Shown: positions 1 through 64,000 of the stretch, one piece after another
Layout of the letters: every line of letters begins with the position of its first letter
Numbering within the stretch: the first letter of the stretch is position 1
Source of the DNA: Oryzias latipes
Taxonomy: Eukaryota > Chordata > Actinopteri > Beloniformes > Adrianichthyidae
Direction of reading: 5' to 3'
Assembly: GCF_002234675.1 (NCBI RefSeq)
Contig: NC_019878.2
Span: forward strand, 4,776,688-4,840,687
Length of the DNA: 64,000 bases
The notes under the pieces: generated by a model
The model's input: only the letters and a program-made list of their open reading frames with translations
What the model was told of the DNA's origin: nothing
Database searches by the model: none
Position numbers and translations under genes: made by a program

Positions 1-120
1 GTTAGGAAATCCATTACAAAATGAGATAATGTTGATATCTTGCAAGCCTTCATGACCTTTTGTGTGTAGCAGTCCACCTGCTCCTCCATGCGAAGCCAAC
101 AAAAACCTTTGTGTTTGCAG

Positions 121-4479
<4,359 letters not shown>

Positions 4480-5281
4480 CTGCCCCCACTCACCGGACAG
4501 TTCCAGTGGCTCCTCAGGTCCCGCTCCGCTCTGTGGATCTTCTTCCCTCTCAGACACACACTCAGGATCTGATACAGACTCCAAGTTCATGCTTCCACCA
4601 TCACACGCGCAACACTGTGCAGCTCTGAGCTCCAGCTTTCAGGCTTTTAATAGGAAAAAGTACATTTTAAATAGTTTTCTAACAAACCAGTTTAGCTGTG
4701 CTTTTGGAGGATGGAGGTTTACAGGAAACACAGTGAAGTTAGGAAGCATCGCTTGGGAGATTCATTGGACCAATCATTGGACGCCATCGGATGAGAATGC
4801 TACTGAAATCCAGAAACAACTCCTGATTTCTGTCGCTGGGTGCAGAGAAGCTGCTTGTTATCACTTTTAATAATTTTCCTCTGTCAGAATCTCTGTCTGC
4901 CTTTTTTTATCACCTTATTTAACTATCTTTTTAGTTGTGTTTATTTCAAACAGCAGAGGTTTTCAGGGACAACAACTAGGTCTAGTTGCAAACTGAAGGA
5001 ATAAATGAAGAACAAGAGAGTAGAGAGAAGAGTTAAATTTTAGCAGGAGCCCCAGCATGGCACCCTGGGGAGCTCCTCTGAGCAATGCACCTAAGCAGAC
5101 AGAAGGAACATTTTTGTTTTTTATTTTAACTCATATTTCCTTTTGTATTAAAAGTGCTTGTTTTTTATGTTTGAGTAATTTATGTGAGCAATGTTTCCGT
5201 AAACGTGCTTGACTTCCTGTGTTCGCTTAAGACAAGAAACACTGTTTTATATGTGAAGAGAAGATACTTGACCTGAATAAA
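4480..5281 (+). other. rheb: probable rheb 3' UTR
   Basis: Sequence after the rheb stop codon contains no further coding signal I can support. AATAAA poly(A) signals occur at 5000-5005 and 5276-5281; the second follows a longer AT-rich stretch. The UTR end is inferred, not shown. Confidence 0.5.
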
Positions 5282-5299
5282 GCTGTATTCTGCTGTTTG

Positions 5300-7050
5300 G
5301 CAGAAGCTGTCGGTGTCTTTAGTGATAGACATGATGACTGCCTGATCAGGTTGAACTCTGGGAAAAATGCATAAAAGTGAAAAAAACACAAAGATATTCG
5401 GATAATTCAGACTCAAGGCGAAGGAGCAGTAAAAATAAAAATCAGGATCTTTATGTTTCAGTAATGCTGCCGCTTCCCCAGCAGAGGGTGACAGCAGACA
5501 ACACGATTTTCCTGTGTGAAACCGAAGAGCACGAAAGCAAACTTGACTAAATATATGTTTTTTTAAATGGGGTTCAAAAACAATTTGTTAAAGAGGAGGG
5601 GAAAGGTAGGACCAACAAATAAACACTCTGAGGTGGACAGATTAAATGTGAAGAAGAAGCTGTGAGGATTCACACATTTACAAAAGTTTGAAATGTTCCA
5701 GATCACAGAGACTCTGCTGCACAAACTTGACCGTCATATGTCCAGCGGACTGAATACACTAAGACGAGTTACCTGAAGCTCACCTGGCTCAGTCTCTGCT
5801 GCATCTGATGACATGTCAGCTGTCAGAACATCATCCCAACAACAGCATGAAGGTTTCTGCAGATATCTGGCCCGGCCCTTCTGCCCCTTTAGGTTATAGT
5901 TTTTCCCTGACTACAACACTTAAGAATCAGAGCCTGTGACCGGTTAACGACAAAACTTAAAAATCAGAGCCTGTGACCGGTTAATGAGCAATGATGGTCA
6001 ATGTAAAACATCAATTTGTGGCAATGGAAACTATAAAGCTCCTAAGCAGGTCATGCAAGTTTCAAACCTCTGACATGATGTCAAACAGGACCTTCTTTTG
6101 GGACTCTGATCTGGATAAAAGGCACCTTTTCTCAGTCTTAAGTCACTCCAGAGGGTCTTCTGCAATCCTCCAGTGGACATTCCAACAGAACATTGTCTGG
6201 TTCATTTAGTTGCCATATTCCAGATTAAGAATTGAGCTTCATGAAGTGTTCATCGGAAGTCCTCATGACTAAAGGAGTGTGGAGCCACAGATAAGGTGAC
6301 TCCTTTGCCATCGCTTTACCTTTGCAGCCATCGGATTCTTGCCTGGCTTTGATTTCATGCTTCTAAGAAGAACCACAAAAGATTTGCAGGTGCCTATAGG
6401 AAGCAACGAAGCATCCTCTACTGTCCACTAGGAGCTAATGGATTTGAGCTCCACCCTCCCAGAAGCTCTCCAGTTGATTGTTGTCAGAGCTGCTACTGCA
6501 AATGACGCTCAGTTCACCTGTCCGAGTGGTTTCCCTGCCTTTGAGAAGAGAAAACAACTTTCCTCAGCTGAGGATTAAACTTTTGAAGCTTCCAAACATC
6601 CACCCATTCTGTGCATATACTTCTCCTACTGTGCGTATAACATTATATTTAGGTGCAGCTTATGAGTCGGACTCGAAACCTGTCACAGCAGAATGAAGAC
6701 AGATCAACAAGTCAGATTAGTTCCTCATGATAGGTGGAGCTTCTGTTGTTTATTGGAAACCTGCTCAGGTCTTCTGCACAAAGGTGCAGATAATTCATGC
6801 AGTTAAATGTTATTATTAAAAAAAATGTAAGACATTGAACGTAAATATTTTAATTGTTTGTATTAAATGTTATGAAGGAGCAGGACTTGAGCACCTGACA
6901 GTTCAGGTACCTTTCTGCAGTGCTAATTCCAGTGGGGGGGGCAGTAGAAGTGTGCCTGCGGCCTTTCACCGCCTGTTTGTCTGTGGAAATACGGCATGTG
7001 CATTACCATTGAGCTGCAAAGCTGCGGCCCAGCACTTTTCCCCCATGCAG
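5300..7050. other. intergenic, rheb to crygn
   Basis: I see no convincing coding exon, RNA gene or intact element. Around 5910-5990 a segment of about 30 bp ending CAGAGCCTGTGACCGGTTAA is repeated in tandem. The remainder is ordinary unique-looking sequence. Confidence 0.5.
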
Positions 7051-7055
7051 CAGAA

Positions 7056-7158
7056 TCAGCAGACACGTTAGGATGAAGGGAAAGCGCCGAGCCAGCAGGA
7101 TCCTTTGAAGCCCCCTCCTTTGTCCCCCACGCCCCGGCTTGCCCCCCTGCCATATAAA
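7056..7158 (+). promoter_or_regulatory. crygn: crygn proximal promoter: TATA box and MAF half-site
   Basis: TATAAA at 7153-7158 lies 77 bp before the crygn ATG, which predicts a transcription start near 7183 and a short 5' UTR. TCAGCA at 7056-7061 (TGCTGA on the other strand) sits about 90 bp further upstream and fits a half MAF response element, the usual lens activator site for crystallins. The TATA box is seen directly; the MAF role is inferred. Confidence 0.6.
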
Positions 7159-7235
7159 TTAGGGTGTCCAACTTTTTCTCTGTTACACTGTGTGTGTGGT
7201 TGTGGGCCAGGTTGGACGACATCCAGTGGGTGAAA

Positions 7236-10200
7236 ATGTCGCAGTATTCTGGAAAGGTAAGAGGAGATCAGATCAGATCAGCCTGAGGCTTCAGTGCAGA
7301 GCTTGGATCAGCTGGAAGCCTCAACTAATCATGAATATTTTATATTTTTAAAAACAAATGTGTTTAATTTGTGTCTGATCTGATGTTAAAATCCAACCTC
7401 CCATGATGGTCAGTTGAGCTGAGTAACTTTAAATAAGCTCAACAGTAAAAACCTGTCATAATATATGATATGAAGGTTATATTTTGTTGTTGTTTTTATT
7501 TACGCCTTCAGTCTGCTGGAGTACTATCAGCTGTACACCAGCGTGTCCTGAAAATGTGATTTTTGTTTCTAAGAAAGGATGACAAACATAAGCTGTTAAA
7601 AGATGAAATTATCGATTGGACGTCCCAAAATTTAAAACGATTGAGGTCAATAGTCTGGGTTAACGCCCTAGGGCACGTGCCTGTCAAGACTGGGATTTGA
7701 ACCTCTCACCAAGCATGTGGCAGACAGAGGTTCAGATGATAAAAGATTGTTTTCTTGGCATAAAGCAATGCGATAGACATTCAAATATACATTGAATGCA
7801 TAGTTCTCCAACTCAATAAAAGTTAGACAGAAAAGTGGGCGTGGCTCAACCCCCACACACAAATGACCAATCAGAGTAAATTAGCTTTTTGAACCATTGT
7901 GTTTGCACTTTTCTCTGACAGTTTTTTCACTGGGACTTTAAAAATCAGTAGACATGCAGTGAAGCTAAAAGGTCCTGTTGAAAGGCCCATTTGTTGACGC
8001 GCTAGGGTCTGGCTTCCACACCCCTCTGCTGAGTTTACCTTTTCCACTCAATATTATTTTTCCAAAAGCACAAATGTCCAGTTTTTATTAGTTTAGTGCT
8101 GCCTTTGATCCATGAGCGGGCAGAACCATGTCCTGTGACACCGCTGTTGTGGTTGCCATGGAGATTAAGAGAATAGGCCTGCTGTTGTTACCAGACAATG
8201 TAGTTCATCAATGAGTTTTTCTTGTTTCTGTTTTTTTGGAGAAACCCTCACCTTAAACCACTAAAAGAATTGCAGTTGTTTGTATTTTTGATAAGAACGA
8301 GTCAGCAATGCTGCCATTGGGGGAGATAAAGACTACAAAAACCTTCACTGTCAAAGTCAAGGGGAAAACAAAAACTAGTTCCACAGTCTACATGCCCTTA
8401 GCAAATAGTAGTCTATTTAAGTGTACTACAATTCGATCCTGACAGTGAGGCAGTATACTCACAGCTACCAAAAAAAGTGAAACACTGGATCAAGTTACAA
8501 AAGTTCTGTATTTTGTTACATTTAAAATCATTAGTTTATATCAAAATACATTTTTGAGTTGAGTCAACCATCATCTTCAAATTTTGATTTGATACAAACT
8601 AATACTTGTTTGTTAATTGATCCAATAATTCACCTAATTATTCTGAAGACGTAATCAGTTAGTATACATCGTATATACACGTACGTGGTCTATAGTGCAC
8701 ATACTATCCCTGTACTCAAGTAAACTCAATAAAATAAACTACAGGTGTGCTGCTTTTTGCTGCTGAAACTCAACCGACAGCTGATTCATGTCTTTGTTTA
8801 TGTGATGGAGAAATGTGGATGCGGGTGAATTTGGAAACCCGGGAGTTTAATCTCACTGAAGCACAACTTCTTCCTCTCTCTTCTGTGATTCGTGCATCTG
8901 ATGGAACAACCAAGTCCTGTTCAGAAGATCTTCGTCACCATTCTGTCCAGCTCTGTTGAGATTAAATTTCAGTCAGAAAACTGAATCACTGTAATGTGCT
9001 CAACTAGTTATGTGACTGTTAGAACCCTTTTCGGTATTGGCATTACATTTGTCAGTCGTCTTTGTTAAACAAATTAGAGCAATGACTACTTTTATTTTTG
9101 TTTTTTGTTTTTTTACAAGAAAAGGTTACAATTGTGTCCTGAAAAGATTCAAGGAGTCAGATTCTTAAAACAGTGAGAACACAGACAGCAGGAGGTGCCA
9201 CAAATGTGAAGCAACAAAAGGAGGGTTTTCTTTAGTCACTCTCATCAGTGTGACTCTTTCCACAGATTACCTTCTATGAGGGAAGATGCTTCACCGGCAG
9301 GAAGCTGGAAGTCAGAGGTGACTGTGATAACTTCCAGGACCGCGGCTTTATGAACAGGTGAGGCTACTCTGACCTACACAGCTACAAGCCTGCAGGTGTA
9401 ACAGCTAGAAGTCCACTGAAGTGTGTTCGTCTCAGATGAGACTCTGGACAACAGGCCTAAACTTGTGTGTGACTTCAGGGTGAACTCCATCCGTGTGGAG
9501 AGCGGTGCATGGATCTGCTATGACCACCCTGACTTCAAGGGCCAGCAGTACATCCTGGAGCACGGAGAATACCCAGAATTCCAGAGGTGGAACTCCCACA
9601 ATGATCATATGGGATCCTGCAAGCCCATCCGCATGGTAAGCATCTGGAACGGTCTCCTCGTTTTCATGTTCTCCCAGCTTCTCAGAGGAAGAAGCTCATG
9701 GCTTTGACATGACTTCTGCTGCATGTGGAGGCCACACAGCACATCAAAGCTCTCAAAAGCTTCAGCCGCTTCATCCAAGCAATTGGCCTGGCTCTGTCTT
9801 TGACAAGGACCCTTCATGATGCCATTCCTTTCTTTAAGACCTGCAGAATGAGACTTGTGTGGAGGACCTGTGATCATTTGGTTTAATCAAACTGAACGTC
9901 TGTCTGATATATTTAAAGCCTTTTCCGGATCAGAGTCGTGAGCTTACACAGAGATCATTTGAGCTGATTTTATTATTTGCATGCTTATGTTTTTCCCCTC
10001 CATACAGCATGGAGAGCATTACCGCATCGAGCTGTTCGAGGCCTGCAACTACTCCGGTCAGTGTATGGAGATCTGCGATGACTGTCCTTTCCTGCAGAGC
10101 CGAGGCTTTTCCAACTGTGTCAACTCTGTCAGGGTCTTTGGAGATGGAGCGTAAGTGCACAGGAACCCAGATATTTACCAAACGTCTCTGTGCATGAATC

Positions 10201-11570
10201 CAATGGATTTTAATTTCACCTGAGTTTTTGAAAAATTATTTATAAGCCAGGAGTATCAGGAAAAGGAATCTGGAATGTTAGTTAGTTTGTTTATTTGTCT
10301 GAGTATATTTATGGGACAAATGAGAGAAAACACTTGTAGGTTACTTTCAATAAATAGCAAACTCAACAGAGATCACCATCAGGTGCAGCACGAAGATTGC
10401 AGGACATGACTGAAACTATTTACATTTTTACACTGCAAAAACTGACTCTTTAGAAAGTAAAAAGACTCTTGTTTCAAGAAAAATAGTTTCATTTTCTGTC
10501 TTGCAAGTAAGGTAGTTGGAGTTGGAGAACAATTCTTTTTCCATAAAATAAGAACTCTCGGTAGGTCTTTTTCTTTCCCCATTGGCAGATTTATATTTGC
10601 TTATTTAAAGAAAATCTGCCAACGGGTTAAGAATTTTGACTGATTTCTAAGGGGCCTGTTTTTGCAGTGTTCCAAATCAACTAAGATCATTTCAAGAACA
10701 AATTCTCTTAACAGTATAGCAATGGTTTATGTAAATGATCGGAAATGTACATGTAAGTATTGACCATGAAACTGCAGGAAAAGAAAAGACAACAGGAAGA
10801 AACCTGCAGCAGAACTTTTGACTGAATACATACCAGCAACCGCAGAAGTTTACACTCATGTTCTCAAATGGATGAACCGTCTTTGGCTGTTGTTGATCAC
10901 CTTTCATAATACCCCTTCAGAGGTCGCCACACCAAATCAGCTTTCACTGATTCACACAGATGGTTTGGCAGAGATTTTTACGCCGGATGCCCTTCCTGAC
11001 ACAACCCTGAATTTTCAAGGCACAGTTCAGCATCTCTTTAGTTTTCCAACATCAACATTAAAGTCAAAAGCTTTAAACATCAGCACAAATAAATAAACCC
11101 AGATGATCCTTCGCTCCCCTGAGTGTTGGAGTTCTAACATGAAAGTTAGAAGATGTAGATGCAACTGTTCGTCTGTAGGTTCTTCCTGTTCCACATCATC
11201 TTTTGTGTTTTTAACCATTTGCTGGTTTCATGTCTCTAAAATAACATCACATGTCAAACAGAAACAGTACAAGTTATACAGAATTTTACAAAAATCTGTC
11301 ATTTACCTTCATCCTCAAAGAAATTTGCTAAATTGGCTGACTCAGCAGGTAATTTTCTTTTATTAAATGATATTTACCACGGCAAACTGAATGTCTACCC
11401 ATGTTTAACACCCGCCTCTTCCCTTCACCTCCAGCTGGGTGATGTACGAGGAGCCAAACTTCCGTGGTCGAATGTACATTGTGGAGCGCGGAAACTACTG
11501 CAGCCATAACGAGTGGCAGGCCCAGAACCCCAACATTCTGTCCATCCGCAGAATCGTCAACTACTTCTAA
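7236..11570 (+). CDS. crygn: gammaN-crystallin, lens structural protein
   Basis: Five exons, 7236-7256, 9266-9357, 9479-9635, 10008-10150 and 11435-11570, join in frame to 182 residues, the usual length for gammaN. The protein starts MSQYSGK, carries four Greek-key motifs (the first starting ITFYEGRCF, the third HYRIELFE, the fourth WVMYEEPNF) and ends SIRRIVNYF. The first exon encodes only seven residues. Each of the other four exons carries one motif, so the two motifs of the N-terminal domain are separated by a 121-bp intron. It is a soluble refractive protein of the lens. Its place between rheb and nub1 agrees with human 7q36, although no WDR86 exon is seen between crygn and nub1. Identity is strong. 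Confidence 0.96.
8380..8720. repeat. possible hAT-like MITE remnant in crygn intron 1
   Basis: Short words related to AGTCTACAT, AAGTGTACT and GCACATACTA recur near both ends, as in many fish hAT-derived MITEs. Boundaries are unclear and no coding is present. Confidence 0.3.
10900..11000 (+). repeat. SINE-like dispersed fragment in crygn intron 4
   Basis: The segment with GAGGTCGCCACACCAAATCA and TTTACGCCGGATGCCCTTCC resembles a very common teleost interspersed repeat, recognised from memory. Ends not determined. Confidence 0.45.
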
Positions 11571-11617
11571 GCCCACGCGCCCTCTCCTCAGACTTTTACA
11601 GCAATGTCATCATGTAC

Positions 11618-11623
11618 AATAAA
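11618..11623 (+). terminator. crygn: crygn poly(A) signal
   Basis: AATAAA lies 48 bases after the TAA stop, followed by a GT-rich stretch near 11670-11695. This is typical for a short crystallin 3' UTR. Confidence 0.8.
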
Positions 11624-12939
11624 TAAACCCAGACTGAGATAAGAAAACAGGTTTTTTTATCAAACCTTGTGTGTGTGTTGTTTTGTGTGAGAACTTTTTG
11701 TCAAAAATTCTTTGAGGATCTCTTATATGAAAATGAAACATGACATATTTCAATCAGTTTAACTCTAATGTCATGGTTGAAAAGTTTTAAATTAAAGCTA
11801 GAGGGTTGCATTTGCATCCGAGCAACATAAAGTCAACCTACAACTGAAAATTTACATCTGTTTAGCCCTTATTCTAAAATCCTGTGTGGTGGGAGGCATC
11901 ATGTCACAAGCTAAACAAACATCTACTGAATGCTTACTCAGTTCCAGCTAACGCAAACAGACAAATTCTGCCATCTAGTGGTTACTGGAGGCATCAGAAG
12001 GTGTCAGAGTCTGGTCCATTCTGCGTGAGAATGGGTATAAATCCACTAAAACCTTTTTGATTAACCTATTCACCCATGCATCCATACGTTTTTCAAAGTT
12101 TGGACCACAGGCACAGCAGAGCCAGTAAGAAAGTCCACACATCCTCTGCACACCTCCTTCAGCCCTTTTAGGTGGAACTGAGGTGAACAGGCATTTCCAG
12201 CTGCTCACAGACTAGAAAATGATTTATTTCACACTTCTATCATATATACATAGGAATCTCAAAACCACATAAAACGTGATTCAAACGGGGCCTACAAGCA
12301 CTGATGGATCATGTCTCGTGTCATTAAATGGATTCTGTAAAAAGAATTGAAAAGAAAGGAAACCGGCTCATTGATCTGAGTTTACTCTGCCCAAGTCAAC
12401 TATGACCCAAAACCAGTATTTAGGTGAAACAAAGTAACGTTTAAAGTTTTGATGAGTTTACTCACTTGGAAACCCACTTGCTAGTGCAAATTGGGGCTCT
12501 AACAAAACCAAAATGGCACATAAAATTATGAACTCCTCTGCCTTAAAGTTCCGATAAATGATGAACACAGAAAAAGAAAACACCAAAAAATGGCCCCGTA
12601 CCCAGAATGTAAATAATCGATTTTTGGCATAGCTTTGAACTTTTTAACATGAGAGTCTATAGGAATTGCTCTCTTCAATAAACAAGCCCACAGTGGTGAT
12701 TGGAGAAACAGCAACATTTAGTGCTTCCTGTTTTGTATCAAATTCAGGGACAGACAGTTGGAGTTTGATAAAAATAAATAAATAAAAGCATGTGGTCATG
12801 AGTGCAAATCCATAGCAGAGTCATGTCATATTTCAGTCGTTCGTATCCCTCCTCTCTGCACTCTGAGTTAAGAGACATTCATCTGCAACTGGATATGAGA
12901 CTTTCTCACCAACAGACCCCAAGAAATAAAAATTAGCAG

Positions 12940-13310
12940 TCACCTCTTCTCCACACACGTCCTCACTACAGGTAGACCCCCACTCCTTTGCTTCCTATTC
13001 ACCTATGACCGTACCGGCAGGCACTGCTCCAACCTCATCCTAAAGTTTGCCGATAACACCACCATCCTAGGTCTCATCCCAACAATGTCAAGACGCCTAC
13101 GGAGAAGAGATGGCATCAATGATCAGCTGGTGTGAGGAAAATAAGCTCTAATAACTAAGGTGATGATCACAGACTTTAGGAGAAAGTGTAAAAACCAGCG
13201 CCCCTTCATCTACTGTACATCAACAACGCTGAGGTAGAGCAGGTCAGCAGCTTCAAATTCCACTGTGTCCACATAACTGAGAATTTGTCCTGGACTCTAC
13301 ATCACAAGTC
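12940..13310 (+). mobile_element. degenerate LINE reverse transcriptase fragment (L2/Rex1-like)
   Basis: A frame-shifted translation shows the order expected around the RT catalytic box: a FADNTT-like block (from KFADNTTILG), then MISWCEENK, then a phenylalanine-arginine block. Stops and shifts make it inactive. It is intergenic between crygn and nub1. Confidence 0.6.
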
Positions 13311-13463
13311 TCAAACTCCAGGTGATGTTTTACAACGTATGTGCCATTGAAGATCCTTATTGGCTAAACACACCCGATCCAGGTAATCAATCGCAGATAA
13401 GACAGTATTTCTGGAAAACCAGCAGGATGCTGGCCCTCAAAGTCTGGAGTTTGACACCCCTGC
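13306..13463. mobile_element. hAT-type MITE
   Basis: Terminal inverted words TCTCAAACTCCAGG and CTGGAGTTTGACACCCCTG enclose about 130 bp. This matches the well-known teleost hAT family whose end reads CAGGGGTGTCAAACTCCA. No coding. Confidence 0.6.
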
Positions 13464-14112
13464 TTTACATCCAGAGTAGTAAAGAAAGTCGGACAAAGAC
13501 TGTATTTTTTAAGGAAGTTTGGTATAAACACCAAAATACAATGAGAGCCTTTTGACAGGCCATATCACAGTGTGGTACTGAAATAATGTCATTCTTTAGT
13601 AACTATTGTAGACATTTTGATGACGTGTCTTTATTTTCCGTCAATGTATTCTTTGTCTGCCTGTCGTTTAGTTGGTGTCAGTATTTGACATGGAGACAGC
13701 AGGTAATGCAGGAAACAGCTGCACTTTATGAGACCAGAAATACACAATCCGTCATTTAGAAAAAAAAATCAGCACAATGTTTTTTATGAATTTCTTCAGA
13801 CTAACAATGTTAAATATATTGGTGCTGCTGTGTTAATGTTTCAGATCAATTAACATTTAAAATTATTCATTGAATTATTTTTTCTTAGCATCAAATGGTT
13901 CAGTTGGTCAAAATGATTCTAGTTTTAATAAGGACTGACAGATTTTTTATATCAGGCACTTTAAGCTTTTTTTCTGTTTTAGAATAACAGTGTTTCTGTG
14001 GCAAAATGAAGTTAATATTTGATATATGTGTAGTTATATATCGCCTTTTTCTTCTGTTAATGTTAAAAGATACACAATTTTTATACATACTAACCTAATA
14101 TAGTGTCACCGC

Positions 14113-14113
14113 A

Positions 14114-14175
<62 letters not shown>

Positions 14176-14176
14176 C
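14113..14176. repeat. (TG)n followed by poly-G tract
   Basis: A run of TG dinucleotides passes directly into more than 30 consecutive G residues. Length here is likely to be unstable or subject to sequencing error. Confidence 0.9.
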
Positions 14177-14705
14177 GAAACATTAGCTTTTTCCTAGGCG
14201 GGGCCTTGCAAAAATAATTGAGAAGCACTGTACTAACCCAAGTTATCAAGCAAACAGGAAGTTAATCCGTCATGTTTAATATTGAGACAGTCCACACAAA
14301 AATGTACAGCAACTACAAACAGGCAGCAGGACTCTGCAGCACCTTCATCTACAAACACTGTTTGATAAGCAGAAGGTTCTGGAAGACTCGGTGGATGTCT
14401 GCCTCAAATTGTCCAATCTGTGGTGGGTACCAGGAGTTGATCAGAGCAGGACACTGAAGAAGTCATGGCTGTTCTTCATCTTCACTTTTCTCACAGTAGA
14501 GGGACACACACAGAATCAGTCGGGGGCTGGCTCGGTTCTGACCCAGGCTGGATCTGTTGTTTTTGCTCAGATTGGTTAGATGTCAAACAATCTCTGAAAA
14601 AAGACAGAGCCTGCTTGAAACCCGGACTTTCGGGATTTGTTTGTGGATTCAGGATGGAAGCATGATGGTGCTGTGCTGTTCCGCACGTAGCGGGTCATGT
14701 GACCG

Positions 14706-16171
14706 TCAAATGGTGTGCACGGGTCCCGGGTTCAGGTAAGCCTTTAAGGTGGCAATAAGCTGGCCTTCCTCTTCCAGCGTCACGTCCAGATACTCCTCTT
14801 CATGACGGGGGATGTCCTCCAGAACCTCGTTGACCAGCTCACTCTCCTCTGAAAGAACAAAAACAAAAATTTGACCATCACTGACAGACACGCTGCTCAG
14901 GTTCTGACAGAACTCCTCTGATGTTCCCCGTGTCCAGTTTGGGTTTCAGCTAAAAATCCATTGTGGAAGAAGTGGACAGACAAATGAGTCTGGCTCTACC
15001 TGGAGTGGTGGAGGAGGTGCTGGGCTCCTCTGACGATGGCGAGGAAAGAGAGGAAAGAGGCTGACTCAGCAGTTCTGGGGAGAGGACACCTTGGTTGTCC
15101 AGCAGCAGCTGAGTTGCGGCCTGGACGTCCCCCGCCGTCAACCTGAGAGCGGCTTCAGACGAGTCCCTCTGGAAGCCGAGGTAGAGCAGCTGACAAACAC
15201 ACAAACACACACTGAAACACAGTGACAGGCACAAACTCAAACACAATGACAGACACAAAAACACTGAAACACACGGAAGAGCAGGGCACACCTGATCAAT
15301 ATTCTCCAGACCGACTCCCTCCTCTAGGTTGTTGTTGGAGCTTTCAGGCTGACTGGAGTCCAGCAGGATCTGTAGACACACCAATGAGTTGGGAGGCGCA
15401 CGAGACAAAGAGTGCCCGTGCATGTGCACGGAGGGCTGCACGTGAGACTGACATTGTAGGCTCTGTCCACGTTCCCGTCAGCGAGGTGCAATGCTCTGGC
15501 CGCATCTCTCCTGGAGTATCCCAGCTCTGTCAGGGTGGAGATGGCGTCCATCCTCCTCTTCCTCTTCTTCCTCTCTCGTTGTTTTACTTCCTGCCGCTCC
15601 TGCAGGAAACCACACACTCAGACCAGGCGTTCTAATGATCTCAGAGCACAGGCGTGTGGGTGCACGTGTGCGGGACCTGTTGGCGGTTGCTGATGTACAA
15701 GGCAGCCTCCTGCAGCTCTCCGTGACACGCCCTCAGTCCAAGACGAGCTTCTCTCTCGGTGAACCCGAGCGCCATCAGCTGAGCCATCTTCTCTGAGTCC
15801 GGACACAGGCGGGCGTACAGGGACTCCACCTGACAGACAAGCAAACATTTGAGTGCTGCGTTGCATCAGAGCCGGTCAGGAGAGCTGCGGCGACCCACCT
15901 TGGACAGCTGCAGGCGCGCCTGGGCGTCGTTCCCCTCGATGTAGGACAGCAGGCTCTGCAGGAGGTACAGGCGCAGGAACAGAACGTCCTCTCGGCCAGA
16001 GTTTCCCTGAAACCAGTTGATGTGTGATTTATTGTTTGACAGCTGCATGCAGTTCTGCTGGAGCTGTTCGTCAGTGGCGGTCATCTGACGTTCATCTACT
16101 CGTGAAAACGATTAAGGAACCACTCCGATGAACAAGTTCTTGGGGCATTTTTCTAATGATGGAGAACAATG

Positions 16172-16257
<86 letters not shown>

Positions 16258-19200
16258 CATATATAAAGAAACCTACGATCAAAATTGTATTTGCTTTTTT
16301 TTTTATTTAAATTATAGTTAATAGGAGTGGACGAAGAAATGCCATTTGAAAAAAAAAACAGCCCAAAGTATTATAAATACGCTGGGCTGAACACAAGCTC
16401 CCAGCTCTGCTCCATTCTGATCCGTCTACTTGCAGACAAATAGATCCATGTATGCTGGGTTGCTGAAAAGGGGTAAAGGTGGTTGATTCCAGGGGCCCCA
16501 GACTGAGGGAGGGCCCACAGAGGCCCCTTAATGATGATGAAATAAGACAAGAAAAATTAATTCAAAACTGTATGGCTCGCCATTTTTGTTTCACCTTTAA
16601 TGTTAAGTTGGGGATGTGACAGACTGTAAGCTAATGGGAGAGCACATAAACAGAGAGCTCTCAACAACAGGGATGGGAAGGGGGAGGGTTGCTCCGTGCA
16701 CACAGTCCCGCCCACAGCTCAGAGATGAATTTCTAATGAACTCCAGCAGAAACTGCCCAAAAAAAAAAAAAAAAGTTTTTTTTTATTTGGCTAAAAATGG
16801 CATAATCATAATAAAAAGACCACTGGGAACACTTTTAAGAGATCAAAAAATGATTTAATTGGGACTTCAAAGTGTAAAAAGCTGAATCTGAGCATGAAAT
16901 AATATATATATCAAACAAAGTAGTTCATCTTAGCATGAAGACCTCACAGCTGCAAGAATAGCAGAATCTGTGAGATGGTTTATGTTTGGCAGCAGGTCAT
17001 GAAGAGAATGAACCTTCTTCATCTTTGAACCATCTCAGTGAAAGGTTACCTGCTCGCTGCTTCCATTCAGGCATATAATGAGAGAGAAACTTCTCACTGA
17101 AGCCTTTTCTCACCATCTGCCTGTGCGTGCACGTGAGTGCCCACGTGTCTCACCTGGATCCTGAGCAGCCTCTGCTGCTGCTCTCCGTAGCAGCGCAGGA
17201 AGCCGTCCTCGGCGCGCTGCAGCCGGCCGCGCCCATCCTCCAGGCAGCCTAGCGCCTCCAGAGCTCTGTAGCACCACACGATGTCCAGCTGCAGGACAGA
17301 GAAGTTGTCCACCGAGGCGAGCAGCGCAGAGCCGCACTTACTGCACAAACACACACAGACTCAATACAGGAGATGCTGCCGGAGGGGGAGGGGGGCGGAG
17401 GTGCAGCCGTGTACCTGAACTGCTCGTCAGCCTGCAGCAGGTGACACAGAGCGCTGTCGTACTGCTGCTTCTTCATGAGAGCACGGCCTCTCTCGTGGAG
17501 ACCCATGGCCAGGATCAGAGCCTGAACACACACATCCACACACACACATAAATCACGTGCAACTGAGAGTGTGACCTTTGACAAGTCATGACAACTGATC
17601 TGAGCAATCCTGTCCAGCAAATTTCTAATCAGCCAATCACATGGTAGCAACTCAGTGCGTTTAGGCTTGTAGACATGGTCAAGACGATTTCAAACCGAGC
17701 ATCAGAATGGAGAAGAAAGGTGATTGAAGTGACTTTGAAGCTGGCATGGTTGTTGGTGCCAGATGGGCCGGTCTGAGGATTTCTGAAACAGCTGATCTAC
17801 TGGGATTTTCACCCACAACCATCTCTAGGGTTTATAGAGAGTGGTCAGAAAAAGAGAAAATATCTAGTGAGTGGCAGCTCTGTGGGTGGAAATGCCAGGT
17901 TGATGTCAGAGGAAAATGACCAGACTGGTTCCAGCTGATAGAAAGACAACAGGAACTCAAAGGAACTCTGGTTCCAACTGTGGTCAGCAGAAGAGCATCT
18001 CTGAATCCACAACATGTCCAACCTGGAGATAGATGGACTACAGCAGCAGGAGACCACACAGGGTGTCACTCCTGTCAGGTAAGAACAAGAAACTGAGGCT
18101 ACAATTCACACAGACTCACCAAAACTGGACAATAGAGGATTGGAAAAACATCTTGTCTGATAAATCTCCATTTCTGCTGCAATATTTGGATAATTTGGCA
18201 TGAACAGCATAAAGCATGGATCAACGGTTCAGGCTGGAGGTGTGTCATGATGTGGGGATATTTTTTTGGAACACTTTGGGCTCCTGTACCAACTGAGCAT
18301 AGTTCCAACGCCACAGTCTACCTGAGTATTGTTACTGAGCATGTCCATCCCTTTCTGAACAGTGTATCCATCTTCTGATGGCTACTTCCAGCAGGATAAG
18401 GTGCCATGTCTTAAAGCTGGAATCATCTCAGACTGGTTTGTAGAACATGACAATGAGTTCACTGGACTCAATTGGCCTCCACACTCACCAGATCTTAGGA
18501 ATGGGAGATTGGGATCATGGATGTTTAGCCGACTAATCTGCAGCAACTGTGTGATGCTTTCATGTCAATATGGACCAAACTCTCTGAGGAATGTCTTCAG
18601 TATCTTGTTTAATCTCTGCCACCAAGGATTAAGGCAGTTCTGAAGGCAAGAGGGGTCCAACCCGGTACTAGCAAGGTGGAGCTGATACATTGAGTGTATA
18701 GATAGATAATATATATAGTAAACTTCAAGTATCCTGCCTTAGTATAGACCAAGCATAATTGTAGTAGACTTAGACGACGTTTTGCAAAGGTTTTTGAGAT
18801 TATCCAGAATTCAAACAAGGATGATGATCATAAAACACAATTGAGCTGCAAGATGAAAGACTGATGAACCAGGAGTGGAAAGAAAATCTAAAGAACAAAA
18901 CTTTAGGAAGAGGAGTGTCTGCAGGATCCAAACCTTCTTCTCGTGGTGTGGGATCTTTAGTGGGTTTCCCTTCTGGTCTGCAATCTCCAGGTACGGCACG
19001 GACTCTGGATCCTCGCTGCCATCTGGTTCAGACAGATCAGCCATAGAAGCCAAATATTTTTCGTCCCAATCTCAAATGTAAATGTCCAATTCCCAAAGGG
19101 AAGAGCACTGAGGCCTACCTCTCTCAGACAGGATCTGGAAGCCTTTCTGGGTCCTCTGAAGGCTTTCGTTTTGCTCCTTCTTCTCCTGCTCTTCCTTGTT

Positions 19201-20093
19201 CATCTGCTCAGAGTCGCTCACCTTCAGCACCATCACCTTACTGTGATTCTTCACACCCTGCTCATCCAGACGCTGATCTGAAAATGCAAGGTTCTTCTAC
19301 ATCAAAGCTAACTGGTATAATAACTTTTGCATCTGAGGGTCTCCAGGTTCCTCAATGTCTCTGGTTCCTGAAGGTCCCTGTTGGTTCCTACGGGTTTATA
19401 GTCTTACCTGCGCACAGAGTTCTGCCATTGAGGATCAGTTTGATGTGTTGAAGGTCAAACTCCTCCCTGATCCTGCACACAGACACAGACGTTAACCCCC
19501 CCCCTCTTCAAACGGGGGTTGACCTAACCTGTGATTTCTCCACCTCGGGTGTTTACCTCTGCACCAACTGCTGCAGCGGCACGTCCAGCCTCGTCTGCAG
19601 GAAGCTCCTCCCCTTCAGATTCTGGAAACAAACGGACATCACTGCTTCAGAGGACATCTGCAGACCCTCTCTGAAGCATAAAGGAGAAGTCATGAAGACC
19701 CACCTTCCTGCTGTCTCTGGGCAGCAGCAGTTCAAGCGTGGCTACGCTGGTCTCTCTAAACATCTTGTTTCTCTTTCCCCTCTTCACCGCCTGTACTCTG
19801 ATGGACTCTAGAGCGCCCCCTAACTCTGTGACTGACAGATGCAGCACAGGAGCGTAACGCTGTGCTAGCTCCTGCAGACAAAGGAACAGGATGTTAGAAC
19901 AAAAGAAAACAAACAGGTATTTTTTTTTTATTTCACAATAAAAGCTGCAGAGTTTCTGCTCTCGTGTGAGGCTGACCTGCATGTGCATCTGTCCCGGCTG
20001 GTCATCGTCATCGGTGTACGGAGGACTCCACAGCTGGACCTTCTCCTGCTTCAGCAAGTTCTTCAGCTTGGCCTCTATGTTCTGCTCTGCCAT
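14706..20093 (-). CDS. nub1: NEDD8 ultimate buster 1 (NUB1)
   Basis: An adaptor that binds NEDD8 and FAT10 and delivers them or their conjugates to the proteasome. Fourteen coding exons join in frame to 591 residues: 20093-19977, 19871-19704, 19621-19557, 19472-19408, 19277-19119, 19022-18934, 17521-17415, 17340-17154, 16006-15899, 15829-15677, 15599-15453, 15369-15292, 15189-15000 and 14848-14706. Visible features are an N-terminal coiled segment with LWSPPYTD, a ubiquitin-like fold at about residues 83-158, helical repeats around 225-355 (LQLDIVWCYRALE) and three UBA domains at about 370-401, 425-455 and 479-513 (each with an MGF/LGF/LGY-type loop). A basic patch (RERKKRKRR) lies between UBA1 and UBA2. 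An acidic tail holds EDIPRHEEEYLD, as in human NUB1. A Tc1 copy lies in intron 6 and a family-A repeat in intron 8. Confidence 0.96.
16105..16875 (+). repeat. family-A repeat copy with an AT microsatellite (nub1 intron 8)
   Basis: It begins TTAAGGAACCACTCCGAT and ends ATTGGGACTTC, i.e. the inverted ends of the family. It carries the CATTCTGAT and CAGTCCCGCCCAC landmarks in the same order as the copy at 2385-3175. Confidence 0.7.
16173..16255. repeat. (TA)n microsatellite, palindromic
   Basis: About 40 TA units flanked by GTCATATA and TATATGAC. The whole tract is self-complementary and can extrude as a cruciform. Confidence 0.95.
17590..18700 (+). mobile_element. degenerate Tc1-like transposon in nub1 intron 6
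   Basis: Frame-shifted translation gives the helix-turn-helix region (DFEAGMVVGARWAGLRISET, then FSPTTISRVYREWS) and, downstream, the catalytic region of a Tc1 transposase (YFQQDKVPCLKAG, then NWPPHSPDL). Several stops and shifts, and a missing DNPIE-type segment after SPDL, make it inactive. It lies antisense to nub1. Terminal inverted repeats were not resolved. Confidence 0.8.
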
Positions 20094-20261
20094 GGTCTGT
20101 GAAAACACCAGCAGGAAGTGGGACTGCGCACACAACTGTGAGGTTTCTGACCCGCTTCTTTCCTGATTTCACGTTAAGCAGAATCTGCGAAAGTTATAAG
20201 AGTTGATTTCTATCCTTAAAAATGCCATCCTTGGTGCTCACAGATCGGAGGGCACTAGTTT

Positions 20262-20500
20262 GAAAAAGATCTGCATGGTGGTGTAGTGGTTAGCACCGTC
20301 ACCTCACAGCATGTGTGGGTTTTCCCCTCCCTCAGTCCAAAAACATGCTTCATAGGTTAATTTGATGATTCTAAATTGGTGTGCATGTGTCTGTGCATTC
20401 CTGCGACTGACTGTTCCGGGTGGACCCCACCTTTGCCCATCAGTAGAACCCTGTGACCCCGAAAGGGATCCAACAGGTTTGGAAAATGGATAGATGAATA
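20262..20500 (+). mobile_element. tRNA-headed SINE, diverged
   Basis: The head GGTGGTGTAGTGGTTAGCAC is followed by the body words CAGTCCAAAAACATGCTTCA and GACCCCGAAAGGGAT. The tail is ATGGATAGATGAAT. Same family as 35994-36337, 49210-49505, 52140-52710 and 52935-53250 (-). Confidence 0.7.
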
Positions 20501-20624
20501 ATTTTAACAACAAGACAGCACCACAAAAAGACATTCGTGGATCTGTAAACAGAGCAGCCATTAAAACCAGTATATGTGTGTAGGAAAGGACAAGGTCATC
20601 TTCAGCATAAAATCACATTTTGGG

Positions 20625-20760
20625 AAATATGTCTGGGAAATTTCTAGGGCACTTGATTTGGGAATTGTAGATTTGGACAGCCCTACAAAATGGCGAACGC
20701 ACTATAGTGCATTATATAGGGGTCAGAATTCTGACAGAGCCTCTGTTATTCGTTTTTAAT
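20625..20760. repeat. partial copy of MITE family C
   Basis: Matches the reverse complement of the left end of the element at 23486-23937 (shared words CTAGGGC, GATTTGGACAG, AAATGGCGAACGCACTATA). Confidence 0.6.
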
Positions 20761-20761
20761 G

Positions 20762-21010
20762 TGTGACGTGAGCCCAGATACTTTTATTGAGGCATCTGAT
20801 TGCTCAGTTTATAACTTGAATAACTTGCCTACAGAAGAAAAAAGGGAGAAATATCAGGATTATCAATAACAGACGACAGCAAGAATAGTTATTCTGACAA
20901 ATAAAATGACTAACAGCTGTTTATTTCTCTATAAAAATCTATGGGATTTTGGAACAAGCGGGTACTTCCTGTTTGGGACACGAGGGGGGGGGGGGGTCAC
21001 TCAGTCCAGG
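20762..21010 (-). repeat. dispersed repeat family B, copy 1
   Basis: Contains the family landmarks CAGTTTATAACTTG, TTATTTCTCTATA, ATCTATGGGATTTTGG and GGTACTTCCTGTTTGG, followed by a G run. Other copies: 44150-44475 (+), 50690-51115 (-), 54050-54250 (+) and 61225-61605 (-). Confidence 0.6.
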
Positions 21011-21417
21011 CAGAACTCACATCAAAGCTTATAGATTTGCCCAATCATGTTTTAATTTGTGTCGTTTCATCATTTGAAATGTTTATTTATGTAGGTGTTC
21101 GGGTGTTTTGACCGGAAGACATTGTTGCATTCTGGGAAATGTAGGAATGCGTCTGTTCATCATGAAAACGAGCAGATTTAAAACTGTTGTCTTAATCAGA
21201 TGTCGATAGAAATGCTAAGTTACGTAAATAAGCCTCTGAGTCTGTCGTTAGGTTTCGCTCAACACAACCCGGATAACTTGGTGCGGCTGTGTGACCTACA
21301 ACAGATCTGCGCTAACAAAAGTTAACAAATTTGTGATCATTTAACTGGACTAAAGGGTCCGTTTTGAGCCGAAAGTTTGGTTCGGGATCGGACAGGAACA
21401 TGTCAGTGAGAACTCAC

Positions 21418-21640
21418 CTCGACTGTTTACGGAACGGAACCGTCACGATGACAAAACAGTCAAAAGCCTGCAGATGTGGAGCGACGTGACGATGTTGTTT
21501 TGAAGCCAAGGATCGGTTCAGAGAAACTGCGACCCAAGAAGAGCCCCCACACCCTCAGAGATCCGCGACACGCACCACGGCCCGAAAAACCAGCCAGTTC
21601 CGGCCCGCGAGGAACCAGCAACCCATCAGCTCGTCAACAA
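21418..21640 (-). promoter_or_regulatory. nub1: likely non-coding first exon and CpG-rich promoter of nub1
   Basis: A GC- and CpG-rich stretch on the minus strand ends at 21418 with a good donor (GAG|GTGAGT). The coding exon has an acceptor TTTTCACAG just three bases before the ATG (exon start 20096), so an upstream untranslated exon is required. The 5' boundary is a guess. Promoter activity is inferred from CpG density only. Confidence 0.55.
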
Positions 21641-21756
21641 TAGATGATCTTGGCAAAACTACGGTGTCTGACGAGGGTCCAACTTTCTCCGTCTTTTTCA
21701 AAAAGCAACATTTAAAAAAAGTAGTATACAAATGTGGCTGGAAATATTATACTAAC

Positions 21757-21762
21757 TTTATT
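21757..21762 (-). terminator. possible poly(A) signal of the C9orf152-like gene
   Basis: TTTATT on the + strand (AATAAA on minus) about 390 bp past the stop codon. One of several AT-rich candidates in this stretch. Confidence 0.3.
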
Positions 21763-22150
21763 TAAGCATTTGAAACTCAAAAGTATTCTTTTTGAACATA
21801 AGATGTGTGATCAACAGACCAAAAACTCAAAAAAAGTTTTGCTAATTTTATTTATGTAAAGATTAACCAGAACCACAGGATAATGCTCTCAACATTTGAC
21901 TATTGATTTTTCTTTATAATGGACACTGCAAAACTAAACACAAAAGGGGATCCTCAATGGCTCTTCTTGAGAACTAATTGGTGGATATGTTGACGCTCCC
22001 TGAGGACCCTCCTCATTAAGATCAGGGAACCGGAAATAAGAAGAACTGATTTGGTTCTTGGTTTGTTTCCCGAGCTTCTCAAACGTTGTCTGAGCTCTTC
22101 CTGTTCTGGTGCTTTTGGATTTGATTGGTTCATGAGGTTGTGCAAGGCTC

Positions 22151-24701
22151 TCATGGGGAGTACAGGCCAAGCCTCCTCGCAGCCTCAGAGAGCCTTGGAG
22201 GCCTCCGTTTGGGGAATGGGAAAGGGTTCTGAGAGGACGAACAGACTCCTCCTTCACTGAGCTGGCGGCCAAACCTGGGAGTTGGAACCAGAGCTGAACA
22301 CCAGCCAGAAGACTGGTTCTGCTCCTGCTCCTCAGTGGTAGGGTGGGGGCAGAAACTATCCAAAGTAGGGGTCTCTTCAGAGTTGGTAACTTTGGTCTTC
22401 AGGGTGGAGGAGGAGGAGACAGGAACCTCCTCACTGGGATCCAGAGAACGCTGGACCTGACTTGAACCAGGTCTGCCATAAAACTGAAGGTCTGAACGCA
22501 GCTCAGATCTGTCAGTACAAACACGCTCTTCTTGTGCAGAGAACACACTGGGTGAGGTTTCTTTGGAGCTGCAAGGAGATCCTGATGGTTCTCTGGTTCT
22601 AGATTTAGAGGAAGGCCTAGGCCTGCACAGAAGAAAAAAAAAACAGATCCGGTTTCATGTGAAGATCTTTGTTCTCCAGAAGTGCAGTGGAAGCGAACCA
22701 AAATGAGGGAGGTTGACGAGCAGTGCACCTGAACAACAGCGGTGACTGGGCAGAGACAGCAGGTCGGGATCTCCGATGGAGGTCCAGGTGGACGTGCCAG
22801 GGGTCATACATCTTTGGGTCGCAGTCAAAATTGGCGGTTGAAGATATGGAGCTGATTGGTTCCAATGGCAGAGTTAAACCCTGAGCAACAGGGACAATGC
22901 TGAAGGCCTCAAACCGCTCCTCGGACACTGGAAGCAGATCAGACAGTACTTTAAAGTTCCACTCCAATCATCTTTTGATCTATTGTAAAAGTGTTCCCAG
23001 CCGTCTTTTAATTATAATTATGTCATTTTTAGCCCAAATCAAAATTCCTATGTCATTTTCTAGGACATAGTTTCTGCAGAGCAGCAGGAGTTAGTTAGAA
23101 ATTCACTTCTGAGTCCTGGCAGGGACTGTTGGCAGGGAGTAAAACTGCACCCATTTCCCATCATGCCTTTATTAATACTCTCTCCCACTAGCTTACAGCC
23201 CCAAGCTAACATTAGCGCTGCAACAAAAATGGCAGAATTTTGGAGCTTTCCAGCGTACAGTTTAGAGCCAGATTCCAGGTCAGGCGAGGAAAACGAAGAC
23301 AAATTACAGATCTATTAGGGCGAATCTGAATTTTTCCCCTACGGATTCTCCCTATCCCTTCAACTGTAGGGGCATTTGGAGGGATGGGTTGTCCACCCAA
23401 TATGCACATCCATCTTTGCATAAGTTCGGATGTTGTTTGTTTTTGTGGATGAAATGCAGACACGCTGCTGAGGCTGACTCTAGTGCTATGTCCGAATACC
23501 CACCCTAACCCCTATATAGTGCACTTTATAGTGCGTTCGCCATTTTGTAGTGCTGTCCAAATCTACAAGTCCCAAATCGAGCGCCCTAGAAATTTCCCAG
23601 AAGTCTCTGCAAAAAAAAAAAAACTAGATCAGTGAATACAGACCACAATGCATTGCGCTGGAACCATTTTTGCCAGAAAAAAATGTATTTAAATGTATTT
23701 TCTTAAAAAATCATCAATGTTTTTTTTATCTTCGGAAGACAGTGGACTCATAAGTAATCGTCGCAAAACGCTCATTAACTAGATTTTAACTTTGTGAAAT
23801 CGATGACGTCATATCCGCTGTTAAAAAAAAAAGTAGTGAGCATGGTGTCTGAATAACTTATACAATTCGGGGCACTAGATAGTGCCGCAGTTATCGTTTT
23901 TTGGTAGTTAGGGGTTAGCGTGGGAATTCGGAGACAACCTAACTTGTCATGAAATGGGCGGCACCCACAAGGAGTAAAAAGCGGAGCCTCAGATATATAG
24001 TCCTCTTACTTTTGGTTAGGAAAATTAGTTGCAAAAATAATTCACATTTCATTTAAAAGATCGCTCTTTGGTGTGCTAAAGGTAAAATATGATCATACAT
24101 ATGGAAATATGGAAGATACAATAAAAGGCATAAAGCTATTCAGAAAAAAGGATCAAAATAGCACATTTTGTGGTAAAAAACTGTTATTTAGTGAGATTTT
24201 TTCTTTCATTTCATCATGAGGAGGGGGAGAGGGGATGTACAGGGTTTTTTACATATCCAAAGATTGATATATGGAATAGGCTCAAGAAAAGCATGATATA
24301 GATCCTTTAAGGGTAGGGGCTTTTATTTAACTAAATAAATAAACATGTAAATTTATATCTGTTTATGACATGCAGCCTTTGTTAAAAAAATTAAACACCT
24401 TTGTTAACATCTTTTCTGAGTCTTTCTGCTTGCCACACAACCCCCCCCCCCACCCCCCCACCCCTTAAATACATTTCGGTGGGGGTTGGGGGTAATCCTT
24501 TCTGCAGAAAATTAACACTTCTCTGTCAATAAAGCTTCTTTCCTCTGATTTTCATTTCCCACCGCGTGCCGCTTCATCTTCGTGCGCAAACAAAGCAAAC
24601 TATCTTAACAGAGGCAGTAGCTCACCTGTCCCGGGCAGCAGCACCTCCTGGCGCTTCTCCCTGCAGCTCCTGTACTGCTGTCTGAGGTCAAACACGTCCA
24701 T
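22151..24701 (-). CDS. C9orf152-like small protein
   Basis: Three exons, 24701-24626, 22927-22729 and 22622-22151, have GT/AG borders and join in frame to 248 residues. The protein starts MDVFDLRQQYRSCREKRQ, has a middle block DPWHVHLDLHRR, a long Ser/Glu-rich linker, and ends with a basic-aromatic block (FPFPKRRPPRLSEAARRLGL, then YSP). From memory, human C9orf152 (about 240 residues, function unknown) has the same three blocks in the same order, including a QAARNLGLYGP-like end. No signal peptide or membrane span is seen. An acidic reading frame continues upstream of the chosen ATG (EISTEEEEEE) to a possible acceptor near 24743, so a longer N terminus is possible. Function unknown; family call is by recollection of motifs. 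Confidence 0.65.
22945..23317 (-). repeat. family-A repeat, truncated copy in intron 1 of the C9orf152-like gene
   Basis: Begins TTAAAGTTCCACTCCAAT, the clearest version of the family terminus, and runs through ATTCACTTCTGAG to about the GATCTATT word. The opposite half is missing. Confidence 0.7.
23486..23937. mobile_element. MITE family C with inverted termini
   Basis: Left end TGTCCGAATACCCACCCTAA and right end (reverse complement) GTCTCCGAATTCCCACGCTAA enclose about 450 bp of non-coding sequence with internal stem-like words. It lies in intron 1 of the C9orf152-like gene. Confidence 0.65.
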
Positions 24702-25634
24702 CCTCCACACCGCTTCCTCCTCTTCCTCCTCCGTGCTGATCTCTGCGCGAGCACACAGACACGCGGAGGCGCGGTCACAGAGCTAACCTGTGCAGGTGCA
24801 GTTAAGGATTCTGATTTCCAGCGGCTGCGCAGACGCGACTGCGTTCTCCGTTAAGGTCAATTGTAGGATTCAGACTGTTGGAGCTTTCATTGCTCATTTT
24901 TATTTAATATTTAATTTTATCCTTCAAACCCCAGAATTTTGGTCTTAGTTATAAATTTTAAAGGAAAAAAAAACATAGAAATGTTTATAAAAGTTTAATT
25001 TAAATTAATCTTTATATGAGACCCCGGATGAAAAATTTATCTTGTCATTACTGATTCTAATAGTTCATTTTCTGTTTCTTGTGTGAATTTGAACAGTGCA
25101 GTCTCCAGGACTTATAGGCCTATATTCACGTATACTTCGGTTAGGACTGAGCTTATGAGTTTTTACTGTTTCTTTTTTTGTCTTTTTTTAGTATAAAGAT
25201 TAAGACATAGTAAGCAGCAAAATTAACCATGCTGTTCTTTATACATTTACATTTCATAAACAGAAATAACAAACCTAAAAGCATTATAACATTTGCAAGA
25301 GACAAAATGGGACACAGACTTAGTATTCTTGTAACATTGTGGTCAAAATATGAATTACATTTTTATAAGAGAAATGTTTAAAAATCCACCTTCATTCCTG
25401 TGATGTTGCAATGGTAGCTAGTCCTCACATTTGTCTTTTATATTAAAAACAAACAATGAAATAATCTATCGTCGTGTATAGCACTCCAAAAAAGGGACGT
25501 TGTTCTGGGCGCTGATTAAACAACACGTAGAATGTTATATTGTGAGAATTAAATTTTTCTCATGTCCTTATTCTTCTACAATTAAGTGCATTTTACTCAC
25601 GTTGGCCACCAGGGAGCAGAACATTTATGCGGGT

Positions 25635-25793
25635 AAAGCTACGTTCACACCAAGCATATTCTTGAACCAAAATCAGTCGTACAAACTTTCATGGCTAGGC
25701 GTAAACGTGAGAGTTTTGAACGCAAAAGCCCAAAACCTGCATTTGTGGCTGTTTGAACGCGTGTTGTGGAGAGCTGTGTGAACGTAGCTTAAA
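25635..25793. mobile_element. short MITE with AAGCTACGTTCACAC termini
   Basis: AAAGCTACGTTCACACC at the left and its near-perfect inverse TGTGTGAACGTAGCTTAA at the right enclose about 125 bp. hAT-type by resemblance. Confidence 0.65.
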
Positions 25794-27540
25794 AGGTATA
25801 TGTAAAAGTATGACGTAAAAGTTTTAACACAAAAGAATAAATTAGCGGGACAGTTAAAGTTAGAAGTGTTACAACTGTCACAGACAAAAGTATGAAAAAC
25901 GAAATCAAATGTTATAGTTGCTCATTTGTAATTTCACATACATTTGTTGTGATTACTGAGTTCTTTCTGTTTTCTAAAATAGTGAACACAAATGACCCGA
26001 GCACAACATCTGACTCTTTCTCTACGGAATGAAAAGGTCACGTGACCTTTAAAAACATCCAGGTACTGTTACGTTTGTTTTTTCAATAAACTGCCATGCT
26101 TTCTTAGCCCTTTGGAATAATGCAATGCTTCGTAAACAGAAGAACATCAGATCTGAAAACACAACAGATCAAATCTAAATGAAAGAATATGCTCTTTTTG
26201 AAGTTTTAAGCACAAAACTGCTCCTTAACAGTCAGATTTTTACTAAAAAGAATGAACAGTGGTGTTTTTACCGTGCAGCAGCTTCTCTCCGCCACTCAAG
26301 AGCTTGCAGCAGGAGCAGGACATCCTGTTGGCAGCTGCAGCACACCAGATGCAGGCATCTCCGGCCCTATTAGCTCAGCGTAGTAAAACTCTGCTTCTGC
26401 AGATGTGCACATGCAGCCAGCAGGCTGAAATTCCTCAGTCGAGTTGGAGTTAAATGTCCCTGTTCCCGGGTCAGGCAGGAATCTGGACTGATTGAAACTT
26501 CTGCTTTTTTCTGACAACAGTGTAAATAGTTTCAAACGCCCCTTTTTCCTGTTCACACAAACTCACCGTTTGTTTAACAAAAGAGGAACACAATCTGACA
26601 CACAACCCTTCTGTGTACAGCAGAGTCTGTGTCGTTCATGGGGAGAACCAGAAGATCCAGCGAAAGACTAAAGGACAATTTCACTTCCTCCTTGAAGCTG
26701 GTTTGAAAAGCAAACATGATGGACTTGAGGCAGTCAAACGGGTAACCAGTAGGGGGGTGGGGGGTGTCATTGCATAAGTGTCAAGCCCAAATATTTCTTG
26801 ATTTAAAACCCTTGTAGTCATTACAAACATGTGGACGCTGACTTAAGAAAATGAAAAAAAAAACATGTTAATGGCATCACTTTATACAGAAGGTACTGTG
26901 AGTTTGAGGAGTGAGATCATAAAGTCACATTGTCTCATTTGCCAAGAACATCTGAATCTGCAGTTCTTTTCATTAAAAGCAATTTTTTTATGGTCGGGGC
27001 TCTCCCAGCTCCATGGCTGAAGGGTAAGGGTTCCAAAGTGGTTGCTTGCTTCAGGACAACTGTAACAGGAGGCATCTGAGGGTGTGGTTGTACTGTACAT
27101 GGATCTATTTGTCTGCAAATGGATGAATCAGAATGAAACAGAGTAGGGAGACTTTGGTCCACACATTTCACTTGCTGTCACACATTTGAGCTTTTTCAAA
27201 TTGCACATTTTTATTTATTTCGATTTGAATAAAGAAATACTCAAAAAAGCAGTTGCCTAAAAGATTGGACAGATCATCTCCAGACAGAGGACCAAATCAA
27301 AGCTGATGTTTTGAGAGTGGTCATTGCATCAACTGCTGCTAAAGGTCTGGAGGATCTTGCAGTGTCGCTTCCTCAAGACATGAACAACAGCAGGGAGGAC
27401 CTTGCTTCAGTGTGTGACTCATCTGTGGCTTAATTTGAATTTTATTTTGAATGAAGACATTGTCATTGCCTGGTTCTTTTTCTTTTTTCTTTCAAGTTTC
27501 GACAATCTTTTATTTTAAGAGATCTTTTACTTTGAAAAAT

Positions 27541-27715
27541 AACCGGATTCTGGGCGGAGGCCCCAGGAAAGTCCTAGGACACGCTGGACAGACTACGTCT
27601 CTCGGCTGGCCCGGGAATGTCTACCAGCTCCTCCGGGGGGGGCAGCTTTTTTAGACAGGTGCCCCCGTGACCCGCTCACGGGTGAGTGGAAGAAGATGGA
27701 TGGATGGATGGATTC
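27541..27715 (+). mobile_element. Rex3/RTE-type LINE 3' end
   Basis: The translated 3' terminus reads as the end of the LINE ORF (GRPRxxW-like, then WPGNVYQLLR), followed by a UTR ending in GGAAGAAGATGGATGGATGG, the GATG-repeat tail characteristic of Rex3. It is 5'-truncated. The 54258-55300 copy is the same family on the other strand. Confidence 0.7.
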
Positions 27716-28199
27716 TCTCAGCTACACCTTTGATCATTTGAGCTGTAAAGTTTGGTCAGGGGAGGAAAAATGACTACATTTGAACAGACTTTCATTCTGA
27801 AAAAAGTTGGTTTTGAAAATCAACAGGAATCTGTTGGTTACATTTCAGTCACCTGAGCGCTCAATTTCAACTTTATTTAAATAGCGCTTTTCATGCTACA
27901 AAGCATCTCAAAGTGCTTCCCAGAGAAAAATAAAAATGAGAAAAGTTGTACGTGGAACGTTTCCTTGCAAATGGATAAGGGATCAGTGCAGGGACAGAAG
28001 AACAGATGGAAGAACGGGCTACGACTTCAAGACAAAAAAAATCACCACCAGGAGTCCTGCTTAAAATATGGATTTATTGCAACAGGTGATTTCCCACACA
28101 TGGAGTGTGTTTACATATTACTCACAACATTCATTGGCAGAATATGTTACTAGAGATTGATGTTCCACTGGTGTTATCTGTTATCATTATTATTAAAAG

Positions 28200-28356
28200 A
28201 TTTGTTTTTTTGTGATGATCAGAGGTTTTGTCCTTTTTAAAATCGGACAAAAATTAAGCATCCCCTGCAACCCCCCACCCCATTCCGCCGGGCTGCGGTA
28301 AATCCTCAGGGGTTGACCGGTCCGCAGCCACATAAAGGTTGGGGAACACTGTGTTA
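28200..28356 (-). mobile_element. hAT-type element fragment
   Basis: The reverse complement starts CAGTGTTCCCCAACCTTTAT and continues GCTGCGGACCGGTCA, a familiar hAT terminus. Other end not found. Confidence 0.5.
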
Positions 28357-28649
28357 GTCCAAGTAGGTGTGGGCGTAGCCACTCACTGGTTCCTGTCCCC
28401 ATCTGCTGACCAGCTGTTTCCTATCTATGGGCTTTGACTCCATCTCTGCTTCTTTTTCTTCAGCCTCTGTTACCTTACAGTTTCCATCAATCTTCCTGTT
28501 TTTAGAGGGAGAATATCTTCCTCTCGCCTTCTTCTACCGCGCTTGACCTTTCACTCTCCTCTTTCTGTCCATCTGAGAACAAAGCAAACTTTTGATTTTA
28601 CATTCATCTGTTATGTTAACAGCCATACTTATCGACACCAAGGCTGTTA

Positions 28650-29400
28650 AACAAAACTAAAAATGTAAAATAGATGTGAAAAAACATTTTTTACTGAAAA
28701 AAGAAATAATGTAAGTTTTGAAAAATGAAAACTTGAAAAATATTTTAAAAATAAGAACTGCAGATTTCTTTTATAAGTATTTCCTGAATCTTCTACACTG
28801 TATTGTAAATGCGGTAGTATTATCGATGTATATATATTAGTTATTATACGTGCTTTGTGAGTGAGTGTATGACGCATTTTTCCCAACACTGCTATGCTTT
28901 TAGCTAGTTTAGCTCTGACCTGCTTTATTTGTGGTTTCCAGTTGATTTTGTCGTTCATAATTACTCCAAGGAACTCAATTTCAGTCAATCTTTCCAAAAC
29001 ATGGTTATCAATAACAACTTCTATTTCTAAATTTGTATGTGGGGATTTCCAAAAATCATGAATTTAGTTTTGTTAACATTGAGTGAGTTTACTTTTGTCG
29101 AACCATTGTTTTAGTCTCCCCGATTCTGTATTTACCATTTTTACTACGTTCCTGAGATTCCCCCCTATATATACTGCACTTGTTCTGTGGACATATAAAA
29201 AGTATTCAAGTGTATTTGACACCATGTGTATGTCATTAATATATAGGTTGAACAATGTTAGACCTATTATTGACCCTTGTGGTACTCCACATCTTACATT
29301 TAGCAGGGATGATTTACAATCTTCCAGTTGGACAAACTGCTGCCTGTTTTTAATCTGACTGTTTAACCATTTTAATGCCAGTCCTCGTATTCCATATCCT
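28650..29400 (-). mobile_element. L2-like LINE reverse transcriptase fragment, degenerate
   Basis: Minus-strand frames give LYINDIHMVSNTL, LKQWFDKSKL and, downstream, FLGVIMNDKINWKPQIKQVR and HLQYSVEDSGNTYK. These are the post-palm blocks of L2/CR1-type RT in the right order. The catalytic DD box is lost (YVHRTS replaces the FADD region), and the frame is broken. Confidence 0.8.
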
Positions 29401-29449
29401 TTTTGTTTACTAAAATATTATGATCAACGGGAAGGGGGTATAAGGGCAG

Positions 29450-29635
29450 GATGTCCAGTTTAGATGAGTCTGTTTAGTTAGTTCAATTTAGTATTTTCCT
29501 ATTGAATTCTATATATTCATGATCCTTTTGATTAACTTCTTCAACTACCTATACTAAGCCCATCGAGACGACTGTTGTTGTGAATTTGGGCTATACAAAT
29601 AAAATTGAATTGAAATTAAATTCTATCAAAATGTG
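29450..29635 (+). mobile_element. LINE 3' tail
   Basis: Contains CCATCGAGACGACTGTTGTT and the terminal TACAAATAAAATTGAATTGA, a common teleost L2-type tail. Oriented opposite to the RT fragment just left of it. Confidence 0.6.
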
Positions 29636-29769
29636 TCCAGTTGAAAAGTATAAAGCTATATTAACTCTTAACACTAATGAGGATGAAATGCTCATCAAAA
29701 AAAACCTCTGTCAGAAACAACAGAAATAACTGGTTCATTGCAGCTGGTTCTGGATCCTTTAGCCTCCGT

Positions 29770-30250
29770 TGGCTACTTTTTTGTCATAACGGCGATGACG
29801 AGGCAGACCCAGATGCTGGAACCCAGAAGTAAACTCAAGCTAGGAGATCAATCGAAAAGATTTAATGAATTTACAATCCCAGAGTTCAGGAGAATAGCGT
29901 GAACCAGAGGTGAGTATGTGGCGTGGAAACCAGAGCGTCGTGCAAGAACGTCTTGGAGAAGGACTTCATGGCCTGAGCGGAGGAGACGAGGAGAGAACAG
30001 GATACCAGCTGCACTCGTGGTGAAGAGGACCTGAAGGAGCACAAAGGAGGTAAGTTCAAGGCTTCGACTTGAATTGGCGTAACTTAACTTTGAGCCAGAC
30101 GTAGGCACCGGAGAGTGTATAACGGACTGGCGTCGAATGCTGGGATGGATCTCCTTATGAAGGACAGCAGGTGATGAGATGAAGTGAGGCAACTGGTTCC
30201 AATGAGCAGAGTTGGGAGGGGGGAGGTAACCGACCGAGGCACTGTGACAC
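29770..30250. other. unclassified repeat-like block
   Basis: GC-richer than its flanks, with words such as AAAGATTTAATGAATTT and AGGCAACTGGTTCCAATGAG that look like a fish LTR or LINE UTR. I cannot name it or define ends. No credible ORF. Confidence 0.3.
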
Positions 30251-30654
30251 TTTTTACCCTGTCATCTTATTCTCCTCACGAGGCCTATCCATGAGAATAT
30301 TCTGGCTTCCTACCCGTCAGCTGACACCGTGGTCACTATGGTCAAAAAGGGTGGGGGCAACCAGCCCAACAACTTAGAACTAAGTGAAAAAACTGCAGCG
30401 CCATATCAATCTCCAGGACACTTGTATACAATAGTGCGCTGCGTAAAGGGGTGGGCGGGGCACGTGAGGAGGGGCTGCCAGGCGTGTGTCAGGGAGGCGC
30501 ATGTTCATCATATTTTCTGAAATAAAATACGCACGTGCTGGTTCTATAGTCTATCCATCTGAAGGGAGCGAAGCTGGGAGCTTGTGGCCTCCCGGTTGTA
30601 GTTTGTACAAAACAACTACAATTTTACAAGTAAAATCGTATTTTTTCCTTTGCT

Positions 30655-30825
30655 CTTGATTTAAAGAAATATTCAGAAATGCAGTTTGAATCTTTAATTT
30701 CTTTATTAATGTCCTTCATGATGAGAAAACTGCATGATACATGAACATACATACATGAACATGATAAAAACATGATAAAAACATTTAAAGACAATTTTCA
30801 CTCGAGTGGGTCTTTAAGTCAAAGA
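30655..30825 (-). repeat. family-A repeat fragment
   Basis: Holds the AAATGCAGTTTGAATC, CTTCATGATGAGAAA and GAGTGGGTCTTTAA landmarks in reverse order, ending at the family terminus. Confidence 0.6.
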
Positions 30826-31126
30826 CCAGATTTGAAATCCAAAATCTGACATTTTTTATAACGCTTCAACTGTGGATGTGTAAAAAACCATTGTAAGTTT
30901 AAACCTCTTTGTGCTTGACTTTATTATTATACAAGCCATTATACAAAAAATATTTTTCTTTTTTTTTTCTCACAAGGTAATGATAAAACACGTGGGGTCC
31001 TGAATTAAATGGTACGTTGCAAATTGACAACATTTTGCATGAAAAATAGAGCCCAATTACTGCTGAGGTGTTGAATAGTCTTTGTAGCTGAAGGTTTTCT
31101 TGAGATGATCATCAATAACTGGGTAT

Positions 31127-31345
31127 CTGATGATGTCATTGGTATCTAATGACACCTGGTGATGTCATCTGGTGTCATCTAATATGAGATAACACCAGAT
31201 ATTGTCATCTGATATGATATCAGATGACACCAGATGACATCACCAGGTGTAATTAGACACCAGATGATTTCATTTGGTGTGATTAGTGACTTCAAATGAT
31301 GTCAAAAAACAATTGTAAATCTGCCCTCTGAATCTATATATATGA
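31127..31345 (+). promoter_or_regulatory. CRE-like motif cluster and TATA box upstream of the intronless ORF
   Basis: TGATGTCAT-type sites occur near 31129, 31154, 31217 (as GATGACATCA) and 31297, embedded in short CAGATGACACCAG/CTGGTGTCATCTG direct and inverted repeats. TATATATA at about 31336-31343 follows, about 55 bp before the ATG at 31398. Sites are seen; promoter function is inferred from position. Confidence 0.5.
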
Positions 31346-31397
31346 CCCCTGGTTCTAAGATAAAACACTTTCAGGTGGCTTGGGTGAATCATAGAGA

Positions 31398-32771
31398 ATG
31401 TCGCGGCTTAGGACAAATGGGGATTCTTCAGAGAGTGCAAAGGATACTGCCTCAACGGGGAGCCCAGAATCAGTACAATTAAAACACAGAAAGAAAAAAG
31501 CAAAACTCCGAAAAAGGACTCACCAAATGGAAAATATAATAAGGACAAATGGTGATTCTTCGGAAAGTGCTAAGGATACTGATTCATTGGGGAGCCCAAA
31601 AACAGTGCGATCAAAACACAGAAAGGGAAAAGCAAAACGCAGGGAAAGGACTCACCAAACAGTAGAGGAATTCAAGGGCACAAATGAAGCTCTCATTAAG
31701 GAAACAGCCTTAGAAACCAAAAAAACAAACTTTGCTGTTGACAAAAATGAGGCTTCTTCAAAAAGCAGTCCAATGTACGATCAGACGCGTGACAAAGAAC
31801 TTCAGGAAATTAAAGAAGTCAACAAAGTTCTGATGGAAAAGCTGGTGAAGGATTTAATCATTTTAATTTTTAGGAAAAATAAAATGTCCTTCATCAAATC
31901 CACATTTGAAGCCCACCAGGAGTGGCTCTTTGGCAGGCTGTGGACAGAAGCAGAGGAGATACACTGTCACATCACTCCGGAAAAGTTCAACAACCTGCAT
32001 CACGTCCTCTTCTCAGACCTGTGCAATTTCCAAAGATTACAAGTTTCCATTGTAACTTCTTTAGAAATGAAAGATCCACTTTTTGGCAGTTTTATAGCGT
32101 TACGTTTTCGACGTTACATGATAAAGAGGCCAACTGTTTGGAAGAGGATCACCTGTAAAATGACAAAAACCAACAAGGTTGATCCACTGCAGAGGATTCC
32201 TTTACAAAGACACCCCAGTGAAAAAGTCACCTTGAAAAAAGTCCCAGTGAAAAATACAGTCAATCCACAAGATCAGAGTGTGGAAGACTTCCCCACTGTT
32301 GACTGTCTTCGTACAGTTGGTACACAGGTTGATGATAAGCAAACCCAAAATGAGGCGAAATGTCATCTCCTGCTGAACCAGTACCTGACAGAAATAATCC
32401 CTTGTGTGTTTTTCAGAGGACATACTGACTGTTCTTATGAAAACTTTACAAATTTGTACCAAAGACTACACAGCAAACTCTGGGAACTCTGTAAAAGTTA
32501 CGATTTTGAAACCAGAACTGCAAATATTGACAAGCTGTGTGCCAAAACAGTAAAGGAATTGAGGACAAGAGTCTGTCAACCACAATATATTTTACTAAAA
32601 GGATTAAATTTACAAGATCCAGTATCAGATGTTGTGGTTCTTCATGTCTTTGAGAAACACATGCTGAAGAAAAAATCCAAAGTGGCACAGTTCTTCAGCT
32701 CAGTTGCAAGGTTCATAGTCAGACCTTTCATCAAAACAAGGGTGTTTGACACAGAGGGTTTATTATTGTAA
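31398..32771 (+). CDS. intronless 457-residue protein of unknown function
   Basis: I do not recognise this protein. Residues 5-43 and 49-87 are a close tandem repeat starting RTNGDSSESAKDT and ending in a basic stretch (KHRKKKAKLRKR in the first, KHRKGKAKRRER in the second) that could be a nuclear signal. Residues about 90-148 are Lys/Glu-rich. Residues about 150-244 and 329-424 look like two diverged copies of one domain: each has an LW pair after a Phe-rich helix, then a hydrophobic stretch, (M/L)(K/Q)DP, and a final MIKR or MLKK. The tail is basic-hydrophobic (RFIVRPFIKTRVF). No membrane span, RT, transposase or protease motif is seen. The ORF is uninterrupted for 1374 bp in AT-rich DNA, with a TATA-like box upstream. 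Expression is unproven. It could be a retrogene, a lineage-specific gene or an accessory ORF of an unknown element. Confidence 0.65.
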   Translation: MSRLRTNGDSSESAKDTASTGSPESVQLKHRKKKAKLRKRTHQMENIIRTNGDSSESAKDTDSLGSPKTVRSKHRKGKAKRRERTHQTVEEFKGTNEALIKETALETKKTNFAVDKNEASSKSSPMYDQTRDKELQEIKEVNKVLMEKLVKDLIILIFRKNKMSFIKSTFEAHQEWLFGRLWTEAEEIHCHITPEKFNNLHHVLFSDLCNFQRLQVSIVTSLEMKDPLFGSFIALRFRRYMIKRPTVWKRITCKMTKTNKVDPLQRIPLQRHPSEKVTLKKVPVKNTVNPQDQSVEDFPTVDCLRTVGTQVDDKQTQNEAKCHLLLNQYLTEIIPCVFFRGHTDCSYENFTNLYQRLHSKLWELCKSYDFETRTANIDKLCAKTVKELRTRVCQPQYILLKGLNLQDPVSDVVVLHVFEKHMLKKKSKVAQFFSSVARFIVRPFIKTRVFDTEGLLL

Positions 32772-32789
32772 AAGAAAAAAAAAGCATTA

Positions 32790-32935
32790 GGAGTAGGACT
32801 TTAGATTTTAAAGAAGATTAGAGACGGACTTTAGATTTTAGATAAAAAATTAGTAGGACTTTAGATTTTTAATAAGATTATTAGTATATTATTAGTAGGA
32901 CTATAGATTTTTGATAAAAGATTGTGTATATAGAG
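32790..32935. repeat. short AT-rich tandem repeat after the intronless ORF
   Basis: Units around GGACTTTAGATTTT recur about four times with varying spacers. Confidence 0.75.
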
Positions 32936-32999
32936 AAAATTACTTTAAAGCAGATCCCACTGGAGCCAAAGTTTTTTTATTAGGTATATTTCCAAAAAT

Positions 33000-33245
33000 A
33001 CATAACTACGACAAAGGTGAGAGGCGTTTATAAATCTCAGCTTTAATCATGCAAAAATGTGGATTGCCAAATGCTGGAAAAACACTGAAAGTCCAAGCAT
33101 TACCCAATGGTTTCAACAAATGTTACCAGGAGTCCCTTTAGAAAGAATTACATATATCCCTAAATAACAAAGAAGAAAAATTTGAAAACATATGGCCACC
33201 TTTCATACATTTTGTAAAGAATATGGATCCTTTAGAATAGAATGT
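33000..33245 (+). mobile_element. L1-type LINE ORF2 C-terminal remnant
   Basis: Shifted frames give a C-terminal block like PFRKNYISLNNKEEKFENIW, then PPFIHF, as at the end of fish L1/Tx1-type ORF2 proteins. Short and broken. The TATTCAGTCTGCTG segment after it is not assigned. Confidence 0.45.
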
Positions 33246-34399
33246 TGATCATTTGCGTTTGGTTTGTATTCAGTCTGCTGTCAAGCTGGCTTTTCTGTTT
33301 TGAACTGAAGCTTGTAAAACAAAACCAAGTGACTAAAGATATCTTTAGTCATTGGCCAGGAATTCACAGGGCCGGTCAAAGTAACAACAGGCAGAAATTG
33401 TAGACGTCCTGCTTAACCCCCTTCGTGAACTGCCACCTTACCGTGGTGGAGGGGTTTGAGAGCTTGAGTTAACATTGTTAACATTGTCTTGATTTAAAAT
33501 GTACTGCATCAGTAGCAGATAAATTGCTGTTTGAAAAAGAGCTTATTTGTGACACTGAAATTACGCTGGAATTTTGTCCACGCATATATTCTAAATATTT
33601 ATATATAGACGTATATTCCCATTAAAAGCTGTTTGAATGAGCCTGCATTCATCTGACCACATTTTAAAGAGTTGCTGTGACTCATCTGTCCATGTGTCTG
33701 TCTATGTTCCTACTATTTTTACATCCCATAATGCCCAGCCACTGTGGCCATGTGGTTCATTCATTTCGTGCCAAGCACAGAGCCTATTCCGACTGAGAAA
33801 AACTCAGAGCAAACTAGTCAGATTGAAAACAAACCAAGACCACCTTAAAGACAGGTCAGAGAGCAGTTCCTGGTCCCAGATCAGGTTATCGGAGAAAAAA
33901 ACCTCTGGTTTGCCTTTAGCAAACCAAATGTGTCCAGCGGGGCTGGGTTGATGAAATCGATTAATCAATCTGACTCAATTCAGACTCTTTTAAGGAAACA
34001 TTTCTAAGCATTTGTGGTCCAAAGCACATTTTTTGCTCAAATCTTCTCTAATAAAGTGCAATGCTATAGTGTGACCTCCACCTAGTTGCCAAACTGAAAC
34101 GCTAGGAGAGGCGGAACATAATGATCTGCAGATTTCTATTGGAGCTTCTCATTTCAAAGAACCATGTAACACTGTTTTATGTTGAAAATCGGATTGGTTT
34201 ATTTTTTCACAAATACATTTTACAGTATGTGAATTATCAGGTTAATATGATTCAAACTTATTGTATTTCTATATAAATATGTTGAAATTTGCAAATAGTA
34301 TACATTCAAAATCTGACTGAATCAAGTGATTCAAAGAAATGGTGAATGGAATTGATTCTGAAAATTGTTGGTGATACCTAACCCTAGTTTCCAGTCCGT

Positions 34400-34540
34400 A
34401 AAAATCCTAAAACTGTTCTTGTGCCGGTTTTCTGATGATGGAGGACTTGCATAAAAAAAGATTAAATTTATATTTCTGAGTATTTCTCTCTTTAAATGTG
34501 TGAATCAGGAGCAGACATAAATCCACTATGTCAAATGTTC
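34400..34540 (+). repeat. family-A repeat fragment
   Basis: Contains TTTTCTGATGATGGAGGACTT, GAGTATTTCTCTC and GAATCAGGAGCAGACATAAA in family order. Truncated. Confidence 0.6.
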
Positions 34541-35589
34541 CTGGCAACGTTGCTCATGGGATCAATCAAGCACGCAAACCCCTCCACCACAATAATGTGG
34601 CGATTCAGGGAGGGGAATTTATCAGTCACTAGCCAATTGCTAACAATTACTGTGGGGAAACCGAAGAAAACCCTAACGCTGCCAAGTAAATTTGGGATAT
34701 TTCCCAAGAATTTTTTTCTTCCAATGAATTAATAATACTGATAATAATAATAAATACATATTAATTTGTATGTTATGTATATTTACAATATAATGTGATA
34801 GAATATGATATACTGGAATATGTTATATTATAATCTGTTATAGCATAACATAACATTATATGTATATATAGAGTGTTGCATCTTTACTGTCATTGTAAGG
34901 ATCCAAAACAGTATCCTGTTTTTAGGCTGTTTTTGTTATTTTATATAAAAATGAGTTAACTGGAGGCAGAATTAGGAAAAAGTGCTTTTTCTGTCAATTT
35001 GCTCCCCTTTAGTAAATCTCTTCTTGTTTTCTCAGCAGGTTTGAATTTGACTTTGCAGTTGGTTCAGACTAAAGGTGACTGACTGAAGCCCCTCTTCTCA
35101 TGGGGGCGCTTTTAAGCAAGAAAACAGAAAGAACTTATTTGTGACTAAAAATAAAATAAATCATAGACATCATTAAATCTCAAAAGCAGAGAACAAAGAT
35201 CGATTAGACATCATTACAGGAGTTCCTTCGAAAAAAAAAGTTGTTTTTATCTGATGTTTTTATTATGTTGTGACCTCCTCTCTGTTTGCATTTAACGTAA
35301 TTTTTTTTTTAAATAGCACCTGTAGTTTTTCTTTGTAAGATAATGGAATAAGTTGGTTGGTTAGATTTTTTTGTACCAACCAACTCGTGTGGTCAGTCAA
35401 AAATGAAATTTTGGTCATTGACTTCCAACTTGGAGCATGAAACCGCATGCAGCAAACTCTATTTCAAGGCTGTTGTTACCAAAAATATTCTGCCAAGTGC
35501 AATCTAGTATTTCTCTTTATGAAAGCTCAAACTAGCGGTAGCTAACAAAACACCCACTGCATTGATCTACAAACATTTGTAAAGCTTTT

Positions 35590-37052
35590 GTTTAGTTAAA
35601 TGTTGCTAAAGACAATTTCCAATTTTCCAACTTCCAGTTTGCAGAGCAGTGTTTTCCGGCTGCACAACCTGCAGGTTAGCACATTTCTCATTGAACAAGG
35701 CACGCCCATGAGCGTTTGTAAGTTTCACGCGATCTTTCTCCTGTTGGAGTCTTAATCTAAGGTTAGAATGATCCATTCCAAGAACAATGTTTTGCTTCAA
35801 TTTATCTTAGTATTCAATTTTTGTACTTAAGTACTCAACCTCTAGTTGATTCACATCAAGATACTTTTCCTGAAGCTGTTTAATTTCTTGCTTGATCTCT
35901 TGATTTTGCTTTTCCAAATTGACAATGTTTTCAGCTGTTTTGATGTATCCTGTTTCTAATAGATGATATTGTTTCAGTCATGTAATCATGTCAACGGGCT
36001 GCACGGTGGTGCAGTGGTTAGCGCTCTTGCCTCAAAGCAAGAAGGTCCCCGGTTCAAGTCCCGGCTGGGGGACCTGAAACAGAACACTCCGGGGTCTCTG
36101 GCTTCCTCCCACCGTCTAAATGTCTGCTTCATAGGTCAATTGGTTAATCTAAATTGTCCCTAGGTGTGAATGTGAGAGTGCATGGGTGTGTGATTGAGGA
36201 CTTTCTACCCTGCGACACACTGGTAAACTGTCCAGGGTGTTCCCTGCCTTCGCCCACAAGTTGCCGGGATAGGCTCCAGCAGCCCTGTGACCCTGAAAGG
36301 GAAAAAAACGGAATAGAAAATGTAAATGAATGAATGATAATCATGTCATTATAATGCTCCACCCAAGGTTTTGCCTGTTCCTGCTGCAGTCTTAGATGGT
36401 AAATTTGCTCCTGAATGTTCAGAGATTAAGTGTTAGCCACAACAGTTGCATAGCGGAGTCTGTTTTTCCTCCTCTTCCCCAGCTCTTCCAGCTGAGTTTG
36501 CAAAGCAGCGTTTTCGGCAGCGTTTTCCTGCTGAACAACCTGTAGGTGAGCACATTGTACAAGAGTACAATGAGAAAGGCCCGAGATCCACCTTTGTCTT
36601 TTGGACCCTCTTAATCTGTTTTTTTAGGTCGAGGTTTTTCTGGGTAAGAGCTTCAACGTCAAACTTTGCTTGGGTGTATGTGTTTGACAAAACTTCAGGA
36701 TCCCAAACTCTGATTTGCAGGTCCTCAAGTGTCACCTCTAGACTTCGGTTGCTTTCAGACAATTCATCGATTTTCTGCTGCTTTTTGTTGCAACATTCTT
36801 CAAGAGATCTTTGTTCTTTGAGTTTTTTCCTGGCGCGTTCCAAATATTTCTCCAATGTTTTGTTAAGTGTAGTAGCATTTTTTTCACTTTCTTAAGTGCT
36901 GAGTAAATTTCCTGCAGATCTTTCTTGCTTTCCAGCTCCTTATTAATGGCTTTAAGTCGGTTGGCCAGCAAGGCATTCTGCTTAAGAGTCTTGTCAATGT
37001 CCGAAAGACTCGCTTTGACATCCCAGCAACTCACATTTCTAAGCAGAAACAT
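35590..37052 (-). pseudogene. intronless coiled-coil gene, disrupted
   Basis: A minus-strand ATG at 37052 opens a protein rich in Leu/Lys/Glu heptads (ASLSDIDKTLKQNALLANRL). It continues after one frameshift near 36860-36880 (ERARKKLKEQRSLEECCNKK) and another near 36570-36590 (AHLQVVQQENAAENAALQTQ). An in-frame TAA lies at about 36427-36429, then more coil (IQEQIYHLRLQQEQ), then a SINE at 35994-36337, then more coil (NIVNLEKQNQEIKQEIKQ) with further stops. The last part (EKCANLQVVQPENTALQT) repeats the 36500-36560 block, so the gene contained an internal duplication or two copies are fused end to end. No introns are seen. Family not recognised. It is not intact in this sequence. Confidence 0.7.
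35994..36337 (+). mobile_element. tRNA-headed SINE with target-site duplication
   Basis: Head GGTGGTGCAGTGGTTAGCGC (A-box like) and GGTTCAAGTCCCGGC (B-box like). The body carries CCTCCCACCGTCT and GTGACCCTGAAAGGG. It is flanked by the 11-bp direct repeat TAATCATGTCA at 35983-35993 and 36338-36348. It splits the coiled-coil pseudogene. This is the best-preserved member of the family in the window. Confidence 0.9.
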
Positions 37053-37196
37053 TTTGAATCCAAGTTTGTCAAACTCGTATACACTGATGGTGTAAAGAGT
37101 CCGGGACTTGAAAGGATTTTCAACCTATCGGCGTCAAAAGTCAGGTGTACTCTGGGTAAATAACTCAGGGGTAAACCTGACTATCTCAAACTCTGG

Positions 37197-37370
37197 GGTA
37201 TAAAGGAAAAAAATAACTTTATGACATCAAATGTGATTTGATGACATCATTGACATGGGTGGGACTACATGTGATGCTGTGACATCATTATGATGGATAG
37301 GACTACGTGTTATAGTATGACATCATTGTGATGGACATGACTACACGTGATGCTATGACATCTTTATGGT
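37197..37370 (-). promoter_or_regulatory. tandem CRE-like repeat and TATA-like box upstream of the coiled-coil pseudogene
   Basis: Between about 37236 and 37370 a unit of roughly 40 bp (TGACATCATTNTGATGGA followed by TAGGACTACGTG) occurs four times, with two further ATGACATCA sites at 37219-37245. On the minus strand this reads TGATGTCA. TTTATACCCC (minus strand) lies at about 37197-37206, 145 bp before the ATG. Confidence 0.5.
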
Positions 37371-37874
37371 GGATAGGACAATATGTTGTAATAAACACTA
37401 AATTAATTTCAATTTCAACAATTTCAATAATGTATGTTGTAAAAATTGATTTTGGGTTCTTCAAATACTGTTTAAACAGAATCAAATAATAATTCAAAAC
37501 AGAAATACACCTGTAGATTTCTTCAAAACATAAATTTAATTTTCTTAAATCCCAAGTTTCTTTTTTCACAGGTGAGCGCTCATACTAGAATCAATGAAAT
37601 TATGTCCACGTGAACGCGCATCGCGAATATGTCCATATCGGCCTCAATCCAGTAATCCAAATAAAAGACGCCCCCAACAAATAAACTGGTATACCAGTAA
37701 AAAAAAGAAAAGTATGTGTTTGGGTACCCAAGAAGAAAAAAAATAAAGTTTCGATCTCACCGCCTCAGCTGGTCTCTTTCGGTTTCTTTGGAATGCGCCC
37801 ACTCACGGCATCGCGCACGTCACTCACTCCTCTCGGTCTTTCGAAAAATCTCTGGTTTCTGTTCCCCCGTCACT

Positions 37875-39352
37875 CAACTGGGGCCTGTTTCAGAAAGGAG
37901 GTTCAACCAACTCTGAGGTTAAACTTGAACTCTGAGTTGGTCAATCGAGAGATTAACAACTCTGAGTTTTCTGTTTTAGAGAAGCTGATCGGAGTTAGGT
38001 CAATCAACTCTGAGTGGACTGATTCGGAGTTAAGCGTGAGCACCGCGACTATAAGAAGCCATTATCAATGGAGCGCAGATATTACGAGTCACCATGGCAA
38101 CCGTGGAAAAGAAGAGGTCTGCGTATTTTTCGCCAGCTGAACTTGACGTGCTGCTGCAGAGTTACAGTGAATATGAGCACATATTATTCCAGAAGAAAAG
38201 CAACACCGCTGCATCTGCAAAACAGAGACAGTTAGTGTGGGAAAACATAGCTGCTCAAGTTAATGCGTAAGTTTGCATTTAAATCATTGTTAAAAAATAT
38301 TGGCTGTAATAACTTTTTAAATAGCGTAAGGAGTGAAATAAAAAATGGCGATGTTCAGGTGTACTTTTGAAGTGTTATTCCTGGTGTAAATGCATGAAAT
38401 GCTGCATAGTGTACAGAACCAATCTGGGGGAAAAATGCATTTAACGTCGGTAATGTTTAGAGGACTTTTTTGTTAACCTTCCCCTCTTGCAAACTTTGGT
38501 CAGTTTAATATTAATACATGCAATTGTGTTTTTAAAAGTGAGCTTTTGTCTACCCTTGAATTGATCAAGTGGTATAGGTTTATATGGGATTAAGAAATTA
38601 AGCAGTACTAGCAAATTGTGTTTCCAAAAAGTAATTGTTACATTAATCTAATTCAATGTCCCTGGTTTCATTTTCATGTAGATGCAATCCTGCAGGAATT
38701 AAAAGAACATGGCAGCAACTAAAAATGAAGTATAAAAACATAATTCAATCAGGTCAAATTTGAGCATGTCATGGATGTAGGCTTTGTTGACAATATTTGA
38801 CATATGAAACATCTACATAGCAATAGATATCTAATGTTGTTTTCATTGTATATATGTAATTGACTGCAACGAAAAACGGTAACGCTCAAACAAAAACGTA
38901 TGGGGAAATGACAGAAAATCGAGTCTAGGTCTCAAAATCCTCGCACGACGTAAATGTAATTCTCTACGAATTAATACAGCCTCCTCGTCTATTGGGTCCT
39001 CCAAAAAAGGACAAGCCATTCTTGTCACTTGTCTCTGTGTGACGGAAATTTGGGCAATGAAGGTTAAAGCAAAAAATACCGCTTCGTCTTTAAAAAGGGG
39101 AGGGGACCGGCAGAAACCATGAGTTTAGAGAATAAAACCTGCTCCCGACCAGGTTAGGTTCACAGCGTAAGTAACCATGGACACTGACTCCGAGTATACG
39201 TTACCTCTCTTTCAGAAACGGGTTTGACTTACTCTGCTTTCTCTGGTTTAACAAACCTCCCATTCTGAAACGGAAAACCCAGGGTTTCCCTGATTTCAGG
39301 GTTAACCCACTCAGAGTTTACACTTAACCTCCTTTCTGAAACAGGCCCCAGG
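37875..39352 (+). mobile_element. Harbinger/PIF-type element with Myb-like gene remnant
   Basis: Terminal inverted repeats CTGGGGCCTGTTTCAGAAAG (left) and its inverse CTTTCTGAAACAGGCCCCAG (right) extend about 26 bp. Inside, an ATG at about 38093 encodes EKKRSAYFSPAELDVLLQSY and, after an intron-like gap with a donor near 38268, TWQQLKMKYKNI. These are the two halves of the Myb/SANT-like protein that accompanies Harbinger transposases. No DDE transposase is present, so the element is internally deleted. A target-site duplication is not evident. Confidence 0.8.
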
Positions 39353-39947
39353 ACTCCACAGCATGTTTGGTGGGATAAATCCAGCAGGCAAGGAACATTG
39401 AATATTTTGAAGTCTTTGGTCATGGAAGAAGAGCACGGCGGCAGCTGTCAGCGCATCTTTCACCTTCCTTCTTCCCTCTGCGCACCTGTTCCGACCCCAT
39501 TTAATAACTTGGGGGCGTGACTGCCGTGCATCAGGTGAACCGTCCATAACAAAAATAACCAACCCATACAAATAATACAAAGACCACATCCAGAATGTCA
39601 GTGGATAACATATATTCATCACAAGAAAAAAAAAACACGTTAATCTTTATTATGTTTTTATTATGTTTTTCCATAGTCATAATGTGACCCCTTCACAGTG
39701 TTATGCTAAGACATCATTATGGTGGATAGGACTATTGTGAATATTTGAATTTGCTTTCATTTTCAGTATTTATAATGGAATTTACACACTGTGTATTCTG
39801 CACTGTGGGGCGCACCGTCAATGAATGGTTTATTTTAAACTTTTGTCATACATGAGGTACAGTGAGGCACATTAAGTGACGTGTCAGAGATACGTCTGTT
39901 TGTCATTCAGACTTTATTAACAACGTTCACAGTAACTCTACATCTTT

Positions 39948-40170
39948 TAAGGGGGGTCGTGGTGGAGAGGTAGAGGTTGACCCCTGATTGGAAGATCACA
40001 GGTCCAGGTTCAGTGTCCTTGGTCAAGGCACTGAACCCCACCTTGCTCCCGATGGTTATGTGTTGTCAGCTGACCTGCCATCAGTGTGTGAATGTGTGTG
40101 TGCATTGTTGAATAGATCTGACTATACAGTGCTTTGGCCTTTCTGAGGTAGTAAAGCTTTATAGGAATAC
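39948..40170 (+). mobile_element. SINE-like element
   Basis: GGTCGTGGTGGAGAGGTAGA, then GGTTCAGTGTCCTTGGTCAA and TACAGTGCTTTGG, follow the order of a widespread fish SINE with a tRNA-like head. Oriented +. Confidence 0.6.
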
Positions 40171-40479
40171 ACGTTTACAATTTGTTTGTCACGTTAGCCA
40201 CATTACCGTAATTCACAGTACCTTTATCTACCCACCAACTTGTCTGGTGAGTCAAAAATTAATTTTTGTCACTCAGGATGTAATTTCAAACCAAAAAACT
40301 GTAAAAACTAAGCTATAGCACCTTGGAGTATGAAGCGATCAGAACCATGAAACGTGAATGCAAGAGAGCAGAGAGGAATTGGAGAAAAACGAAATTAACT
40401 GTACATCACAACATTTTTAAAGAACAGCAAATGTACAGTAATAAAATAAAAACACACTACATACCCACACCACGTGGGA

Positions 40480-41130
40480 TCGGGGAGGGACAGCCGGTCT
40501 TCATCTGTCTGGGTCCTCTCAGGGCGGCCTGGCTTGTGGGGATCCTGTTGGCTGGGGCAGTGGCCGTGGGTGCAGTGCTGGGGGTTGGCCGGCCGGCTGG
40601 GGTTACTGTGTGCCACACAGTAACGTCTTGACCTTTAGGCTGCTTGGGTCGGGCGCCGGGCCTGCGCTGGCCTGAAGTGACAAGGCTCTGGCTGGGTGTG
40701 GGCGGCTCCTGGGTCCTCTGGGACCTGGCTAGCCATTTGGACCGTGTTTCTGTGTCCAGCGCCCAATGGCTGTTGCCCAGTATGGCAGAGCACGCCTGTC
40801 CAGTGGCCTTGGGGCCCCGACAACGGAGTCGTCTGTGCTCTCCCGAAGGGGGGGCCCCTCTGCATCTGGCCGGGTGGGCAGTCCCCCTCGCTCGGGCTGC
40901 AAGGGTCCTTTCGCAGGGTCAGGGGGTCTCCTGCCCCATCTCTCCTGGTCTGGCCGGGCGGGCTGGTGAAGATCTGGTCCCCCTAATGAACACATGGTCC
41001 ACTTTGGCAGGGTGCTTGCATCTCCACCCCCACGTGCACATTGTCACACTGCTCCCTGTCTGCTTTATCCCTCCTCCTAACCCACAGTGTATTGATGGAC
41101 AGAGATCTTCCGCCTATGGTGTCAGAATTT
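40480..41130. other. GC-rich block, probably part of an unclassified repeat
   Basis: Strongly GC-rich island within AT-rich DNA with overlapping open frames on both strands. None shows a recognisable domain and there is no splice context. I regard the ORFs as compositional. Confidence 0.4.
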
Positions 41131-41895
41131 CATTCACCTCTCTCTTCCCTCTGGAAAAAAAGAATATATATATATTTAAGACATAAAATGTAGTAAAAAA
41201 TAAATAAATTAAGAAGAAAAAATGTTTATACAAATGTACACCCTGGCTATCCGATGATACATAAACCCTTATTGTAATAGTAAAACCTGTCATCACAAAA
41301 GGCCTTCAGCTATAATCTGTTTGCTCAGGTGTTGGACAGAAAAAGTTGAGAGGAAAAAATATACATATAATTTGTACAACAGAAACAGAAGAGGGCCCAA
41401 AACAGGGCCCATAGGAATACCACTCAGTAAGTGAGTGTGCTGAAATTTCGACCAGATAAGTAAGATGAAAACCAGTGGAGAACTGACCCTGTGTTCCTTT
41501 TCTGTTGGTTCAAGTGATCTTCTAAAAAACCTAATCTAGTTTCTATTGAGGTTTTTTTTCTCCAACATGGTGACTGAGTTTGTGATGTCAATATAATTAT
41601 TTAATTTTCAAAACAGTTTAACATGAGAAAAATCATGTGAGGTCATAGCATTTAATTGAACTTAGCAATTAAACAACATATCTATTTATTTAATGAAAAA
41701 GTATTGTTGTCAGCTTTACTAGCCCATAAGTATTCGGTATTTGGTTGATACTATAGTATGCAGTATCACACACCACAACTGGGCAGCAGAAAGTAAACTT
41801 TCATTATGAAACTTATCAAGTACGCATGCGTGGTTCCAGCTGTTTTTCCATAAGCTCCGCCCCTCGCGCTGTTTGCACTGCGCATGTTTGGGATC

Positions 41896-49897
<8,002 letters not shown>

Positions 49898-50241
49898 GGA
49901 ATCCAGAGAAACTGCAAACATGTGGAGGTGCTGTGAGATTTATTCCAGTTTTCACTTGAACACATCAAATGTGCTTTTTCAACCAAAACAGTGTTAATAT
50001 AATAAGAGGTAACAAAGCAACGTCTTTAAAAGAGAACCGAGCATCTACGGAAGAATGATTTTAACATCTTCCTAAGTTAAAAAAAAGTATTTTAATTCAT
50101 GATTTTAAAAAAGCAATTAAAAAATAAATATAACAAGCTCTTCAAAGTGAAACTGCTGATGTAGAACAGCAGAATCAATATCTGACTGTTATGTTTTTCT
50201 GATTTTCAGTGTTTCATATTTTTGTAATTTTGTATAATTTT

Positions 50242-50247
50242 AATAAA
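50242..50247 (+). terminator. xylb: xylb poly(A) signal
   Basis: AATAAA about 345 bp after the TGA stop, followed by a T run at 50269-50276. An earlier weaker signal cannot be excluded. Confidence 0.55.
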
Positions 50248-50689
50248 TATGATAATGCAATGAAAACGTTTTTTTTCCAGAATTCTGGTCAATAAGTAGG
50301 GATGACTAAGCTACAGGAAGACGTGGATTTTGGTTCTAAGTGTTTGACTTTGATCAAGTTCCAAAGGCAGAATCAGTTTTTCTGTTTGGGTTTTACAGTC
50401 AGTCACTCTAAATATGAGTTCAGCTGAAAATCTTCTGTTACAGAACATTGATGTTCTAACCAGTCTATGATGACCTCCAGGGTTCTCAAACCCACATGGA
50501 CTTCAGACATGATGAACCTTCAACAACAAACTGTCTCTTGCAAATAAATTGAACAAATTCCCAAACACAACTGAACAATTTTAAGGGTAAGCAGATGAAA
50601 GGGTGGGTTTGAAAATTTTAGCTCATTTGTTAAAGTGAAAAAAAATCTAGGATTTCAAAATAAAAATGCATCCGTGGCCATGACTTATT

Positions 50690-51115
50690 TTGTGCTAAAT
50701 GGAAGTCTATTAAAGGTTTAGGTGTTTAGCGTGTATGCCTTGTACTCCAACCTCCACAACAATTTGAACAAAGAAATACTCAAAAATTCTTTAAATATGC
50801 TCTTCTGGCTTCAACCAAATGAGCTAGAAATTGTCAGTGGGCAGCAATTAGTCCAAGTTTGTCTGAGTCAATGTTTCTATGGCAACCACTCACCAATCAG
50901 GAGTGAGCTTGTTGGAAGGCCACACCACTACCAATTGAAAGTGGGTGCAAGAGAATCTATCAATCAAACTTTTCAAACATTTGACATGAGATCACATTCT
51001 TTCAGCATCAGTTTATAACTTGCAAAAAAGCAAAAAATATGGAGAAAAAAATAGGATTATTGAGAACATGTTAAAAAGAAGGTGTCAGATGTAGAATGCT
51101 TATTCTCACAAACAG
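50690..51115 (-). repeat. dispersed repeat family B, copy
   Basis: Contains TTTCTATGGCAACCACTCAC, CAATCAAACTTTTCAAAC and GAGAACATGTTAAAA in reverse family order relative to 44150-44475. Confidence 0.55.
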
Positions 51116-52139
51116 ACTCGTGAATTAGGAATCATTGAATTCCTCAGTCAAAGCTTGCTCAGCTGTCTAAAAACTCTTTCCTTTAGGTTAGGTTTGTGGT
51201 TAGGGGCTTTAAAATTAAGCAGCACTGTCACACGTAGATGTAGGTACAGTGCAGACTGCTCATAAGCTCTCCTTTTCCATGGCTGGTCCAGATCATCACC
51301 AAAAGAAAAAAATTGTTAATATCTGCAAACAAGTGTAACAAATTTGCTCCATCGAGAATACTTGTGAAAGATTAGTGTTGGTTTGTTCCTGTCTGAGCTG
51401 ATTTGAAGCTCGCCGCTCTCCTGAGGCAAAAATCAAAGATGCAGACATGCAGAAGCTCGGAGTTGGAAGAATCTGTACATCAGTTTTTCTTCGGGTCTTA
51501 GGTGAACGCTGAGCTTTGGAGGATCTTTCAGACGGACCCATGCACCCTGTTGACTGTATGGAGAGATGGGCAACGACTGCAGCGATGCTAAAAGTAGATC
51601 AGAAGCGTTCAAGAATAAAATGTGCAGAAGAAACTCTGAAGAGAAAAGAGAAAGCACATTTATCTTGTTTTGTCTTTCTGTGGGACTCAGGCTTGATTTT
51701 TTTAGTTCCTCAGTAAATATGTTCTGCCTTTTCTGTGTCTGAATAAATGTTCATCTTAATAATAATAAGTTTATCTTTACCAGAATGCTAAGTGGCTTTT
51801 AGTCTACATTATTATAACACGAAAGCATGGCTGCTTAAGGCTTAATGGCAGCACGAGCTATAAGAGTGTCAAAGAATCCCTTTTTTCCTAACTAAAAGAA
51901 AAAAAACTCTGGCTTGGTGTTTGCAACACTGCTGGGTTTTGTTTATTGATACTTACTTTGTTTAATTTGTCATCACAAATAAGAGAATTCTAAATCCTTT
52001 TCCTTTCCTGACAGAGGTGTCTTTGTGTGTTTGGATTATAAGGTTCTATCAGGTTCCACTAATGGGGGACTAGGAAGGAAACCCCCCAGTAAAGAACTCA
52101 AGTATTTTTAAAAGATTGAAAAGGTCAGGTATAGGCTAG

Positions 52140-52710
52140 TTTTGGTTGGTTAGATTATTGGTGACCAAAAATAGCAACTTCGTCTTATTTCTCACCTCAC
52201 AGCTAGAAGTCCCTGGTTCAAATCCTGGCTGGGTTCTTTCTTCTGAGGTTCTTCTGGTGCATGTGTGGGTTTTCTCCAGCTTCCTCCCACAGTCCAAAAA
52301 CATGCTTCATACGTTAATTGGTATTGTGATTAGGGATGTCCCAATCTGATCACTTGACTGGAAATCAAGCTTGATCACGTAGTTGATGACTCCCATCAAA
52401 TTCGGATGTTGTCTCCTGATCGGATATTTAATTTAGTCCTACTACGATCAGCGCTTTGTCAAAAGCACTGCAGAATATGGCAGCAGTTCAAGCAGGAGGC
52501 GCACAAAAACAGTTCCAACAAGCTGGTGAGATGTTCACATATTCAGACTTTGGGGTTGGATAACCCTTGTAATTGTACTTAGTGGTGTATGTGGTCCTGC
52601 AAGAAACTCATAACCTGGACAGAGTGTACCTCGCCTTTACCCAACAGTAGCTCCATCAACAGCTCCATGACCCCAAAAGGGATTCACTGGGTTCTGAAGA
52701 TTGATGGATA
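52140..52710 (+). mobile_element. SINE interrupted by another element
   Basis: The SINE head and body (CCTGGTTCAAATCCTGGC, CAGTCCAAAAACATGCTTCA) stop at about 52328, and the 3' part (GTGTACCTCGCCTTTACCC, GACCCCAAAAGGGATTCA) resumes after about 52590. The insert begins AGGGATGTCCCAATCTGATC, a familiar hAT-like end, and is about 240 bp. Confidence 0.6.
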
Positions 52711-52934
52711 AAAGCACTGATCGATAAATGTGTTCATGAAAAGTGGATAATCTATCAAATCCATGTATTGAAAACTCTCTGCCCTTTGTAGATCACTGAA
52801 ACACAAAGTTATGCAATTTGGAGACCTCTTCTTTTTTCACCAAACCTCAGACGTACAGATAGATCTGTCTCCTCTCCTTAGGCTCTATAACCCCCCTTTG
52901 AAGGCAACTAAGAGACACGCCAGATATACCTGGC

Positions 52935-53250
52935 TCCCTTTCATCCATCCATCTTCTGAACCTGGGTCTCTGGAGTCTATTCCAGCTACTGTTTAGTGAG
53001 GGGGGGTGCACACCCCTGCACAGGTCCCCAGTCTGTTGCAGAACCACACACACACATTCACACCTAGAAACATTTAGAGTCATCAATTAATCTATCCAGT
53101 AAGTTTTTAGACTGTGAGATAAAGCCGGAAAAACACGCACATGCAGAACATCAAACTCCACAAAGAAGCAACCCACGTGGGATTTGAACCAGAAACTTTA
53201 CACTTTAAGCCAAGAGTGCTAACCACTACACTACCATGAAGCCCTCCTTT
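52935..53250 (-). mobile_element. tRNA-headed SINE, reverse orientation
   Basis: Starts with the ATCCATCCATCTTCTG tail and ends with the head GTGCTAACCACTACACTACC. Diverged, otherwise full length. Confidence 0.7.
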
Positions 53251-54049
53251 TATACAGAACAGTGTTAAAAAAAGCCAGGACATTTTCAACTGTTTCTGTT
53301 GGCTGTTTAGAAGCTTGAATACATTTGAAACCTTATAACCTTCTGCTGGACATCAGTCTCAGCAATAGTTTTGAATTTATCCTTGATGTCTATGAAGATG
53401 TGTTTTAACTACACCCAAAGATGGGGAAAAAGTCTTCAAGTGATGCTTGAAATCTAAAATCAAACTGAAACTTTTGTTTTTCCTGCTACCATCCTTTGGA
53501 GAAACAAAGTTAAAGGTTTGATATTCAGCAGAATCCCACTCCGTCATCTGCTTCATCCTTGGTCTCAGTCGGAAGGCCAGCTCCTTATAGACGGTTACAT
53601 AAAGCTGTTGTATAAGCTGCTCAAAGGATGTCTGACATGAATCAGGAGTGGGAGGGGTCTAAAGGAAGAGGAGGAGGAGGAGGACAGAAAAATAAGGCTG
53701 AGAGCATCATCGTGTTTCTACAGGGACCTGGGGTCTTCAGGAGCGAGAACCTGGATTGAGCAGGATGAAGACACTCAACCACGGCATCCCTACATGCCCC
53801 AATTACACACAAACTATGATTCCTAAAAAACTAGAGAAAACTACCACTCACCTTTAGTCTTACTCTACTTTTCAAATGGTGTTTGTGTCTCCGGTAAGAT
53901 CCAAGGATCCAAAAGAACCAAACGAAAAGAAAAAAAGATCCAAAATTGAGGAGGTTGAGAATCAGAGCTACTATCTATTTCTGAAACAGCGTAACCAAGA
54001 AAAATAAAGAAAATTTTCATGAGGTTACCCTTTCCACTGGTGTCCCTGG

Positions 54050-54250
54050 CACTAACTGTATATGAGAACTGGACTGATTGACTCCTCCCCCCTCGCAATC
54101 CAAACAGGAAGTAGCTGCTGGTTCTAAGAAGCCAAAACCCCATAGACTTCTATGGAGTAATTAACGCTGTTACTCCGTCATATAATTGGTCAGAATAACT
54201 AGTCTTACTCTGATACCTTTTTTACATGTTCTTGATAATCCTCATTTTTT
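54050..54250 (+). repeat. dispersed repeat family B, partial copy
   Basis: GACTGATTGACTCCTCCCCC, CCAAACAGGAAGTAGCTG and CATAGACTTCTATGGAG match the other copies. Confidence 0.6.
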
Positions 54251-54257
54251 TGATTTA

Positions 54258-55300
54258 TTTTTTTTTCATCCATCCATCTTCCTCCACTTATCCGGGACCG
54301 GGTCGCGGGGACAGAAGTCGAAGAAGAAATGCCCAGACTTCCCTCGCCCCAGCCACTTCCTCCAGCTCCTCTGGGGGGACCCCGAGACGTTCCCAGGCCA
54401 ACCGACAGTCATAGTCTCTCCAACGTGTCCTGGGTCTTCCCCGGGGCCTCCGCCCAGTGGGACATGCCCGGAACACCTCTCCAGGGAGGCGTCCAGGAGG
54501 CATCCGGGACTCAACTGGCTCCTTTCGATGTGGAGGAGAAGCGCTTCTACTCTGAGCTCTCCACGGGTGACCGAGCTTCTCACCCTATCTCTAAGGGAGC
54601 GCCAAGCCACCCTACGGAGGAAGCTCATTTCAGCCGCTTGTATTCGGGACCTCGTTCTTTCGGCCATTCGCTCATGACCATAGGTGAGTGTTGGAACGAA
54701 GATCGACCAGTAAATTGAGAGCTTTGCTTTTTGGCTCAGCTCTCTCTTCACCACAGCGAACCAATACAGCAACCGCATAACTACGGACGCTGCTCCAAAC
54801 TTCCTGTCAATCTCACACTCCAGTCTTCCCTCACTCATGAACAAGACCCCAAAGGTATTTAAACTCCTCCACCTGGGGTAGGGACACTCCACCCACCGAG
54901 AGGTGGCAAACTACCTTTCTCCGGTCGAGAACCATGGCCTCAGATTTAGCGGTGCTGACCCTCATCCCACCTGCTTCACACTCGGCCGCAAACCGCCTCA
55001 ATGTACGATGGAGGTCCTGTCTCGATGAAGCCAACAGGACAACATCATCTGCAAAGAGCAGAGAGAAAATCCTGTGGTCCCCAAACCAGACCCCCTCTGG
55101 CCCCTGGCTGCGCCTAGAAATTCTTTCCTTAAAAACTACGAACAGAACCGGTGATAAAGGGCAGCCCTGCCAGAGTCCAACAGAACAGGTCTGACTTACT
55201 GCCGGCTATGCGAACCAAACTCTTACTCCGGTCATACAGAGACCAGACAGCCCTCAGTGAGCCTCCCCTGTTCTTGGCTCCCTTTTCTTCAGTCTACACC
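54258..55300 (-). mobile_element. Rex3/RTE-type LINE, 3' half with RT fragment
   Basis: Minus-strand translation gives the RT catalytic block (QGCPLSPVLF, then LLFADDVVLLASSRQDL), then RFAAECEAGGMRVSTAKSEA, then PTLTYGHERMAERTRSRIQA, then the C-terminal SFLRRVAWRSLRDR and a processing region (GRRPRGRPRTRW). It ends at the GATG-like tail ATGGATGGATG. Frameshifts near 54870 and 54500 make it inactive, and it is 5'-truncated. The order and tail match Rex3-type elements. Confidence 0.85.
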
Positions 55301-55689
55301 ACATCTCCAAGCTCCAACATTGTTTTTAATCATTTCATTTAAACCAATAGCTTTTCCTGTCATCAAACAACATAAAAGTCATCATTTTTTCTGTTTGGAG
55401 GAGAGGAAACATCTTCAACCTCAAGGTAGAAGTTCTGATATTTACATTAACCTTCACAGATCACCATCATCTTCCATGACTCTTTCAAACTCTGAAGAGA
55501 TGTAATTATTTTGACCAACTTCACTTTGCAGCAAAAACACATTGTACAGTTGTGTTGTATAACGTGAGAACAATTTGATTAAATATTAATTCTTTTTTCA
55601 GACAGTTGCCATCTGTGGGCTTATTCCTGCCATGATCTGATTTTGCAGATTCAAGATGGCTGCTGCTGCTTGTTGCTGCTTGTTGCTGC

Positions 55690-56890
55690 TAAATGGCCCT
55701 CTACGATCCTACTAAAATCTACAAGATCCATTGGAATTACACTGATCTAAAGCTTTTTAGTGCTGAATCTACAAACTCTGAAAATATCTGAAGGCCTGTT
55801 TAGCCTCAAGAACACCTGGACTATCAAGACAAAGCAGCTTCACCAAATCTACCTACTAACTTGGACACGTGTGAGTAATTTGGACCGTGAAAAACAACGG
55901 CAACCAAAAAATTATCAGAGGAAATGGAGGAAATTTTTAAAATCCCTATCCTTAATGAGTTCTGAGATAAGTAAAGTTGTGGCTCAGCATAAAAGTCTCA
56001 TGGATCTTCCTGAGGATTTCAGGCAACTGAAAGAAATAATTATTTAAAATGACTATAAGATTGAACTCCTGGAGCAAAGGATTGATGACCTGGAACAACT
56101 AACAAAAAACAAAGATTTCATCATTACAGGATTTGAAACAAAACATTGCAGTTATGCCAAAGTAGCATCTGGAGTGGATGAAGGTGAGGACGTTCCTACA
56201 GAGGTATTAAAGTCACTGGAACAACAACTTCTGCAAATTCTAAACAACAAGAATATCACTCTGGAAAAGCCAAACATCTCCAGCTGCTACATGATTCCAA
56301 ATAAAAATCCTAAAATGAAACCATCTGTTGTTGTGCAGGTAATGTCTGTAAAGTAAAAAATGGAGCTACTGAGACAATCAAAAGAATTAGAAGGCACTGG
56401 AGTTTACATGAACGAAAGTCTTAGAAAAAAGAAATCAAAATGGGCTTGACTGCTAAAGAAGCAAAACAAAAGTCAGGCAACTTGGTCAAGGAGTGGGGAC
56501 GTTTACATCAGACCCAACGGAGTGGATCTACACGCTCAGTAATTCTAAGAAACATGAAAGAACTGGACCACCTCAATTGAGTGAAATAAGTAGGTATGCT
56601 GGGAACGGGTTTGGGACTGTTCAAACTAAACCTAGGAAGTATTCCTACATTAATTTGGAAACTGGACTAGATGCCTGATTACTATGACAGACAATACAAT
56701 GAAAAATAAATAAGCTGCAAAGTTAACTCAAATGCAAAGGATCACTTCATAAAGTGTGCGGAAAATCCGTCTGATTCATATCCATGATCAGTCTGAAAAC
56801 ACTAAGCATGGCTTTGAAAATGACTTTGACCCGGACTCAAACTACTATAATGATCTTGAAATGAGTTGTAAATATCTGTTGCACTTTTTT
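55690..56890 (+). mobile_element. L2-like LINE, 5' (ORF1) part, degenerate
   Basis: Broken frames encode a coiled-coil segment, a central block ending in GVYMNESLRKKK and LLKKQNKSQATW, and an acidic NDFDPDSNYYNDLEMSCKYL segment. Such segments precede the endonuclease in fish L2-type elements. Many stops. The 3' part is absent here. Confidence 0.6.
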
Positions 56891-57599
56891 TTACCCCGGA
56901 AGAACCAGTGATGGGATGTGTATCACCTTTTTTTTTTTAGAGTTTTTTTTTCTGTTTTTTGTTTCAATGTGTGTTTAAAGGGGAGGGGCATACATTGTTT
57001 CATTTCACTTGTTCAATATTGCTGTACTGAAATCTACAATTTTTAAGAAAAAAAAAAGAAATTAGTTGTAATTATTATACTGTAGAACAGTTTAACAACA
57101 AGTTTGTTTGAAATTAAAGATAATAATTATGATTTTCTGGGTAAAGATATGTTTAAAAACAAAGTGGTCAGAACTAATGCAATGAAGAATAGTATTTTTT
57201 TCAGGGGGTCAACATGTGAAGTTTATTATCTGACGATCTGAAGAATGCAAACTCCATATATCAGTTTAAAAAAATGTATACATTTAAAATATGTCCAAAA
57301 ATACCTTCTGGACTGAGAGACTCTTGTGGTTGTGAAGTAATTTTGAGAAGTGTTTTTGTTTTTCTCCTTTATTTCAGTTTCTATCAATTTGTAGGAACCT
57401 GTGATGTTTGTAATCAGGGTCAGGGAAGTAAGCCTTGGCATCACCCAACACCTTTTTCGGTTAATTCTTTTCAATGTTTAAGTTGACGTTATCCAGTGTC
57501 ATTGTTTGTGTTGATGTTTTAAGTTTGTGTATTTAACATAACCAAAATTAATCTCTCTCTCTCTCTCTCTCTCCATCTCTAAGCAGGACTACCATTCTT

Positions 57600-58000
57600 C
57601 CCAATAAAACCCCAGCAGATTGTCCTAAAAGCAGCAGTAAGTTTCATTTTTAGTCAGCCAAACTCAAGCAACACGTCCCACCACCGTTCAGATCTCTGCA
57701 CTGGCTATCTGTGGTCCCTGCAGCATGCAGCAGAAGATCATATAGAAACTTCCCAGCTCTTTAATCCACCATGAAAGAATGAACCTCTGCAGCACAGGTG
57801 CCTCACTGATAATGATTTGAGAAAATGTTCAAGACTGACCTCCTCTTCTGCAGCTTCCTCTTCACATAAATAAACTCCACTTGTTAACATTTATTACAGC
57901 TGAGACCATTTTCTCAGAGGGCTTAATTGAAAAACTGTTGACTCTGCCACAGCTTTTGTTCGTCGTGATTCTTTTTTGTAAATCACTTTGAAAAAAATGT
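57600..58000 (+). mobile_element. LINE RT C-terminal remnant
   Basis: HRSDLCTGYLWSL-like and LFNPP-like blocks and a final AAATCACTTTG tail word suggest a very decayed L2/Rex1-type 3' end. Confidence 0.4.
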
Positions 58001-58849
58001 CTAAAAATTACTATATGTACATGTTTTTTATACTGAAAAATGTTTAATAACTCTTGAAATGGAAAAACAGAGACCAAAACACTCTTCTGCAGACAAAGAG
58101 CCTGTGCACTGTTTCAGTACGACACAGATTGTGTGTCCGTGTTCATTTGTCATGTAAGTGAGAAGTGCTGTGTGAGTGTAAATCCCTCAGCAGTTGGTAA
58201 ATCATGCTCTATATCACGATTTCAGTGAGAGAGAGGAAGATTACCCTGCTAATACAGCTGTAGAAGTCATCCTCTTTATGAGAAAATATATGTCTGTGCC
58301 TGTGTGTGTGTGCCTGTGTGTGTGCGTTTGCCTGTGTGTGTACTTGTCTGGACCAACCAGAACAAATGAAAAATAAATTATAGCCAGGGATGGATTTTAA
58401 TGCTTAAATCATCATTTCTGTTGAACAGCAGCGTCAGCGTGTGTATGGGGGCGTGCATGTGTGCTCGTGTGTGCTAACGTGTGTGTGTTCTTGCATGTGT
58501 GTGTTCAGGTTTTTACGTGGTGAAGAGAACCATCTGCTGAGTGCAGCTTCACCTCGATAACTTTCACTGCAGAGCTTTTTGTGTCTGCCTGCTACAATAA
58601 AAACGAGTGATTGACAGCATCAGCCAGACGTCACAGCCTACACAAATGCACATACACACGTGTGCACACCGAACTAACTATGGTCTGAAGGCAGTCGTTT
58701 TTCTTTGTCTGTAGGAAAAATGAGCCATCAGAGCAGTCAGTCAGCTACAGGTCAGAAATAAATCTGCTTCAGACTCATATGATTCATTTACGTGTTTGTG
58801 AAAAAATAGGGCGTAAGATCTGAGCAGTTGTTTTTAAAGTAGAGCAAAT

Positions 58850-58985
58850 TTATGGATCCTCAACAAGGAGATAAAATTTAAACAATCATGCAGGACTAAA
58901 TTGGATTATTTTTTTTATGTAAAGCACTTTGAGTAACACAAGTTGGAAGAACAATATCCAAATAAAGTTTGATTTGATATGACAC
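58850..58985 (+). mobile_element. LINE 3' tail
   Basis: TGTAAAGCACTTTGAGTAAC, then CAAATAAAGTTTGATTTGAT, a standard fish LINE terminus. Confidence 0.55.
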
Positions 58986-58999
58986 TCAGCGTTTTGTAA

Positions 59000-59785
59000 A
59001 TTCGCACTCCTATTATCTGTTGATCTATTTTAAAAATTAATTATGATTTTGCCCTTCTAGCCAAATTCCATAAATTTGTGTCGTTTCTAGGACATAGTTT
59101 CTGCAGAACGGCAGGAGTTCATTAGAAATTCACCTCTAAGTTGTGAACAGGACTGTTGGCATGGAACAACCCCACCCCCCTTCCCCCAGACAGCCGTTTA
59201 CATGCTCTCCTGCTAGCTTACAGCCCATCACAACCCCAACCAAACATTACTGCTGCAACAAAAATGGCAAGTTGGATTTGAGCTATCCAGTCGTACAGTT
59301 TGTTTTTTAAATCAACTTTTATTTATCCCACATTGGGGAAATTGTTGTCCGCATTTTGACCCATCCCCTGGGGGGAGCGGTGAGCTGTGGGCTAGCCGTG
59401 CTCAGGGGCCACAGCTGGCTGGGGAGAACGGGGATCAATCCGCCAATCCTTCGGTTGTTGGACGACTTGCTCTGCCGCCTGAGCTAAACTGCCGCCGTCT
59501 CTTTTGATTCATATTCCAGCTCAAACGAGGACAACAAAGACATACATGGATCTATTTGTCTGCAAGTGGATGCATCCGTATGGTATATTTTCTGCGTCAC
59601 TTATATGATCTTTTTCAAACTGCATTTTTTTATATATATCTGTTTCACTGTGATATGAAAAAAGAAATACACAGAAATGCATTTTTATTCTTAATTTTCT
59701 TAATCTGTGTCCTCTGTCATCAGAAAAATGCCACAAGAACATGTCAAAACACCAAAAACACTTTTTTTGAATGGGTTTTTAAGAT
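59000..59785 (-). repeat. family-A repeat, long copy, split by a SINE
   Basis: Runs through TTAGAAATTCACCTCTAAG, the pyrimidine-rich segment, ACATGGATCTATTTGTCTGC and CACAAGAACATGTC in reverse family order. Bases 59300-59505 are a foreign insert. Confidence 0.7.
59300..59505 (-). mobile_element. tRNA-derived SINE inserted in a family-A repeat
   Basis: The reverse complement begins GGCGGCAGTTTAGCTCAGGC with GGCAGAGCAAG (A box) and GGATTGATCCC (B box), and ends in the AAATAAAAGTTGATTT tail. Confidence 0.75.
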
Positions 59786-59790
59786 TTTAG

Positions 59791-59995
59791 CCCTTGTGCT
59801 ATCTTAGATGACCCCACCCTTGCATTGACGTGTTCTCCCTACCATGACAAAGGTGGATAAAGGTGGAAAGACTTCATGTAATCCATGGACACCAGTGAAG
59901 ATCACAAATCATTGAAGAAAAAAGGTTCAGCGCACTGTCTAGTGGGTCTAAATGACCCAACTCTCAACGGTAAAGTACCTAGGATAGCACAAGGG
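59791..59995 (+). mobile_element. piggyBac-type MITE, second copy
   Basis: Termini CCCTTGTGCTATC and GATAGCACAAGGG, right flank TTAA (59996-59999), left flank TTAG (one change). Internal sequence is very close to 3416-3622. It sits directly against the end of the family-A copy. Confidence 0.8.
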
Positions 59996-60049
59996 TTAAA
60001 CACAGTCAACACAAGACTATGGTAGCCAGATGAAGACTGACTGAACAGA

Positions 60050-60310
60050 GGTCAAAACAGAGCCAGGACCCCCCAAGGGAGACCCGCCCCACGCTCCAGG
60101 CAGCCACCCACCCGGCCCACGGTTGGTCCAGGAGAGAGCAAGGCAGGGGCCAGCCATACCCGCCCAGGAGGAGGACAACCAGGGGAAGAAGTGGTCCACA
60201 AGAAGTGTTGTAAACATGGCCCGACCAGGCTCGCCCACAGTTGGAAAATTTGGCATGGCCCAGCGCTCAGGGGCAAGGACCAGAACCCCCACCACAGGGA
60301 CACGGACATG
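60050..60310. other. GC-rich block without recognisable gene
   Basis: Pro/Gly-rich open frames on both strands reflect composition. I see no splice context or domain. Confidence 0.35.
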
Positions 60311-61224
60311 CTGAATGCTTTTCTTACATGACTCCATGGAACTGGTGGATAAAGAAGGCTGCACTATTGACCTTGTTGTACATCAAACCCAGCATTTGGA
60401 TCTTCTGATCCAGGAATCAGTGATGGTGGTTCAAAGACATGGGAACACCGATCCTCTGTGCTGACAGTTGCCCACCGATTTCCCAGGGTATGCTTCTGGA
60501 TGACCTGGTATGATCTGGGGGGGAGGTCTTTCACTATCTTCAGTGGCTCCTCAATAGTTTTTTAATCTTTACCCAGAACCCTTTGGTGACCACATCAAAA
60601 TTAAAGAACCTCAACTACCAAGGAGGACATGATCCCTCAAAGCCCTTCGGCACACTGGGGTGTGGGTCCATCAACGTTGAGGGGTTGAGCCTCTTACTTG
60701 AACTTATTTCAGGACTTTGTTTTTTTTATTTGACCTTTTTTTTTTGCTTTCAGAATATCTTATAAAAAGTTTGAAAAACTTTAGTCATGAATGCCAAGAG
60801 CCAGCTGCCCTTGTCAGAACAAGTCTGCAGTGTGGGATGGAAGCTGCACATCTTCAGGTTCTTCATCCAGGCTGTGTTTGATTGTGTTTTGATGAGTGCA
60901 TCAAAACATCATCACAAAATGATCGTTTGGGCGTAAATTCTCAGTTTGAGAGAAACCGCGCTGGAGCTGCAGCAACTGCTTGTTTTCCAGCTCCTGAAGA
61001 TTCAATCTTCTGAGATGAATGGAAACCTAAATTGTGGCTTTCACTCTCAAGCAGCACACAAACTTTGTGTCATTCGGTCATACCTTCAAATCAAAGGCAA
61101 CACTTTTCCTTTGTCGTTTAAGGCAGGTTTAGAAGACAACCTACTGGGGTCAGGTCAGTTCACCTGGCCACCACCACACCAAAACCTGTCTCCATTCACT
61201 CAATGTAAAACTGTTTCCATGCGT

Positions 61225-61605
61225 CATCCATAGACAATGCTTTACTTCCAGTTCCAACCAAATGAAGTGAATCAAGTCGCTATTTTTTGTGATATTCATA
61301 TCGCCATGTTGGAGCCGGAAATCGTAACTAAGAAGTGATTGGTCTGAGTCGGTCCGAGTCAATATTTCTATGGTTCACACCCCTACCGCTTGAAAGTGGT
61401 CGGTTTATAACATCAATAATTTCCTCTACGGAAAAAATATCTTTAGAAAAATAGAATTTTCAAGAACATGTTAAAAAATTGTCATTCTTACAAATAGAAT
61501 GACTGGGTCATTGCTGTTTACTTCTCTATAGAAGTCTATAGAGTTTTGGCTTCCATCTGGTACTTCCTGTTTGGAACACCAGGGGAGGGGGGCACTCAGT
61601 CCAGT
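61225..61605 (-). repeat. dispersed repeat family B, long copy
   Basis: Contains GCCATGTTGGAGCC, GATTGGTCTGAGTC, TTCTCTATAGAAGTCTATAG and GGTACTTCCTGTTTGG. Confidence 0.6.
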
Positions 61606-61699
61606 CCTCAGGTACAGTCAGTGGTTGAAGGTTAGGAGGTTGCAATGACGAAGTAAAGAAGTGGATGATCCACAGCTTCGTTCGGTTTGTGGTAAAAGT

Positions 61700-63500
61700 T
61701 TCCGAAAGTCAAGTTTAGCTTGGGTTCATGATGTTAGAAACCAGGAGCACCGAAGAAGCTTCCTCTCCCTGGTTGGAGGAGGAGGATAAGTAATGAAGAG
61801 CGCCCTGCTGCACACAGACCCTCCCAGCAGCACTATTCCTGCACACCGTGTGGGCGCTTCCGTCTGTGTAAGGAACGACGGATCGATGAGGAGATCCTGG
61901 TGCAGATCAGAGGACACAAGCATGTCCGCTGTGTGATTGTATCGAGGCTGAGTTCGTGTGTTCTCCAGTTCGTGTTTCAGAGTAAATAAAACCCCAGCTT
62001 CATCATGTGTGTGTGTGTGTGTTTTGTTGGTTTTTGTGTATCACCAGAGTTCTGAGTGAGAGCTGCTGCATCACTAAACTTGGATTCTGCCTTCTGTGTC
62101 ATGAGCATCAGACATGTCAGCTTCATCTCACCCTCTGAGTCTGCTGGATAGACTCTCATGTGTCTTCAGTGGTGAACTTCTCCTTGCAGATCCGATCCGA
62201 TAGGTGTTTATGGTCCCCAATGTTGGAAAATAGAAGATGATGTATTTCTGTCTGGACTGACCTGATGAGGCGTGTGACCTACAGCTCTCCAGTCCATTTA
62301 ACGTTTGGGGTTTGAGTTATGTGACATGTTCTTCTCACACCCTTGTTGTTTTGGATTGCTGCTGAGTTTGACTGTTCCTCAAAAACAACAGGAGGCATGC
62401 TGAGCTGTCGCCCTACAGGTCTGCTTTGAAAGCTCTCTGCTCATACAGGTGGAGGAATCACTGCTTCTCTCATTCTGATTAGAAAACTGTGTTCTATCTG
62501 GATCTCCAGAAATGCTGACAACTTTTTACTTCTAAACACACTTTATTATGGATCAAAGATGAAAAAAAAAAACATGAAAAGGTTTATCTGCAGAAATTGT
62601 TACCTTTCTGCGGATAAACCTTTTGTGTTTTTTCTCTCTATATTATGGGATGTCTTCTCCCTTTCTGGTCAGCAGGGTAGGTCAGGAACCTTGGTGCTCC
62701 CTGCTCAGTGTTTTGCAGAGTTCAGTCCACAGCGGTTCTCTTTGTGTGAAGATCAGCTATCTCCTCAGGAGCCATCTTGGACTCAGTTCAGCTCCTCAGA
62801 AAGTGTCAGGCTGTTCACAGGAAGAAAGGCAATGTCCGCTTAAGAGCTTCAAAATAAAAGCATGTGAATGACCTGATCGGTTTGGGGTTCTGTTGGTGCT
62901 AAGTAGATCTGGCGAAGCAGAAACACTGAACCTGAAACACAATAGGTATCTTCTTAATTTTAAATTTCCCTTCATTCAAAACAACAGACTTGGGCTTATT
63001 ATCAATAACTTGATTGGTCTGATGTCACAGAAAGGACATTTGTGCATCTTTGTAAATAAATGTGACATGGGTGTTTCTGACAGGATGCAGCACACATCAC
63101 CCACTGAGGGTCAGCTCATTTTCAGTTTCTCAGACTGACATTTTGAGATCGGTGCTTAAGATGCAAGTCAAGTCCAGATATTTCACTTTGGATCTTAAGC
63201 AGCACCAAAGTGAGGACGGAACAGATGCCAATGAAGCTGATATGCATCTGGATGAGGACAAAGTCATTTCCTTAGAGGAAAAAAGGCCATAAAGTATGGA
63301 TCATCAGGTACTCGTGTTCCTTTCACGTGGGTGCACAACCCCCTTCAGAGGAAGCCCAGGCAGAGTGCCCTTAAGGCCTGGATCTTGCAGTAGAACATGC
63401 TCTCGTGCGAAAACTGAAAGCTCTCCGGACTTTGTCCTTTATATTTTAAAATGGAAGAAAGAGAACTTCAACACATGTCCCGGTCAGCTGCTCACAAAAA
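61700..63500. other. intergenic before acvr2b
   Basis: A GT-rich run (about 62004-62022) and the hairpin at 62567-62633 are the only structures noted. An AATAAA near 61983 follows a stretch with moderate GC, but I cannot support an exon. Confidence 0.4.
62567..62633. other. near-perfect short hairpin
   Basis: Arms 62567-62596 and 62605-62633 pair over about 29 bp with one bulge and very few mismatches around the 8-base loop TTGTTACC. The core arm is AAAAGGTTTATCTGCAGAAA. It could be a MITE relic, a pre-miRNA-like hairpin or chance. Confidence 0.7.
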
Positions 63501-63529
63501 AGGCTTAAAGTGAAGGTTTGGCGTGCTTT

Positions 63530-63915
63530 TATTCTGAAAGCGGAAGCCGGAGCCCGCAGCCGCTAGCTGGATTGACGTCCCTGAAGAGTTGGTGCTCGGA
63601 GCACAGAGGGGGAGAGTGGAGAGGCTGCGGAGGGAGCAGCACGGAGGCCCGGAGAGCCAGAGCGGAGCTGAGGGATTCAAACACCGAGAGACCGCCGCGG
63701 CCGGAGCCGCTGCTGCTGCGGGGCCTGCAGGACTGTCTGTTGTTCGGGGGGGGGGGATTGAGGACCACTGCGGCCGGTGCACACGCGAAAACCCGGCGGA
63801 TCCCGCGCCCACCCGGGCCCGGCTTCGGGTCCTGGTCCGTCAATGCTGGAGAAGGATCCGGATCAGGGCTTGAGTCCAGCTGGAGGCGCGGCTGCGTCCG
63901 ACTAGAGCCGTGGAG
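63530..63915 (+). promoter_or_regulatory. CpG-rich promoter / 5' UTR of the acvr2b-like gene
   Basis: Abrupt rise in GC and CpG content compared with the AT-rich sequence to the left, directly before a signal-peptide exon. No TATA box. Open frames here are compositional. Confidence 0.6.
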
Positions 63916-63967
63916 ATGAGGCTAAGCTGGTGGGGCTGCGCGCTGCTGCTGGGGGCTGTATGTGCAG
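63916..63967 (+). CDS. acvr2b: first exon (signal peptide), probable activin receptor type 2B
   Basis: ATG at 63916 encodes MRLSWWGCALLLGAVCA and ends after the first base of a Gly codon at a donor GCAG|GTAAG. This matches the form of exon 1 in type II activin receptors (short hydrophobic leader ending in CAG, same phase). xylb lies immediately upstream, as next to ACVR2B on human 3p22. The rest of the gene is off the right edge. The call depends on synteny plus a short leader, so a different secreted or membrane protein remains possible. Confidence 0.65.
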
Positions 63968-64000
63968 GTAAGAAGACAACAACAGAACCCTGTGGTTCCG

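Follow-up and report, generated by a model that had tools for sequence, protein, structure and literature searches.

The window, by which we mean the whole 64,000-nucleotide stretch of the Oryzias latipes genome that was analysed (C20:4776688-4840687), contains an intact single-exon gene preceded by an array of CREB/ATF-Jun-type sites and, farther downstream, the broken frame of a second gene type with a similar array of its own. The features to which this account refers are, by their position in the window:

31131..31304, unstranded: four CREB/ATF-Jun-type sites TGATGTCA/TGACATCA (starts at 31131, 31160, 31235 and 31297), upstream of the window ORF
31335..31341, plus strand: TATA-like box, then GACCCC, from reading of the sequence
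31398..32771, plus strand: window ORF, an intact single-exon CDS of 457 aa with a predicted pI of 9.7
31410..31659, plus strand: tandem 132-nt (44-codon) repeat encoding a basic, Ser/Thr-rich N-terminus, from repeat comparison
31809..32147, plus strand: domain copy D1 (residues 138-250), for which a low-confidence model is helical
32349..32735, plus strand: domain copy D2, residues 318-446
35609..37124, minus strand: broken coiled-coil frame, a degraded copy from another tandem family of single-exon genes, from genome search
37222..37325, unstranded: four arrayed TGATGTCA sites immediately 5' of the broken coiled-coil frame, from site count

The window ORF starts with an ATG and ends with a TAA. 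An in-frame TAG lies at 31392-31394, two codons 5' of the ATG, and the 458 stop-free codons of the ORF constitute the longest such run in the whole window. In 100 simulated 64-kb sequences of the local dinucleotide composition the longest stop-free run had a mean of 169 and a maximum of 271 codons, so that the length of the ORF greatly exceeds the chance expectation. Our re-derivation thus agrees with the first-pass annotation, which had described an intact, intronless coding frame of 457 codons at this position. Codon periodicity gives the frame weak support: its period-3 power is matched or passed in six of 627 sliding windows (two overlapping the ORF and four outside it), and the value is 2.57 for the whole ORF and 3.24 for the part after the repeats, as compared to 3.00 in the best of 500 base shuffles.

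The tandem N-terminal repeat, noted earlier with a period of 44 residues, was recovered as a 132-nt unit, the copies of which are 84% identical over 118 nt and differ mostly at silent sites (dS 0.39, dN 0.13 over 39 codons). Two diverged copies of a domain had also been proposed, and D1 and D2 indeed represent a true internal duplication of a domain of about 105 residues. Their Smith-Waterman score in the window protein alone is 47, which is reached by 8 of 1000 shuffles and, under three other shuffle schemes, by 20-35 of 2000, whereas profiles of six members each align by hhalign over 105 columns with a probability of 97.9% and an E of 4e-13. The case for duplication, weak from the window sequence alone, therefore becomes clear once the paralogues described below are added. 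The LW, K/Q-DP and M(I/L)K(R/K) motifs that the annotation had described are all present; across six representatives of the family the LW in D1 is kept by all but one, and the DP motif is absent from the copies on chromosomes C21 and C22. The members on these two chromosomes possess an additional N-terminal region (D0), which was considered as a further copy of D2 and ruled out by an hhalign probability of 8.6%. AlphaFold models of the protein are poor (mean pLDDT 39.8 and 53.7 in two runs); as predicted, it is probably mostly helical with a basic N-terminus.

The annotators had recognised no family, and systematic searches gave the same picture. With Pfam there was no family above the gathering cut-off for the window ORF (best E 0.049), for D2 alone (best E 0.0095, to ASA5, at 16.5 bits against a cut-off of 27) or for ten of the 17 members of the family (best E 0.043). 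Scans with PHROGs and NCBIfam recovered nothing above threshold, a sequence search of the PDB gave no match below E 0.08, and nothing was found for the window protein in viral, prokaryote, phage and plasmid collections, the phages and plasmids being searched by tblastn. Foldseek with the low-confidence D2 model yielded best E values of 3.8 (PDB) and 1.4 (viral), and these matches were treated as noise.

The window gene is one of a family, contrary to the single-copy orphan that the first-pass annotation implied. With the window protein as query, the genome (734,051,031 bases in 25 contigs) yielded 18 matches, all free of stops over the aligned part; 17 of these lie in frames of 398-529 codons, namely the window ORF and 16 further full open paralogues, and one lies in an 89-codon frame. 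Searches with two other members of the family brought back the same 17, and one of the two additionally matched a 50-residue scrap with a stop; all these counts are lower bounds. The 17 intact genes, encoding proteins of 355-529 aa from the first Met, are spread over four chromosomes:

C20, 31398..32771 of the window: window gene, one copy
C20, 14.56-14.59 Mb: cluster of five copies
C22, 13.67-13.71 Mb: cluster of four copies
C22, 12.71 Mb: solo gene, one copy
C21, 5.91-6.03 Mb: cluster of three copies
C13, 22.39-22.41 Mb: cluster of three copies

Within each cluster the proteins are 99-100% identical. The window protein is 57% identical to those of the C20 cluster and 23-25% identical to the remaining members, the C21 and C22 clusters are 85% alike, and the solo C22 gene is 47-48% identical to both. 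The match in the 89-codon frame lies at the edge of the C20 cluster (L026, C20:14594268-14598465) and spans the N-terminal part alone; when a member of that cluster is used as tblastn query, a stop appears in it, so that L026 is a truncated copy and a sign of birth-and-death evolution.

With paralogues of the same genome standing in for homologues, comparison of the window gene with the C20 cluster gave a dS of 1.33, a dN of 0.345 and a dN/dS of 0.26 (0.17-0.36 in 300 bootstraps). The D2 region (residues 318-457) is the most constrained part, with a dN/dS of 0.15, followed by the linker (0.30) and D1 (0.32), and the silent sites of the N-terminal part are saturated, which allows no dN/dS score there. 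The C21 and C22 clusters differ with a dN/dS of 0.49 (0.35-0.69), and the solo C22 gene differs from both with a dN/dS of 0.29-0.32 at a dS of 1.3-1.4. These values fit purifying selection on an old duplicate, for which a dS near saturation gives no date. The annotation had offered selection or recent origin as explanations for the survival of the frame; the dN/dS of 0.26 and the 17 full open copies speak for selection, and the dS of 1.33 to the nearest cluster is at odds with a recent origin. The sole blastn alignment between the window locus and one member of the C20 cluster (L013) begins inside the CDS and extends to 6 nt past the stop, and in the three within-cluster pairs compared the flanking DNA is shared as well.

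The surroundings of the window ORF include apparent remains of mobile elements. A reverse-transcriptase-like relic was recognised by eye at 28650-29417 on the minus strand, where Pfam has no match at E<=0.01, and a stop-broken piece resembling the C-terminal end of the second ORF of an L1/Tx1-like LINE, likewise seen by eye, lies directly downstream of the window ORF at 32940-33240 on the plus strand. Between the stop codon and this piece is a short AT-rich tandem repeat of AGGACTTTAGATTTT-like units (32773-32931), and a comparable AGTAGGA stretch follows the stop codon in the genes of the C20 cluster. Of the two broken neighbours of the ORF to which the annotation pointed, the coiled-coil frame is real, at 35609-37124, and the reverse-transcriptase-like relic rests on recognition by eye.

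The presence of LINE-type relics, by eye, on both sides of the ORF raises the question of whether the ORF itself is encoded by a transposable element, as a LINE ORF1-like protein, a half-LINE or an accessory protein of a DNA transposon. The annotation had named a match to such an ORF as refuting its proposal; no transposon family scored above cut-off, and the nearest approach, to an IS21 transposase in NCBIfam (E 0.018), is at chance level with 14.6 bits against a cut-off of 160. The copies lie in a few tandem clusters rather than being dispersed, all 17 full copies are open, the flanks of the window gene (30900-31400 and 32765-33060) have no exact word of 9-16 nt in common, and members of a cluster share flanking DNA in the pairs compared. 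We hence regard a transposon-encoded ORF as exceedingly improbable, while a distant origin of the two-domain family from a transposable element may be envisaged. The absence of introns from the ORF and the A-rich run that begins directly 3' of its stop codon are what a retrocopy of an intron-containing gene might present. However, the protein searches of the genome uncovered no set of short exon-like matches, only long frames and the two scraps, and every cluster has its own upstream array, which makes a retrocopy very improbable too. What these observations favor is a working host gene.

The four sites before the window ORF lie partly within a 51-nt inverted repeat (31140-31262). Sites of the form TGATGTCA/TGACATCA occur within 450 bp of the start in all 17 genes and all six lineages, at 2-6 per gene: four in the window gene; five, four, four, four and six in the C20 cluster; two in each gene of the C22 cluster; six in the solo C22 gene; and, with the start taken as the ATG common to sister copies, a choice that raised some of the counts, four, four and five on C21 and three, four and six on C13. 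Counted instead from the first ATG of each frame, there are 2-7 sites within 600 bp. Site counts within a lineage are non-independent because of tandem duplication. The background density is 0.049 per 450 bp (22 sites in 202,231 bp), as measured in the cluster flanks and the window minus 30901-33500, that is, in the same loci and not in the genome at large. The motif was first noticed by eye and counted afterwards; a subsequent count of all 8-mers, made without choosing, ranked ATGATGTC, ATGACATC and TGACATCA first, and these are the only words found in all six lineages and all 17 genes. In 46 sites pooled from nine loci an A precedes the site in 34 and a T follows it in 28, corresponding to ATGATGTCAT. 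The canonical TGACGTCA is absent from the upstream stretches of the 17 genes, and the 2 kb preceding the window ORF lack an AP-1 site (TGASTCA). By its letters, TGATGTCA is a CpG-free variant of the CRE, in which TG/CA replaces the central CG. The array is of CREB/ATF-Jun type by sequence, and we infer the binding factor and the cell type.

Between the array and the start there is a TATA-like box in nine of the 11 genes examined, 46-101 nt before the start; none was seen in the other two (L023 and L025). The sequence at the box is CTATATATATGACCCC in the window gene and TTTCTATATAGACCCC on C21, and the promoter module can be written as the pattern TGATGTCA/TGACATCA N{8,38} ATAGACCCC. If transcription of the window gene begins about 30 nt downstream of its TATA-like box, no ATG intervenes before the ORF; a non-coding exon may also lie upstream.

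The same kind of array accompanies the coiled-coil family. A 100-residue piece of the broken coiled-coil frame has at least 28 matching places, itself included, among the best 150 of 391 candidates that were scored. The matches listed comprise eight open frames of 562 aa on C13 (24.91-24.99 Mb) and long open frames on C12, C10, C19, C1 and C14, together with others containing stops; the weaker among them could be unrelated, given how readily coiled coils align by chance. Searches with the two-domain protein and with the coiled-coil piece returned no locus of the other family, the latter again in the best 150 of 391 scored. Arrays are present at all seven intact coiled-coil loci examined, five of which are near-identical. 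In these five genes on C13, 4-9 sites precede the start and are followed by CCTTAAATAGACCCC, a sequence resembling CTATATATATGACCCC of the window gene and TTTCTATATAGACCCC of C21. At 14.30 Mb on C12 five sites are followed by CCTTATAGGACCC, and a weak relative at 1.74 Mb on the same chromosome (E 2.1e-5) has eight sites but no evident TATA box of this form. For a C13 member of this second family, too, Pfam has no family above cut-off.

It is conceivable that the TGATGTCA arrays are spreading minisatellites without a regulatory role, in that the number of sites changes from one sister copy to the next and the sites are arranged as inverted and tandem repeats. Yet each of the six lineages, and a second gene type as well, has them directly before the start. 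Furthermore, 35 of 3899 overlapping background windows of 457 bp hold at least two sites and eight hold at least three, and all eight fall at one place, the coiled-coil array at 37222-37325; the single such cluster in 202 kb of background is thus likewise 5' of a gene frame. We consider minisatellites without a role improbable, and favor arrays that act in the promoters of these genes. In addition, two TGATGTCA-type sites were seen 11 bp apart at 46423 and 46434 of the window.

A parallel for such an element is available in a virus. In the BZLF1 promoter of EBV, ATF2 has TGACATCA as its documented site, and the ZII element of that promoter is said to bind CREB, XBP-1, ATF, C/EBP and AP-1 proteins (PMC3944714). 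The likeness lies in the identical 8-mer TGACATCA and in the shortness of the promoter, which has a TATA box; the difference is that one such site is described there, as against an array of 2-6 predicted sites here (PMC3944714). Besides this paper, the literature on the motif or on intronless repeated fish families offered nothing usable, by which we claim no absence.

The tandem, intronless organization invites comparison with the virus-induced Gig1-like family of fish (PANTHER PTHR38706), whose members are virus- or interferon-responsive effectors. The gig1-like genes of salmon form three tandem copies with the entire CDS in one exon and a PTHR38706 domain (PMC12247413), and the two-domain family likewise occurs in tandem copies with its entire CDS in one exon. 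The apparent resemblance is one of tandem fish genes with a one-exon CDS and no reported domain other than PTHR38706 (PMC12247413). However, the salmon proteins, at 222-240 aa against 355-529 aa here, have roughly half the length, and Gig1-like genes are known to possess a small first exon of their own, apart from the coding one (PMC12247413). Moreover, a search of the 2 kb 5' of the window ORF found no consensus for ISRE, GAS or NF-kB. In the searched part of another paper (PMC13030082) the term Gig1 does not occur. We consider membership of the window ORF in a Gig1-like family unlikely.

The near-complete identity within clusters, the open frames, the D1-D2 duplication, the purifying selection and the arrays together point to a working multi-copy gene family. 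Very probably the window ORF is a functional host gene without introns and belongs to a set of 17 intact two-domain members, which would be amplified for dosage and under the control of a bZIP array that drives burst expression. The TATA box, the short leader, the intron-free coding part and the near-identical tandem copies suggest fast, high-dosage expression. In the proposed scheme CREB/ATF-Jun bZIP dimers would bind the TGATGTCA/TGACATCA array, and the bound array, the TATA box and an intron-free transcript would permit a fast and strong burst of expression, with near-identical tandem copies raising dosage rather than diversity. The protein could act as an intracellular adaptor by means of its paired helical domains, a guess that is weak because the structure models are poor. 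The copies show homogenisation and constraint instead of diversification, which weakly favors expression in the germline or early embryo, as opposed to induction by stress or in immunity.

The same regulon might include the coiled-coil families, since they have this array too. Mammals have tandem, burst-expressed gene families of the early embryo or germline, of the Zscan4, Pramef and Obox type, and the present families can be likened to them in their many near-identical copies and in a putative promoter logic common to unrelated genes; to our knowledge, TGATGTCA arrays are no part of those programmes. This raises the tentative possibility, which we rate as somewhat less than even, that TGATGTCA arrays beside TATA promoters switch on, as one regulon, a number of intronless families that are unrelated to each other and amplified in tandem, comprising the two-domain and coiled-coil families and perhaps more, in the manner of mammalian early-embryo or germline burst programmes. 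The proteins of the families in question have so far no match above cut-off in Pfam. One promoter signature, searchable across a whole genome, would then tie together uncharacterised single-exon genes that might readily be set aside as pseudogenes or as debris of transposons. Should the arrays prove to label genes expressed together, both the regulator of this set, a CREB/ATF-Jun dimer, and its targets would be named, and the functions of several unnamed protein families could be tested jointly.

Of the remainder of the window, both 4.9-kb flanks were surveyed with Pfam in six frames and three 9.9-kb stretches in three frames of one strand; searches for tRNA and Rfam families gave no match in the window. 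On the minus strand at 14950-20168 are the exons of a gene with Ubiquitin_5 and several UBA matches, which we take to be NUB1-like; this gene and the style of the repeats would fit a bony fish. On the plus strand at 38055-38267 is a Myb/SANT-like DNA-binding piece (PF13873, E 2.6e-8), possibly a fragment of a transposon-derived gene.
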